NCBI GenBank assembly: GCA_902826225.1
Contig: CADEED010000013.1
Location: 1-54,156 of the forward strand
Length of the DNA stretch: 54,156 nt
Source of the DNA: an uncultured Pseudomonadota bacterium
GTDB taxonomy: Bacteria > Pseudomonadota > Gammaproteobacteria > Steroidobacterales > Steroidobacteraceae
Direction: 5' to 3'
Under the pieces are notes generated by a model. That model made no database searches and was not told the DNA's origin. It saw only the letters and a program-made list of their open reading frames with translations. Both the position numbers and the translations under genes were made by a program. This document shows, one piece after another, positions 1 through 54,156 of the stretch (within the stretch, counting starts at the first letter, position 1; each line of letters starts with the position of its first letter).

Positions 1-70
1 AGCGCTTCAGAAAGATCGGAATCGAGGCCTACGCCCCGGGAACAACCGCCAGCCCAGTCCCCGTTTGCCT

Positions 71-89
71 GGAAACGAGGAATGTCCCC
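71..89 (-). repeat. dispersed 19-nt element, copy 1
   Basis: Read on the minus strand this is GGGGACATTCCTCGTTTCC. It matches 17 of 19 bases of the copy at 51887-51905, and a third copy with a 2-nt insertion lies at 43592-43612. It sits just past the 3' end of the M24 peptidase gene. No other feature is visible between position 1 and the gene end. Confidence 0.5.
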
Positions 90-98
90 ATTACCCAG

Positions 99-1325
99 TC
101 AGCCGAAGGGATTGTCCAGCGACGGCGGGGGCGTCGAGAACCAGACCGGTTTCTCCGGGCCCATGTGGAGGCAGTCCTCGAGGCGGATTCCGAACTTGCC
201 GGGTAGATAGAGGCCGGGTTCGTCGCTCAAGCACATGCCCTCGGCGAGCGGCGTTGTTTCACCGTGGACGAAGTTCACGGGCTCGTGGCCGTCGAGGCCG
301 ATGCCGTGGCCGGTGCGATGCGAGCAGCCGGGGAGCTTGTAGCCCGGACCATAGCCCCATTTCTCGTACTGCGCGCGCACGGCATCGTCGACCTTGCCGG
401 CCGGCAGGCCGACACGCGCGGTCTCGAACGCGATGCGCTGGCCCGCGTGCATCTGCTCCCAGACCTGGCGCTGCTCGGCGCTGGCCTTGCCGAAGACGAA
501 GGTGCGTGAAATGTCGGACTGGTATCCATGGACGGAACAGCCGCAATCCATGAGCACGACTTCGCCGTCGCGCACGGCCTGAGGTTGACCGGAGCCGTGT
601 GGATAGGCGGCCGCTTCGCCGAGCAGGATCAGCGCGAACTCGGGCGTCGCCCCGAGCGCGGTGTGCGCATCGTCCATCATCAGCCGGATCTGCTTGGGCG
701 TCATGCCGGCCGCGATCCGCGGTGCGACGTGCCGGTAGGCCGCGATCGTCACGTCCGCCGCCTTCTGCATGAGCGCGAGTTCGGCTTTCGATTTGATCAG
801 GCGGCAGCCGCGCACGACGGGTGCGCCGTTCACGATCTCGACGCGCGGCATCGCCTTGCGCAGCGCATCCACTGCGAAAAAGCGCACCGTCTCCTCGACA
901 CCCACCGGCGCGTCGACCTTGCGGTCGCGCAGGATGCCCGCCACCACGGCGAGCGGATCGTCGGGCTCGTTCCAGACGCGAATCTCGGCGGGAATCTCGA
1001 GGCTCTCGCGCACCGAGGGTTCCTCGAAGTGCGGCGTGACGACCGCGACATCGCCCTCGCGCGGGATGACGGCGGCGGTGAGGCGTTCGCTGCGCCACCA
1101 CTGAACGCCGGTGAAGTAGACGAGCGCGGCGCCGGGCTCGACGAGCAGAGCGCCGATGCCGTGCTTCGCCATGAGCGTGCGCGCCTTCGAGATGCGCGCG
1201 AGATATTCCTCGCGCGGGATCGGCCTGGCGTCGCCGGTCATCGATTTCAGACCCGCCGCGGAGTCCTGCGCGAACAGGCCGGCCGGCGCGACTGCCGCGA
1301 GTCTCAGCAGGTCGCGGCGCCGCAC
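99..1325 (-). CDS. M24 family Xaa-Pro peptidase, exported
   Basis: This 408-aa protein has the pita-bread metallopeptidase fold of the M24 (aminopeptidase P / creatinase) family, which releases N-terminal residues ahead of proline. A creatinase-like N domain covers about residues 40-175 and the catalytic domain about 180-400. All five dinuclear-metal ligands are visible: D260 (VLMDCG), D271 (YQSDISR), H340 (TGHGIGL), E369 (SDEPGLY) and E383 (IRLEDC). The N terminus (MRRRDLLRLA, then an Ala-rich stretch) resembles a Tat signal, so periplasmic action is likely. The start is GTG, one base past the DUF6165 stop with an AAGG upstream, so it is probably co-transcribed with that gene. The substrate is unknown; proline-dipeptide cleavage is inferred from the family. 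Confidence 0.9.
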   Translation of the reverse strand: MRRRDLLRLAAVAPAGLFAQDSAAGLKSMTGDARPIPREEYLARISKARTLMAKHGIGALLVEPGAALVYFTGVQWWRSERLTAAVIPREGDVAVVTPHFEEPSVRESLEIPAEIRVWNEPDDPLAVVAGILRDRKVDAPVGVEETVRFFAVDALRKAMPRVEIVNGAPVVRGCRLIKSKAELALMQKAADVTIAAYRHVAPRIAAGMTPKQIRLMMDDAHTALGATPEFALILLGEAAAYPHGSGQPQAVRDGEVVLMDCGCSVHGYQSDISRTFVFGKASAEQRQVWEQMHAGQRIAFETARVGLPAGKVDDAVRAQYEKWGYGPGYKLPGCSHRTGHGIGLDGHEPVNFVHGETTPLAEGMCLSDEPGLYLPGKFGIRLEDCLHMGPEKPVWFSTPPPSLDNPFG

Positions 1326-1326
1326 G

Positions 1327-1725
1327 TCAGCTCGCCTTGTAGGGCTTGTACGATTTCTCTTCGACGATCGTCGAGCCCAGTTTCGTGTTGATGCGCCGCT
1401 TGATCGCCGCGCGCTCGTCGTTCGTCACGTACACGGCGCGCGCCAGCTCGATGAACTTCTCGCCGAATCGGCGGGCATGCTCTTCGTCGCGGATCTCGTC
1501 CTCGATGACCCACAGCATCTCGTTGACGCGCGTCAACGCGGCTTCGTCGTCGCCCAGGTCGACCGCGGCCGCGCCCGAATCGCGCCACGTCTTTTCGAGC
1601 AGCGCCAGCTCGTGCCGGACGTTTGCGACCTTCGTCGCATCGGCGATGCGCGCGGCCTTGATGCGCAGGATGGTGATCTTGTCGAGCAGCTCGCCGGGGC
1701 TGATCGGTACGGATATCTCATTCAT
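1327..1725 (-). CDS. DUF6165 family protein
   Basis: This 132-aa cytoplasmic, mostly helical protein opens with MNEISVPISPGELLDKITIL, which I recognise as the DUF6165 family. It has no signal peptide and no membrane segment. The family has no established biochemical role, but its members often sit beside glycosyltransferase genes. Here it lies 24 bp after a GT9 heptosyltransferase-like gene and directly before the M24 peptidase, on the same strand. An in-frame ATG at 1740 is an alternative start; neither start has a strong ribosome binding site. A role in LPS or polysaccharide assembly is inferred only from neighbours. Confidence 0.75.
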   Translation of the reverse strand: MNEISVPISPGELLDKITILRIKAARIADATKVANVRHELALLEKTWRDSGAAAVDLGDDEAALTRVNEMLWVIEDEIRDEEHARRFGEKFIELARAVYVTNDERAAIKRRINTKLGSTIVEEKSYKPYKAS

Positions 1726-1749
1726 GCTGGGGCTTTCATGGGGTGGCGT

Positions 1750-2847
1750 TCACGTCAATCGCGACTCTGGCGGCAAGGCTAGCAGCTCGTCGAGCTTCGC
1801 GGTGACCGCCTCGACGTACACCAGCTCCATGACGCCCGGCTTCTCAATCTTCGTCGTCCAGGGGATCTCGCTCGCCGACTTTCCGAAGAACTGGCGGGCC
1901 GCCGTGTCGTACGCATCCACGCACCAGCGCCGCGATAGATACGGGCCGCTGCGCTCGGGGTTGGTCGCGGCGTAGAGCCCGATGACCGGCGTATCGACCA
2001 TCGTCGCCATGTGCGCCGGGCCGGAGTCCGGCGTGAGCAGCACGGTCGAGCGCGCGATGAGTGCCAGCAGCTGCGGGAGCGTGTCGCGGCCCACGAGATC
2101 GACGATCGGCACCGTCGCGTGCTGCGCGATGGCCTGCGCCATCTCGCGCTCGAGCGCATTGGGGCCCCCGCACAGGATCACGCGCATGCCGTGCCGACGC
2201 ACCGCATGGTCCGCGACCGCGGCGTACCGCTCGGGCAGCCAGTTGCGCGCCCGGTGGCTCGAGCACGCGCTGATCACGAGGGTCGGCTGCTGGTCGGGAA
2301 TGTGCTCGCGTGCGTAAGCGAGGAGCTCGGGCGTCGGCGGGATGTCCCAGGCAATGCGCCGCTCGCGGACGCCGAGCGCATCCGCGAAACCCAGGAAGCT
2401 GTCGAGCACGTGCTCGCGCGAGCGCGGCGCGATCTTCCGGTTCGTGAACAGCCACTGCAGTTCGCGCGCCCGCGCGCGGTCGAAACCCAGCTTGATAGGC
2501 GCGCGGATGATCGTCGCGGCGGCGCTCGCACGGACCGACAACTGCAGGTGCAGCAACAGGTCGAAGGAGCCCCTGCGCACGATGTCCTGGCGCAGGCGCT
2601 TGTACCCGTCGAGCCCGGCACCCTTGTCCACGGTGATAAGCTCCACCTCCGGAATGAGGCTCATCAACTTCGCTTCGAGCTTGCCGATCACCCACGAAAA
2701 ACGCGTGCGAGGCCACGCCGCCTGCAACGTACGCAGCAGCGGCACGACGTGGCACGTGTCGCCGATGGCGGAGAGCCGCAGCAGGCAAACCCTTTCTGGA
2801 ATTTCGATGGCTGGTGCTTCCATGGAAGTGGGCGCATGAAGCGTCAC
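1750..2847 (-). CDS. glycosyltransferase family 9 (LPS heptosyltransferase-like)
   Basis: This ADP-heptose-type glycosyltransferase (GT9, GT-B fold) is about 365 aa. The N-terminal LLRLSAIGDTCHVVPLLRTL is the typical GT9 opening, and TPDSGPAHMATMVDTPVIGL with YAATNPERSGPY forms the C-terminal donor-binding region. It most likely adds heptose to the Kdo-lipid A core at the inner membrane face. Two starts are possible: GTG at 2847, which overlaps the divergent kdkA start at 2836, or ATG at 2823, which leaves a 12-bp gap. Neither has a clear ribosome binding site. The head-to-head position with kdkA and waaA supports an inner-core LPS role, but WaaC cannot be told from WaaF or WaaQ by eye. Confidence 0.88.
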   Translation of the reverse strand: MTLHAPTSMEAPAIEIPERVCLLRLSAIGDTCHVVPLLRTLQAAWPRTRFSWVIGKLEAKLMSLIPEVELITVDKGAGLDGYKRLRQDIVRRGSFDLLLHLQLSVRASAAATIIRAPIKLGFDRARARELQWLFTNRKIAPRSREHVLDSFLGFADALGVRERRIAWDIPPTPELLAYAREHIPDQQPTLVISACSSHRARNWLPERYAAVADHAVRRHGMRVILCGGPNALEREMAQAIAQHATVPIVDLVGRDTLPQLLALIARSTVLLTPDSGPAHMATMVDTPVIGLYAATNPERSGPYLSRRWCVDAYDTAARQFFGKSASEIPWTTKIEKPGVMELVYVEAVTAKLDELLALPPESRLT

Positions 2848-3603
2848 TGGCCCGTGGGAGCGGAAGTCAGCGAGACCGCGTTCGATGGCGGCGGGATGCT
2901 ATACGACGCCTCCCGGACGAGCAATTTCTCGCCCGAGTTCTTCGAGCCCGACTACTGGCGCAAACACGACGCGATCGAGGGCACGGCCCGTGGGCGCGGC
3001 ACCACCTGGTTCATCCGTGCGGGTGACAGCGGATTCGTACTTCGCCACTACCGCCGCGGCGGGTTCGCGGCAAAATTTTCAAAGGACCGCTACTGGTGGC
3101 GCGGCGAGAGCGACACGCGCTCCTTCGCCGAGTGGTACCTCACTTACCACCTGCATCGCGCCGGGTTGCCCGTGCCCACGCCGATTGCCGCCCGCTACCA
3201 CCGGCACGGCATGATGTACACCGCGGATCTCATCACCCAGCGCATCGACGACAGCGAGTCGCTCGCGCAGGCGGTGCTCAAGGGGCCGCTGCCGTTCTCG
3301 CGCTGGATCGCCGTCGGACGCTGTCTCCGCCGTTTTCACGACGCGGGCGTGCGGCACGCGGACCTCAACGCGCACAACATCCTGCTGACGCCCGACCAGG
3401 TGTACGTCATCGATTTCGATCGCGGCGAGCTGCGCAAGCGCGGGTGGTGGGCCGACACGACGCTCGTGCGGCTGTACCGCTCGCTCGAGAAGATCACGCT
3501 GCTCGCCGCGCCGGAGAGCTTCACCGACGAGGTCTGGCATTCGCTGCTCGCGGGCTACCGCGAATCGGGCGGGCTGCCGCAGGCGCCCCTCGCGCCCGCC
3601 TGA
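2836..3603 (+). CDS. kdkA: 3-deoxy-D-manno-octulosonic acid kinase (Kdo kinase)
   Basis: This 255-aa protein-kinase-fold enzyme phosphorylates Kdo on lipid A at the 4 position, as in organisms with a single phosphorylated Kdo. The catalytic loop HADLNAHNILL and the DFG-like VIDFDRGELRK are visible in the C-terminal half. The upstream FSPEFFEPDYWRKHDAI is typical of KdkA, and the length matches the family. The ATG at 2836 is preceded by GGAAG nine bases upstream; the open frame continues far upstream but only as the complement of the GT9 gene. waaA begins 7 bases after its stop, so kdkA and waaA form an operon whose products act in sequence (Kdo transfer, then phosphorylation). Confidence 0.9.
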   Translation: MKRHWPVGAEVSETAFDGGGMLYDASRTSNFSPEFFEPDYWRKHDAIEGTARGRGTTWFIRAGDSGFVLRHYRRGGFAAKFSKDRYWWRGESDTRSFAEWYLTYHLHRAGLPVPTPIAARYHRHGMMYTADLITQRIDDSESLAQAVLKGPLPFSRWIAVGRCLRRFHDAGVRHADLNAHNILLTPDQVYVIDFDRGELRKRGWWADTTLVRLYRSLEKITLLAAPESFTDEVWHSLLAGYRESGGLPQAPLAPA

Positions 3604-3610
3604 ACGCGCC

Positions 3611-4870
3611 TTGCGTTTCGTCTACATCCTGCTGGCCTATCTACTCTCGCCGCTGCTGCTGGCCAAGCTGGCGCTGCGCGGCTTCCGCGACCGCGGCCAC
3701 TGGAACGGCTTCTCGCAGCGCCTGGGACTGGGCGCGGCCCTCGACCGCGACAGCATCTGGGTTCACGCCGTTTCCGTGGGAGAAGTGCAGGCATCCGCGC
3801 CGCTCGTCGAGGCGCTGCTCGCGCGGTTCCCCGACATCCCCATCGTCCTGACGACCGTGACCGCGACCGGCCACGAGCGCGCGCAGGCGCTCTTCAGGCA
3901 GCGCGTCGACGTGCGCTACGTGCCCGTCGACCTGCCCGGAGCCGTGCGGCGGTTCTTCCACCGCGTACGGCCGCGGCTCGCCGTGATACTGGAGACCGAG
4001 ATCTGGCCGAATCTGTATCACCGCTGCGGCCGGCTCAAGGTGCCGCTCGTGCTCGCGAGCGCTCGCATCTCGCCCCGGTCGGTGAATCGCTACCGGCTGC
4101 TCGTCGGGCTGTTCCGTGAGACGCTGTCCCACGGCATCTTTATCGCCGCGCAGAGCGCCGAGGATGCCGAACGCTTCCGCTCGATCGGCGCGAGCCCCGA
4201 CCGCACGCACGTCATCGGCAACATCAAGTTCGATTTCGGCTATCCACCGGACATCGCGGAACGCGGGCAGTCGTTGCGGAAGATGCTCGGCGCCGCGCGC
4301 CCGGTGTGGGTGGCCGGCAGCACGCACGCGAATGAGGAAGAGGTGCTGGTCGCGGCGCACGCGCGCATCCGCGAGCGCTTCCCGAATGCGTTGCTGGTGC
4401 TCGTGCCGCGGCATCCGCCGCGCTTTGCCGACGTCGCGTCGATGCTCAAGGACAAGGGCATCCGTTACGTGACCCGGCGCAGCGCATCGCCGGTCACGTC
4501 CGACACCGAGGTCTATCTTCTCGACACGCTCGGCGAACTGCCGCCGTTCTATGCGGCCGGCGACGTGGCGTTCGTCGGCGGAAGCCTGGTGCCCGTGGGC
4601 GGGCACAACCTGCTGGAACCGGCGGCGCTGTCGTTGCCCGTCGTCGCCGGTCCGCACAACTTCAACTCAGCGGACATCGCGACTCTGCTCATCGAGCGCG
4701 GCGCGGTGAAGACGGTGCACGATGAGCGCGAGATCGCGGCCTCGGTGGGCGGGCTGCTGGCGGACCCCGCGCTGCGCGCGCGGATGGGCGAGGCCGGCCG
4801 CAAGGCCGTGGACGACAACCGCGGCGCGGCGGATCGGCTGATGGAGTTCATCGAGCCGTTGTTGCCGTAA
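3611..4870 (+). CDS. waaA: 3-deoxy-D-manno-octulosonic acid transferase (Kdo transferase)
   Basis: This 419-aa GT30 enzyme transfers Kdo from CMP-Kdo to lipid IVA on the cytoplasmic face of the inner membrane. One N-terminal membrane anchor is visible (about residues 3-20). Family motifs include WVHAVSVGEVQA, ETEIWPNLYH, VIGNIKFD, AGSTHANEEE and GGSLVPVGGHNLLEPAA. Length is normal for WaaA. The start is TTG at 3611, shortly after the kdkA stop. The next gene is kdkA upstream; given that pairing, the enzyme is probably monofunctional (one Kdo), which is inference. A hairpin-repeat array follows the stop and probably ends transcription. Confidence 0.95.
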   Translation: MRFVYILLAYLLSPLLLAKLALRGFRDRGHWNGFSQRLGLGAALDRDSIWVHAVSVGEVQASAPLVEALLARFPDIPIVLTTVTATGHERAQALFRQRVDVRYVPVDLPGAVRRFFHRVRPRLAVILETEIWPNLYHRCGRLKVPLVLASARISPRSVNRYRLLVGLFRETLSHGIFIAAQSAEDAERFRSIGASPDRTHVIGNIKFDFGYPPDIAERGQSLRKMLGAARPVWVAGSTHANEEEVLVAAHARIRERFPNALLVLVPRHPPRFADVASMLKDKGIRYVTRRSASPVTSDTEVYLLDTLGELPPFYAAGDVAFVGGSLVPVGGHNLLEPAALSLPVVAGPHNFNSADIATLLIERGAVKTVHDEREIAASVGGLLADPALRARMGEAGRKAVDDNRGAADRLMEFIEPLLP

Positions 4871-4872
4871 AA

Positions 4873-5127
4873 GAGTAGGGACAGGCTTTCAGCCTGTCCC
4901 TACTCAAGAAGCCTTTCGACGTAGTGTGGCTCTCGGCCCTGGAGCCCTGATGGGGACAGGCTTTCAGCCTGTCCCTACTCAAGAAGCCTTTCGACGTAGT
5001 GCCGCTCCGGGCCGAGTAGCCGGTAAAGAGGACAGGCTTTCAGCCTGTCCCTACTCAAGAAGCGTTTCGACGTAGTGCCGCTCCGGGCCGTGGAGGCGGA
5101 ATGAAGACAGGCTTTAAGCCTATCCCC
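4873..5127. repeat. tandem array of four hairpin (REP-like) repeats
   Basis: Four units of 75-76 bp follow one another between the convergent waaA and tolC genes. Each carries the palindrome GGACAGGCTTTCAGCCTGTC plus its closing C, and three share the downstream stretch CTACTCAAGAAGC, TTTCGACGTAGTG and a GGGCC-containing tail. Palindromes lie at 4873-4905 (perfect 15-bp arms, TTC loop), 4953-4975, 5030-5050 and 5106-5124 (decayed). The GGACAGG motif starts at 4879, 4954, 5030 and 5105. The first hairpin probably works as a terminator for waaA. Related single hairpins lie at 18145-18172 and 51796-51825. Confidence 0.9.
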
Positions 5128-5133
5128 ACGGCC

Positions 5134-6609
5134 TCATTGGGCCGGAGGCGTCGGCGTCACCGTCGGTGGGTTCTGCGGCGGCGGCGGCGTCTCGAGCCAG
5201 CCGTTGATTTCTTCGAGCGCCTTGCGGTCGAGGATTCCGGCGGACTGCTTGAGGCGCATGACGTTGAGCATGTAGTCGTACCGGCTGCGCGCGTACGCCG
5301 TCTGCGCCGCCACGAGCGTGCGGCGCGCCGCGAGCACGTCGACCGCGGTGCGCGTGCCGACGTCGTAGCCGGCTTCGGTCGCCTTCAGCGCCGTCGCCGA
5401 AGATTCGAGGGCCTGCTTGAGCGCCTGCACTCGCGACATCTCCGAGATGACCCCGAGGTACGCATCGCGCGCGGTGCGCTCCGTCTCGCGTGATACGCGC
5501 TCGAGGCGTTGCTTCGCTGCCTGCCACTGGTAAGACGACTGGCGGACGCGGGACTGCGTGCCACCGCTCGCCCAGATGGGCACGTTGACCTGCAGCGAGA
5601 TCGATTTGTCCGTGTCGCTGTCGAGGGCCGTCGGCGCCGTCCCGCCGCCGAAGCGGCCGGGGATCGGGCTGAAGCGCTGGGTGTCATCGCTCTCGCTGTG
5701 GTAGCGGCCGACCACGAGGTCGATTGTCGGCAGGTGCCCGCCGAACTGCTGACGCACGTTGTCGCGCGCGATGTCAGCGCCCAGGCGGCTCGACGACAGC
5801 GCGGGGTTCTGTTCCATCGACGCTTCGACCCATTTCTGCGAATCAGCCGGTTCCGGCACCGCGAGCGGCATCGTCGAACGCGGCGTCGCGAGAACGGCGT
5901 ACTGCATGTCGGTGATCTCGCGCAAATACTCCTGCGACGTCGCGAGCAGCCGCTTCGCGGCGATCAGATCGGCCGCGGCGGTGTCGCGCGCGGCGCGCGC
6001 TTCCTGCACGTCCGTGATTGCGATGAGGCCGACTTCGAAACGCTTGTCCGCCTGCTCGAGCTGACGGGAAATCGCGTCGAGCGACGCTTGGTTCGCCTGC
6101 ACGCTGTCCTGTGCGGCGAGCACGTCGAAATATCGCGTGGACACGCGAATGGCCAGATCCTGTTGCGCGACGGCGTAGTCCGAATCGGCCTGGGCGGCGA
6201 CTTTCCCCGCCGTTCGCAGGTTTACCAGCCGCGCCCAGTTGAAGATCGCCTGCCGCAGTTCCACGCCCCAGCTCATGCTGTCCGGTTCGAATGTCCGGGT
6301 GCCGGACGATTGCTGGAGGATCAGGCGCCGCGAGCCTTCCGGTGCCGGATCCGTCGGGTCCTCGATCAGCGTGGAACCGCTTTCGGCGCGTTCGCCTTCC
6401 TGGCGGCCCTTCGTGTACGACCCGTTGATCTGCGGAAGGTAGTCAGCCCACGCCTGCGGGCGCGCCTCGCGCGTGGCTTTGCGCGTGTACTCGGCTTCGC
6501 GCACCAGCGGATCGTTGACGACGGCCTGATCGAAAAACGTGAGGAGGTATTCGCTGTACGCGGACGCTGACAGGACGCAGCCCATCCCTAGGGCGAGTAA
6601 ACGGCGCAT
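5134..6609 (-). CDS. tolC: TolC-family outer membrane efflux/secretion channel
   Basis: This 491-aa protein belongs to the TolC outer-membrane factor family, which forms trimeric channels for type I secretion and drug efflux pumps. A signal peptide covers about residues 1-18 (LLALGMGCVLSASAYS). Two internally related halves each hold long coiled-coil helices (AVAQQDLAIRVSTRYFDVLA; RETERTARDAYLGVISEMSR) with the repeat-typical GLIAITDVQEARAARD and GTRTAVDVLAARRTLVAAQ. The C terminus is proline-rich. AGAGGA lies nine bases before the ATG, and a TATAGT -10-like hexamer occurs at 6640-6645 on this strand. It follows rhodanese and pcm-like genes, an arrangement I recall from xanthomonads. No pump partner is in the window. 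Confidence 0.93.
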   Translation of the reverse strand: MRRLLALGMGCVLSASAYSEYLLTFFDQAVVNDPLVREAEYTRKATREARPQAWADYLPQINGSYTKGRQEGERAESGSTLIEDPTDPAPEGSRRLILQQSSGTRTFEPDSMSWGVELRQAIFNWARLVNLRTAGKVAAQADSDYAVAQQDLAIRVSTRYFDVLAAQDSVQANQASLDAISRQLEQADKRFEVGLIAITDVQEARAARDTAAADLIAAKRLLATSQEYLREITDMQYAVLATPRSTMPLAVPEPADSQKWVEASMEQNPALSSSRLGADIARDNVRQQFGGHLPTIDLVVGRYHSESDDTQRFSPIPGRFGGGTAPTALDSDTDKSISLQVNVPIWASGGTQSRVRQSSYQWQAAKQRLERVSRETERTARDAYLGVISEMSRVQALKQALESSATALKATEAGYDVGTRTAVDVLAARRTLVAAQTAYARSRYDYMLNVMRLKQSAGILDRKALEEINGWLETPPPPQNPPTVTPTPPAQ

Positions 6610-6692
6610 TAATAAGAATCCTCTTTAGTGTTGTAATTCACTATATCACCTCGCTCGGGCGCGGTAACGTGCATTCGAAGAACTTAGACGGT

Positions 6693-7013
6693 TCAGTAGG
6701 TCGGTACGGTTGCATCGACGCTCTCGCTCCAGGCTGAGATACCCCCGGCGAGATTGACGACGTGGGTGAATCCTTGGTTCGACAGATACTGCGCGACCCG
6801 CATCGACCGGCCTCCCGAATGGCACATCACGACGATCGGCGCCTCCCGCGGGAATTCCGTCAGCCGCGCGGGCACCTGGCTCATTGGCACATGTACGACG
6901 TCCGGAATGCCCGCAAGTTGCAATTCCCACGCTTCCCGCACGTCCAGGACCAGCGGCGACTCGCCGCGATCGCGCATTGCCTTGAGCTCGGGGGCCGAAA
7001 TCTCGAGAACCAT
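6693..7013 (-). CDS. single-domain rhodanese-like protein
   Basis: This 106-aa single-domain rhodanese is predicted to carry sulfur as a cysteine persulfide in the cytoplasm. The active-site loop CHSGGRS has its cysteine at residue 64, and VLDVREAWE and VNLAGGISAW are the flanking family motifs. No export signal is visible. The ATG at 7013 was chosen because the longer frame only reads back through the pcm-like gene. It starts 11 bases after the pcm-like stop, so the two are probably one transcript, possibly reading on to tolC. The sulfur donor and acceptor are unknown. Confidence 0.88.
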   Translation of the reverse strand: MVLEISAPELKAMRDRGESPLVLDVREAWELQLAGIPDVVHVPMSQVPARLTEFPREAPIVVMCHSGGRSMRVAQYLSNQGFTHVVNLAGGISAWSESVDATVPTY

Positions 7014-7024
7014 GGCCGGCGACC

Positions 7025-7675
7025 TCAGAACTGGAACGGCTCGGGAGCCGGCGCATTCTCGAGCGCGTCCACCGAAGTTTCGAACAGACCCTGACTGTCC
7101 CAGCTTTGCTCCGCCGTGCGCGTCACGAGGAGCGCTTCCTGCGGCAGACGGTCGCCTACGAAGACCAACAGCTTCCCACCGAGGCCCAACGCGCGAGCGA
7201 AGCGTTCGTCGTACAGAGGCAAGGCACCACATACGGCGATTAGCGCGTAGTCCCTGCCGAAATCCAAGTTGAAAGTGTCACCCGCGATCACTTCGACCTG
7301 GCCGAAGTGGGCGCGCTTGAGATTCACGCGGGCGGCGGCGGCGAGTTCCGGATGGATCTCGATCGCACGCACGCTGGCACCCATGGCGGAGAGACAGGCA
7401 GGCACGTAGCCCGTGCCCGCGCCCACGACGAGCGCGCGCATGCCTGGCTGCGCGTCGAGAGCCTGCAGGAGGCGTCCGACAACCTTCGGCGGGAGCATGT
7501 GCTGGCCGGCGCGCAGAGGAATGTCGGTATCGGCGAAGGCGACGCCGGCGAAGCGTTCGGGCACGAAAACCTCGCGCGGCGTGCGTCGCATGGCGTCGAG
7601 CACGCGATCGTCGAGCACGTCCCACGCACGCACCTGCTGCGTGATCATCTGGCCGCGCGCGAACTCGGTCTGCAT
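7025..7675 (-). CDS. protein-L-isoaspartate O-methyltransferase-like protein
   Basis: This 216-aa class I SAM methyltransferase is of the PCMT family. It has the family N terminus (TPREVFVPERFAGVAFADTD) and the SAM-binding motif ALVVGAGTGYVPACL. Where true repair enzymes have the TISQP active-site loop, this protein has HMLPP, so the catalytic serine is replaced by leucine (residue 61). It may therefore not repair isoaspartate. AAGGAG six bases before the ATG at 7675 fixes the start; a TTG at 7681 is less likely. It lies upstream of rhodanese and tolC, an order found in other gammaproteobacteria. Confidence 0.85.
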   Translation of the reverse strand: MQTEFARGQMITQQVRAWDVLDDRVLDAMRRTPREVFVPERFAGVAFADTDIPLRAGQHMLPPKVVGRLLQALDAQPGMRALVVGAGTGYVPACLSAMGASVRAIEIHPELAAAARVNLKRAHFGQVEVIAGDTFNLDFGRDYALIAVCGALPLYDERFARALGLGGKLLVFVGDRLPQEALLVTRTAEQSWDSQGLFETSVDALENAPAPEPFQF

Positions 7676-7879
7676 GTGCAACTCCTTGAACTGGATGCTA
7701 CTTATTCTGCCCGAAATGTAGGCGCCGATGATCTACCTTTCGGCGTAGACGGAGTCCGCACATCGCCTATTTTTATGGTTAATGTCGCATGGGGCCTTCC
7801 TTCACTCGGATAAGCTGCCCGCGGGCATGGATGCCCGGTAAAAAATAAGGGACTAATAACAACAGGATTCCGCTTCGGG

Positions 7880-10258
7880 ATGTCGATACTCGGGTTGATC
7901 TGCGTGCTGCTCGCACTCGTGGCGACGCTGCTTCTCGTGCTGTTCGTTTTCCAACGGCGCGATCAGCGGGCGGTCTCCGAGTTGTCGCTGCAGATCCAGC
8001 GCGCCATCGCGGGCGAGCGCCTGCCGCAGCGCATCGAGATCGATCCCGAGCACCAGGGGCATCTCGACGTCCAGGCCCTGGGAGTGTCCGTCAACCAGCT
8101 GCTGATGCGCGCGGCGCGCCACACGGGTCGCGAGCGGTCGGGCCCCAAACTATTCAGCGAGCTCGGAGAGCGAATCCACGAGGCCGTCCTCGTGCATCGC
8201 GAGGTCATCCTCTACGCGAACACGCAGTTCGCGAGCTTCGTGGGCGTCGATCGCGTCGACCTCATCGATCGCAAGCTGTCCGATCTCGTCGCGCCCGAGT
8301 ACGCCGAGATCGTCTCCGACAATCTGCGCCGCCGCCTCATGGGCGCACCTGGCGCCGAACGCTTCGAGGTGGAGATGGTCGGCATGCAGGGCCAGGTCTC
8401 ACTGCTCGAACTCACGACGTCGCAGATCGATTTCGAAGGTTCTCCCGCGCTGCTCGTGACTGGGGTCGAGGTGATCCCCACGAGGAAGCTGCGCGCGCTC
8501 GCGAGCGGAAAGATCGACGAGAAGGAGGCGGTCGCCCGCGCCGCGCTCGTCGCACCGCCGTTGCCGCCGCCCCCGCCGGCGGTGCCGCCGCTGCAGGTTT
8601 CGGCCCTGCAGTCCCTCGCCGAGGCCATCGTCACCACCGACATCGGCGGCCACCTCGTCTTCCTGAATCCCGCGGCCGAGAAACTTCTGGGGGTCAGCCA
8701 GGAACAGGCCGCCGGCCGGCTGCTCGAGGAAGTCGTCGGCCTCGTCGACCAGAACGACCGCAAGCAGCTCGCCGACCCGATTCGCGAGGCGGTCGGCGCC
8801 GACGGGGCGCCGCACACCCTGAGCCGCCGCGCGGTGTTGCTCGGGAAGTCTTCGGGCGAGGAGCGGGCGATCGAGCTCGCCGCCTCGCCCCTGCGCAATC
8901 ACGACGGCGAATTGATCGGCGCGGTCGTGCTCATGCACGACGTCACCGAACTGCGCGGGTTGCACCGCCAGATGTCCTACCAGGCGACGCACGACGCGCT
9001 CACCGGTCTCGTGAACCGGCGCGAGTTCGAGCGCCGCCTCGACGAAGCCGCCGACGCCGCGCGGCGCGGCGAGGCGACGCACATGCTGTGCTACCTCGAT
9101 CTCGACCGTTTCAAGATCGTCAACGACACGAGCGGCCACCTCGCGGGCGATTCGATGTTGCGCGAGGTCGCCAAACTACTGCGCGAGGCCGTGCGCGATT
9201 CCGACACCGTCGCGCGCCTCGGCGGCGACGAATTCGGCCTGCTGCTGGTGGGCTGCCCGCTCGACAAGGCGCGGCAGATCGCCGACGACGTCTGCCGTTC
9301 GATCGCCACCTACCGCTTCGTGTGGCACGACCGCGTGTTCAACATCGGCGTTTCGATCGGCCTCATCGAGATCGGCCGCGAGGCCGGCTCGGTCGAGCAG
9401 CTGCTCGCGGCGGCGGACTCCGCCTGCTACGTCGCGAAGAAAGAAGGCGCCGGCCGTGTGTCCGTCTACTCGGCGCGCGACGAAGCCCTGGCGCGCAACT
9501 CCGGGGAGATCGAGTGGCTGCAGAAGCTGCAGTCGGCGCTCAAGGAGGAACGCTTCACGCTCTACTATCAGCCGATCGTCTCCGCGTACGGCGCGGACAC
9601 CGACGGTCCGTCGATGGAGGTTCTGCTGCGCATGATCGACGAGTCGGGCGCGGAGATCGCGCCGGGCGAGTTCGTCGCGGCCGCCGAGCGCTATCGTCTC
9701 ATGGCTTCCGTCGACCGCTGGGTCGTCCAGAACACGCTGGGCGCGCTGTCGCGCAACGCGTTCCAGCTCGCGCGCGACCGCAGCCTGGCCATCAACATCT
9801 CCGGCCAGACGCTGGGAGATCCGCTGTTCCTCGAGTTCGTGGTCGAGTGCCTCGACCAGACCGGCGTGTCGCCGGACCAGGTGTGCTTCGAGATCGCGGA
9901 GAGCGCGGTCATCGGCAACATCGAGCATGCGCGCCGCTTCGTCGGGGTTTTGCACGGGATGGGTTGCAAGTTCACGATCGACGATTTCGGCTCGGGCGTG
10001 GGCTCCTTCTCGAGTCTCAAGAACCTGCCGCTGGATTACCTGAAGCTCGATGGCTCGTTCATGCGCAACCTCGCGCGCGACTCGGTGAGCCAGACCATGG
10101 TCACCGCCATGATCAAGCTGGCGCGCACGCTCAATTTCAAGATCATCGCGGAGCAGGTGGAAGACTCCGCCGCGCTCGAGGCCGCCCGCAAGATGGGCGT
10201 CGACTACGTCCAGGGTTACGTGATCGCGCGGCCGGCCAAGCTCGCGATGGCGGCCTGA
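7880..10258 (+). CDS. membrane-anchored PAS-GGDEF-EAL c-di-GMP signalling protein
   Basis: This 792-aa protein is predicted to make and/or break cyclic di-GMP. In order it has one N-terminal membrane segment (residues 4-24), a PAS-like region (about 95-205), a proline-rich linker (about 222-235), a second PAS (about 238-355), a GGDEF domain and an EAL domain. The GGDEF motif is intact at 448-452, and the product-inhibition site RDSD is at 439-442, so cyclase activity is likely. The EAL signature reads EVL (580-582) but keeps the first glutamate. DDFGSG (701-706), EIAES and AEQVED are also present, so phosphodiesterase activity remains plausible. No transmembrane sensor partner is adjacent. 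A GGGCAT-GG-ATGCCC hairpin lies in the leader at 7823-7836. Confidence 0.93.
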   Translation: MSILGLICVLLALVATLLLVLFVFQRRDQRAVSELSLQIQRAIAGERLPQRIEIDPEHQGHLDVQALGVSVNQLLMRAARHTGRERSGPKLFSELGERIHEAVLVHREVILYANTQFASFVGVDRVDLIDRKLSDLVAPEYAEIVSDNLRRRLMGAPGAERFEVEMVGMQGQVSLLELTTSQIDFEGSPALLVTGVEVIPTRKLRALASGKIDEKEAVARAALVAPPLPPPPPAVPPLQVSALQSLAEAIVTTDIGGHLVFLNPAAEKLLGVSQEQAAGRLLEEVVGLVDQNDRKQLADPIREAVGADGAPHTLSRRAVLLGKSSGEERAIELAASPLRNHDGELIGAVVLMHDVTELRGLHRQMSYQATHDALTGLVNRREFERRLDEAADAARRGEATHMLCYLDLDRFKIVNDTSGHLAGDSMLREVAKLLREAVRDSDTVARLGGDEFGLLLVGCPLDKARQIADDVCRSIATYRFVWHDRVFNIGVSIGLIEIGREAGSVEQLLAAADSACYVAKKEGAGRVSVYSARDEALARNSGEIEWLQKLQSALKEERFTLYYQPIVSAYGADTDGPSMEVLLRMIDESGAEIAPGEFVAAAERYRLMASVDRWVVQNTLGALSRNAFQLARDRSLAINISGQTLGDPLFLEFVVECLDQTGVSPDQVCFEIAESAVIGNIEHARRFVGVLHGMGCKFTIDDFGSGVGSFSSLKNLPLDYLKLDGSFMRNLARDSVSQTMVTAMIKLARTLNFKIIAEQVEDSAALEAARKMGVDYVQGYVIARPAKLAMAA

Positions 10259-10556
10259 CTTCAATTCCGGGGATTCCATGTCCGTCGCGCAACAACAGAA
10301 CACCGGGCACTGCCGCTTCCGTGGCGAACATCCCACCGTCATCCGGCCGGCGTCACGCGTCTCGCTGATCAGCGCGGCGGCGCGCGAGCGGGCCGGCGCA
10401 TTGTGCCCCGCGACGCATCGCGGCCTGCGCGCGAGCAGTCGTCCACGCCTGCGAGACTCGCGTGCGCGACGCCCGGCCTCGCGCATGATGCCGCCGCGTC
10501 GATCCTCGTGACGTTCAGGCTCCCGGCGTTACACTTCGGGTCAACACGAGGTTTCC
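10259..10556. other. intergenic stretch without a supported gene
   Basis: This stretch separates the GGDEF-EAL gene from the VOC gene. An open frame at 10278-10511 (77 codons, Arg/Ala/Ser-rich) has no recognisable motif and only a weak upstream site, and reads like chance coding in GC-rich DNA. GAGG five bases before 10557 belongs to the VOC gene. I see no clear terminator. Confidence 0.5.
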
Positions 10557-10943
10557 ATGAAGCGCGTCACGGGCATCGGCGGCATCTTCATCAAATCGGC
10601 GGATCCCGACCGCCTGAAAGCCTGGTACCGCACACACCTCGGCATCGCGGTCGAAGACTGGGGCGGTTTCGCCTTCAGCTGGAAGGGCGACGACAATCCG
10701 GAGGGTACCGGCACGACGGTATGGAGCATTTTCAGCGCGTCGTCGACCTACTTCGAGCCGAGCCAGGCGCAGGTGATGGTCAACTATCGGGTCGCCGACG
10801 TGCGGGCGCTCATCGCGGCGTTGCGAGCGGAAGGCTGCAATGTCATGGACAAGATCGACGAGTCCGAATACGGCAAGTTCGGCTGGGTCGTCGACCCCGA
10901 TGGCAACAAGATAGAGCTGTGGGAGCCGCCGCCGGGAAAGTAG
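10557..10943 (+). CDS. VOC (glyoxalase/bleomycin-resistance fold) family protein
   Basis: This 128-aa vicinal-oxygen-chelate protein has the two paired beta-alpha-beta-beta-beta modules of the family: KSADPDRLKAWYRTHLGI in the first half and VVDPDGNKIELWEPP at the end. The C-terminal metal-ligand glutamate (IELWEP) is present, but the usual first-strand histidine is not (GIGGIFIKS), so metal-dependent chemistry is uncertain. It is cytoplasmic. GAGG lies just upstream of the ATG. It is convergent with the thioredoxin-like gene and appears to be a single-gene unit. Substrate unknown. Confidence 0.85.
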   Translation: MKRVTGIGGIFIKSADPDRLKAWYRTHLGIAVEDWGGFAFSWKGDDNPEGTGTTVWSIFSASSTYFEPSQAQVMVNYRVADVRALIAALRAEGCNVMDKIDESEYGKFGWVVDPDGNKIELWEPPPGK

Positions 10944-10946
10944 GGG

Positions 10947-11723
10947 TTAGAGTTCGCGGCGGATGACGTCGTCGAGCCAGCGCTCGTCCGGCCTGCCGCT
11001 CCATCGGTTCTCGATGCGCCCGTCGCGGCTGACCAGGTAACTCAGCGGGTAGAACTTGCCCGCGCCGTAGAACGGCGGCGCTTCACCCAGGCGTCCCCGC
11101 ACGCCGTCGAAGTCGTTCTTCGCGAGAAATGCTTCGAGCACCGCGGGCTCCTCGAGCGATAGATAGAGCACCACGAGGCCGGCGCCTTCGTGTTCGCGCT
11201 GCATGCGCGAGAGCAGCGGCATCTCCTTGCGGCACGGTGCACACCAGGTCGCCCAGAAGTTGATGAGCACGACCTTGCCGCGCAGTTCGGAGAGTCGCCG
11301 TTGGCTTCCCGACTCGTCGTAGAAGGTCAGGTCGGGCGCGGGCTTGCCCATCGTCGGCATCAGCATCGTCAACGGCGCGGACGAGCCCTGCAACCGCAGC
11401 CCGATCAGTGCCGCCGTGGCCACGACGGCGGCGAGCGCCGGCATGCCGAAGCGAACGAAGCGCGTTGCGGGCCGCGTCACCCACCACCCCAGTCCGCCGA
11501 GCAGGATCGCCGCGGCCAGCCAGAAGACTGGCGCCCGGAACCACAGTTCGTCGGCGCCGAAGCGGCCGGTGAGGTGCGCGAATGCGAGAAGGGCGATCAG
11601 TCCATAGCCCGGGACGAGCGCGAACCACGCCGCATCCGGCACGCGTCGGCGCAGCACGCTGCCGAGCGACAGCAGCGCGCCGCCGGCGAGCAGCAAGGCA
11701 AACGAATTGGCGCTGAAACCCAT
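10947..11723 (-). CDS. TlpA-like thioredoxin-domain membrane protein
   Basis: This 258-aa protein has about four N-terminal membrane segments (residues 5-22, 33-52, 64-82, 94-112) followed by a TlpA/ResA-type thioredoxin domain. The redox motif WCAPC is at 160-164 after KVVLINFWAT, and the domain opening GKPAPDLTFYDESG is typical of TlpA. The topology places the thioredoxin domain in the periplasm, where it could reduce or isomerise thiols. The membrane part is not a recognisable DsbD. It is divergent from the TSUP exporter (69 bp apart). The partner that supplies electrons is not apparent. Confidence 0.85.
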   Translation of the reverse strand: MGFSANSFALLLAGGALLSLGSVLRRRVPDAAWFALVPGYGLIALLAFAHLTGRFGADELWFRAPVFWLAAAILLGGLGWWVTRPATRFVRFGMPALAAVVATAALIGLRLQGSSAPLTMLMPTMGKPAPDLTFYDESGSQRRLSELRGKVVLINFWATWCAPCRKEMPLLSRMQREHEGAGLVVLYLSLEEPAVLEAFLAKNDFDGVRGRLGEAPPFYGAGKFYPLSYLVSRDGRIENRWSGRPDERWLDDVIRREL

Positions 11724-11791
11724 GACCCCGATGTTCGCACCGGCAAGGCCGCGCGCGGACGAGCAGCCGGCGTAGGACCTTTCCGATTGTC

Positions 11792-12583
11792 ATGAGGCGG
11801 TGGCATCGTGCGTCGATGGAGCTGCCCGCCGTCGCCCTCGCGTCGCTGTTCGCTGCGTTGCTGTCGTTCTTCACCGGGTTCGGCCTCGGCACCCTGCTGC
11901 TGCCGGTGTTCGCCCTGTTCATGCCCGTGCCGGAAGCGGTCGCCTTGACGGCGCTCGTGCACGTCGCCAACAGTTTCCTCAAGCTCGGGCTCACGGCGCG
12001 ACACGTCGAGTGGCGCATCGTGTGGGTGTTCGGAGTGCCTGCCGTGTTCGCTGCGCTCGCCGGCGCCTGGCTGCTGCTGCGCGTGTCCGGCGCCGAGCCC
12101 CTGTTCACTTACACGTTCGCGGGACGCACGTTCGCGGTGACGCCGGTCAAACTGCTCGTCGGCGTGCTGCTGGCAGTGTTCGCGCTGGCCGAGGCCTCGC
12201 CCGCGCAGCGGCGCGTGACCTTCGCGCCCCGCTGGCTCGCGATCGGAGGTGCGATGAGCGGGTTCTTCGGTGGACTCTCGGGCATGCAGGGCGCGCTGCG
12301 CTCGGCTTTCCTCGTGCGCGCGGGACTCTCGAAGGAATCGTTCGTCGCCACAGGCGCCGCGCTCGCGTGTCTCGTCGACCTGTCGCGTCTCGGGGTCTAC
12401 GCGCCGGTGTTGCGCGAGGCGTCGCTGAACCGGCCGGCGCTGGGGGTGGCGCTCGTGGCGGCGGCCTCCGGCGCGATCGCCGGTAGTTTGCTGCTGACGA
12501 AGATCCCGCTGGCGGTCGTCGAACGGCTCGTCGCCGGGTTCCTGTTCGCCGCGGCGATCGCGCTGATGACGGGAGCGATCTAG
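11792..12583 (+). CDS. TSUP/TauE family sulfite-type membrane exporter
   Basis: This 263-aa membrane protein of the TauE/SafE (TSUP) family has about seven to eight hydrophobic helices. The first helix (SLFAALLSFFTGFGLGTLLL) and the midway repeat GGAMSGFFGGLSGMQGALRS are the two conserved halves of the family, which moves sulfite, sulfoacetate or similar anions. ATG at 11816 (MELPAVAL) is an alternative start that places the first helix at the N terminus; neither start has a good ribosome binding site. It is convergent with the enhancer-binding protein gene, 31 bp apart. Substrate unknown. Confidence 0.87.
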   Translation: MRRWHRASMELPAVALASLFAALLSFFTGFGLGTLLLPVFALFMPVPEAVALTALVHVANSFLKLGLTARHVEWRIVWVFGVPAVFAALAGAWLLLRVSGAEPLFTYTFAGRTFAVTPVKLLVGVLLAVFALAEASPAQRRVTFAPRWLAIGGAMSGFFGGLSGMQGALRSAFLVRAGLSKESFVATGAALACLVDLSRLGVYAPVLREASLNRPALGVALVAAASGAIAGSLLLTKIPLAVVERLVAGFLFAAAIALMTGAI

Positions 12584-12614
12584 TGCGCCTGCCGGCGCGC
12601 GCCCGCGACGCGGA

Positions 12615-14129
12615 TCAGGTCTGCAGGCTGCCCGCACGCACGATGCCGAGCTTCTTCATCCGGTGGCGCAGGGTCGCCGGCTTCATCCCGAGCTTGAGCG
12701 CGGCGCCGGAATTGCCTTCGATCACCCAGTGCGTCGACTTCAGCACGCGCAGGATGTGCTCGCGTTGCACGTGATGGAGTCCGGTGGCCTCGAGGTCGTC
12801 GAAGCTCTCGTCGCTCCCGAACGCCGGGGCGCGCTGTACGCCCGTGGCCGCGGCGGCGACCGCCGCATGCTCGGCGCTGCCCGCCACGGCAAGTAGTTCG
12901 GGCGAGATCTTGAGCGCGGGCGCCGTGTTCAGGATGAGCGCGCGGACCACGAGGCCTTCGAGTTCGCGGACATTGCCCGGCCACGGATAGCGGGCGAGCG
13001 TCGCGAGCGTGTCGGGATCGATACCGTCGACACGGCGCCCGATGCGCGCTGCGTGCCGGCGCGCGAAGTGCTGCACGAGCAGCGGGATGTCCTCGATCCG
13101 CGCCCGCAGCGGCGGCAGCTCGACCGGAAACACGTTCAGGCGGTAGTACACGTCTTCGCGGAAAGAGCCGTCGCGCACGGCCTTGCGCAGGTCGCGATTC
13201 GTCGCCGCGACGAGCCGCACGTCTGCCCGCGCGGTGCCGCCGTTCGCGCGCGCCAGCTCCTGCTCCTGGACGACGCTCAGTAGTTTGGCCTGGAGGGCGG
13301 AATCCATTTCCCCGACTTCGTCGAGGAACAGGGTGCCTTCGCGCGCGACCTGCCACAGTCCGGGGCTGCCACCGTCGCCGAACAGGGCGGCGTCGAGCGC
13401 GCCGGGCGAGAGCGCGGCGCAGTCCAGCTTCACGAAGGACTGGGTGGCGCGACGGCTGCCGGCGTGTATCGCCCGCGCGACCAGCTCCTTGCCGGTGCCG
13501 GGCTCGCCGGTGATCAGCACGGCGGCATCGGTCGGGGCGACGCGCCGCGCGCTGTCCAGCGCGCGCGCGAAGGAAGCGCTGGCACCGACGATCGTGTCGG
13601 GATCGTGGATGGCCCGGATCTCCTCGTGGAGGTAACGGACCTGCGAGCGCAGCTGCGACTCTGCGCGACGTCCCTCCAGTTCGGCGACGGCGCATTGTGC
13701 GATGACGTCGCAGAACGAGCGCTGCAACGATGTCGGCAGCAGCGGGCCGCGCGTGAACGCGCACAGGTGGCCGAGCACGCTGCCCTGCGCGCCGGCGAGC
13801 GGCACGCCGAAGTAACCGTCGTAGTCGCCGACGGCACCGGGAAACCTGGCCGCGAGGCCGGACTGATAGGAGACGATCGCGCCGGCGACCACTTCGCCGC
13901 AAGGCGTGCCCGCGAGGTCGTACTCGAAATCCGGTACGGGCGTGCCGCGCGCGAGCACGGCACGGGTAATCACGCGATATCGGCCGAGGCTCTCGGTGAT
14001 GCGCACTTCGTCCGCATCGAGCGCCTGCGAGAGCTGTTGGGCGAGCCCGGGAAAAGGTGCGGCGCCTCGCAGGCGGGAGGTTCCCGCCGCGAGTCGCTGG
14101 AGTTCGTCGACTGTGCCGACCCCTGCCAT
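12615..14129 (-). CDS. GAF-AAA+-Fis transcriptional regulator lacking GAFTGA
   Basis: This 504-aa protein has the layout of a sigma-54 enhancer-binding protein: a GAF-like sensor (about 20-150), an AAA+ domain (about 178-405) and a Fis-type helix-turn-helix (about 455-500, SGAALKLGMKPATLRHRMKK). Walker A is GEPGTGKE (208-215), Walker B LFLDEV (267-272), and REDVYYRLNVFPVELPPLR carries the sensor/arginine-finger region. The L1 loop is deleted: only 13 residues separate ALFG from GTLFLDE, and no GAFTGA is present. It is therefore unlikely to remodel sigma-54 and may regulate sigma-70 promoters, as known GAFTGA-less family members do. Targets are unknown; neighbouring DoxX and TSUP genes are candidates. 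Confidence 0.88.
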   Translation of the reverse strand: MAGVGTVDELQRLAAGTSRLRGAAPFPGLAQQLSQALDADEVRITESLGRYRVITRAVLARGTPVPDFEYDLAGTPCGEVVAGAIVSYQSGLAARFPGAVGDYDGYFGVPLAGAQGSVLGHLCAFTRGPLLPTSLQRSFCDVIAQCAVAELEGRRAESQLRSQVRYLHEEIRAIHDPDTIVGASASFARALDSARRVAPTDAAVLITGEPGTGKELVARAIHAGSRRATQSFVKLDCAALSPGALDAALFGDGGSPGLWQVAREGTLFLDEVGEMDSALQAKLLSVVQEQELARANGGTARADVRLVAATNRDLRKAVRDGSFREDVYYRLNVFPVELPPLRARIEDIPLLVQHFARRHAARIGRRVDGIDPDTLATLARYPWPGNVRELEGLVVRALILNTAPALKISPELLAVAGSAEHAAVAAAATGVQRAPAFGSDESFDDLEATGLHHVQREHILRVLKSTHWVIEGNSGAALKLGMKPATLRHRMKKLGIVRAGSLQT

Positions 14130-14203
14130 GTACTGCGCGACACCCTTGGATGACGCGTCGAGTATAGGGGAGCGTCCCGACGGTTCGCAGCCCGGTTACG
14201 CGT

Positions 14204-14671
14204 TCACCGGGGCGACCCCGAACGACGGCTGAGTCCGTCGAAGGAGAGCCGTCCGGCGCCGAAGAGGGCGACCACCGCGAGCATGTAACCCCAGAGGAGA
14301 TGCTGGCCGCGCGCGGCTTCGAATCCTTCGCCACCGAGAACGTGCCAGTACGAAACCACGGCCATCACGTTCACCGCGAACAGGCCGATCGCACCGAAGC
14401 GGGCAAACAACCCGAGCGCGACGAGAACGGGGAAGAACAGCTCGCCGAACGTTCCGGCCACCGCCGCGACGGCCGGCGGCAGCAGGGGCACCTGGTACTC
14501 GCTGCGAAAGAGTTCGAGCGTGGAATCCCAGGTCGTGAGTTTGAGCCAGCCGGACTCGAGGAACGGCCAGGACACGTACAGGCGGGTCGCGAGGAGCAGC
14601 AGCGGCTGCAGTGAATCGAGCGCACCTGCCAGTGCATGGTGTCCGCGATCGAGGCTGGTTCTGAGGTTCAT
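14204..14671 (-). CDS. DoxX family membrane protein
   Basis: This 155-aa four-helix membrane protein of the DoxX family has characteristic LATRLYVSWPFLESGWLKLT and GTFGELFFPVLVALGLFARF segments. Members are linked to redox or sulfur stress, and some form part of thiosulfate:quinone oxidoreductase or a superoxide-protection complex, but most are uncharacterised. The ATG at 14671 has GGGAG six bases upstream and is preferred over an in-frame TTG at 14683. It sits upstream of the AAA+ regulator on the same strand (75 bp gap). Specific activity cannot be assigned. Confidence 0.87.
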   Translation of the reverse strand: MNLRTSLDRGHHALAGALDSLQPLLLLATRLYVSWPFLESGWLKLTTWDSTLELFRSEYQVPLLPPAVAAVAGTFGELFFPVLVALGLFARFGAIGLFAVNVMAVVSYWHVLGGEGFEAARGQHLLWGYMLAVVALFGAGRLSFDGLSRRSGSPR

Positions 14672-14949
14672 CGGCGCTCCCAATGGTTCGTTGCGGATCA
14701 GACCGGGCCCGATCGGGGATTATTGCGGTGGGGTGGGATGCGCGGGATAGCAGGGACGCAACGGCGCCCGCCCCGTGACGGCCCGCACCCAATCAAATAC
14801 TTATTGTTTGTTCGGCCCAGTCGGGCGGCAGCGTGTGGGGACGAAGCCACGAGCGTGTGCTGCATTCGATGTGCAGTGCGCGAAGTTGACGGGGACGCAC
14901 GTACGGAATTGGGGTACTTTCGGTCGCCAAGGCGGTTAGGGAGGCGAGC

Positions 14950-15306
14950 GTGCAATTGTCGCAACTTTGGCGAGAGCACCTGCAGGCCGGATGCCCACCC
15001 GGGATGCGTGGGCTGAACATCGCGGGTACTGCCGCGCGCGAACTCGACGCAGAAATAACCGCCTGTGTGTCTGCCTGCGTCTCGCATTCGCTCAAGATGG
15101 ATGCGCGGATCGAACGCCGCCTGCACGACATCTCCCACGCGCTCGAGCACCTCGAGCCGCCCAGCGCCGAAGTCGCGGCCTACTGCTCGCGCCTCAACAT
15201 GCTGGTCAGCGCGGTGCTGGTGAACGCGGACCCGATGGAGCCGACGGTTTCCGAGACCGCCGGGACGGCCGTGCGGCCTGGCGTGCGGCGACGAACCGGG
15301 TTCTGA
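14950..15306 (+). CDS. hypothetical protein
   Basis: I do not recognise this 118-aa protein. It is predicted soluble and helical in its first 95 residues (MDARIERRLHDISHALEHLE), with three cysteines near the N-terminal half (C15, C39, C43) and an Arg-rich tail. It has no signal peptide. GGGAGG seven bases before the GTG start supports translation. It is convergent with msrB. The upstream 278 bp hold no other gene or clear promoter. Confidence 0.55.
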   Translation: MQLSQLWREHLQAGCPPGMRGLNIAGTAARELDAEITACVSACVSHSLKMDARIERRLHDISHALEHLEPPSAEVAAYCSRLNMLVSAVLVNADPMEPTVSETAGTAVRPGVRRRTGF

Positions 15307-15337
15307 ACGGGCGGAGACGGCTTCGTCGCCATCCGCC

Positions 15338-15739
15338 TCACTTGGGTTCGAAGTTCAGCGATACACCGTTCATGCAGTAGCGCTGCCCGGTCGGCGCCGG
15401 GCCGTCGTTGAACACGTGGCCCAGGTGGCCGCCGCAATTCGAGCAACGCACTTCCACGCGCGTCATGCCGTGCGAGGAATCCGTGGTCGTCGACACCGCG
15501 CCGGGCAGCGGGCGGAAGAAGCTCGGCCAACCCGAGCCGCTCTCGTACTTCGTGCTGGACTCGAACAGCGGGTGCCCGCAGGCCGCGCAGTCGTACTGCC
15601 CCGTGCGCTTCTCGTGGTTCAGCGGGCTCGTGCCCGGGCGCTCGGTGCCGTGCTCGCGCAGCACGCGAAACTGGTCGGCGTCCAACAGCGTCCGCCATTC
15701 GGTGTCGGATTTCTCGACCGGGTACTTTTCGTTCGCCAT
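15338..15739 (-). CDS. msrB: peptide-methionine (R)-S-oxide reductase
   Basis: This 133-aa enzyme reduces the R epimer of methionine sulfoxide in proteins, using thioredoxin. Two zinc-binding CxxC pairs (C51/C54 in CAACGHPLF, C99/C102 in CSNCGGHLGH) and the catalytic C122 in RYCMNGVSLNF are visible, as are SGSGWPSF and HVFNDGP. There is no signal peptide, so it is cytoplasmic. No obvious resolving cysteine appears in the SSTKYESGSG loop. It lies between hppA and the unknown gene at 14950 and is likely a single transcription unit. Confidence 0.96.
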   Translation of the reverse strand: MANEKYPVEKSDTEWRTLLDADQFRVLREHGTERPGTSPLNHEKRTGQYDCAACGHPLFESSTKYESGSGWPSFFRPLPGAVSTTTDSSHGMTRVEVRCSNCGGHLGHVFNDGPAPTGQRYCMNGVSLNFEPK

Positions 15740-15846
15740 CGGGTTCTCCTCTATCGTATTGCCGTTCCCAGGGGCTCACGCCCCACAAAGGAGAACGCCG
15801 GCGATGCGCCGGCGTCCATGATTGCAAACACCGACGTCGCCCGGCG

Positions 15847-17934
15847 TCAGAGCAAAGGCACCAGCAGCAGCGCCACGATGTTGATGATCTTGATCAGCGG
15901 GTTGATCGCGGGGCCCGCGGTGTCCTTGTAGGGATCGCCGACCGTGTCGCCCGTGACCGCCGCCTTGTGCGTTTCCGAGCCCTTGCCGCCGAAGTTGCCT
16001 TCCTCGATGTACTTCTTCGCGTTGTCCCACGCACCGCCGCCGGTACACATGGAGATCGCGACGAAGAGGCCGGTGACGATCGTGCCGATGAGCAGGCCGC
16101 CCAGCGCGCGGATGCCGGCGCCGTTCCCCATGAGCCATTCCATGCCGAAGGCGATGACGACCGGGATCAGGATCGGCAGCAGCGACGGGACGATCATCTC
16201 CTTGATCGCCGCCTTCGTGAGGAGATCCACCGCCGTGCCGTATTCCGGCTTCGCCGTGCCTTCCATGATGCCCTTGATCTCGCGGAACTGCCGGCGCACT
16301 TCCGTCACCACCGAGCTCGCGGCGCGGCCCACGGCTTCCATCGCCATGGCGCCGAACAGATAGGGCACGAGACCGCCGATGAACAGGCCGATGATCACCG
16401 CGGGATCCGACAGCGAGAAGTTCACCATCGCGCGGCCCGTGGCCGTGAGATGCGTCTCCAGGTTGTGCGTGTAGTCGGCGAACAGCACGAGCGCGGCGAG
16501 GCCGGCGGAACCGATCGCATAGCCTTTGGTGACCGCCTTGGTCGTGTTGCCCACGGCGTCGAGCGGGTCGGTGATGTCGCGGATCTTCTTCGGTAACCCG
16601 GCCATCTCGGCGATGCCGCCGGCGTTGTCGGTGATCGGGCCGTAGGCGTCGAGCGCGACCACCATGCCCGTGAGCGACAGCATCGCCGTCGCGGCGATGG
16701 CGATGCCATACAGGCCACCGTTGGGCAGCGCCGCATTGCCCAGGCTGTAGGCGCCGTAGATGGCGAAGCAGATCGCGATCACGGGCAGCGCGGTCGACTT
16801 CATCGACACTCCGAGGCCAGCAATGATATTCGTTGCGTGGCCCGTCTGCGAAGCAGCCGCCGTCTTGCGCACCGGCGCGTACTCCGTCGCCGTGTAGTAC
16901 TCGGTGATGACGATCATCGCGGCCGTGAGCGCGAGGCCGATGAGCGTGCAACCGAAGATGTACAGGGTGAGCTTCGGCGACTCCGCGGTGTTCGGCATCA
17001 GCTGTTCGGTGATGAACCAGAACGCGATGGCGGAGATGACGCCCGAGACGATCACGCCCTTGTAGAGCGCGTTCATGATCTTGCCGCCTTCGGAGGTCTT
17101 CACGAAGAACGTGCCGACGATCGACGAGATGATGGACGCGGCGCCGAGCGCGAGCGGGTAGAGCACCGCGTTCTCGCCCATCCCCGACATCATGAGACCG
17201 CCGAGCAGCATGGTCGCGACCAGCGTCACCGCGTAAGTTTCGAACAGGTCCGCGGCCATGCCGGCGCAGTCGCCGACGTTGTCACCGACGTTGTCCGCGA
17301 TGACCGCGGGGTTGCGTGGATCGTCCTCGGGAATGCCGGCTTCGACCTTGCCCACGAGATCCGCGCCGACGTCCGCGCCCTTCGTGAAGATGCCGCCACC
17401 GAGGCGCGCGAAGATCGAGATGAGCGAGCCGCCGAACGCGAGGCCCACGAGCGAGTGCAACGCATGGTCGTTGCCGATGCGCGGCGCGAGCAGCGCGTAG
17501 TAGCCCGCGACGCCCAGCAGACCCAGGCCGACGACGAGCATGCCGGTGATCGCGCCGCCCTTGAACGCGACCTGCAGCGCGGCGTTCAGGCCGTTGTTGG
17601 CCGCCTCGGCGGTGCGCACGTTCGCGCGCACCGAGATGTTCATTCCGATGTAACCCGCGAGTCCGGAGAGGATGGCGCCGATGGCGAAGCCGCCCGCGCT
17701 GTACCAGTCGAGTGCCAGACCCAGCACGACGAACAGAACCACGCCGACGACGGAGATCGTCGTGTACTGCCGGTTGAGGTAGGCCTTGGCGCCGGCCTGG
17801 ATGGCCGCTGCGATGTCCTGCATCCTGGCGTTGCCCGCCGGCAGCTTGAGAATGGACATCATCGAGAACACGCCGTACAGAACGGCGACGATACCGGCGC
17901 CGATCGCCAGCCACAGCCACGTCGTGGCAACCAT
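15847..17934 (-). CDS. hppA: K+-independent H+-translocating membrane pyrophosphatase
   Basis: This 695-aa, roughly 16-helix inner-membrane pump hydrolyses cytoplasmic PPi to move protons outward. The PPi/Mg site [13 protein letters not shown] and the acidic [20 protein letters not shown] are intact. The selectivity motif reads GNTTKA, the lysine form that defines the K+-independent class, rather than GNTTAA. Length is normal. AGGAG eight bases before ATG fixes the start. Upstream lie a good promoter (18014-18042) and the PPi-dependent phosphofructokinase gene on the same strand, which points to a joint PPi economy. Confidence 0.97.
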
Positions 17935-18013
17935 GCAGAACTCCTGTCGGAATCAGGTACTTAGTTGTTATGCAGGAGTGCCGCTTGAGGCCGCCACCCC
18001 CGAAAGGGCGCGC

Positions 18014-18042
18014 ACTATAACAACGAGACCTGCCCCGGCCAA
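18014..18042 (-). promoter_or_regulatory. predicted sigma-70 promoter of hppA
   Basis: On the minus strand TTGGCC (18037-18042) and TATAGT (18014-18019) are separated by 17 bp. The -10 is followed by GCGCGCCCTTT, a GC-rich discriminator almost identical to that before tkt and pyk. The predicted start lies near 18007, giving a leader of about 70 bases. Confidence 0.55.
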
Positions 18043-18144
18043 CCGTTGCCGGAGGCTGACAGCGTGAGACAGCCGGGGAATTCCGCGGGATCGTCCGGAC
18101 GATATGTCGTCCCACGTCGCAGCGCGCATTCGCGCGCCAGGGAA

Positions 18145-18172
18145 GGGGACAGACGACTGCGCGCCTGTCCCC
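18145..18172. terminator. hairpin after pfp, REP-like
   Basis: GGGGACAG (18145-18152) pairs with CTGTCCCC (18165-18172) across a 12-nt loop. It begins just past the pfp stop and has no T-run. It resembles the outer arms of the 4873-5127 repeat palindromes. It may act as a 3'-end stabiliser or terminator. Confidence 0.5.
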
Positions 18173-18178
18173 ATCGAA

Positions 18179-19465
18179 TTACGGCTTGAACTCGGTGTTG
18201 AGTTTCTTCTTCACTGCGACGCCCTTGATTGTCACGTAGTCCGGCAGGCCGTTCTTGTAAGGCGGGTAGTCCTCACCCTCGATGAGGGGCTGGAGGTAGT
18301 CGCGGCATTTCTGCGTGATGCCGAAGCCGTCCTCGGTGATGTAGTCGCGCGGCAGCTTCTTCTCGACATTCGCGACGTCGCTGAGCGGCACGTGGCCGAC
18401 GACCCATTTATAAGGCTTCGACTTCTTGCGGACGATGGTCGGCATCACCGCATCCATGCCCTGCACGGCGAGTTCCACCGCGGCCTTGCCCATCGCGTAC
18501 GCCTGCTGCACGTCCACCTTCGACGCGACGTGGCGCGACGCGCGCTGCAGGTAGTCCGGCACGGCCCAGTGATACTTGTAGCCGTGCGCCTCCCGAACCA
18601 TGTTCGCGACGACGGGCGCGACGCCACCCAGCTGCGTGTGGCCGAACGCGTCCTTGGTGCCGGCATCCGCGAGGAACTTGCCCTCGGCATCGTGCACGCC
18701 TTCGGAGACGACGACCACGCAGTAGCCCACGCGGCCCACGACATCCTTCACCTTCGCCAGGAACTTCTCCTTGTCAAAGGCGATTTCGGGAAACAGGATG
18801 ATGTGCGGAGCCTGGTCGGGGCCTTTGCCCGCGAGGCCGGCGGCGGAGACGATCCAGCCGGCGTGGCGGCCCATCACTTCCATGACGAACACTTTCGTCG
18901 ACGTTTTCGCCATCGAGGCCACGTCGAGCGCCGCTTCGCGCGTCGAGATCGCCACGTACTTCGCCACGCTGCCGAAGCCCGGCGTGCAGTCCGTGTGCGG
19001 CAGATCGTTGTCCACGGTCTTCGGCACGCCCACGCAGATCACGCGGTGACCCAGCTGATCGCCGATCTGGGACACCTTGTTAGCCGTGTCCATCGAGTCG
19101 TTGCCGCCGTTGTAGAAGAAGTAGCCGATATCGTGCGCCTTGAACACCTCGATGAGTCGTTCGTACTTCGCGCGATCCTGTTCGAGTGTCTTCAACTTGT
19201 ACCGCGCCGAGCCGAACGCGCCCGCGGGCGTGTGCTTCAGGCCCTTGATCGTCGCGGGAGATTCCTTGCTCACGTCGATGAGATCTTCGGTGAGCGCGCC
19301 GACGATGCCGTGCCGGCCCGCATAGACCTTCGCGATGGCCTTCGATTTCATCGCGGCTTCGATGACGCCGGCGGCGGATGCGTTGATGACGGCGGATACG
19401 CCGCCCGATTGAGCATAGAACGCGTTCATCGGCTTCGGCTTTTTCAGTTTGAGGCGCTTGCTCAT
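18179..19465 (-). CDS. pfp: pyrophosphate-dependent 6-phosphofructokinase
   Basis: This 428-aa enzyme interconverts fructose 6-phosphate and fructose 1,6-bisphosphate using PPi in place of ATP, and is reversible. Two diagnostic sites favour PPi: GGNDS (120-124), with Asp where ATP enzymes have Gly, and PKTVDND (148-154), with Lys where they have Gly. MGRHAGW and the C-terminal substrate region are present. A Lys-rich N terminus (MSKRLKLKKPKP) precedes the fold. It lies upstream of hppA on the same strand and divergent from adk (119 bp apart). I see no ATP-type PFK in the window. Confidence 0.96.
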   Translation of the reverse strand: MSKRLKLKKPKPMNAFYAQSGGVSAVINASAAGVIEAAMKSKAIAKVYAGRHGIVGALTEDLIDVSKESPATIKGLKHTPAGAFGSARYKLKTLEQDRAKYERLIEVFKAHDIGYFFYNGGNDSMDTANKVSQIGDQLGHRVICVGVPKTVDNDLPHTDCTPGFGSVAKYVAISTREAALDVASMAKTSTKVFVMEVMGRHAGWIVSAAGLAGKGPDQAPHIILFPEIAFDKEKFLAKVKDVVGRVGYCVVVVSEGVHDAEGKFLADAGTKDAFGHTQLGGVAPVVANMVREAHGYKYHWAVPDYLQRASRHVASKVDVQQAYAMGKAAVELAVQGMDAVMPTIVRKKSKPYKWVVGHVPLSDVANVEKKLPRDYITEDGFGITQKCRDYLQPLIEGEDYPPYKNGLPDYVTIKGVAVKKKLNTEFKP

Positions 19466-19584
19466 GTCTCTTTCCCGTTGTCTCGTGTTGTCCCGCGCAG
19501 GCGTGGTGAAAGTTTGCTTGGGCGGGGTGGTTTGGGTACTGTGACGCCCCTTCGCGGGGCAGGTCTCAGGGTCAAGAATTTAGC

Positions 19585-20454
19585 ATGCGCATCGTATTCA
19601 TGGGCGCGCCCGGATCGGGCAAGGGCACGCAGGCGCAGCGCCTCGTCCAGCACTTCGGCATCCCGCAGATTTCCACCGGCGACATCCTCCGCAAGCACCT
19701 CGCCGAGGGCACGCCGCTCGGTTTGCGCGCGAAAGAGATCATGGCGAGCGGCGCGTACGTCGACGACGACACCATGCTCGCGATCATCCGCGACCGCCTC
19801 GCGCAGCCGGACGCGTCGAAAGGCTTCATCCTCGATGGTTTCCCCCGCACGGTGACGCAGGCGCAGGGGCTGTCGAAACTCCTGGGCGATCTCGGCACCC
19901 CGCTCGATGTCGTCGTGTCGTTCGAGGCGAACAACGACGAGATCATCAAGCGCCTCTCGGGCCGCCGCGTGTGCGAGCTCTGCAAGAAAGTGTTCAACGT
20001 ACACACGGCGCCGCCGTCGGTTCCGCCGGAGTGCGTCGGCGGTCGCGACGAGCACCAGGTCGTGCAGCGCGACGACGACAAGGAAGCCACGGTGCGCGAG
20101 CGCCTGCGCGTCTACGAAGAGAAGACACGCAAGCCGCTGGCGAGCTTCTATTCCTACACCGGCCTCGTCCGCACGGTGGACGCGGACGGCGACATCGACG
20201 AAGTCACGCGCCGCCTGCTCGCGACACTCAAGGCCGGTGGCGGAGCGAAGGTGGCGAAACCCGCGAAGTCGAAACGCCGCGTCGCGCGGCCGGCGAAGCG
20301 CAAACCGCCCGTGCGCCGCCGCGCCGCGCCGGCGAAGCCGAAGTCCCGGTCGAAGCCCAAGTCGAAGGCGAACAGCCGGGTCGTGAAGCGGGTGAAACGC
20401 GCCGCGGCGCGAAAGGCGCGCCCCACGCGCCGCAAGTCGTCAAAGCGCCGCTAA
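19585..20454 (+). CDS. adk: adenylate kinase with a 73-aa basic C-terminal tail
   Basis: The first 216 residues are a normal long-type adenylate kinase (ATP + AMP to 2 ADP): P-loop GAPGSGKGT (8-16), STGDILR, LDGFPRT and QRDDDKEATVRERL. The LID holds three cysteines (C130, C133, C150), suggesting a zinc site with a non-Cys fourth ligand. Residues 217-289 (20233-20451) are an added Lys/Arg/Ala/Pro tail with PAKSK, PAKRK and KPKSRSKPKSK runs, like the histone H1/AlgP-type tails of high-GC bacteria. The tail may bind nucleic acid or polyphosphate. The last 15 bp overlap the end of rnd on the other strand. A weak TTGCTT-17-TACTGT promoter lies at 19514-19542. Confidence 0.95.
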   Translation: MRIVFMGAPGSGKGTQAQRLVQHFGIPQISTGDILRKHLAEGTPLGLRAKEIMASGAYVDDDTMLAIIRDRLAQPDASKGFILDGFPRTVTQAQGLSKLLGDLGTPLDVVVSFEANNDEIIKRLSGRRVCELCKKVFNVHTAPPSVPPECVGGRDEHQVVQRDDDKEATVRERLRVYEEKTRKPLASFYSYTGLVRTVDADGDIDEVTRRLLATLKAGGGAKVAKPAKSKRRVARPAKRKPPVRRRAAPAKPKSRSKPKSKANSRVVKRVKRAAARKARPTRRKSSKRR

Positions 20455-21507
20455 CAAGCGCGCGCCGATGACCTCGGCGCGCCAGCCGCGCAGCAGGCTC
20501 ACGTCCCGATTGCCGGTCGCGAGGCGCTCGAGTTCCCGGCGCGTCGCCAGCACTTCGGCACTCATTTCCAGTGACTTCGCCACGCTGTCCGCGATGTCGG
20601 CGAGCCGCTTCGCGAGCGCGAGACGTTCCGGGTCCGGCCGCTCGCGCCGCGGCAGCGGCGGCGGCGGATCACCGATGCCGGACTCCTGGACCAGCGCGAG
20701 CAGTTCGTCGCCGCACTTGCGGACCACCGATTCCTGCATCTCCGGCAATGTCGCCAGCGCGTCCACGCTGCGCGGCAGACGCACGACGATCTCGCGCAGC
20801 ACGGCGTCGTCGAGGATCCAGCCACGCGGCCGGTTGCGATCGATCGCGCGGCGTTCGCGCCACGCGGCGATCGCCTGGACGAGCTTCTGCCGCGCGGGGT
20901 CGAGCGCGGGCAGACCCTTGACCTTCTTCCAGGCATCTTCCGGCGCCACCTGCAGCGCGTCGGCGTTCGACAGTCCCGCGAGTTCTTCTTCCAGCCAGGC
21001 GAGGCGGCCCTGGGAGCGCAGTGTTTCGACGAGGTGGTCGCGCAGCGCGACGAGGTGCCGCACGTCGTCGAGCGCGTACTCCTGCTGCTCCGGCGACAAC
21101 GGCCGGCGCGACCAGTCGGTGCGCGTATGCGCCTTCGCGAGCTCCACGCCGAGCAGGCGCCGTGCGAGCTCCGCGTAACCGACCTGGGAGGGGAAACCGG
21201 CGAGCGCCGCGGCGATCTGCGTGTCGAACACCGGCCGCACGAGCCCGACCGCCGGCAGCATGACCTCGAGGTCCTGCCGCGCCGCGTGCATGACCTTCAC
21301 GGCACCGCTGGTGAGCAACGGCACCAGCGGCGCAAAATCCAGCTTGAGCGGATCGATGCACACCGGCTCGCCCCCACGGGCGATCTGCACGAGGCACAGC
21401 TCCGCGCGGTAGGTCTTTTCCCGCATGAACTCGGTGTCGAGCGCCAGCGCGCCGGCGTTCGCCGCTCCGGCGGCGAACGAGGCCAGCGCATCGGCGGTGT
21501 CGATCAT
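20440..21507 (-). CDS. rnd: ribonuclease D
   Basis: This 355-aa 3'-5' exoribonuclease processes tRNA and other stable RNA 3' ends. The DEDDy residues are visible: LDTEF (D, E), the Asp of HAARQDLEVM, FDTQIAA, and the tyrosine plus Asp in YALDDVRHL. A HRDC domain follows (LPALDPARQKLVQAIAAWRE). The ATG at 21507 (MIDTADALASF) aligns with the usual Rnd N terminus; the open frame upstream of it is not coding. It is divergent from a membrane-protein gene 45 bp away and overlaps the adk 3' end by 15 bp. Confidence 0.94.
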   Translation of the reverse strand: MIDTADALASFAAGAANAGALALDTEFMREKTYRAELCLVQIARGGEPVCIDPLKLDFAPLVPLLTSGAVKVMHAARQDLEVMLPAVGLVRPVFDTQIAAALAGFPSQVGYAELARRLLGVELAKAHTRTDWSRRPLSPEQQEYALDDVRHLVALRDHLVETLRSQGRLAWLEEELAGLSNADALQVAPEDAWKKVKGLPALDPARQKLVQAIAAWRERRAIDRNRPRGWILDDAVLREIVVRLPRSVDALATLPEMQESVVRKCGDELLALVQESGIGDPPPPLPRRERPDPERLALAKRLADIADSVAKSLEMSAEVLATRRELERLATGNRDVSLLRGWRAEVIGARLLAAL

Positions 21508-21552
21508 CAAGGCGGTCGTTCTCCGTGTGACGTGTACAATCCTGCGCGCATT

Positions 21553-22101
21553 ATGCTTGCTGTGTTGCGCGCTTTGCTCGCCGGTCTGTTCGACATCGCC
21601 CTTTTCAGGCGCGGACCGGATGTGTTGCCGACGTCGACGACCCTGCTCGGCATCATCATCGCGTCGCACGTCGCGATCAACGCATTCTTCCTCTCGCGGA
21701 CGGCGGAAGCCGCCGCCTTCTGGCCGATCGCCCTTGCCTTGCAGGAGGCATTCACGCTCGGGTGGTACTTCGTCACGCTCAAGCGCGCGGGCAAACCCGA
21801 GCGATTCACCCAGACCATGACCGCGATGTACGGGATCGACGTGCTGTTCCGGCCGATCATCATGCCGCTCGCCCTGGCCTTCATGTCCCAGCCCAAGGGC
21901 GAGCAGGCGGCCGCAGCCGGCGCCCTCGCGATCTTCGTGCTCGCCGTTTGCGTCTGGGTCCTCGCGATCAACGTGCACATCGTGCGCGCCGCGCTCGAGT
22001 GGCCCATCCTGCGCTCGCTCGGTCTGTTCCTCGCGCAGAACGTGGCGTGGTTCGTCATCGCGACGCTCCTGTTCGGCGTCACGGCGTCTCCTCCAGGCTA
22101 G
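21553..22101 (+). CDS. hypothetical membrane protein (Yip1-like)
   Basis: This 182-aa protein has about five hydrophobic helices. It opens MLAVLRALLAGLFDIALFRRGPDVLP, which resembles small YIP1-like proteins, but I cannot assign a function. It starts at ATG 21553, 12 bases after a TACAAT hexamer (21535-21540), so the leader may be only about five bases. mpl begins 7 bases after its stop, suggesting one operon with mpl and the LonN gene. A role in envelope or wall recycling is inferred only from that. Confidence 0.75.
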   Translation: MLAVLRALLAGLFDIALFRRGPDVLPTSTTLLGIIIASHVAINAFFLSRTAEAAAFWPIALALQEAFTLGWYFVTLKRAGKPERFTQTMTAMYGIDVLFRPIIMPLALAFMSQPKGEQAAAAGALAIFVLAVCVWVLAINVHIVRAALEWPILRSLGLFLAQNVAWFVIATLLFGVTASPPG

Positions 22102-22108
22102 GTCAGGA

Positions 22109-23482
22109 ATGCACGTCCACATCCTCGGCATCTGCGGCACGTTCATGGGTGGCATCGCGGCCATCGCGAAGGCCGCGGGGCACCGCGTCACCGGTTCCGA
22201 CAAGAACGTCTATCCACCGATGAGCGCCCAGCTCGAGGCGCTCGGCATCGAGCTCACCAGCGGGTTCGACGCCGCGCAGCTCTCGCAGCGTCCCGACGTC
22301 GTCGTCGTCGGCAACGTGATGACGCGCGGCGTGCCCGTGATCGAGGCGCTGCTCGAGAGCGGAATTCCCTACGCTTCAGGGCCGGAGTGGCTGGCGCGCG
22401 AAGTGTTGCGCGACGTGCACGTGCTCGGCGTCGCGGGCACGCACGGCAAGACGACGACGTCGAGCATCCTCGCGTGGATCCTGGACCACGCGGGTCTCGC
22501 GCCTGGTTTCCTCATCGGCGGCGTGCCGGGCAACTTCGCGGTCAGTGCGCGGCTCGGCGGCAAGAAGGTTTTCGTCATCGAGGCCGACGAGTACGACACC
22601 GCATTCTTCGACAAGCGCGCGAAGTTCGTGCACTACCGGCCGCGCACCGTGATCCTCAACAACCTGGAGTTCGATCACGCGGACATCTATGAAAACCTGG
22701 CCGCCATCCAGAAGCAGTTTCACCACCTCGTGCGCACGATTCCCGCGTCGGGGCTCATCCTGTGGAACGCGGCCGACGCACCGCTGAAAGCGGTGCTCGA
22801 CATGGGCGTGTGGACACCGCGCGAGAGCTTCGCGCGCGCCGCCGGCCAGAATGTCACCTGGGCGATCGATGTCGAACCGGGTGGCGACTACTCCAAATTC
22901 GTCGTGCTCGAGGGTGGGCGTCCCGCGGGCACCGTGCGCTGGCCGCTGCTCGGCGAACACAACGCGTTGAACGCGCTCGCCGCGATCGGCGCCGCGCGGC
23001 ACGCGGGCGTGCCGGTGGCACAGTCGATCGCCGCGCTGGCGGGGTTCAAGGGCGTCAAGCGGCGCATGGAACTGCGCGGCGAAGTCAGCGGCGTCGCCGT
23101 GTACGACGACTTCGCGCACCACCCGACCGCGATCGCGACGACGATCGACGGACTGCGGCGCAAGGTCGGCGGCAAGCGCATCGTCGCGGTGCTCGAGCCG
23201 CGCTCGGCCACCATGAAGATGGGTGTGCATCGCGAGACGCTCGGCCCGTCGCTCGCGGGCGCCGACGCGGTCTGGATGTTCGCCCCGCCGGATCTCGGCT
23301 GGGATGCCGGTGCCGTGGTGCAGTCGCTCGGCGCGAAAGGGCGGGTGGCGCGTTCGCTCGAGGAACTCGTGGCCGGGCTGGCGAGCGGATCGTGCCCCGG
23401 AGACCAGGTGCTCATCATGAGCAACGGCGGCTTCGGCGGCCTGCACGGCAAACTACTCGAGGCCTTGGCCAGGAGAGCGTGA
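22109..23482 (+). CDS. mpl: UDP-MurNAc:L-Ala-gamma-D-Glu-meso-DAP ligase
   Basis: This 457-aa Mur-ligase-fold enzyme re-attaches recycled tripeptide to UDP-MurNAc in the cytoplasm, feeding peptidoglycan synthesis. It has the Mpl N terminus (MHVHILGICGTFMGGIA), the P-loop GTHGKTTTSS, EADEYDTAFFDKR, NNLEFDHADIYEN and the C-terminal YDDFAHHPTAI. Length is normal. It is followed by a LonN-domain gene whose possible GTG start overlaps its stop. Confidence 0.96.
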   Translation: MHVHILGICGTFMGGIAAIAKAAGHRVTGSDKNVYPPMSAQLEALGIELTSGFDAAQLSQRPDVVVVGNVMTRGVPVIEALLESGIPYASGPEWLAREVLRDVHVLGVAGTHGKTTTSSILAWILDHAGLAPGFLIGGVPGNFAVSARLGGKKVFVIEADEYDTAFFDKRAKFVHYRPRTVILNNLEFDHADIYENLAAIQKQFHHLVRTIPASGLILWNAADAPLKAVLDMGVWTPRESFARAAGQNVTWAIDVEPGGDYSKFVVLEGGRPAGTVRWPLLGEHNALNALAAIGAARHAGVPVAQSIAALAGFKGVKRRMELRGEVSGVAVYDDFAHHPTAIATTIDGLRRKVGGKRIVAVLEPRSATMKMGVHRETLGPSLAGADAVWMFAPPDLGWDAGAVVQSLGAKGRVARSLEELVAGLASGSCPGDQVLIMSNGGFGGLHGKLLEALARRA

Positions 23483-23484
23483 CG

Positions 23485-24084
23485 GTGACGGCGGGCAACA
23501 GCGTCATTTCACTGTTCCCGCTGCACACGGTCCTGTTCCCCGGCGGCCCGTTGCCGCTGCGCATCTTCGAAACGCGCTACGTCGACATGGTCCGACGCTG
23601 CATGCGCGCCGGCGAATCCTTCGGCGTCGTGCTCATCGAGGACGGCGAAGAGGCGGGCGCGGTCGCCTCCACCGCGGTCGTCGGCTGCAGCGCGCGCATC
23701 GCGGATTTCAATCGGCTGAACGACGGCCTGTTGGGCATTTCATGCGTGGGCGAGCGCAGATTCCGCGTCGATCGCGTCTGGCGCGCGGCGGACGGGCTCA
23801 ACATGGCGGAAGTGAGCTGGCTCGCGGTAGAGGCGCCTACACCGCTGCCCGCTGAGTTCGCCGCCATGGCGGACGCCGTGCGGCGCGCGCTCGACGAGCT
23901 GGCCGAGGTGTATCTGCACGTCGAGAAGAAATTCGACGACGCCACCTGGGTCGGCGCGCGGCTCGCGGAGTTGCTGCCACTCGCGCCGAACGACAAGCAG
24001 GCATTGCTCGAGCTCGAAGATCCGGTGGCGCGGCTGACCGCCCTTCAAACCGTCATGGAAAAGGGGTCTGACCCCATTTCCTGA
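23485..24084 (+). CDS. LON substrate-binding (LonN) domain protein
   Basis: This 199-aa protein is a stand-alone LON N-terminal domain (SLFPLHTVLFPGGPLPLRIFE, then FGVVLI and GLLGISCVGERRFRV); it has no ATPase or protease part. Such proteins are thought to bind peptides but their function is not established. AGGAG nine bases before GTG 23485 favours that start; GTG 23479 overlaps the mpl stop but sits too close to the site. Its last residues (EKGSDPIS) are encoded inside a palindromic repeat shared with the end of the opposing CPBP gene. Confidence 0.88.
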   Translation: MTAGNSVISLFPLHTVLFPGGPLPLRIFETRYVDMVRRCMRAGESFGVVLIEDGEEAGAVASTAVVGCSARIADFNRLNDGLLGISCVGERRFRVDRVWRAADGLNMAEVSWLAVEAPTPLPAEFAAMADAVRRALDELAEVYLHVEKKFDDATWVGARLAELLPLAPNDKQALLELEDPVARLTALQTVMEKGSDPIS

Positions 24085-24949
24085 CCCCATACCACCACCA
24101 CAGCGCGCCGCCGATCACCACGGTCCAACCGAGCACCATCCACCCGATGAAGCCGTCGTAGTCGCTCATCAGGAATGCCACGGGTCCGCTCTCGCGCCGC
24201 ATCGACGTTTCGCGCACCACGGTGATCACCGCGACCCAGCCGGCGTGCAGCCCGATGCAGGCCGCCACGTTGCCGGTGAGGTGACGCACCATCCCTAACA
24301 ACACGCCGACGGCCGCCAGGCACAGGAATGCGTCGATGATGGCCGCGGGGTTTGCGAAGGCACTCAGGATGCCGGACAGCATGTCGAGACCGCTCCCCGG
24401 GCCGACCTGGTCTGCCGGGATGCGTGTCTTGGCGAAGAAATGCGTGGCCGCGTAAACGAGCGACACGAGCACGATCGCGGCCACCGGCCCCGATTCGCGC
24501 GAGATCGCGCTATGCATCGCGCCGCGCAGTGCCGTCTCCTCGATCAACGCGACGACGAGCCCGGTGACCAGGCCGAGCGCAATGAGCTTCGCCCAATCCG
24601 CCGCGTGCATCACGAGACCGGGCCTGAACTCGCGCATGTCGAGCGCCACCATCGTGGCGAGCACCGGCAGCATGAGCGCGGCGCCGAGCAGCAGCGCCTT
24701 GCCGAGTTCGGCCAGGAACGCGGGCGCGGGCAGCGCGAACCCCAGGCTCGCGCGGTCGGCGACACGCAGCCGCCGCGCGACGAACAGGAAGCCGACCAGG
24801 AATACGAGCATCGCGATTCGGCTCGCGACGCGGTGGAATTTGTAGTCGAAGCCCAATGACTGCGTGAGCAGCCATGCGGGGTACGCGAACACCGCGATCC
24901 CCACCAGCGCCAGCGCGATCAGGCCGAGGAAGACCGCAAAGCTGCGCAT
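24053..24949 (-). CDS. CPBP family intramembrane protease-like protein
   Basis: This 298-aa protein with about eight membrane helices belongs to the CPBP (CAAX protease/bacteriocin-processing, Abi) family. The catalytic EExxxR motif is present as EETALR, followed by ATHFFAK and a later HAGW, matching the family's conserved glutamate, arginine and histidine positions. Substrate unknown. The start is six bases after the traB-like stop, so it is the last gene of a cpdA-traB-CPBP operon. The final residues (KWGQTPFP) come from the palindromic repeat it shares with the LonN gene. Confidence 0.88.
   Translation of the reverse strand: MRSFAVFLGLIALALVGIAVFAYPAWLLTQSLGFDYKFHRVASRIAMLVFLVGFLFVARRLRVADRASLGFALPAPAFLAELGKALLLGAALMLPVLATMVALDMREFRPGLVMHAADWAKLIALGLVTGLVVALIEETALRGAMHSAISRESGPVAAIVLVSLVYAATHFFAKTRIPADQVGPGSGLDMLSGILSAFANPAAIIDAFLCLAAVGVLLGMVRHLTGNVAACIGLHAGWVAVITVVRETSMRRESGPVAFLMSDYDGFIGWMVLGWTVVIGGALWWWYGVRKWGQTPFP
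24063..24090. repeat. GGGGTC palindrome with CTGACCCCAT direct repeats
   Basis: GGGGTC (24063-24068) and GACCCC (24070-24075) form a perfect palindrome, and CTGACCCCAT occurs at 24068-24077 and again at 24081-24090. I recognise the motif ATGGGGTCAGACCCC as a very common dispersed element in related genomes. Both convergent genes end inside it. Confidence 0.7.
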
Positions 24950-24955
24950 CGCCGG

Positions 24956-25861
24956 TCAGGGGAGCAGGAGCGGCTTCGGCTGGTGACCGGCGCGGCGGAG
25001 CAGTTCGAGCAGGCCGTCCGGGCCCACGAAGTGCAGGGCGCCGACGACGACGAGCACGTCTCGCTTGTCCGCGAGCAAGGTCTCGATCTGCGGCAGCCAT
25101 TTTCGATTGCGCGCCCCCAGCAGGGCGTCGTATAGCGCCGGCGCGTGCGCGCGCTCCTCGAGGAATTCCTTTTCGAGCGCCCGCAGGTCGCCCCCGCGCC
25201 ATGCGTCGACGAGCCGCTGCAGATCTTCCGGCAGCGTGGGCGCGTCGTCGGCGGACTCCACGAGGAACCGCGTCTGTTCCTCGACGCTGCGCGCGTCGAA
25301 GATCCCGAGCTGATCCACGATCGTCTCCAGGCCGTCGATGCGCTTGCCGTCGGCGCGCGCGCGGTCCGCGATCTGCATGTCGATGCCGAGCGCCGGATCG
25401 AAGCCGGATTTCACCAGGGCGAATTGCGTGAGCACCATCGCCGCGGCCCAGGGCTCGAGCTTCGCGATCGCGAACTCGGGCAGCTCGAGCTTCTCCGCGA
25501 GGTCGCGCACCCGGGTGTACTTGTCCGCGCCGATCACGTCCTGCAGCGTCCGGTCCGGCGGCAGCGTTCCGTTCGCGGTCACGAAGTTCACCGCCTCCAT
25601 GGGATTCAGGTCGTCGAGATCGACTTCCATCACGATGCGATTCGCGGCGCCGTAGGCGCGTTCGAGCGCGGGCGGCAGCCCGGAATGCTCCTTCGGCAGC
25701 GCATGCACGGAGCCCGCGAGGTAGACGGTGTTGTTGGCGCCCTTGAGCACCCAGACGGACGATTCGCCGCGCGCCAGCGCGGGGGAGGCGGCTCCGGCGA
25801 GCAACAGCAGGCCCGCGAGGCCGCGAGCGAGGCCCCGCCGCAGATCATCCGGAAAATTCAT
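24956..25861 (-). CDS. TraB/GumN family secreted protein
   Basis: This 301-aa protein has a signal peptide (about residues 1-31, GLAGLLLLAGAASPALA) and a TraB/GumN domain. Conserved elements are VYLAGSVHALP, the MEVDLDDLNP segment, GIDMQIADRARADGK, GLETIVDQL and the C-terminal VVVGALHFVGPDGL. The family shares a Tiki-like metalloprotease fold; its histidine and glutamates are present here, but its substrate in bacteria is unclear. The ATG overlaps the cpdA stop by 4 bp (ATGA), so translation is coupled. Confidence 0.88.
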   Translation of the reverse strand: MNFPDDLRRGLARGLAGLLLLAGAASPALARGESSVWVLKGANNTVYLAGSVHALPKEHSGLPPALERAYGAANRIVMEVDLDDLNPMEAVNFVTANGTLPPDRTLQDVIGADKYTRVRDLAEKLELPEFAIAKLEPWAAAMVLTQFALVKSGFDPALGIDMQIADRARADGKRIDGLETIVDQLGIFDARSVEEQTRFLVESADDAPTLPEDLQRLVDAWRGGDLRALEKEFLEERAHAPALYDALLGARNRKWLPQIETLLADKRDVLVVVGALHFVGPDGLLELLRRAGHQPKPLLLP

Positions 25862-26625
25862 GCCGCGGATTCTGCGGCAGTCAGCTGGTGCACGCCAGTA
25901 TCGATGGCGCCGTTGGAATGCAGCGTGAGCAGGCGGTATGCCGGCGGCTGGGTGTCGATGACGAAGTCGTTCGAGCGCGGCTGGAACTGCGCACAAGTCG
26001 ACGGCGTCGCGAGCAGCCGTACGGTGCGGCGCGCGCCCTCGAACGACTGGTGCACGTGGCCCCACACGACGGCCTTCACGTTCGGATGGCTGTCGATGAC
26101 GGACCAGAATTCGTTGGCGTTCGCCAGCCCGACCTTGTCGAGCCAGCGCGAGGACATGTTCACCGGGTGGTGGTGCAGGCAGACGAGGGCATGGCGCTGG
26201 CGCGCGCGGCCGAGGTCCTCGTCGAGCTTGGTGAGCATCTCGGCCGAGATGTGGCCACCCGCCTGGTTCGCGACCACGCTGTCGACGAGCACGAATCGCC
26301 ACGCGCCGATGTCGGCGGGGCCATCGAGTTCGAACGGGACCTGCGAGAGCGCCGCGCGCATCTCGGGCACGAGATCGTGATTGCCGGGGATGCAGAGCAC
26401 GGGCTTGTTGTAGCGCGAGAAGATCCGGCGGAACTGCTCGTACCCGCTGGCATCGTCCTGGACGAGATCGCCGGTGACGAGGATGGCGTCCGCCGTCGCG
26501 AGATGGCCCGAAGCGTCCGCCAGGGTCCGCTGCAGGGACTCATAGGTATTGATCCCGCGCAGCGTCGCGGCGGCATCCCCGAAGAGGTGGGGGTCGGTGA
26601 ACTGGATGACTCGGATCGCACTCAT
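25858..26625 (-). CDS. cpdA: 3',5'-cyclic-AMP phosphodiesterase
   Basis: This 255-aa cytoplasmic metallophosphoesterase of the CpdA/Icc type hydrolyses cAMP to AMP. The five metal-binding blocks are in order: FTDPHLF, VTGDLVQDD, PGNHD, CLHHHP and GHVHQ. Length fits CpdA. The C terminus overlaps the start of the traB-like gene by 4 bp. A short upstream frame (26622-26687) would overlap its start by 4 bp but lacks a ribosome binding site. The direct cAMP assignment rests on family resemblance. Confidence 0.9.
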   Translation of the reverse strand: MSAIRVIQFTDPHLFGDAAATLRGINTYESLQRTLADASGHLATADAILVTGDLVQDDASGYEQFRRIFSRYNKPVLCIPGNHDLVPEMRAALSQVPFELDGPADIGAWRFVLVDSVVANQAGGHISAEMLTKLDEDLGRARQRHALVCLHHHPVNMSSRWLDKVGLANANEFWSVIDSHPNVKAVVWGHVHQSFEGARRTVRLLATPSTCAQFQPRSNDFVIDTQPPAYRLLTLHSNGAIDTGVHQLTAAESAA

Positions 26626-26783
26626 TCGCGGGGACTGTACGTGCCTTCAGTTAGGGGGCCGGTGATGCGCGTCACGACAATTTTCATGGCACTGTAACGG
26701 GGTGAACCAGGTCGCAAACCACCGGTGAAAAAATGTGAATCGGCGTCGGTCTCTGGCGACTCTTTCGCAAGCTCGGGACGAGG

Positions 26784-26799
26784 TTCCGAGAACTCGGAA
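26784..26799. promoter_or_regulatory. perfect palindrome upstream of methyltransferase gene
   Basis: TTCCGAG (26784-26790) and CTCGGAA (26793-26799) flank AA, a perfect 7-bp inverted repeat 20 bp before the ATG at 26819. It could be an operator or a leader hairpin. It has no T-run and is not placed like a terminator. Confidence 0.35.
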
Positions 26800-26818
26800 A
26801 TTGGTAAATCGGGCATGA

Positions 26819-27574
26819 ATGGTGGACTCTTGGCAGCCGGCACAGTGCCCGACTTGGGCGGTTGACATGTCGGCGCCCATGAAGAAACCCGGCAAGAGCG
26901 ATCCGAGCCGACCGCGGGAAGACGGCTACGGCTACAAGCGCGACTTCTATCGCAGCGAGCAGGTCGCGGAAGACTACGATTTCCACCGGTTCAGTTCGCC
27001 CGAGCGACAGAAGCGCAACGCCCGCAAGTGGGCCGCGATCCGCCGCGCGCTCGCGCAGGCCACCGGCGTCCGGACGATCCTCGACCTGCCTTGCGGCACC
27101 GGTCGATTCACGGGAGGTCTCACGCGCGAGGGCTTCGAGGTGGTGGGCAGCGACATCTCGATGGAGATGCTGCGAAAGGCCGCAAGTATTCCCGGCGGGA
27201 GCGGGCCCGCGATCCGCGGCTACGTGCAGGCCAACGCCGAGGCGCTGCCGCTGCGCGGCGACTCGCTGGATTGCGTCATGAGCATCCGCTTCATGATGCA
27301 CGTTGATCCTGCGACCCGCGTGCGCATGCTGCGCGAGTTCGCGCGCGTGTCGCGGCGCTGGATGATCATCGACTACCGCCACAAGTACACGATCCGCTAC
27401 GTCCTCACGAACACGTTCGGGAAGTTGGGCCTGGGCCGTGCGCCGCTGTCGCGCGTGTCGCGCAAGGAGCTCGAGGCGGAGTTCGCCGCCGCCGGCCTCG
27501 CGATCCGCGACGTGATCCGCGTGTCGACGCCGCTGTTCTCGGACAAGTGGGTCGTGCTCGCCGAGCGCGCCTGA
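26819..27574 (+). CDS. class I SAM-dependent methyltransferase
   Basis: This 251-aa protein has the Methyltransf_11 fold: the SAM motif ILDLPCGTGRFTGGL, VVGSDISMEMLRKA, QANAEALPL and the post-motif SIRFMMHV. The N terminus is hydrophilic and Lys/Arg-rich, and no signal peptide is visible. Starts at 26819 and 26867 (MSAPMKKPGK) are both possible; neither has a clear ribosome binding site. It is convergent with the Nudix-fold gene. Substrate unknown; the ubiquinone/menaquinone-like fold does not decide it. Confidence 0.85.
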   Translation: MVDSWQPAQCPTWAVDMSAPMKKPGKSDPSRPREDGYGYKRDFYRSEQVAEDYDFHRFSSPERQKRNARKWAAIRRALAQATGVRTILDLPCGTGRFTGGLTREGFEVVGSDISMEMLRKAASIPGGSGPAIRGYVQANAEALPLRGDSLDCVMSIRFMMHVDPATRVRMLREFARVSRRWMIIDYRHKYTIRYVLTNTFGKLGLGRAPLSRVSRKELEAEFAAAGLAIRDVIRVSTPLFSDKWVVLAERA

Positions 27575-28042
27575 CTACCGGAGCCGCAGCTCGCGCATCG
27601 GCACGGCGCGTTCCGTCACGTACTCGCGCACCGAAGCGAGCCCTTCCTTGAGGCCACGATAGTTGACGAGCCGCTGCGCTTCTTCGTACGAGCACCAGCG
27701 GTAATCCGCGTGCTCCTCGGGATCGAGGGTCACGGCGTCAGCGTCGACGCGCGCCGCGTAGACCGCGATCATCTGCATCGCGTCGAAACGGCGGTTGTAG
27801 ATGTTGTAGACGTGTTCGGCGGCCCAGATCTCGAGCGTCTCGAGCCCCGCCTTTGCGAGCACGCGCTCGACGGCGTCGGTCACGCGCTCGCCGTCCGCCA
27901 CGATGTGGCTCGGGATCTGCCAGAACCGGCCGCCGTTGAAGTGACGATCCGCCTTGATTTGCGAGGTGTGGAGCAGGAGGTATTCCGGCCGTTCCGCGGT
28001 GCGCCAGACCCAGACGTCGAACACGCTCGTTTGCAGCTCCAT
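27575..28042 (-). CDS. Nudix-fold protein with degenerate Nudix box
   Basis: This 155-aa protein resembles small Nudix hydrolases over its whole length (FDVWVWRTAERPEYLLL; ending YRWCSYEEAQRLV). The catalytic box is degraded: WQIPSHIVADGE lacks the GG and Glu of the consensus, and the REUxEExGU core reads ERVLAKAGL (59-67), so the metal-binding glutamates are lost. It is probably not a classical Nudix hydrolase. GGAG six bases before ATG 28042 fixes the start. It is divergent from tkt, 126 bp apart. A longer start at 28078 is less likely. Confidence 0.75.
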   Translation of the reverse strand: MELQTSVFDVWVWRTAERPEYLLLHTSQIKADRHFNGGRFWQIPSHIVADGERVTDAVERVLAKAGLETLEIWAAEHVYNIYNRRFDAMQMIAVYAARVDADAVTLDPEEHADYRWCSYEEAQRLVNYRGLKEGLASVREYVTERAVPMRELRLR

Positions 28043-28127
28043 CCACCGCTCCTGACAGTCCTGCGGAATTCGCCGCATTGTCCTCCCCAGACAACGCCGG
28101 GATAGGGCTTTTTTCACGGCTCCAAGG

Positions 28128-28157
28128 TTGCTTGCCCGAGCCCCCGTAGCGGACAAT
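28128..28157 (+). promoter_or_regulatory. predicted sigma-70 promoter of tkt
   Basis: TTGCTT (28128-28133) and GACAAT (28152-28157) are 18 bp apart. GCGCGCCCTTT follows directly and runs into ATG 28169, so the leader would be about five bases. The discriminator matches those of pyk and hppA. Confidence 0.5.
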
Positions 28158-28168
28158 GCGCGCCCTTT

Positions 28169-30187
28169 ATGGACACCGCAGCCACCACTCCCAACAGCCG
28201 CACGCTCGCCAACGCGATTCGTGCGCTCTCCATGGACGCCGTGCAGGCGGCGAATTCGGGTCATCCCGGTGCGCCGATGGGCATGGCCGACATCGCCGAG
28301 GTGCTGTGGCGCCACGTGCTCAAGCACAACCCCGGCAATCCGAAATGGTGGAACCGCGACCGTTTCGTGCTCTCGAACGGGCACGGCTCCATGCTGCTCT
28401 ACTCCCTGCTGCATCTGTCCGGCTATCCGGTCGCGATCGACGAACTCAGGAATTTTCGCCAGCTCGGCGCCCGCACCGCGGGCCATCCCGAGCACGACCT
28501 CGCGATGGGCATCGAGACGACCACCGGCCCGCTCGGCCAGGGTTTCGCGAATGCCGTCGGCATGGCGCTCGCAGAGAAGTTGTTAGCCACGCAGTACAAC
28601 ACCCCGGACATCACGCTCGTCGACCACCACACGTACTGCTTCGCCGGCGATGGCTGCTTCATGGAAGGCATCTCGCACGAGGCGGCGTCGCTCGCCGGTA
28701 CCTGGAAGCTCGGCAAGCTCGTCGTGTTCTACGATGACAACGGCATCTCGATCGACGGCAAGGTCCAGGGCTGGTTCACCGACGACACGCCGAAGCGCTT
28801 CGAGGCATACGGCTGGCACGTCGTGCGCAACGTCGACGGTCACGACGCCGAGGCGGTCGCTGCGGCGATCAAGAAGGCGCGCGCGAAGAAGGAACAGCCG
28901 TCGCTGATCTGCACGAAGACAGTCATCGGGTGGGGCGCGCCCAACAAACAGGGCACGAAGTCCGCGCACGGCGAGGCGCTCGGCACCGACGAAATCGCGA
29001 ACGCGCGCAAGACGCTCGGCTGGGAACACCCGCCGTTCGTCATCCCCGACGACGTCCGCGCGGCGTGGGAGGACAAGGAAGCGGGCGCCGCCGCCGAGAA
29101 GAAATGGACGCGCCTGCTCAAGCGCTACAAGCGCGAGCACCCGGTGGCGGGCGCCGAGTTCGAGCGCCGCATGAAGGGCGATCTGCCCAACGACTGGAGC
29201 GAACTCGCCCAGGCCGTGATGGCCGCGGGCGCCGCCGTCACCGGATCGCAGGCGACGCGCGCTTCGTCGCAGCTCGCGTTGAACGTGCTCGGCCCGAAGA
29301 TGCCCGAGATGCTCGGTGGTTCGGCGGATCTCACCGGATCCGTCAACACGCGCCGCAAGGACTCGGTGGATCTCACGGCGGAGCAGTTCAAGGCCAACTA
29401 CGTGTACTACGGCGTGCGCGAATTCGGCATGACCGCGATCATGAACGGCCTCACATTGCACGGCGGCTTCCGCCCGTACGGCGGCACGTTCCTCGTGTTC
29501 TCCGACTATGCGCGCAACGCGGTGCGGCTCGCAGCGCTCATGCACTGCCCGACGACGCTCGTGTACACGCACGACTCGATCGGTCTCGGCGAAGACGGAC
29601 CGACGCATCAGCCCATCGAGCATCTCGCGTCATTGCGCGCGATGCCGAACCTGCACATCTGGCGCGCCTGCGATGCCGTCGAGTCCGCCGCCTCGTGGAT
29701 CGCCGCGCTCGAGCGGAAGAATGGTCCGACCGCGCTGGTGTTCACGCGCCAGGGTCTGCCGCAGCAGCCGCGTTCTCCCGAACAACTCGTCGCATTGCGC
29801 AAAGGCGGCTACGTGCTGCTCGATTCCAACGGACCGCCCGAGGCCATCGTCATCGCGACGGGCTCGGAAGTCGGATTCGCCGCCGAGGCGGTGAAGGAGC
29901 TGCAGGCCGCGGGCAAGCGCGTGCGGCTCGTGTCGATGCCGTGCTGCGAGGCGTTCGATGCGCAGCCTGCGCCGTATCGCGAGAGCGTATTGCCGTCGGG
30001 TTGCACTCGCCGTCTCGCCGTGGAAGCGGGCGCCACGCAGTCGTGGTGGCGCTACGTGGGGAGCGGCGGCCGCGTGCTCGGACTCGACCACTTCGGCGCG
30101 TCGGGCAAGGGTCCCGACCTGTTCACGCATTTCGGTCTGACCCGGGACGCCGTCAAGGCGCAGGTCGAACAACTTCTATTGTCTTGA
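28169..30187 (+). CDS. tkt: transketolase
   Basis: This 672-aa thiamine-diphosphate enzyme transfers two-carbon units between sugar phosphates in the pentose phosphate or Calvin-type pathways. The N domain has [30 protein letters not shown], the TPP motif [18 protein letters not shown] ending near N of DDN, and HGEALG. The pyrimidine domain has [12 protein letters not shown] and [18 protein letters not shown]. Length is standard. gap starts 39 bp downstream and pgk follows, so tkt-gap-pgk is an operon. Confidence 0.97.
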
Positions 30188-30226
30188 TCTTTTGGGACTG
30201 ATTAACCGGCAAGGGGATTCGGAAAG

Positions 30227-31240
30227 ATGGCCATCAAGGTAGGAATCAACGGTTACGGACGCATCGGCCGCAACATTCTCCGCGCGCTCTACGAGTCGAA
30301 GCGCACGAACGAAATCCAGATCGTCGCGGTCAACGACCTCGGCGACGCGCAGACCAACGCGCACCTCACGCAGTACGACACGGCGCACGGCAAATTCCCG
30401 GGCACGGTCGGCGTCGAGGGCGACTCCATCGTCGTCAACGGCGACAAGATCAAGGTGTTCGCGCAGCGCGACCCGTCGAAGATCGACTGGGCGTCGGTCG
30501 GCGCCGAATACGTATTCGAGTCCACGGGCTTCTTCACCACCAAGGCGGATGCGGGCAAGCATCTCGCCGGCGGCGCGAAGAAGGTGGTCATCTCGGCCCC
30601 GGGCGGCAAGGACGTCGACGCGACGGTCGTCTACGGCGTGAACCACAACGTGCTGAAGAAAGAACACACCGTGATCTCGAACGCGTCGTGCACCACGAAC
30701 TGCCTCGCGCCGCTCGCGAAGGTGCTCAACGACAGGATCGGCATCGTCAACGGACTCATGACGACGATCCACGCGTACACGAACGACCAGCGCCTCACCG
30801 ACGTCTACCACGAGGACATCCGTCGCGCGCGCTCCGCCACGATGAGCATGATCCCGGCGAAGACCGGCGCGGCGGCCGCGGTCGGCCTCGTGCTGCCGGA
30901 GCTCAAGGGCAAGCTCGACGGCTTCGCGGTGCGCATCCCGACGATCAACGTGTCGCTCGTCGATCTCTCCTTCGTCGCCAGGCGCGCGACGTCGGTCGAG
31001 GAGATCAACAAGGTCATCAAGGAAGCGGCCGACGGCGCCATGAAGGGCGTGTTGAACTACACCGAGAAGCAGCTCGTCTCGATCGACTACAACCACGACC
31101 CGGCTTCGTCCACCTACGACGCGACGATGACGCGCGTCAGCGAGGGCACGCTGGTCAAGGTGTGCTCCTGGTACGACAACGAGTGGGGCTTCAGCAACCG
31201 CATGCTCGACACGACCATCGCCTGGTCGAAGGCGTCCTGA
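30227..31240 (+). CDS. gap: glyceraldehyde-3-phosphate dehydrogenase (NAD type)
   Basis: This 337-aa tetramer-forming enzyme oxidatively phosphorylates glyceraldehyde 3-phosphate. The Rossmann opening [16 protein letters not shown], the catalytic cysteine in [13 protein letters not shown] and the C-terminal [13 protein letters not shown] are intact. VAVNDLGD carries the aspartate expected for NAD preference. It lies between tkt and pgk in one operon. Confidence 0.97.
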
Positions 31241-31264
31241 GGCCATGGCTGAAGGAGTAGGGCG

Positions 31265-32446
31265 GTGAACGTGCTGCGGATGGCGGACCAGGATCTCGCC
31301 GGCAAGCGGGTCCTGATTCGCGAAGATCTCAACGTGCCCGTCGAGGGCGGCAAGGTCACCAGCGACGCGCGCATCCGCGCGTCGTTGCCGACGATCAAGC
31401 TCGCGCTCGAGAAAGGCGCCAAGGTCTTCCTCGCCTCGCACCTCGGCCGTCCGGAGGAGGGCGTCTACGCCGAGGAGTTCTCGCTGGCGCCCGTGGCCAC
31501 GCGACTGTCGGAACTGCTGGGTTCGCCCGTGCCGCTCAGGAAAGACTGGTTGAACGGCGTCGACACGGCGCCGGGCTCGGCGGTACTCCTCGAGAACGTG
31601 CGCTTCAACAAGGGCGAGAAGAAGGACAAGGAAGAACTCGCGAAGCAGATGGCCGCGCTCTGCGACGTATACGTCATGGATGCGTTCGGCACGGCGCACC
31701 GCGCCGAGGCGTCGACGCACGGCGTCGGCAAGTTCGCCAAGATCGCGTGCGCGGGACCCTTGCTGGTGGGTGAGCTCGAGGCGCTCGAGCGTGCGCTCGC
31801 GCAGCCGGCGCGTCCGCTCGTGGCGATCGTCGCGGGCAGCAAGGTGTCGACCAAGCTCACCGTGCTCGAGTCACTGCTCGCGAAGGTCGACAAGCTCATC
31901 GTGGGCGGCGGCATCGCGAACACGTTCCTCGCGGCTACCGGCGTCAATGTCGGCAAGTCGCTGCACGAAGCGGAGATGCTCGACATCGCGCGCAAGTTGC
32001 TCGCCCAGGCGAAGGCGCGCGGGGCGGAGATCCCGCTGCCGACGGACGTCGTCGTCGCGAAGGAATTCGCGGCCACGGCGCACGCGGACGTGCGTTCCAT
32101 CCACGACGTGCGTCCCGACGAGATGATCCTCGACATCGGTCCGGACACCGCGGAACGGCTGTCGGCCGAGCTGCAAAAGGCCGGCACGATCATCTGGAAC
32201 GGCCCGGTCGGCGTGTTCGAGTTCGATCAGTTCGGTGAGGGCACGAAGGCGATCGCGCAGGCGGTGGCGAAGAGCCCCGCGTTCTCGCTGGCCGGCGGCG
32301 GCGATACGCTTGCGGCCATCGAGAAGTACGGTGTCGAGGAAGGCATCTCGTACATCTCGACCGGCGGCGGCGCGTTCCTCGAATTCGTCGAGGGAAAGAC
32401 GCTGCCCGCGGTGGCCATGCTCGAGTCCCGCGCCAACGGCAGCTAG
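31265..32446 (+). CDS. pgk: phosphoglycerate kinase
   Basis: This 393-aa monomeric enzyme converts 1,3-bisphosphoglycerate + ADP to 3-phosphoglycerate + ATP. Motifs include [16 protein letters not shown], the SHLGRP loop, [34 protein letters not shown] and the nucleotide-binding [13 protein letters not shown]. The GTG start has GGAG about ten bases upstream, 24 bp after the gap stop. pyk is 1.4 kb away, separated by three genes on the opposite strand. Confidence 0.97.
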
Positions 32447-32457
32447 TCCCGCGTCGC

Positions 32458-32922
32458 TCAATCCTTCTTCGGCTTGATCAGCTTGTCCCGCAAGTCGATC
32501 TTCCCGCCCGACGCCGAGCTCCGCAGCTCGCTGTAATCGCCGATGATCTCGCGCGTGTCGCGCGAGCCCGCGGCCGCCGGCATCGAATTGAAGTAGTTGC
32601 TGCTGTCCGAATTGCTGCGGAAGCTCAGCGAGCAGATGTACTTGCCGGTCGGGGACGTCGTCCCCGGCCACGACTGCACGATCTTCACGACGCCGCTGTA
32701 CGCCTTCGCGCCGCCGCTGGCCCGCAATGGGATGCGCGGCGAGCTCACGCCGTTGTTGCGGCGCCGCTCCTCGGGCCACCATTGTCCGCAATTGATTTCG
32801 ACGTAGTCCACGGCCGGGTCGATGTTCTTGAGCGAGACCGGGACCTGGAATTCGATCTCGATGGCGTGCCCGAGCGCGGGCAACGCAGCCAAGGCGATCA
32901 TTGGCAGGATTCGACGGATCAT
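32458..32922 (-). CDS. secreted hypothetical protein, partner of repeat protein
   Basis: I do not recognise this 154-aa protein. It has a signal peptide (residues 1-20, ending ALGHA) and a mature part that looks like one beta-rich domain (IEIEFQVPVSLKN, YSGVVKIVQSW, GKYICSLSFRS) with two cysteines (C45, C97) that could form a disulfide, then a charged tail (IDLRDKLIKPKKD). GGGAG lies eight bases before the ATG. That ATG overlaps the stop of the TLEFTG repeat protein by 4 bp, so the two are translationally coupled and probably work together in the periplasm or outside. Confidence 0.7.
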   Translation of the reverse strand: MIRRILPMIALAALPALGHAIEIEFQVPVSLKNIDPAVDYVEINCGQWWPEERRRNNGVSSPRIPLRASGGAKAYSGVVKIVQSWPGTTSPTGKYICSLSFRSNSDSSNYFNSMPAAAGSRDTREIIGDYSELRSSASGGKIDLRDKLIKPKKD

Positions 32923-33251
32923 TTCGTGCTCCCTCGGTGAGTACCGGTGAATTCGAGTGTGCGCGTGCGCAAAGTGGCGTTTTCGGGCGCGGTCTTGCCA
33001 CTCGCGCCGGTGAACTCGAGCGTCACGGTGCGCAGGGTGGCGGACGACGCGGGGCCGGATTGGCTCGAGCCCGCGCCGGTGAACTCGAGCGTCGGGGTGC
33101 GCAGGGTGGCGGACGAGGTGGCCGTGACGCCCGCCCCGGTGCCCGTGAACTCGAGCGTGCGCGTGCGGATCGACGCAGGATCGGCGAGAGCCGCGGCGGA
33201 TAACGCAAGCGCCGCTCCCGCGAGCGTGCGCGAGAGACGATGTCGTGACAT
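32919..33251 (-). CDS. secreted TLEFTG tandem-repeat protein
   Basis: This 110-aa protein is a signal peptide (about 1-23, GAALALSAAALA) followed by four copies of an 11-residue unit: SIRTRTLEFTG (27-37), TLRTPTLEFTG (49-59), TLRTVTLEFTG (72-82) and TLRTRTLEFTG (93-103), joined by 10-12-residue Gly/Ser/Thr/Ala linkers. Each unit looks like an amphipathic beta strand. I know of no family with this repeat. GGAGG seven bases before ATG 33251 fixes the start. The repeats are also clear in the DNA (CTCGAGCGT-type cores at about 63-69 bp spacing, 32944-33158). The stop overlaps the next gene's start. Confidence 0.75.
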   Translation of the reverse strand: MSRHRLSRTLAGAALALSAAALADPASIRTRTLEFTGTGAGVTATSSATLRTPTLEFTGAGSSQSGPASSATLRTVTLEFTGASGKTAPENATLRTRTLEFTGTHRGSTK

Positions 33252-33326
33252 GTCGATCCTCCCCGGCGGCCAGCCGCGGATGTTCTCCGAAGCCGCCGCA
33301 ACTAACAAGAGCGCCCGTCCCGCCGG

Positions 33327-33746
33327 CTACTTGAGCGGCGAGTAGTCAGTCGCGTCGACGAACACGGACTCTATCTTCTCCACGATCTTCCCGTCCTTCT
33401 GCGAGTCCGCGGCGATCTTCTGCCACTCGGGGTCCGCGCTGAACGCGGCCCAGCTCGCCTTGGCCGCCGCGCGGCTCGAGTGCGAGATGACATAGATGAG
33501 CGTGTTGTCCTTCGCGGGGCTGTCTTCGAATGTCCAGTACGCGACATTGGTCATGCCGTGCTTCTCGAACATGCGCAGCGTGTGCTCGCGGAAGCGCTTG
33601 TTCAGGGCGTCCAGGCGCCCCGGAAACGTGTGGTACGTGCGTATCTCGAACACGCGCGGCGGAGGCGCGTCGGCTGCATGCAGGCTGGTGAGACCCGCAC
33701 CCAAAAGGAGCCCGGCGGCCAGGAATACCCAGGATTGCTTCGACAC
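33327..33746 (-). CDS. NIPSNAP family protein, exported
   Basis: This 139-aa protein has a signal peptide (about 1-25, ending SLHAA) and a single NIPSNAP domain (VFEIRTYHTFPGRLDALNKRF; ending with ESVFVDATDYSPLK). The dimeric alpha/beta-barrel fold is common, but its function in bacteria is unknown. It is divergent from pyk; an 8-bp-arm palindrome lies between the two. It follows no obvious operon with the TLEFTG pair (75 bp away, same strand), though co-transcription is possible. Confidence 0.85.
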   Translation of the reverse strand: MSKQSWVFLAAGLLLGAGLTSLHAADAPPPRVFEIRTYHTFPGRLDALNKRFREHTLRMFEKHGMTNVAYWTFEDSPAKDNTLIYVISHSSRAAAKASWAAFSADPEWQKIAADSQKDGKIVEKIESVFVDATDYSPLK

Positions 33747-33765
33747 GAGAAACCTCCGTAAGACG

Positions 33766-33784
33766 ATCCGATTTCGAATCGGAT
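33766..33784. promoter_or_regulatory. perfect palindrome between NIPSNAP gene and pyk
   Basis: ATCCGATT (33766-33773) and AATCGGAT (33777-33784) flank TCG in the 80-bp divergent region. It is centred about 38 bp before the pyk -10, where a regulator or the polymerase would bind. It does not resemble the HexR operator known upstream of glycolytic genes in other gammaproteobacteria. Confidence 0.4.
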
Positions 33785-33812
33785 TATGCGCCCGCGCCTG
33801 CGATCCGCATGG

Positions 33813-33826
33813 CAGAATGCGCGCCC
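33813..33826 (+). promoter_or_regulatory. -10 element and discriminator of pyk
   Basis: CAGAAT is followed by GCGCGCCC and then ATG 33827, so transcription would begin at or next to the start codon. No clear -35 hexamer is visible. The AATGCGCGCCC core is the same as at tkt. Confidence 0.4.
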
Positions 33827-35275
33827 ATGCCAGAACGCCAGATGCACTCGCGTACCAAGATCGTCGCGACCTTGGGACCCGCCACCGATTCGATCGAAGT
33901 CCTCACCGAGATGGTCCGCGCCGGTCTCGACGTCGCCCGCGTGAATTTTTCGCACGGCAAGCACGAAGAGCACGGCCGCCGCATCGATCTCGTCCACGAA
34001 GCGGCGCGGCGCGCCGGCCGCTACGTCGGCATCCTCGCAGACCTGGGCGGCCCCAAGATCCGCATCGAGAGCTTCACTAACAAGAAGGTCGATCTCAAGG
34101 ACGGACAGGCGTTCGCGCTCGACACCGCGCACGATCCCGCCGCGGGCAACGAGCAGGTCGTCGGCTGTGCGTACAAGGAACTGCCGCAGGACGTGAAGCC
34201 GGGCAACCTGCTGCTGCTCAACGACGGCCTCATCGAGCTCGAAGTCACGAAGGTCTCGGGCACGCGCATCGACACGAAGGTCATCACCGGCGGCGAGCTG
34301 TCGAACCGCAAGGGCGTGAACCTCAAGGGCGGCGGCATTTCCGCGGCCGCGCTCTCCGACAAGGATCGCGAGGACATCAAGTTCGCGGCCTCCAAGGGCG
34401 CGGATTACATCGCGGTCTCGTTCGCGCGCGACGCGGCGGACATGCACCTCGCGCGCTCGCTGTTGCGGCTCGCCGGCGGGCACGGCCACGTGTGCGCGAA
34501 GATCGAGCGCCACGAGGCGATCCACAATCTCGTCGAGATCGTCGAGGCGTCCGACTGCGTGATGGTGGCGCGCGGCGACCTCGCGGTCGAGATGGGCTAC
34601 GCGGCCATCACCGGCCTGCAGAAGACCATCATCCACGAGGCTCGATCGCGCAATAAGGTCGTCATCACCGCGACGCAGATGATGGAGTCGATGATCCTGA
34701 GCCCGGTGCCGACGCGCGCCGAGGTCTCGGACGTGGCGAACGCGGTGCTCGACGGCACCGACGCCGTCATGCTCTCGGCCGAGAGCGCAGTCGGCAAATA
34801 CCCGGTGAAAGCCGTGCAGGCCATGGAAGAGGTCATCAACGGCGCGGAGAAGTACCAGCTCACCACGAGCCGCGTGCGTCATCGCGTGGAGGGCCAGGTC
34901 GATCGCACGGAAGAGGCGATCGCGATGGCGGTGATGTACACCGCGAACCACATGAAGGTGCGCGCGATCGTCGCGCTGACCGAATCCGGCACGACGCCGC
35001 TGTGGATGTCGCGTTCGCGCGCGGACATCCCCATCTACGCGTTCACCCGCCATGAATCCACGCGCCGCCGCGTCACGCTGTACCGCGGCGTCTACCCGGT
35101 GCCCTTCGACATCCCGGAAGTGCGCACGCAGGAACTGTTCCGCGCGATCCTCACGATGCTGCTGCAGCTCGAGCTCGTCGAGCCCGGCGAGATGGTCATC
35201 GTGACGAAGGGCGAGCTCACCGGCATCACCGGCGGCACCAACGCGCTGACGATCCTCCGCGTTCCGAAGGACTGA
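33827..35275 (+). CDS. pyk: pyruvate kinase
   Basis: This 482-aa enzyme makes pyruvate and ATP from phosphoenolpyruvate. The barrel motifs RTKIVATLGPATDS, VNFSHGKHEEH, DLGGPKIRIE, KIERHEAI, MVARGDLAVEMGY and VITATQMMESM are intact, and the C domain carries ALTESGTTPLWMSR. The preferred start is ATG 33827, directly after the predicted -10 and discriminator; ATGs at 33809 and 33842 are possible. The penicillin-acylase gene starts 10 bp past the stop. Confidence 0.96.
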   Translation: MPERQMHSRTKIVATLGPATDSIEVLTEMVRAGLDVARVNFSHGKHEEHGRRIDLVHEAARRAGRYVGILADLGGPKIRIESFTNKKVDLKDGQAFALDTAHDPAAGNEQVVGCAYKELPQDVKPGNLLLLNDGLIELEVTKVSGTRIDTKVITGGELSNRKGVNLKGGGISAAALSDKDREDIKFAASKGADYIAVSFARDAADMHLARSLLRLAGGHGHVCAKIERHEAIHNLVEIVEASDCVMVARGDLAVEMGYAAITGLQKTIIHEARSRNKVVITATQMMESMILSPVPTRAEVSDVANAVLDGTDAVMLSAESAVGKYPVKAVQAMEEVINGAEKYQLTTSRVRHRVEGQVDRTEEAIAMAVMYTANHMKVRAIVALTESGTTPLWMSRSRADIPIYAFTRHESTRRRVTLYRGVYPVPFDIPEVRTQELFRAILTMLLQLELVEPGEMVIVTKGELTGITGGTNALTILRVPKD

Positions 35276-35285
35276 GTAACTCCGC

Positions 35286-37658
35286 ATGAGGTGGCTCCGC
35301 TGGCTGCGAAGGACGTTGCTCGTCGTCGCGGCGCTGGCGGTCCTGGCGGCCGGCGCCGCCTGGTGGGCGATGCGCCAGAGCCTGCCGACGATCGACGGGA
35401 GCATCACCGCGCCGTCGCTCGCCGCCGAGGCCACGATCGAGCGCGACGCCCGCGGCCGGCCGGTGATCACCGCGGCATCGCGCACCGATCTCGCTTTCGC
35501 CACCGGCTACGCGCACGCGCAGGATCGCTTCTTCCAGATGGACCTGTCGCGCCGCCTCGCGGCCGGCGAGCTGTCCGAGTTGTTCGGCGACGTCGCATTG
35601 AAGGCGGACATCCGCTCGCGCCGCTTCGGCTTCCGGGCCGTCGCGAAGCAGGTCGTCGAGACGACCACCGGGACCGACCGGCGCGTCATCGACGCGTATG
35701 CGCGCGGCGTGAACGCCGGGCTCGCGAGTCTCTCCGCACGGCCGTGGGAATACCTGTTGTTGCGTTCCGAGCCGCGTCCATGGAGCGCCGAGGACTCGGT
35801 GCTCGTGGTGCACTCGATGTGGTGGCAGCTGCAGTACGGGGTCATCACGGCGGAGATCGAACGCCGCCGTCTGGAACGCGCAGCCGCGGCGGCCTTCACT
35901 CCCACGGCGGCGCACGCGCTGATCACTTTCGTCAATGCCGGCCACTCCGACTGGGACACTCCCAATTTCTCCGGCGCGCCGTGCGAGGGCTGCCGCGCGG
36001 GCTTGCAACCGTGGCCGGAGCTCCTGAAGTTCAAAGGCCCGATCGCGGCGGCCGACGACGAACCCAGACTGCCCGGCAGCAACAACTGGGCCGTGGCTGG
36101 CATCCACACGCGCTCCGGCGCGGCGCTCATCGCCAACGACATGCACCTCGACCTCGGCGTGCCGGCCGTGTGGTACCCGGCGCGGCTGCGCGTGAGGAGC
36201 GATCCGGTGCTCGACGTCTCCGGCGTGACGCTGCCGGGTACGCCCGCCGTCGCCGCCGGGTCGAACGGTCACATCGCGTGGGGCTTCACGAACAGCTATG
36301 GTGATTTCTCGGATGTCCGCTTCGGACCCTGCACGAGCCCGAACTACCGACAGCGCCGCGAGACGATCGCGGTGAAAGGCGGGCCCGACGTGCCCGTGGA
36401 GTTCCAGCTCGTCGGCACGGGTGTCGTGCTCGACGGCGCCGAGTACGCGGACGACGTGACCAGCGGTCAGTGCGCGCAGGTGGGCTGGCTCGCGATGGAC
36501 CCGGGCGCGACCAACTTCTCGCTGCTCGCGCTCGAGAAAGCGGACAGCGTGTCGGCAGCTCTCGGGTGGGCGTCGAATATCGGCATTCCCGGGCAGAACA
36601 TGGTCGTCGGCGACACCACCGGCAGCATTGCCTGGACGGTGCTGGGACGCGTGCCGCGCAGCGTCGGCCCCGATCGCCTGTTTCGCCCGGTCGAATACCG
36701 CGATTCCGGCGACCATCCGGTCATCGTCGACCCGCCGGTGGGCCGCCTCTGGACGGCGAATCAGCGCGTCGTCGACGGCCCGCTCGAGGAGGCCCTGGGC
36801 GACGACGAAGTCGACGTCGGTGCGGGCGGGTACGACATCGGCGCCCGGGCGCGGCAGATCCGCGACGACCTGCTCGGCCTCACCGCGCCCGCGACGCCGG
36901 CCGACATGCTCGCGATCCAGACGGATTCGCGCGCGCTGTTCCTCGCGCGCTGGCGGAACCTGTTGCTCGAGCTGCTCGACGACGAAGCGGTGAAGGCGGT
37001 CGGCGCGCGCCGCGAGTTTCGCGCGCTCGTCAGCGACTGGCAGCCCGACGCCGCGCCGGATGCCGTGGGCTACCGGCTCGTGCGTGCGTTCCGCGGCAAC
37101 GTGCAGGACGCGTTGTGGCACTCGCTCTCGCGCGGGCTGCTCCCGGAAACGAGGCTGCGAAGGCCGGGCGAATTCGAGTCCGCCGCGTGGCGGCTCGTGC
37201 GCGAGACACCGGCCGCGATCGCGCCGCCGGGCGGTGGCGAGTGGCGCGCCTTCCTTCTCGCGCGCGTCGACGACTCGATCGCGGATCTGCGGAAGACCTG
37301 CGCCGCGCTGGCGAACTGCACCTGGGGGTCGCGTCGTCCGGTCGAGGTGCGGCATCCGTTGTCGGGCGCCGTTCCCCTGCTGGCGGGGCTGGTCAACATG
37401 CCGACGCTCGAACTGGCCGGTGATCACCACATGCCACGCGTGCAGGATGGCGCGTTCGGCGCGTCCGAGCGCTTTGCCGTGTCGCCTGGACACGAGACGG
37501 AGGGCTACCTGCAGCTGGCGGGCGGACCCTCCGGGCATCCCCTGTCGCCGTTCTATCGCTCGGATTTCGACGACTGGGCACGCGCCAAGCCGACGCCATT
37601 CCTGCCCGGCCCCGCAGCGCATAAGCTCACCTTGCGGCCGACCGGGTCCGCACCCTGA
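35286..37658 (+). CDS. penicillin acylase family N-terminal nucleophile hydrolase
   Basis: This 790-aa precursor has an N-terminal membrane/signal segment (about 8-28) and the S45 penicillin-amidase fold. The autocatalytic site is LPGSNNWAVAG: cleavage before Ser265 would expose it as the nucleophile of the beta chain. FATGYAHAQDRFFQMDLSRR and NDMHLDLGVPAVWYPARLR are further family motifs. It should hydrolyse amide-linked acyl groups in the periplasm; acyl-homoserine lactones are a known substrate class for relatives, but nothing here decides it. It may be co-transcribed with pyk (10-bp gap). Confidence 0.92.
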   Translation: MRWLRWLRRTLLVVAALAVLAAGAAWWAMRQSLPTIDGSITAPSLAAEATIERDARGRPVITAASRTDLAFATGYAHAQDRFFQMDLSRRLAAGELSELFGDVALKADIRSRRFGFRAVAKQVVETTTGTDRRVIDAYARGVNAGLASLSARPWEYLLLRSEPRPWSAEDSVLVVHSMWWQLQYGVITAEIERRRLERAAAAAFTPTAAHALITFVNAGHSDWDTPNFSGAPCEGCRAGLQPWPELLKFKGPIAAADDEPRLPGSNNWAVAGIHTRSGAALIANDMHLDLGVPAVWYPARLRVRSDPVLDVSGVTLPGTPAVAAGSNGHIAWGFTNSYGDFSDVRFGPCTSPNYRQRRETIAVKGGPDVPVEFQLVGTGVVLDGAEYADDVTSGQCAQVGWLAMDPGATNFSLLALEKADSVSAALGWASNIGIPGQNMVVGDTTGSIAWTVLGRVPRSVGPDRLFRPVEYRDSGDHPVIVDPPVGRLWTANQRVVDGPLEEALGDDEVDVGAGGYDIGARARQIRDDLLGLTAPATPADMLAIQTDSRALFLARWRNLLLELLDDEAVKAVGARREFRALVSDWQPDAAPDAVGYRLVRAFRGNVQDALWHSLSRGLLPETRLRRPGEFESAAWRLVRETPAAIAPPGGGEWRAFLLARVDDSIADLRKTCAALANCTWGSRRPVEVRHPLSGAVPLLAGLVNMPTLELAGDHHMPRVQDGAFGASERFAVSPGHETEGYLQLAGGPSGHPLSPFYRSDFDDWARAKPTPFLPGPAAHKLTLRPTGSAP

Positions 37659-37678
37659 CCAATTCGCAGGACGAGAGC

Positions 37679-38533
37679 ATGAGCGACGCGCGATTCACGG
37701 GCACCGAACGTTACGTCGCGACACCCGACCTCATGACCGCGGTGAACGCCGCCGTCACGCTCGCGCGGCCGCTGCTCATCAAGGGGGAGCCCGGCACCGG
37801 CAAGACGCAGCTGGCGGAAGAGATCGCGAACTCGCTGGCGCGGCCTATCTACGAGTGGCACATCAAGTCGACCAGCAAGGCGTCGCAAGGACTGTACGAA
37901 TACGATGCGGTCTCCCGTTTGCGCGATTCGCAGCTCGGCGAGGAAAAAGTCCGCGACATCCGCAACTACATCGTGAAGGGGCGGTTGTGGGAGGCGTTCG
38001 AGTCGGACGTGCAGCCCGTGCTGCTCATCGACGAGATCGACAAGGCCGACATCGAGTTCCCCAACGACCTGCTGCGCGAGCTCGATCGCATGGAGTTCTG
38101 GGTGCACGAGACGCGCGAGCTCGTGAAGGCGCGGCATCGTCCGATCATCGTCATCACGTCCAACAACGAAAAGGAGCTGCCGGACGCGTTCCTGCGCCGC
38201 TGCTTCTTCCACTACATCCGGTTCCCGGACGCCGAGACGATGGAGAAGATCGTCCGCGTGCATTTCCCGGGGCTCAAGAAGGAGTTGCTCGCCGAGGCGC
38301 TCAGGGCCTTCTTCGACGTGCGCGAGACGCCGGGGCTCAAGAAGAAGCCGTCCACGTCGGAGTTGCTCGACTGGATCAAGCTGCTCGTGGCGGAGGACGT
38401 GCCCCCCGAAGCGCTGCGTTCGGACGACCCGCGGAAGACCATTCCCGTTCTGCACGGCGCGTTGCTCAAGAACGAGCAGGACGTGCACCTGTTCGAGCAG
38501 CTCGTGTTCCTGAATCGCCGCGCCGGCCGGTAG
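37679..38533 (+). CDS. MoxR-type AAA+ ATPase
   Basis: This 284-aa AAA+ ATPase has Walker A GEPGTGKTQ, Walker B LLIDEID, sensor 1 ITSNNEKELPDAF and an arginine-finger region (LRRCFFHYIRFPD). It is closest to the MoxR/CoxD group, which works as a chaperone for metal-cofactor or complex assembly with a VWA partner. The VWA gene starts 6 bp after its stop. No CoxLMS or similar target is in the window, so the client is unknown. Confidence 0.9.
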   Translation: MSDARFTGTERYVATPDLMTAVNAAVTLARPLLIKGEPGTGKTQLAEEIANSLARPIYEWHIKSTSKASQGLYEYDAVSRLRDSQLGEEKVRDIRNYIVKGRLWEAFESDVQPVLLIDEIDKADIEFPNDLLRELDRMEFWVHETRELVKARHRPIIVITSNNEKELPDAFLRRCFFHYIRFPDAETMEKIVRVHFPGLKKELLAEALRAFFDVRETPGLKKKPSTSELLDWIKLLVAEDVPPEALRSDDPRKTIPVLHGALLKNEQDVHLFEQLVFLNRRAGR

Positions 38534-38539
38534 TCGTCG

Positions 38540-39745
38540 ATGCTGGTGCGGTTCTTCACCGATCTGCGCGCCGGCGGGGTCCCGGTCACGCTACCCGAGT
38601 TCCTGAGCCTGCTCGAGGCGCTCGAGGCGCGCGTGGCGGCGCACTCGGCGGAGGAGTTCTACTATCTCTCGCGCCTGGCGCTCGTGAAGGACGAGCGGCA
38701 CTTCGACCGATTCGACCGTGTGTTCGCCGAGCACTTCACCGGCGCCGAAAAGCTGTTCGAAAAGCTGGTCGCCGAGCTGCCCGCGGAGTGGCTGCGGCAG
38801 ATCTCGGAGCGGCTCCTGTCGGCCGAGGAGCGCCGCCAGGTCGAATCGCTCGGCGGCTGGCGGAAGCTGCTGGACACTCTGAAACAACGGCTGCAGGAGC
38901 AGAAGGAGCGGCACGAGGGCGGCAGTCGGTGGATAGGCACCGGCGGAACCTCCCCGTTCGGTCACGGCGGCTACAACCCCGAGGGCATTCGTATCGGCGG
39001 CCCGGGCAGGCAGCGCAGCGCGGTCAAAGTCTGGGAGGCGCGCGAGTATCGCAACTTCGACGAGACCCGCGAGCTCGGCACGCGCAACCTCAAGATGGCC
39101 TTGCGGAAGCTGCGACGCTTCGCGCGCGAGGGCGCGGCGGAGGAGCTCGACCTCGAAGGCACCATCGACGCGACCGCGCGCAACGCGGGACTGCTCGATC
39201 TCAAGCTGGTCCCCGAGCGGCGCAACGCGGTGAAATTGCTGCTGCTGCTCGATGTCGGTGGCTCCATGGATGCGCACGTGCGCGTCTGCGAGGAGCTGTT
39301 TTCGGCGGCGCGCGCCGAGTTCAAGCACCTCGAGTACTTCTACTTCCACAATTTCCCGTACGAACGGCTCTGGAAAGACAATCATCGGCGTTTCAGCGAG
39401 CTCACGCCGACCCCCGCGTTCCTGCGGACGTTCAACTCCGACTACCACGTGATCTTCGTCGGCGACGCGACCATGAGTCCATACGAGATCGAGCAGCCGG
39501 GCGGCAGCGTGGAGCACTGGAACGAGGAATCGGGCCGCGTGTGGATCGAGAGGATCGCGGCGCACTTCCCACGGCTCGTGTGGCTGAATCCCGAGCCCGA
39601 GGATCGCTGGAAATGGACCCCATCGGTGGAGATCACGCGCCAGCTCGTCGGCGGCCGGATGTTTCCGCTGACGCTGGCCGGTCTCGACGACTCGATGCGC
39701 GAACTCAAGCGGCGCGGCGCGCCGCCGCTCGCGCTGCCGACATGA
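38540..39745 (+). CDS. VWA (CoxE-like) domain protein
   Basis: This 401-aa protein carries a C-terminal von Willebrand A domain of the CoxE type. The MIDAS opening is LLLLDVGGSMDAHV, a DxGxS form, and FVGDATMSPYEI gives the later aspartate. The N-terminal half is helical with a Glu/Arg-rich region (RLLSAEERRQVE; RLQEQKERHEGG). It partners the MoxR ATPase directly upstream. No signal peptide. Its TGA stop overlaps the A-run of the downstream terminator. Confidence 0.88.
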   Translation: MLVRFFTDLRAGGVPVTLPEFLSLLEALEARVAAHSAEEFYYLSRLALVKDERHFDRFDRVFAEHFTGAEKLFEKLVAELPAEWLRQISERLLSAEERRQVESLGGWRKLLDTLKQRLQEQKERHEGGSRWIGTGGTSPFGHGGYNPEGIRIGGPGRQRSAVKVWEAREYRNFDETRELGTRNLKMALRKLRRFAREGAAEELDLEGTIDATARNAGLLDLKLVPERRNAVKLLLLLDVGGSMDAHVRVCEELFSAARAEFKHLEYFYFHNFPYERLWKDNHRRFSELTPTPAFLRTFNSDYHVIFVGDATMSPYEIEQPGGSVEHWNEESGRVWIERIAAHFPRLVWLNPEPEDRWKWTPSVEITRQLVGGRMFPLTLAGLDDSMRELKRRGAPPLALPT

Positions 39746-39772
39746 AAAAGGCCCGGCGCCGGGCGCCGGGCC
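39745..39772 (-). terminator. rho-independent terminator of bcp
   Basis: GGCCCGGCGCC (39750-39760) pairs with GGCGCCGGGCC (39762-39772). On the minus strand the stem is followed by TTTTT. It ends the peroxiredoxin transcript and may also stop the VWA transcript. Confidence 0.8.
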
Positions 39773-39787
39773 TCGGGTTCGACGGTC

Positions 39788-40336
39788 TCAGCCCGCTTTC
39801 GCCGGCGCGGAGTGCGCCTTGATTTCCGCGAGCACCATGTCGGAGTGCCCCTTCGGATCCACTTTCGCCCAGTGCTTCACGACCTTGCCATCGGGGCCGA
39901 TGAGGAATGTCTGGCGGCTGGCGAGCTTCGTGATGCCCGCGTTGAACAGGACGCCGTAGCGCTCCGAGACCTCGCGATTCGGGTCGGCGAGGATGTCGAA
40001 GGGCAGGCTGTGCTCGGCCGCGAATTTCTTGTGAGACTCGACATCGTCCACGCTCACACCGAGGATCACGGCATCCGCCTTGCGGAATGCGAAGATGTTG
40101 TCGCGCAACTCGCACGCCTGGGTGGTGCAGCCGGGCGTGTTGTCCTTCGGATAGAAGTAGAGGACGACCCACTTGCCCTTGTATTGCTCGAGCGTCTGCC
40201 ACTTTCCTGTCTGGTCCTGCAGCTTGAATGCCGGCGCGGCGGCGCCTTCGGCGGGTGCCGCATCGGGACTCTGGGCGCATACACTTGCGGTCGCCGCGAT
40301 GAAAGCGGTGAGCAGAATCCTTCGTAGTGCCAGCAT
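39788..40336 (-). CDS. bcp: periplasmic Bcp/PrxQ-type peroxiredoxin
   Basis: This 182-aa thiol peroxidase belongs to the AhpC/TSA Bcp group. The peroxidatic cysteine is C70 in [15 protein letters not shown], and C75 sits five residues later, the atypical 2-Cys arrangement. An N-terminal hydrophobic signal ([18 protein letters not shown]) sends it to the periplasm; most Bcp proteins lack one. GGAG eight bases before ATG 40336 fixes the start. It is divergent from the patatin gene (18 bp). Confidence 0.93.
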
Positions 40337-40354
40337 GGATTTCTCCGGGAGAGT

Positions 40355-41506
40355 TTGAGGATCGTGGGGGACAGGGATCATAGCAGCGATGCCGGCGGCG
40401 TTTCGCGCGCCGGCCTGATCCTCACCGGCGGCGGCGCGCGGGCCGCGTACCAGGTGGGGGTGCTCAAGGCGCTGTCGGAGATGCATCCGCGTCCCGAATG
40501 GCCGTTCCCGATCATCGTCGGCACCTCGGCCGGCGCCGTGGCGGCCAGCATCCTCGCCGCCAACGTGCGGCGCTGGCACCACTCCGTCGCGGAGATCGAG
40601 CAGGTCTGGGCCAACTTCCGCGTCGTGCAGGTGTTCCGCGCCGACGCGCGCGCGATGTTCGGCGCCGGCGCGCGCTGGCTGGGTTCGCTGTTCACCGGCG
40701 GTGCCATCGGCCCGCCGAAGTCGCTGCTCGACAACGCACCACTGCGCGAGCTGCTGTCGCGCGTGACGGATTTCGGCGCCGTGCGCGCCAACGTCGAGCG
40801 TGGCGACCTGCGCGCGCTCGCGCTCTGCGCAACCAGCTACTTCACTGCCCGCTCGGTGTCGTTCTTCGAGGCCGAGACGACGATCAGCGAATGGTCGCGC
40901 GCGCAGCGGCACGGCGAACGGGTGCCGCTCAACCTCGATTACCTGATGGCAAGCCTCGGCATCCCGTTCCTCTTTCCGCCGATCTGCCTGCACGGCGAAT
41001 TCTTCGGCGACGGCGCGATGCGGCAGACGGCGCCGCTGAGCCCCGCGATCCACCTGGGCGCGGACCGGCTGCTCGTTCTCGGCGTGCGGCCCACGCATCT
41101 CGACGCGGTCCCGCGGTTCGTCGCCTCCGACTCGCCGCCGTCGCCCGGCCAGTTGTTCGGCTACATGCTGGACACGCTCTTCAGCGACCAGATTTCGGCC
41201 GACCTCGAGAACATCAACCGGATCAACCGGCTGACGTCGGTGGCGGGCGCCAACCTCGGCATGCGCCGGATCCGCACGATGATGATCGCGCCGAGCGTCG
41301 ACCCCGCGCAGCTCGCCGCCCGGCACATCCCGGCCCTTCCCTTGAGTCTGCGTTCGCTGCTGCGGATCATCGGCGCGCGCGGCGCTTCGGGTAGTTTGCT
41401 GGCGAGCTACCTGATGTTCGAGTCGAGTTACACCCGCGAGCTCATCGAGCTCGGTTACCGCGATGCACTCGCGCGGCGCGAGGAAGTCGAGTCCTTTCTC
41501 GCGTGA
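40355..41506 (+). CDS. patatin-like phospholipase
   Basis: This 383-aa patatin-domain protein should hydrolyse acyl esters of lipids. The oxyanion loop is [15 protein letters not shown], the nucleophile Ser58 lies in GTSAG (56-60), and the catalytic Asp in FFGDGAMRQ. No signal peptide is visible, so it is probably cytoplasmic or membrane-associated. Start is TTG 40355, or GTG 40364. Its last 4 bp (GTGA) overlap the start of the phosphopantetheinyl transferase gene, so the two are coupled. Confidence 0.9.
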
Positions 41507-42249
41507 ATCTCGAATCGCACGAATTGCACCTGTGGCTCTCGCCGGAACGGTCGGCGGACGAGCCGGCACTGGCGGGCCTGGAGTGCCTGCTCGAGCCTCA
41601 CGAGATCGGGGCTCTCGGCATCGGCGCCAACGGCGCGCTGCGCCTGCGCGCGCTGCGGACGCGGGCGCTGCAGCGTACCGTGCTCGCCGGCTATCTGCCG
41701 GGTGTGGCCCCGCGCGCCCTGCGCTTCGTGAAGGGTGCGCACGGCAAGCCCGAGCTCGCGCCCGAGTTCGCGGCAGGCCTCTTCTTCAATCTCACGCACA
41801 CGGACGGTCTCGTGGCGCTCGTGGTCGGCCGCGAGCGTGACGTGGGCATCGACGCCGAAAACCTGTACGAACGCACAACGGCGCTGAAACTCGCGCGCCG
41901 CTACTTCACCGCCGAAGAGGCGCGCAACCTCGAGGCCCTGCCGCTGCTCCAGCAGCCAAGACGTTTCTACACGCTGTGGACGCTCAAGGAATCGTGGATG
42001 AAGGCCACGGGCCGCGGGCTCATGGCGGGCACCGACAACGCGGCATTTTCCCTCGACGCCAACCACCAGGTCGACGGCCTGTCCTTCGCGGCCTACGACG
42101 CGACGGACTGGCGCTTCTGGCAGTTCGCGCCCTCGGCCGAGCACGTGGTCGCGGTCGCGCTGCGGGCGCCGCAGAGGGTGGGCCAGGCAGTTCTCTCATC
42201 GCGCGAGTGGCGCCCGGGCTCAGGTCAGGAACAACGCGCCCAAGCCTAA
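41503..42249 (+). CDS. Sfp-type 4'-phosphopantetheinyl transferase
   Basis: This 248-aa enzyme transfers phosphopantetheine from CoA to carrier-protein serines. The magnesium-binding [11 protein letters not shown] and [15 protein letters not shown] motifs of the Sfp/Gsp class are present, with [13 protein letters not shown] upstream. It is GTG-started and overlaps the patatin stop by 4 bp. Its last 30 bp overlap the end of mgtE on the other strand. No carrier protein or NRPS/PKS gene is in the window, so the client is unknown. Confidence 0.9.
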
Positions 42250-43575
42250 CAAAGTGGCGAAGCCGATGCAGTCCGTGAAGGTGGTGAGGATGACGCCCGC
42301 GGACAGTGCCGGGTCGATGCGCATCCGCCGCAGCAGCAGTGGCACGATCACGCCGACGGCGGCCGCCGCGAGCAGATTGATGAGCGTGGCGGCCGCGATG
42401 ATGGCCGAGATCTTCCAGGCGCCGTACCAGACGATCGTCACCGCGCCGACGACGACCGCCCAGATGAGACCGTTGAGCGCGCCGACCGCGATCTCCTTCC
42501 ACAGCAGCCATTTCGCGTTGACCCATTCGATCTGGCCGAGCGCGATGCCGCGGATGATGAGCGTGACCGTCTGGGTGCCGGCGATGCCGCCCATGGACGC
42601 CACGATGGGCATGAGCGCGGCGAGCGCCGCGACCTTCTCGATGGTTCCTTCGAAGCGGCTGACGACCGCGGCCGCGAGGAACGCCGTGACGAGGTTGATG
42701 CCGAGCCACAGCAGCCGGCGGCGCGTGGAGGGCAGCACGGCCGCGAACACGTCTTCCTCATCGCGCAGGCCGGCCGACGACATCACCTCGTGCGCGGCCT
42801 CCTCGCGGATGACGTCGACGACGTCGTCGATCGTGATGCGCCCGAGCAGTTTGCCGTCTTCCGCCACCACCGCCGCGGATACGAGGTCGCGATCCTGGAA
42901 CAGGCCGGCGACGTCGTGCGCGGTGAGCTCGGGCGCGATGCGTGGCGCATCGGCATCGATGACTTCGCCGACCGTCTTCTCCGGATCCTCGGTAATGAGG
43001 CGCGTGAGCGCAACGGTGCCGAGATAGCGGTCGTCCCGGTCGACCACGAACAGGCGGTCCGTCTTGTCGGGCAGCTCGCCGCGCATGCGCAGATAGCGCA
43101 GCACGACTTCGACGGAGACGTCCGCGCGCACGCTGACCGTGTCCGTGTTCATGAGGCCGCCCGCCGTGTCGGGCTCGTAGGACAGCACGGCCTTGAGGCG
43201 TTCGCGGTCCCGCGCGTCCATCGACTTCACGAGCTGCAGCGAGACGGCCTCCGGCAGGTCGCCCACGAGGTCGGCCAGATCGTCGAGCTCCAGGTCTTCG
43301 GCCGCGGCGAGCAGCTCTTCGGCATCCATGCCGTCGATGACGGCCTGGCGGGCGTCTTCGCTGAGCTCGATGAGCACGTCGCCTTCGATCTCGGGCTCGA
43401 CGAAATTCCACACGACCTCGCGCTGCGCGGGCGGCAGCGATTCGATGAGGCGGGCGATCTCGGCGGGATGCATGGCGGCGACCATGCGCGCGGCGCCGCG
43501 CCACGAGCCTTCGCGCAACGCGCCGCGGAGCGCGGCGAGTCGACGTTCTTTCGTGGGTGTGCGGGTGGATTCCAT
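42220..43575 (-). CDS. mgtE: MgtE-family magnesium transporter
   Basis: This 451-aa protein is a Mg2+ channel of the MgtE/SLC41 type. In order: N domain of acidic helices (LIESLPPAQREVVWNFV, about 10-130), two CBS domains (about 135-260) and five membrane helices (about 285-450) with the pore motif ASMGGIAGTQT. Acidic residues of the N and CBS domains, which gate the pore with Mg2+, are plentiful. In relatives mgtE often follows the PTS genes after rapZ; here a 438-bp non-coding gap separates the two. Confidence 0.95.
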   Translation of the reverse strand: MESTRTPTKERRLAALRGALREGSWRGAARMVAAMHPAEIARLIESLPPAQREVVWNFVEPEIEGDVLIELSEDARQAVIDGMDAEELLAAAEDLELDDLADLVGDLPEAVSLQLVKSMDARDRERLKAVLSYEPDTAGGLMNTDTVSVRADVSVEVVLRYLRMRGELPDKTDRLFVVDRDDRYLGTVALTRLITEDPEKTVGEVIDADAPRIAPELTAHDVAGLFQDRDLVSAAVVAEDGKLLGRITIDDVVDVIREEAAHEVMSSAGLRDEEDVFAAVLPSTRRRLLWLGINLVTAFLAAAVVSRFEGTIEKVAALAALMPIVASMGGIAGTQTVTLIIRGIALGQIEWVNAKWLLWKEIAVGALNGLIWAVVVGAVTIVWYGAWKISAIIAAATLINLLAAAAVGVIVPLLLRRMRIDPALSAGVILTTFTDCIGFATLLGLGALFLT

Positions 43576-43591
43576 TTTCGGCGCGAGTGTA

Positions 43592-43612
43592 GGGGAGGCA
43601 TTCCTGATTTCC
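43592..43612 (+). repeat. dispersed element, copy 2 (2-nt insertion)
   Basis: GGGGA, then GG, then CATTCCTGATTTCC; the last 14 bases are identical to the copy at 51887-51905. The end CCTAGGAATG forms a small palindrome with CATTCCT. It lies 17 bp upstream of mgtE. Confidence 0.5.
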
Positions 43613-43988
43613 TAGGAATGAGTTGGCGCCTTGTCGGTGGATGAAGACGAATTCGATCGCGCGAATGGTCTCGCCGGCGCCCCGCCCGCGATGAGTTCGT
43701 TCCGGCGGCGGATATGAGGTGAGGGTCAGTGGAGTCCTGAAGGCCGCCGACTCGCTGATTCGTGAATCGTGTTCTCGCGAGATCGATGCGGCGCACTGCT
43801 GCCGGTGGGATTTCCCGTGACGGCTTCGTGCCGAGTTCATGGCGACACCGCCGCCTCCACTCAGCTCATCGCGTGCACGTCACCGGCGAGACCATTCGCG
43901 AAGACGGGGTCGTCATCGCCTGCTCGGGCGCGAACGTTGTTCTTACGACGACGAGAATGCGGCCCCGGCCGCGGCGAAGAAGGATCGA

Positions 43989-44007
43989 GTGCCCGCGAAG
44001 CGGGCAC
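43989..44007 (-). terminator. hairpin after rapZ
   Basis: GTGCCCGC (43989-43996) and GCGGGCAC (44000-44007) form an 8-bp stem with a 3-nt loop, 7 bp past the rapZ stop. On the minus strand the sequence after it is T-rich but lacks a long T-run. Confidence 0.65.
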
Positions 44008-44013
44008 GATCGA

Positions 44014-44931
44014 TTACGCGACGGTGGGGATCTGGGCGCCGGCCAGTGTCGGGGCGCGGGTGATCGAGCGGGTTTCGCCCAGGGAGTTGTGGCGGATCGC
44101 GACGACGGGGTAGTTCTGCGAGAGGCGGTCGGCGATGCGCTCGGCGAGATAGACGGAGCGGTGGCGGCCGCCGGTGCAGCCGATCGCGATCGTGAGATAG
44201 CGGCGGTTCGACGCCTGGTGCTCGGGAATTCGCGAGGAGACGAACTGCAGGATGTCGTCGGCCAGGCGATGCACGCCGCGTTGGGCTTCGAGGAACCGGA
44301 TGACGTCGGGATCGCGGCCGGTCTGGGCCCGCAGCGACGGATCCCAGTAGGGGTTGGGCAGCGTGCGCGCGTCGAACACGAAGTCCGCGTCGCCCGGGAT
44401 GCCGTTCTTGAAACCGAAGGACTCGACGAGCAGCGACAAGCGGCCCGCGCTGCGCTTCTCGACGCGCTGGCTGATGAGCTCGCGCAGGTCGTGGACGCCC
44501 ATGCGCGACGTGTCGACCACGAGGTCGGCCGCGTTGAGGACGGGCTCGAGCAGCCGCCGCTCGATCGCGATGGCTTCCTTCAGCGACACGTGATCGGTGC
44601 TGATCGGGTGCTTGCGCCGCGTCTCGGCGAACCGCCGCAGCAATTCGTCGTCGTTCGCGAGCAGGAACACGATCTCGCACTGGATGCCGCTCTTCTTGAG
44701 CTCCTCGATGAGCGGCGGGACGGTTTCGATCTCCGCCGCCGCATTGCGCGCATCGACTCCCACCGCCGCGCGCGAGTACTGCGCTTCGTTGTTGCGCAGC
44801 GTGTGGGAGATGAACGGCTTCAGCAGGGCCGCCGGGATGTTGTCGACGCAGTAGAAGCCTGCGTCCTCGAGCATGTGCAATGCCACGCTCTTGCCGGATC
44901 CCGACAGCCCGCTGACGAGGATCAGCCGCAT
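44014..44931 (-). CDS. rapZ: RNase adapter protein RapZ
   Basis: This 305-aa protein is the RapZ/YvcJ NTP-binding family. Walker A is GLSGSGKS (8-15), and the C domain carries SFGFKNGIPGDADFVFDAR, TIAIGCTGGRHRSVY and the substrate-binding basic end. In E. coli it guides RNase E to GlmZ and so controls GlmS and cell-wall precursor supply. The stop-start junction with hpf is direct (44931/44932), so they are co-transcribed. Confidence 0.96.
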   Translation of the reverse strand: MRLILVSGLSGSGKSVALHMLEDAGFYCVDNIPAALLKPFISHTLRNNEAQYSRAAVGVDARNAAAEIETVPPLIEELKKSGIQCEIVFLLANDDELLRRFAETRRKHPISTDHVSLKEAIAIERRLLEPVLNAADLVVDTSRMGVHDLRELISQRVEKRSAGRLSLLVESFGFKNGIPGDADFVFDARTLPNPYWDPSLRAQTGRDPDVIRFLEAQRGVHRLADDILQFVSSRIPEHQASNRRYLTIAIGCTGGRHRSVYLAERIADRLSQNYPVVAIRHNSLGETRSITRAPTLAGAQIPTVA

Positions 44932-45252
44932 TCAGCGTCCATTCGCCTTGCGGGCGTCCGCGGCGTGCTTGTCGGCCTTCTTTTCCTTGTGCTTGAGCAC
45001 GCTTCGATCGAGCTTGTCGGCCAGGAGGTCGATGGCGGTGTACATGTTCTCCTCGGTGGCATCGGCGTGGATGGAGTTGCCGCGCACATGCAGGGTCGCT
45101 TCGGCCTTTTGTCGGAGCTTCTCGACCGTCAGCACGCAATGGACGTCGATTACATGGTCGAAATGGCGGGAAATGCGTTCGAGCTTCTTCTCGACGTAGG
45201 CGCGCATCGACGGGGTGACTTCGACATGATGACCGGAAAGCGACAATTGCAT
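44932..45252 (-). CDS. hpf: short ribosome hibernation promoting factor
   Basis: This 106-aa protein of the HPF/YfiA family binds the 30S decoding centre in stationary phase and promotes 100S dimers. It has the family opening MQLSLSGHHVEVTPSMRAYV and the conserved HVRGNSIHADATEENMYTAIDLLADKLDRS. It lacks the long-form C-terminal domain and has a Lys-rich tail. It sits between rpoN and rapZ; the usual ptsN between them is absent. Confidence 0.95.
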   Translation of the reverse strand: MQLSLSGHHVEVTPSMRAYVEKKLERISRHFDHVIDVHCVLTVEKLRQKAEATLHVRGNSIHADATEENMYTAIDLLADKLDRSVLKHKEKKADKHAADARKANGR

Positions 45253-45289
45253 GGTGCGTCTCCTTTTTTGGCCTATCTACTGAATTTTC

Positions 45290-46738
45290 CTATTTAGCTG
45301 CTGCCCTTGCCTTGCGTTCGTTGGAAGGCGCGAGTCCGAGCGCCTCCCGGTATTTGGCGACCGTCCGGCGCGCGACCGCGATGCCTTCCCCGGAGAGGAG
45401 TTCCGCGATGCGGCTGTCGGACAGCGGGTTTCCGGTATCTTCTTCCTTGATGAGCTTGCGGATCTTCGCGCGCACCGCGGCCGAGGAAGCGCCACCGCCG
45501 TCGGCGGCCTCGACCTGACTCGAGAAGAAGTATTTCAGTTCGAACACGCCGCGCGGCGTGTGCATGTACTTGCTCGAAGTGACGCGCGAGATCGTGGATT
45601 CGTGCATGTCGATGGCCTGGGCGATGTCCTTGAGGATCATCGGGCGCATGGACTCCTCGCCGTGTTCGAGGAAGGCGGTCTGACGTTCGACGATGCTCCG
45701 TGCAACCTTCATGAGGGTTTCGTTGCGGATTTCGAGGCTCTTGAGGAGCCAGCGCGCCTCCTGCAACTGCGCGCGCATCGAGGAATGGCCCGCGCCGCGG
45801 CCGAGCATGTCGGCATAGGACTGGTTGAGACGCACGCGCGGCAGCGTCGAGCTGTTGACCTCGACGGCCCAGCCGCGGTCGGTGCGGCGCACGAACACGT
45901 CGGGCACCACGTACTCGGCCTTCGCCGAGGACACCGTGGCGCCGGGACGCGGATGACACCCGCGAACGAGCGCGACGGCCTGCGCGAGCTCGTCGTCGGA
46001 GGCCGCGAGTTCGCGTCGGAGCAGGGTCAGTTCGCGATCCGCGAGCAGGTCGAGGTGTTTTTCCGCGATCGCGATCGCGAGCTTCAGGCCCGGCGTGTCG
46101 CCGTGGAGCATGCGCAACTGCAGCGTGAGCGACTCGGAGAGATTGCGTGCGGCGATGCCGGGCGGGTCGAGCGTCTGCACGAGCTTGAGCACGCGGTCGA
46201 CCTCGGAGGCATCCGCGGTGACCTCGGGCAGCAGCGTGGCGGCGATGTCTTCGAGCGAGTCGGTGATGTAGCCGTCGTCGTTGATGGCATCGACGATGGC
46301 GCGGGCGATCGCCAGGTCGCGCGGTTCGAGGTTCGCGTATTCGAGCTGCCCGACCAGGTGATCCTGCAGCGAGAGTTGCACGTCGTCCGCGACTTCGGAA
46401 GCGCGTTCGTCGTCGTCGCGCCAGGAGTCTCCCGAACCCGCGCTGCGCTCGGTCCACGAATCTTCGACGACCTCGGCTTCGACGGTGACCTCGGGAGCGG
46501 GCGCCGCGTCGACGCGCTTCTCCTCCGGCATGGGATGGGGTTCGAGGGATTCGAAGGTGCCGGTGGCTTCGTATTCGTCCACCGGCTCGAGCATCACGTT
46601 GCTCTCGAGCTGTTCGCGGATGTGCGCCTGCAGCTCCAGCGCCGGCATTTGCAGGAGGCGGATGGCCTGCTGCAGCTGCGGGGTCATCGTGAGCGTCTGA
46701 CCCAGCTTCAGCTGCAATGAGGGCTTCATCATCGACAC
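45290..46738 (-). CDS. rpoN: RNA polymerase sigma-54 factor
   Basis: This 482-aa sigma-54 has the Q-rich activator-binding region I (LKLGQTLTMTPQLQQAIRLL), an acidic region II (about 60-130), the core-binding region and the C-terminal RpoN box ARRTVAKYRE (456-465). Start is ATG 46738, with ATG at residue 3 an alternative. It follows lptB by 59 bp, as in many gammaproteobacteria. The only enhancer-binding-type protein in the window (12615-14129) lacks the GAFTGA loop needed to act with it. Confidence 0.97.
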   Translation of the reverse strand: MSMMKPSLQLKLGQTLTMTPQLQQAIRLLQMPALELQAHIREQLESNVMLEPVDEYEATGTFESLEPHPMPEEKRVDAAPAPEVTVEAEVVEDSWTERSAGSGDSWRDDDERASEVADDVQLSLQDHLVGQLEYANLEPRDLAIARAIVDAINDDGYITDSLEDIAATLLPEVTADASEVDRVLKLVQTLDPPGIAARNLSESLTLQLRMLHGDTPGLKLAIAIAEKHLDLLADRELTLLRRELAASDDELAQAVALVRGCHPRPGATVSSAKAEYVVPDVFVRRTDRGWAVEVNSSTLPRVRLNQSYADMLGRGAGHSSMRAQLQEARWLLKSLEIRNETLMKVARSIVERQTAFLEHGEESMRPMILKDIAQAIDMHESTISRVTSSKYMHTPRGVFELKYFFSSQVEAADGGGASSAAVRAKIRKLIKEEDTGNPLSDSRIAELLSGEGIAVARRTVAKYREALGLAPSNERKARAAAK

Positions 46739-46797
46739 GGGTGTGGGTGTCTCAACGCTATGAAAGAAATGGATTTTTCCGCGGGAACCACAAATCC

Positions 46798-47520
46798 CTA
46801 CATGCGGAATGACTGACCCAAGTACACCTCACGGACTTGGGGGTTGGCAAGGATTTCTTCCGCGGAACCCGACGCAATTACGGTTCCTCCGGAAACGATG
46901 TAGGCGCGCCCACAAACACCTAAGGTTTCTCTGACGTTATGGTCGGTGATGAGCACGCCGATCCCCTTCGCGGTGAGCTCGGTCATGATGCGCTGGATGT
47001 CGATGACCGACAGCGGATCGACGCCCGCGAACGGTTCGTCGAGCAGCACGAAACGCGGCTCCGCCGCGAGCGCCCGGGCAATCTCCACGCGCCGGCGTTC
47101 ACCGCCCGACAACGACATGCCGAGACTCTTCCGCACGTGCGCGATGCGCAGTTCGGTGAGGATTTCCTCCAGGCGGGCGGCGCGCTGGGCTTCATCGAGC
47201 TCGCGCGTCTCGAGGATGGCGAGGATGTTGTCCTCGACCGACAGCTTGCGGAAAACCGAGGCCTCTTGCGGCAGGTAGCCGATGCCCGCGAGCGCGCGTT
47301 GGTGCATCGCGAGGTGCGTGATGTCGCGGTCGTCGATGGTCACCGTGCCGGCATCGGGCGGAACCAGTCCGACGATCATGTAGAACGCCGTGGTCTTGCC
47401 GGCGCCGTTCGGGCCTAACAATCCGACGATCTGCCCGCTCTCCACTTCGACGGAGAGATCGGAGATCACCTGGCGCTTCTTGTAACTCTTGGCGAGATGG
47501 GTCGCGCGCAGGACGCTCAT
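46798..47520 (-). CDS. lptB: LPS export ABC transporter ATPase LptB
   Basis: This 240-aa ABC ATPase powers LPS extraction from the inner membrane with LptFG. Walker A is GPNGAGKT, the signature LSGGERRR, Walker [12 protein letters not shown] and the H-loop ITDHNVRET. Its start overlaps the lptA stop by 4 bp. lptFG is not in the window. Confidence 0.97.
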
Positions 47521-48170
47521 TTCTTCGGGTCCGCGGGCGCTGCGCAGGGCTTCTTGCCATTCGCGTCGTTGGGCTGGATCGTGATGCGGATGCGGCCGGT
47601 CGCACCCGCGGTGCGGGTCCCGCCTGCGACGCTCTGCGACTTGATGTTGTAGACCAGCTGTGGGCCCGTGATCTCGTTGCAGCCGTCCGAGAGCCAGGCG
47701 TTCTCGCGGAAGCTCACGGTGCCCGTGCGGATCTCGTAATCCATCGTCGACGCGCGGCCGCGCGCTATCGAGCCGTCCTTGCGCGTCTGTTCGAACTGGG
47801 CGGGCGTGCCGGTGATGACAGCGCGCGAGATGAGGTTGCCGCTGAAAGAGACCGTCGCCTTGTCCGAGCGAAGGTTGCCGCCCTCGGAGTTGATGCGGAC
47901 GTTCCCCGAGATGGTCCAGGTGCCGTCCTCGAAATCGAGCCCGCCCTTGACGTCCGCTTCCGCGGCTTCGATGCGCGTCGCGCCCTGCGTGATCACGACA
48001 TCGCGCAGCTTCGCCGTGTTCTTCTGCGTGTTGATCTCCAGCGGCACCGCCTCGAGCACGATCTTCTCGTTGCCGCCGGGCAGCTGCGCGGCCGCCGGCG
48101 TGCCTAACAAGCCGGCGCAGCCGGCGGCCAGGCAGGGGAGGATGCGTCTAGCGCCGGGAGAATTCGCCAT
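47517..48170 (-). CDS. lptA: periplasmic LPS bridge protein LptA
   Basis: This 217-aa OstA/LptA-type beta-jellyroll protein has a signal peptide (about 1-28, ending GTPAAA). Family segments include [15 protein letters not shown] and [21 protein letters not shown]. It bridges LptC and LptD in the periplasm. It overlaps lptC by 23 bp and lptB by 4 bp, so the three are translated together. The C terminus ([17 protein letters not shown]) holds a lone cysteine. Confidence 0.92.
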
Positions 48171-48762
48171 GTACGTTCGATTCTAGACGCAGCGTTCCCG
48201 CCTTCAAATCGGCTTTGAGTCCGTTGCCGGTGAGCGTGTGACCCGACCAGCCGAGTTTCACCGGCGCCTGCGTCTCGATGAATTCGGTCGGCGTGTTGAT
48301 CCGCAGCGTTTCGGTCGCGAGCGTGAGGGGCGCGCCGGTGCCCGGTGCCGGGCCGGTGACCTGGACGTTGCCGTCGAGCTGCACGTCGTCGCCATTCGCA
48401 CGCACCTGCCCGCGATCGGAGCGCAAATGCCATACCTCCTTGGGATCCGCGCCGCGCGCCGGTTGTTCCCCGGGGACCTCGCCCTGCGCGCCCGGGTGAT
48501 AGTCCATGGACAGCTGCTCGAGATCGATGACGCTCGAATCGATGCGCTGGCGGATCACTTGCGCGTTCAGACGATACCGCTCGCGCCCGTCATAGCCGGT
48601 CTCGATGACCTCGGCGTCGCGCGCGGCATACCCCGGATCCGGCGGCGCAGCGGCCGTCGCGCCGTCATCGTTGCTTCCGCGACCCATGCTGCCCAGGTAG
48701 TACGCGACCGCGATCACGGCGATCGTCGCCACGTAGCCCGCGACGCGGCGCCAATTCTTCAT
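48148..48762 (-). CDS. lptC: LPS export protein LptC
   Basis: This 204-aa protein has one N-terminal membrane anchor (VAGYVATIAVIAVAYYLG) and a periplasmic LptC/YrbK domain (YRLNAQVIRQRIDSS; WHLRSDRGQVRANGDDV). It links the LptBFG extractor to LptA. The start ATG 48762 overlaps the kdsC stop by 4 bp; the longer frame would begin inside kdsC. Between the anchor and the domain lies an Asp/Ala-rich linker. Confidence 0.92.
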   Translation of the reverse strand: MKNWRRVAGYVATIAVIAVAYYLGSMGRGSNDDGATAAAPPDPGYAARDAEVIETGYDGRERYRLNAQVIRQRIDSSVIDLEQLSMDYHPGAQGEVPGEQPARGADPKEVWHLRSDRGQVRANGDDVQLDGNVQVTGPAPGTGAPLTLATETLRINTPTEFIETQAPVKLGWSGHTLTGNGLKADLKAGTLRLESNVHGEFSRR

Positions 48763-49268
48763 GCGCGCCCCCGCCGGGCCGACATCAGCCAGTCGCACAC
48801 CTCTCGCACCGCGCCGCGGCCGCCGGCGCGGCTCGTCACGAGATCCGCGGCGGCGAGCGCGTCGCCGTGCGCGTCCGCGACGGCGATACCGAGGCCGCAG
48901 GCGTTCAGAATGGGCGCGTCCGGGGTGTCGTCACCCACGCAGGCGCAATGTTCGAGCGTCAATCCGCGCCCTTGCGCGATGCGCTGCAGGGCGGCGAGCT
49001 TGTCGGTCGAGCCCTGCACGACGATCTTGATGCCGAGCTCGCGCGCGCGGCGCGCGACCGCGGCGGACTTGCGGCCCGAGATGATGGCGACGGCGACTCC
49101 GGCGGCGGCCACTTCCTTTATCCCGTGACCGTCCCGCACGTGGAAGACCTTCAGCGTCTCGCCCTTCGCGCCGTAGTACAGCCGCCCGTCGGTGAGAACA
49201 CCGTCGACGTCGAGGACGAGCAGGCGCACGCGGCGCAGTGCCGGCTGGAAGCGGACGATGTCGTTCAC
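48759..49268 (-). CDS. kdsC: 3-deoxy-D-manno-octulosonate 8-phosphate phosphatase
   Basis: This 169-aa HAD-family enzyme dephosphorylates Kdo 8-phosphate to Kdo. The HAD motif is VLDVDGVLTDGRL, with IISGRKS and CVGDDTPDAPIL as the later motifs. The GTG start overlaps the kdsD stop by 4 bp. It is cytoplasmic and is a step of the Kdo pathway that supplies WaaA, with KdsD upstream. Confidence 0.95.
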   Translation of the reverse strand: MNDIVRFQPALRRVRLLVLDVDGVLTDGRLYYGAKGETLKVFHVRDGHGIKEVAAAGVAVAIISGRKSAAVARRARELGIKIVVQGSTDKLAALQRIAQGRGLTLEHCACVGDDTPDAPILNACGLGIAVADAHGDALAAADLVTSRAGGRGAVREVCDWLMSARRGRA

Positions 49269-50251
49269 AACACGCCGGCGCGCAGCAGATCGTGCACGTT
49301 GAACGCGCCGACGACCGCGCCCGCCGCATCCACCACCGGCAGGGCGGTGATGCGATGCTTTTCCATGAGGTGCGCCGCTTCGGCGGCGAGCTCGGTGGGC
49401 GCGATGGATTTTCCGGGAGATGTCATCACTTCGCGCATCGTCGTCCGATGGACGTCCGCTTGGTGATCGAGCGCGCGCCGCAGGTCGCCGTCGGTGAACA
49501 CGCCGAGCAGGCGTCCGCCCTCGGCGACGATGCACAGGCCGAGGCCCATTTTCGACATCACCACCAGCCCTTCGCCGAGTTTCATCGCCGGGTCGACGAG
49601 CGGCAGCTCGGCGCCGGTGCGCATGATGTCCGCGACGTGCAGCAGCAGCTTGCGCCCGAGCGTGCCGCCGGGATGCGAGCGCGCGAAGTCCTGCGGCGTG
49701 AATCCGCGGGCTTCGAGCAGCGCGACGGCGAGCGCGTCGCCGAGCGCCAGCGTCGCCGTGGTGCTGGCAGTCGGTGCGAGATTGAGAGGGCAGGCCTCCT
49801 CGTCGACGCTGACGTCGAGGTGCACGCTCGCGGCGCGCGCGAGGTTCGACTTCGGGTTGCCGGTGAGCGCGATGATCGGCACGCCGAGGCGCGAGCAATG
49901 CGGGATCAACGCCACAACCTCGGCGGTCTCGCCCGAATTCGACAGCGCGAGCAGCACGTCGGCGCGCGTGATCATTCCGATGTCGCCGTGGCTGGCTTCG
50001 GCGGCATGCATGAAAAAGGAGGGTGTGCCGGTGGAGGCGAGGGTGGCCGCGATCTTGCCGCCGATGTGCCCGGATTTGCCCATGCCCGTGACGATGACGC
50101 GGCCCTGGGCGGAGAGGCAGATGGTGCAGGCGCGGGCGAAGCCGGCGTCGAGCCGGGGCACGAGGGCGGCGAGCGCGCGACCCTCGATGTCGAGCGCGCG
50201 GCGGCCCGCGGCGATCAGCGAGGCGGGGTCGGGCTTCACGACGGCATTCAT
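49265..50251 (-). CDS. kdsD: arabinose-5-phosphate isomerase
   Basis: This 328-aa enzyme makes arabinose 5-phosphate from ribulose 5-phosphate for Kdo synthesis. It has an SIS domain (GRVIVTGMGKSGHIGGKIAA; SHGDIGMITR; LALSNSGETAE) and two CBS domains. ATG 50251 (MNAVVKPDP) is preferred, because a longer start would overlap the divergent ibaG gene. It heads the operon running to rapZ. Confidence 0.95.
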   Translation of the reverse strand: MNAVVKPDPASLIAAGRRALDIEGRALAALVPRLDAGFARACTICLSAQGRVIVTGMGKSGHIGGKIAATLASTGTPSFFMHAAEASHGDIGMITRADVLLALSNSGETAEVVALIPHCSRLGVPIIALTGNPKSNLARAASVHLDVSVDEEACPLNLAPTASTTATLALGDALAVALLEARGFTPQDFARSHPGGTLGRKLLLHVADIMRTGAELPLVDPAMKLGEGLVVMSKMGLGLCIVAEGGRLLGVFTDGDLRRALDHQADVHRTTMREVMTSPGKSIAPTELAAEAAHLMEKHRITALPVVDAAGAVVGAFNVHDLLRAGVL

Positions 50252-50269
50252 GCGCGGATCATAACCCCG

Positions 50270-50282
50270 TAAACTTGGGCGC
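50270..50282 (+). promoter_or_regulatory. -10-like hexamer directly before ibaG
   Basis: TAAACT (50270-50275) followed by seven bases and ATG 50283 would give a leaderless mRNA. No clear -35 is seen. The whole kdsD-ibaG divergent region is only 31 bp. Confidence 0.3.
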
Positions 50283-51792
<1,510 letters not shown>

Positions 51793-51795
51793 TCG

Positions 51796-51825
51796 CGTGG
51801 GGACAGGCTTCAGTCTGTCCTCACG
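51796..51825 (+). terminator. hairpin after murA, REP-like family
   Basis: CGTGGGGACAGGCT (51796-51809) pairs with AGTCTGTCCTCACG (51812-51825) over 14 bp with two G-T pairs. It shares the GGGGACAGGCT core of the 4873-5127 repeats. It follows the murA stop by about four bases but has no T-run. Confidence 0.65.
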
Positions 51826-51886
51826 CCGAACCCTGTTTTCCGTGCGTTGCCGGACCCTGTGGTTAGAGGCGAGTCCTCAGTTTTCT

Positions 51887-51905
51887 GGAAATCAGGAATG
51901 TCCCC
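51887..51905 (-). repeat. dispersed 19-nt element, copy 3
   Basis: On the minus strand this reads GGGGACATTCCTGATTTCC, the reference form of the element also found at 71-89 and 43592-43612. Confidence 0.55.
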
Positions 51906-52104
51906 AACGCACCATTTGTGACACGTTTCGCGGTACCGTTCGCCCGCGCCGTCGCCGTACGCCGGATGTGACTCAGTGCCGATTCGCGGCAACCCAGTGA
52001 CTTAATACTGTCCCCCATGTCGTTACCCGCAGACGGGACGGGAATGCCCGTGTCCGCCGGAAACGCACCGCGGCTCCACTTGTTCGATGAGAGGGCGAAG
52101 GTCC

Positions 52105-54141
52105 ATGCAAGCACGTTCGGAAATCGGCGCTAACGCGCACAACGAGTCAAACGCGGGCAGGGGCAATACCGCCGGCGGCGGCTTCAAGGCGAAGAAGCCG
52201 CTCGTGGTGATCGCGACTCCCGACCTCGAACTGTGGGCACAGCTCGGCCCGATGCTCGAATCTACCTGCCAGCTGCGTCACGCCGACAGCCTGGCGTCCG
52301 CCGCCGCGATGCTGAAGCCGGGCGCGCGCACGATCCTCATCGCCGACCTGCGCGCCTCGTCACCCGACGACTTCAAGCCGATCGCGGCGAGCCTGCACAA
52401 TCCCGTCGTCGTCGCGATCCGCGACAATGCGTCGGCCGGCACGGTCGATGCGCTGATGCTCGAAGGCGAAATCCAGGCGCTCGTCGACACGCCGGTCGAA
52501 TCCGCCGCGATGCTGCGTGCGATGAGCGACGCCGCGCGCATCTCGTCAACTTCCGATGCGCTGAGCGCCGCGACCGGTTCGGGCAGTTCGGGTGGTGGTG
52601 CGAAGAAGGGTCTCCCGATGGGTGCCCTCATCGGCGCCATCGTCGGCGTCGCGGCCCTCGCGGGTGGCGGCTGGTATTTCATGTCGAAGGATTCCGGTGG
52701 CGAGAGCGCGCCGGTGAGCGCCGCGCCGGCCACGTCCGCTGCCCCGGCCACGGGTCCCGCCGGCCAGGCGGCCGTGACCGAGGCGCCTGTCGCCTCGCTC
52801 GACGAGGTGCTCGAGAAAGCGCGTCTCGCGATGGACGAGCGCCGCTACATCGAACCCGACAAGAACAATGCTCTCGAATACTTCCGCGGCGTGCTGCAGA
52901 TCGACCCGCGCAACGGCGAGGCCACCGAGGGCCTGAAGCGCCTCGGCGGCCTGCTGATCGCGCGCGCGCGCACCGCGCTCGATGAACGCCGGTTCGACAA
53001 CGCGCTCGCGGAACTCGAAGCGGCGCGCTCGATCGATCCGAACGACCCGCGTCTCGTCGAAGTCGACGGGCGCCTCGACTCGATGCGCGCGCAAACCGCG
53101 CTCGCGCAAATCCAGGCGACCCTGTCTGCGCAGAACTTCGATCGTGCGCAGGCGCTGCTCGACTCCGCCGAGAAGGACGCGTTGCTGCCCCCCGCGCAGA
53201 TCCAGCAGCTCAAGCGCGAGCTCGACGGCAAGCGCCGCGCGACCACCGTCACTCGCCTCGCGAACGCCGCGGAAGCGCGCCTGGCGAACGGCCGCCTCGT
53301 GACGCCGGCCGACGATTCCGCGAAGGACATCATCAAGGCGCTGCGCGACGCCGGTGCCCCGAACGACCTCGTCGCGCGCCTCAACAACGATCTCAACCAG
53401 AAGCTGCTGGCCGCCGCTCGCGACGCCGCGACGAAGGGCGACCAGGCCGCGATGCAGGCCGCGCTCACGGCCGCGCGCGAGAACGGCGTCTCGGCCGCGG
53501 CGCTCAATGCCGCGCAGCGCGACATCACCGCGGCCTCGCAGAGGCAGCAGCGGACCAACGAAGACATCGCGCGCTTCGCCAAGATTGCCCAGGATCGTCT
53601 CGCGAGCGGCAACCTGCTCGCGCCGGCGAACGACTCTGCGGTGTCGAACGCCGAGCGCCTGCGCCTCCTGGACGTGCGTCACCCGACGACCGTGCAGGTC
53701 GTGAAGGACGTGCGCACCCGCCTGCTGAACGATGCCCGTGCCCGCCTCACCACCGGCCGCGCATCCGAGGCCGAACCGCTGCTCGCTGCTGCCGAGAGCC
53801 TCGGTGCCGACGGTGATCTCGCCGAGTTGCGCACGATGCTCGTGAGCGCGCAGGCTGCCGCCGAGAAGGCCGCCGCGACACCGAAACTTCCGCCCCTCAA
53901 GATGACGCGCCCGCCGCGCCCGAAGTATCCGACCTCCGCGAAAGGCGTCGAGGGCTGGGTGCGCGTCGAGTTCTACGTGACGCCGGAGGGGCGCACGGAA
54001 CGGGTGCGGGTGATGTCGAGCGAGCCCGCGGGGGTGTTCGACGCCGCCGCGGTCACGGCGATGGAAGGCGCGCGGTTCGAAGAATTCGAGGCGGCCGAAT
54101 CGCGTCTTGCGGTTCAGCGCATCGTCTTCAAGCCGGAGTGA
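52105..54141 (+). CDS. TonB-type protein with receiver-like and TPR-like domains
   Basis: This 678-aa protein has an unusual order. A receiver-like cytoplasmic domain (about 31-144) keeps an aspartate at the phospho-site (ILIADLRA, D81) but lacks the acidic pair and the lysine. A Ser/Gly linker and one membrane helix follow (about 172-193), then an Ala/Pro-rich spacer, a long helical TPR-like region (about 230-580) and a TonB C-terminal domain (about 600-678, PPRPKYPTSAKGVEGWVRVE). It would span the inner membrane with TonB in the periplasm. GAGGG nine bases before ATG 52105 supports this start over 52087. No exbB/exbD is in the window. Coupling of an inner signal to envelope energy transfer is inference. 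Confidence 0.85.
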   Translation: MQARSEIGANAHNESNAGRGNTAGGGFKAKKPLVVIATPDLELWAQLGPMLESTCQLRHADSLASAAAMLKPGARTILIADLRASSPDDFKPIAASLHNPVVVAIRDNASAGTVDALMLEGEIQALVDTPVESAAMLRAMSDAARISSTSDALSAATGSGSSGGGAKKGLPMGALIGAIVGVAALAGGGWYFMSKDSGGESAPVSAAPATSAAPATGPAGQAAVTEAPVASLDEVLEKARLAMDERRYIEPDKNNALEYFRGVLQIDPRNGEATEGLKRLGGLLIARARTALDERRFDNALAELEAARSIDPNDPRLVEVDGRLDSMRAQTALAQIQATLSAQNFDRAQALLDSAEKDALLPPAQIQQLKRELDGKRRATTVTRLANAAEARLANGRLVTPADDSAKDIIKALRDAGAPNDLVARLNNDLNQKLLAAARDAATKGDQAAMQAALTAARENGVSAAALNAAQRDITAASQRQQRTNEDIARFAKIAQDRLASGNLLAPANDSAVSNAERLRLLDVRHPTTVQVVKDVRTRLLNDARARLTTGRASEAEPLLAAAESLGADGDLAELRTMLVSAQAAAEKAAATPKLPPLKMTRPPRPKYPTSAKGVEGWVRVEFYVTPEGRTERVRVMSSEPAGVFDAAAVTAMEGARFEEFEAAESRLAVQRIVFKPE

Positions 54142-54156
54142 GGGAGAGCCAAGTGA

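Follow-up and report, generated by a model that had tools for sequence, protein, structure and literature searches.

A predicted secreted protein with four RTxTLEFTG units and an overlapping partner gene in a Steroidobacteraceae bacterium

We describe a short gene on the minus strand, at 32919-33251 of the 54,156-nucleotide stretch of DNA from an uncultured member of the Steroidobacteraceae that was analysed here (the window), whose 110-aa product, P0001, contains four [IL]RTxTLEFTG units behind a predicted Sec signal. Together with three likely, remote relatives it makes up a real, small, apparently rare, uncharted family of repeat proteins. Its stop codon overlaps the start of a second gene, whose product, P0002, we refer to as the partner.

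Results

The repeat protein and its partner

The features of the locus, all on the minus strand, are as follows.

32458..32922, minus: partner gene including stop, product of 154 aa with a predicted Sec signal, Cys45, Cys97 and an all-beta model (ORF call, relatives, structure model)
32919..32922, minus: ATGA overlap of repeat-gene stop and partner start (read from sequence; ORF coordinates)
32919..33251, minus: repeat gene including stop, product of 110 aa; start ATG at 33251-33249, stop TGA at 32921-32919 (ORF call; relatives P0006-P0008)
32929..32935, minus: ribosome-binding-site-like GAGGGAG, 6-nt spacer to partner ATG (read from sequence)
32943..32972, minus: unit 4, LRTRTLEFTG (unit extraction from P0001)
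33006..33035, minus: unit 3, LRTVTLEFTG (unit extraction from P0001)
33075..33104, minus: unit 2, LRTPTLEFTG (unit extraction from P0001)
33141..33170, minus: unit 1, IRTRTLEFTG (unit extraction from P0001)
33183..33251, minus: predicted Sec signal peptide, residues 1-23 of the repeat protein (sequence; hydrophobic stretch scored; cleavage site by eye)
33257..33264, minus: ribosome-binding-site-like GGGGAGGA, 5-nt spacer to repeat ATG (read from sequence)
33327..33746, minus: NIPSNAP-domain gene, product with a signal-like N terminus; 75 bp separate it from the repeat gene downstream (Pfam E 3.6e-15)

The exported protein of 110 aa with four TLEFTG units that an initial annotation had described is thus present at its place, export being a predicted Sec signal. 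The units start at residues 28, 50, 73 and 94, a period of 22, 23 and 21, and the linkers are 12, 13 and 11 residues long, so that two lie within the 10-12 residues first given and one exceeds them. The mature protein, of about 87 residues, ends in the tail THRGSTK. Across the four proteins of the family the linkers are 78% Gly, Ser, Thr, Ala, Pro, Asn or Gln; mean beta propensity, computed with textbook values, is 1.07 for the units vs 0.91 for the linkers. A single-sequence structure model of P0001 (pLDDT 44) is unusable and shows no confident fold. The view that P0001 belongs to no recognised family holds, as no curated family claims it or P0002. Weak profile matches to the alkane oxidation activators PraA and PraB (NF041561 and NF041562; residues 4-78 and 4-77, E 0.023 and 0.05) reach 14.2 and 13.3 bits vs NCBIfam cut-offs of 150 and 120 and do not indicate membership. 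The repeat protein contains neither the LPXTG motif of sortase substrates nor the GGxGxD nonapeptides of RTX proteins; searches of PDB sequences gave chance-level matches only, a literature search on the string TLEFTG led only to unrelated subjects and one on strand addition found nothing.

The claimed 4-bp overlap was found as ATGA, an arrangement typical of coupled genes. The claim of a second exported, beta-rich protein with two cysteines is likewise borne out by the predicted Sec signal of P0002, by its structure model, which is all-beta and weak (pLDDT 57), and by Cys45 and Cys97, both of which are kept in three relatives that are 51-56% identical (P0003-P0005). Foldseek gave a best E of 0.024 and nothing at 0.001 or below. 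We also compared the partner with 5wec, presumably an AspS-like type II secretion pilotin lipoprotein; pilotins have a lipobox cysteine ending the signal peptide, and the lipobox pattern is absent from P0002-P0005.

Relatives of the repeat protein

A first protein search with P0001 gave 420 candidates, none at E <= 0.1. P0001 itself was absent from the protein search, though P0002 was returned, suggesting that gene callers had passed it over. We then used a profile with mature P0001 as its first row and four hand-typed degenerate unit variants as further rows; searched against 5.8 billion proteins (2102 candidates, cut-off E <= 10), it found three: P0006 (91 aa, three units, E 1.5e-8), P0007 (69 aa, two units, E 1.6) and P0008 (69 aa, two units, E 2.0). 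The alignment of P0001 with P0006 covers 56 residues at 46%; the mature parts of the two score 10.8 standard deviations over shuffles, and none of 2000 shuffles reaches that score. P0006 and P0007 align at 50% over 48 residues, from the signal-like start through two units, and their mature parts score 14.3 standard deviations over shuffles; both shuffle values are uncorrected for database size. P0007 and P0008 are tied into the family by their resemblance to P0006.

All four proteins have a signal-like N terminus and at least two [VIL]RTxxL[E][FY][TS]G units 21-23 residues apart, criteria that were drawn up from the same four and make this agreement a description more than a test. Unit counts are 4, 3, 2 and 2 (P0001 and P0006-P0008) and the periods 22, 23, 21, 22, 21, 21 and 21. 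Variable repeat number had been predicted across many genomes; the number does vary, among three likely relatives. Across the 11 units R2, T3, L6 and G10 are invariant, as the extraction pattern demanded, while position 7 is Glu in nine, position 8 is Phe in nine and Tyr in two, and position 9 is Thr or Ser in all. The first unit of P0006-P0008 begins AV[IV]RTQ and later units [ST][LI]RT, and the three proteins finish with short tails, SPSSGGSR and TASSGAAR among them. By eye, no position is common to all seven linkers of the four proteins.

Among the loci scanned, genome searches added no relative with the same architecture. In the phylum sample of 398 genomes, a profile of the unit recovered the four units of the own genome (E 6e-13 to 2e-11); it had no match below E 0.01 in any of the remaining 397, and at E <= 0.1 it matched in 8 of the 398, own included. 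P0001 matched 39 places besides its own in 98 genomes (E 0.003 to 0.1). The family profile, at E <= 0.05, matched 47 places in 44 of the 396 genomes of the order and, at E <= 0.001, two of the 171 of the class, both counts including the own genome; the other class match (E 1.1e-4), in which the unit cannot be read and which overlaps a 371-aa ORF, was rejected. A relaxed-unit scan of 143 loci, among them 29 of the 39 P0001 places and 30 of the 47 family-profile places, detected two units close together in no locus but copies of the window's own. The strict RTxTLEFTG DNA pattern matched 19 times in the species-genome collection and 5 times in viral contigs, always singly; the exact motif is spelled by all five of the latter and 11 of the former, the remaining eight having Phe for Leu and one of these a stop. 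None is in frame with a nearby second relaxed unit, and none was accepted as a relative. No match was found for P0007 among plasmids or for P0006 among phages, and the family profile found no relative in viral contigs.

Coding evidence for the repeat ORF

In the own genome a degenerate DNA pattern of the unit has five matches, the four units and one place with Phe for Leu (RTQDFVFTG), and the same pattern reversed has two; the repeat units exceed chance occurrence. The synonymous rate is above the non-synonymous rate in five of the six pairs of P0001 units, which, as copies inside one gene, are non-independent comparisons. Units 2/4 differ by 7 synonymous and 1 non-synonymous changes (7 of 9.7 synonymous and 1 of 23.3 non-synonymous sites), units 3/4 by 7 and 2, units 1/4 by 5 and 3, units 1/2 by 4.5 and 3.5, and units 1/3 by 4.5 and 4.5, yet with the higher synonymous rate; units 2/3 go in the opposite direction (0 and 2).

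The codon score of the repeat frame, 0.14, is modest and is the best among six frames in the interval; the partner scores 0.49 and pgk, which belonged to the training set, 0.75. An antisense ORF of 132 aa (32947-33345, plus strand) overlaps the repeat gene and scores 0.09. With scores so modest and so close, codon use alone is indecisive for translation. The ribosome-binding-site-like stretches, the synonymous change between units and the relatives make it most likely that the repeat ORF is a gene, the existence of relatives being the strongest argument.

A variable gap between pgk and pyk

The repeat and partner genes sit between pgk and pyk, identified by Pfam. Pgk matches were found in 27 of 28 genomes searched, four of them in the genus, and outside the genus pyk follows pgk by 7-184 bp in 21 of 23 genomes; one of the other two (G065) has no pyk within 1.5 kb of pgk, and in the other (G061) the contig ends first. 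Within the genus the interval (32447-33832 in the window) is variable, with four different contents in four members: the repeat/partner pair and the NIPSNAP gene in the window; a DNA methylase family ORF (PF01555, E 1.3e-15; 289-1497 of locus L035, minus strand of the locus) in G001, a single-contig assembly; a beta-lactamase family ORF (PF00144) in G002; and in G003 a thioesterase-like ORF (PF13279) with a NIPSNAP gene that is 66% identical to the window's and in the same spot. Because the content differs from member to member, the pair looks like a recent, species-level insertion. The NIPSNAP gene lies 75 bp upstream on the same strand and has a signal-like start, so the three genes may form an operon, with NIPSNAP possibly first.

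A promoter scan found none and a terminator scan two vs 1.1 expected, near chance; the window contains no Rfam family, tRNA or tmRNA. Downstream of pyk (35286-39745) lie a penicillin amidase family gene and then AAA ATPase and CoxE-like VWA genes. Pfam scans of 14 window proteins from the 24.9-39.7 kb span turned up no usher, chaperone or pilin family and no curli accessory family. In a comparison with plasmid records, the GAPDH encoded in the window comes nearest to those of Paraburkholderia (72%) and Cupriavidus (70%), a likeness that by itself would make a betaproteobacterial host likely.

Repeat and partner in relatives

The searches do not support a partner conserved alongside the repeat. 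None of the three congeners has the repeat or the partner gene beyond weak matches (G002 is 67% and G003 87% complete): P0002 found nothing at E <= 0.01, P0001 matched at E 0.077 and 0.069 in two and not at E <= 0.1 in the third, the family profile reached E 0.012 in G003, and a second unit is absent from the weak-match loci. Further afield, the repeat relatives lie on contigs of 1674, 44938 and 2995 bp and the partner relatives on contigs of 1550, 1407 and 896 bp, with no length in common; a close partner on the 44.9-kb contig would be expected in the partner search, and as none was returned this counts mildly against conserved pairing. Close relatives thus lack, within the completeness of their assemblies, the same pairing, a result that the annotation had itself named as speaking against it, and the link between repeat and partner stays putative. 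What stands is a real repeat protein outside curated families, with remote relatives of two or three units.

The partner profile matched only the own genome among 396 order genomes; in the 398 phylum genomes it added to the own match three weak and partial ones (E 2.5e-4 to 0.003). P0002 gave two weak partial matches in 98 genomes, one at E 8e-4 that contains two stops and one at E 0.005, and none in plasmids, and a back-translated pattern matched 128 stretches of species genomes, none encoding a relative. Viral contigs gave one match, at 33% over residues 91-153 (E 1e-5 among candidates); it lies in a 161-aa phage-contig ORF that has no signal-like start and has a PTGKYIC stretch in common with the partner, and was judged to be chance.

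Discussion

Our tentative reading is that the repeat protein is an exported, mostly unfolded string of four strand motifs that would add edge strands to beta-sandwich proteins, with the product of the overlapping gene as its predicted first receptor. Exported as a mostly disordered string, it would offer four short strand-forming motifs, each of which would add as an extra edge strand to a beta-sandwich protein in the style of a tandem beta-zipper; the strand face with Leu6 and Phe8 would dock onto the edge strand of the partner, the candidate ligand, in which Cys45 and Cys97 may form a disulfide. The ATGA overlap would couple translation and hold the two proteins in step, and unit number would set valency. 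A near-fixed, strand-like unit, low-complexity spacers and two to four copies fit a string of binding motifs. The same reading is favoured by the size of the two-unit members (about 45 mature residues by the cut used here, small for a stand-alone fold), by the greater strand propensity of units than of linkers, by the lack of a confident fold in the repeat model, by the all-beta partner model with relatives that keep both cysteines, and by the overlap with a ribosome-binding-site-like stretch for each gene.

The tandem beta-zipper is what we take to be the closest mechanism in print. In FnBPA and FnBPB, disordered repeats each contribute a short strand that extends a beta-sheet of the ligand (PMC7480013). 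Both systems would share short repeats in a disordered string, with strand addition described there and proposed here, but no such family matched, and P0001 is a free small protein without an A domain or LPXTG anchor. Chaperone-usher systems work by donor-strand complementation, in which a strand from one protein completes the Ig-like sandwich of another, much as is proposed here; unlike them, P0001 would carry repeated strands on one chain, and no usher, chaperone or pilin family occurs among the scanned proteins.

The initial annotation had suggested a fibre or a strand-donor system, with chaperone, anchor or cap as putative roles of the second gene. Its fibre idea, taken as curli-like self-assembly in which each unit would stack as a rung of a cross-beta fibre while the partner served as chaperone, nucleator or cap, is rather unlikely in our judgement. 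CsgA, whose repeats have a period of about 22 residues, is also a small exported protein with imperfect repeats, and a period of 21-23 residues over seven intervals, strand-prone units, signal-like N termini and variable copy number are what this alternative would predict. According to PMC8151669, the E. coli CsgA repeat is S-x5-Q-x-G-x-G-N-x-A-x3-Q and may differ in other species. This species-variable Gln/Asn pattern of curli subunits (CsgA/CsgB) is absent from the repeat protein, in relaxed form too; every unit contains Arg and most contain Glu, the two-unit members are very short, no linker position is identical across all seven by eye, and no curli accessory family was found among the scanned proteins.

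That the units instead fold together into a single small domain or a homo-oligomeric sheet, rather than acting as separate binding motifs, we hold to be decidedly unlikely: the nearly constant spacing and the distinct first unit of P0006-P0008, which points to position-specific unit identity, sit well with it, whereas a copy number of two to four, unconserved linkers and, as weak evidence, the single-sequence model without a fold do not. We are similarly doubtful that repeat and partner lack any functional relation and came to be neighbours as passengers of a variable gap. The differing gap genes of the four genus members and the lack of pairing among relatives are consistent with such a history, but the ATGA overlap, typical of coupled genes, and the signal-like N termini of both products argue against it. 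Little credence attaches to a precursor of small secreted peptides, each unit being a product released from the linkers after export; conserved units, variable spacers, a signal-like start and copy-number change would fit a multi-core precursor, yet the seven linkers show no consistent cleavage motif by eye, and no gene for a modifying enzyme or peptidase directly adjoins, the flanks being pgk, NIPSNAP and pyk. That the repeat ORF is no gene is very improbable: against its modest codon score, its apparent omission by gene callers that yielded P0002 and the exclusively non-synonymous changes of units 2/3, stand relatives of the same architecture, the excess of synonymous rate in the other five unit pairs and the ribosome-binding-site-like stretch before its ATG.

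Returning to the string of strand motifs, a unit that stays near-fixed while spacers and copy number vary points to a motif for binding or assembly. More speculatively, and on balance improbably, secreted strand strings could constitute a new class, in which RTxxLEFTG units clip singly onto an Ig-like partner made in step and the number of units determines how many partners become cross-linked, at the surface or outside the cell, into an assembly. That P0001 was not returned from 5.8 billion predicted proteins, when its neighbour P0002 was, indicates how easily short secreted repeat proteins are missed. The natural series of two to four units would permit a direct test of valency, and the finding would matter most if the motif proved to be a portable strand tag for a beta-sandwich receptor.
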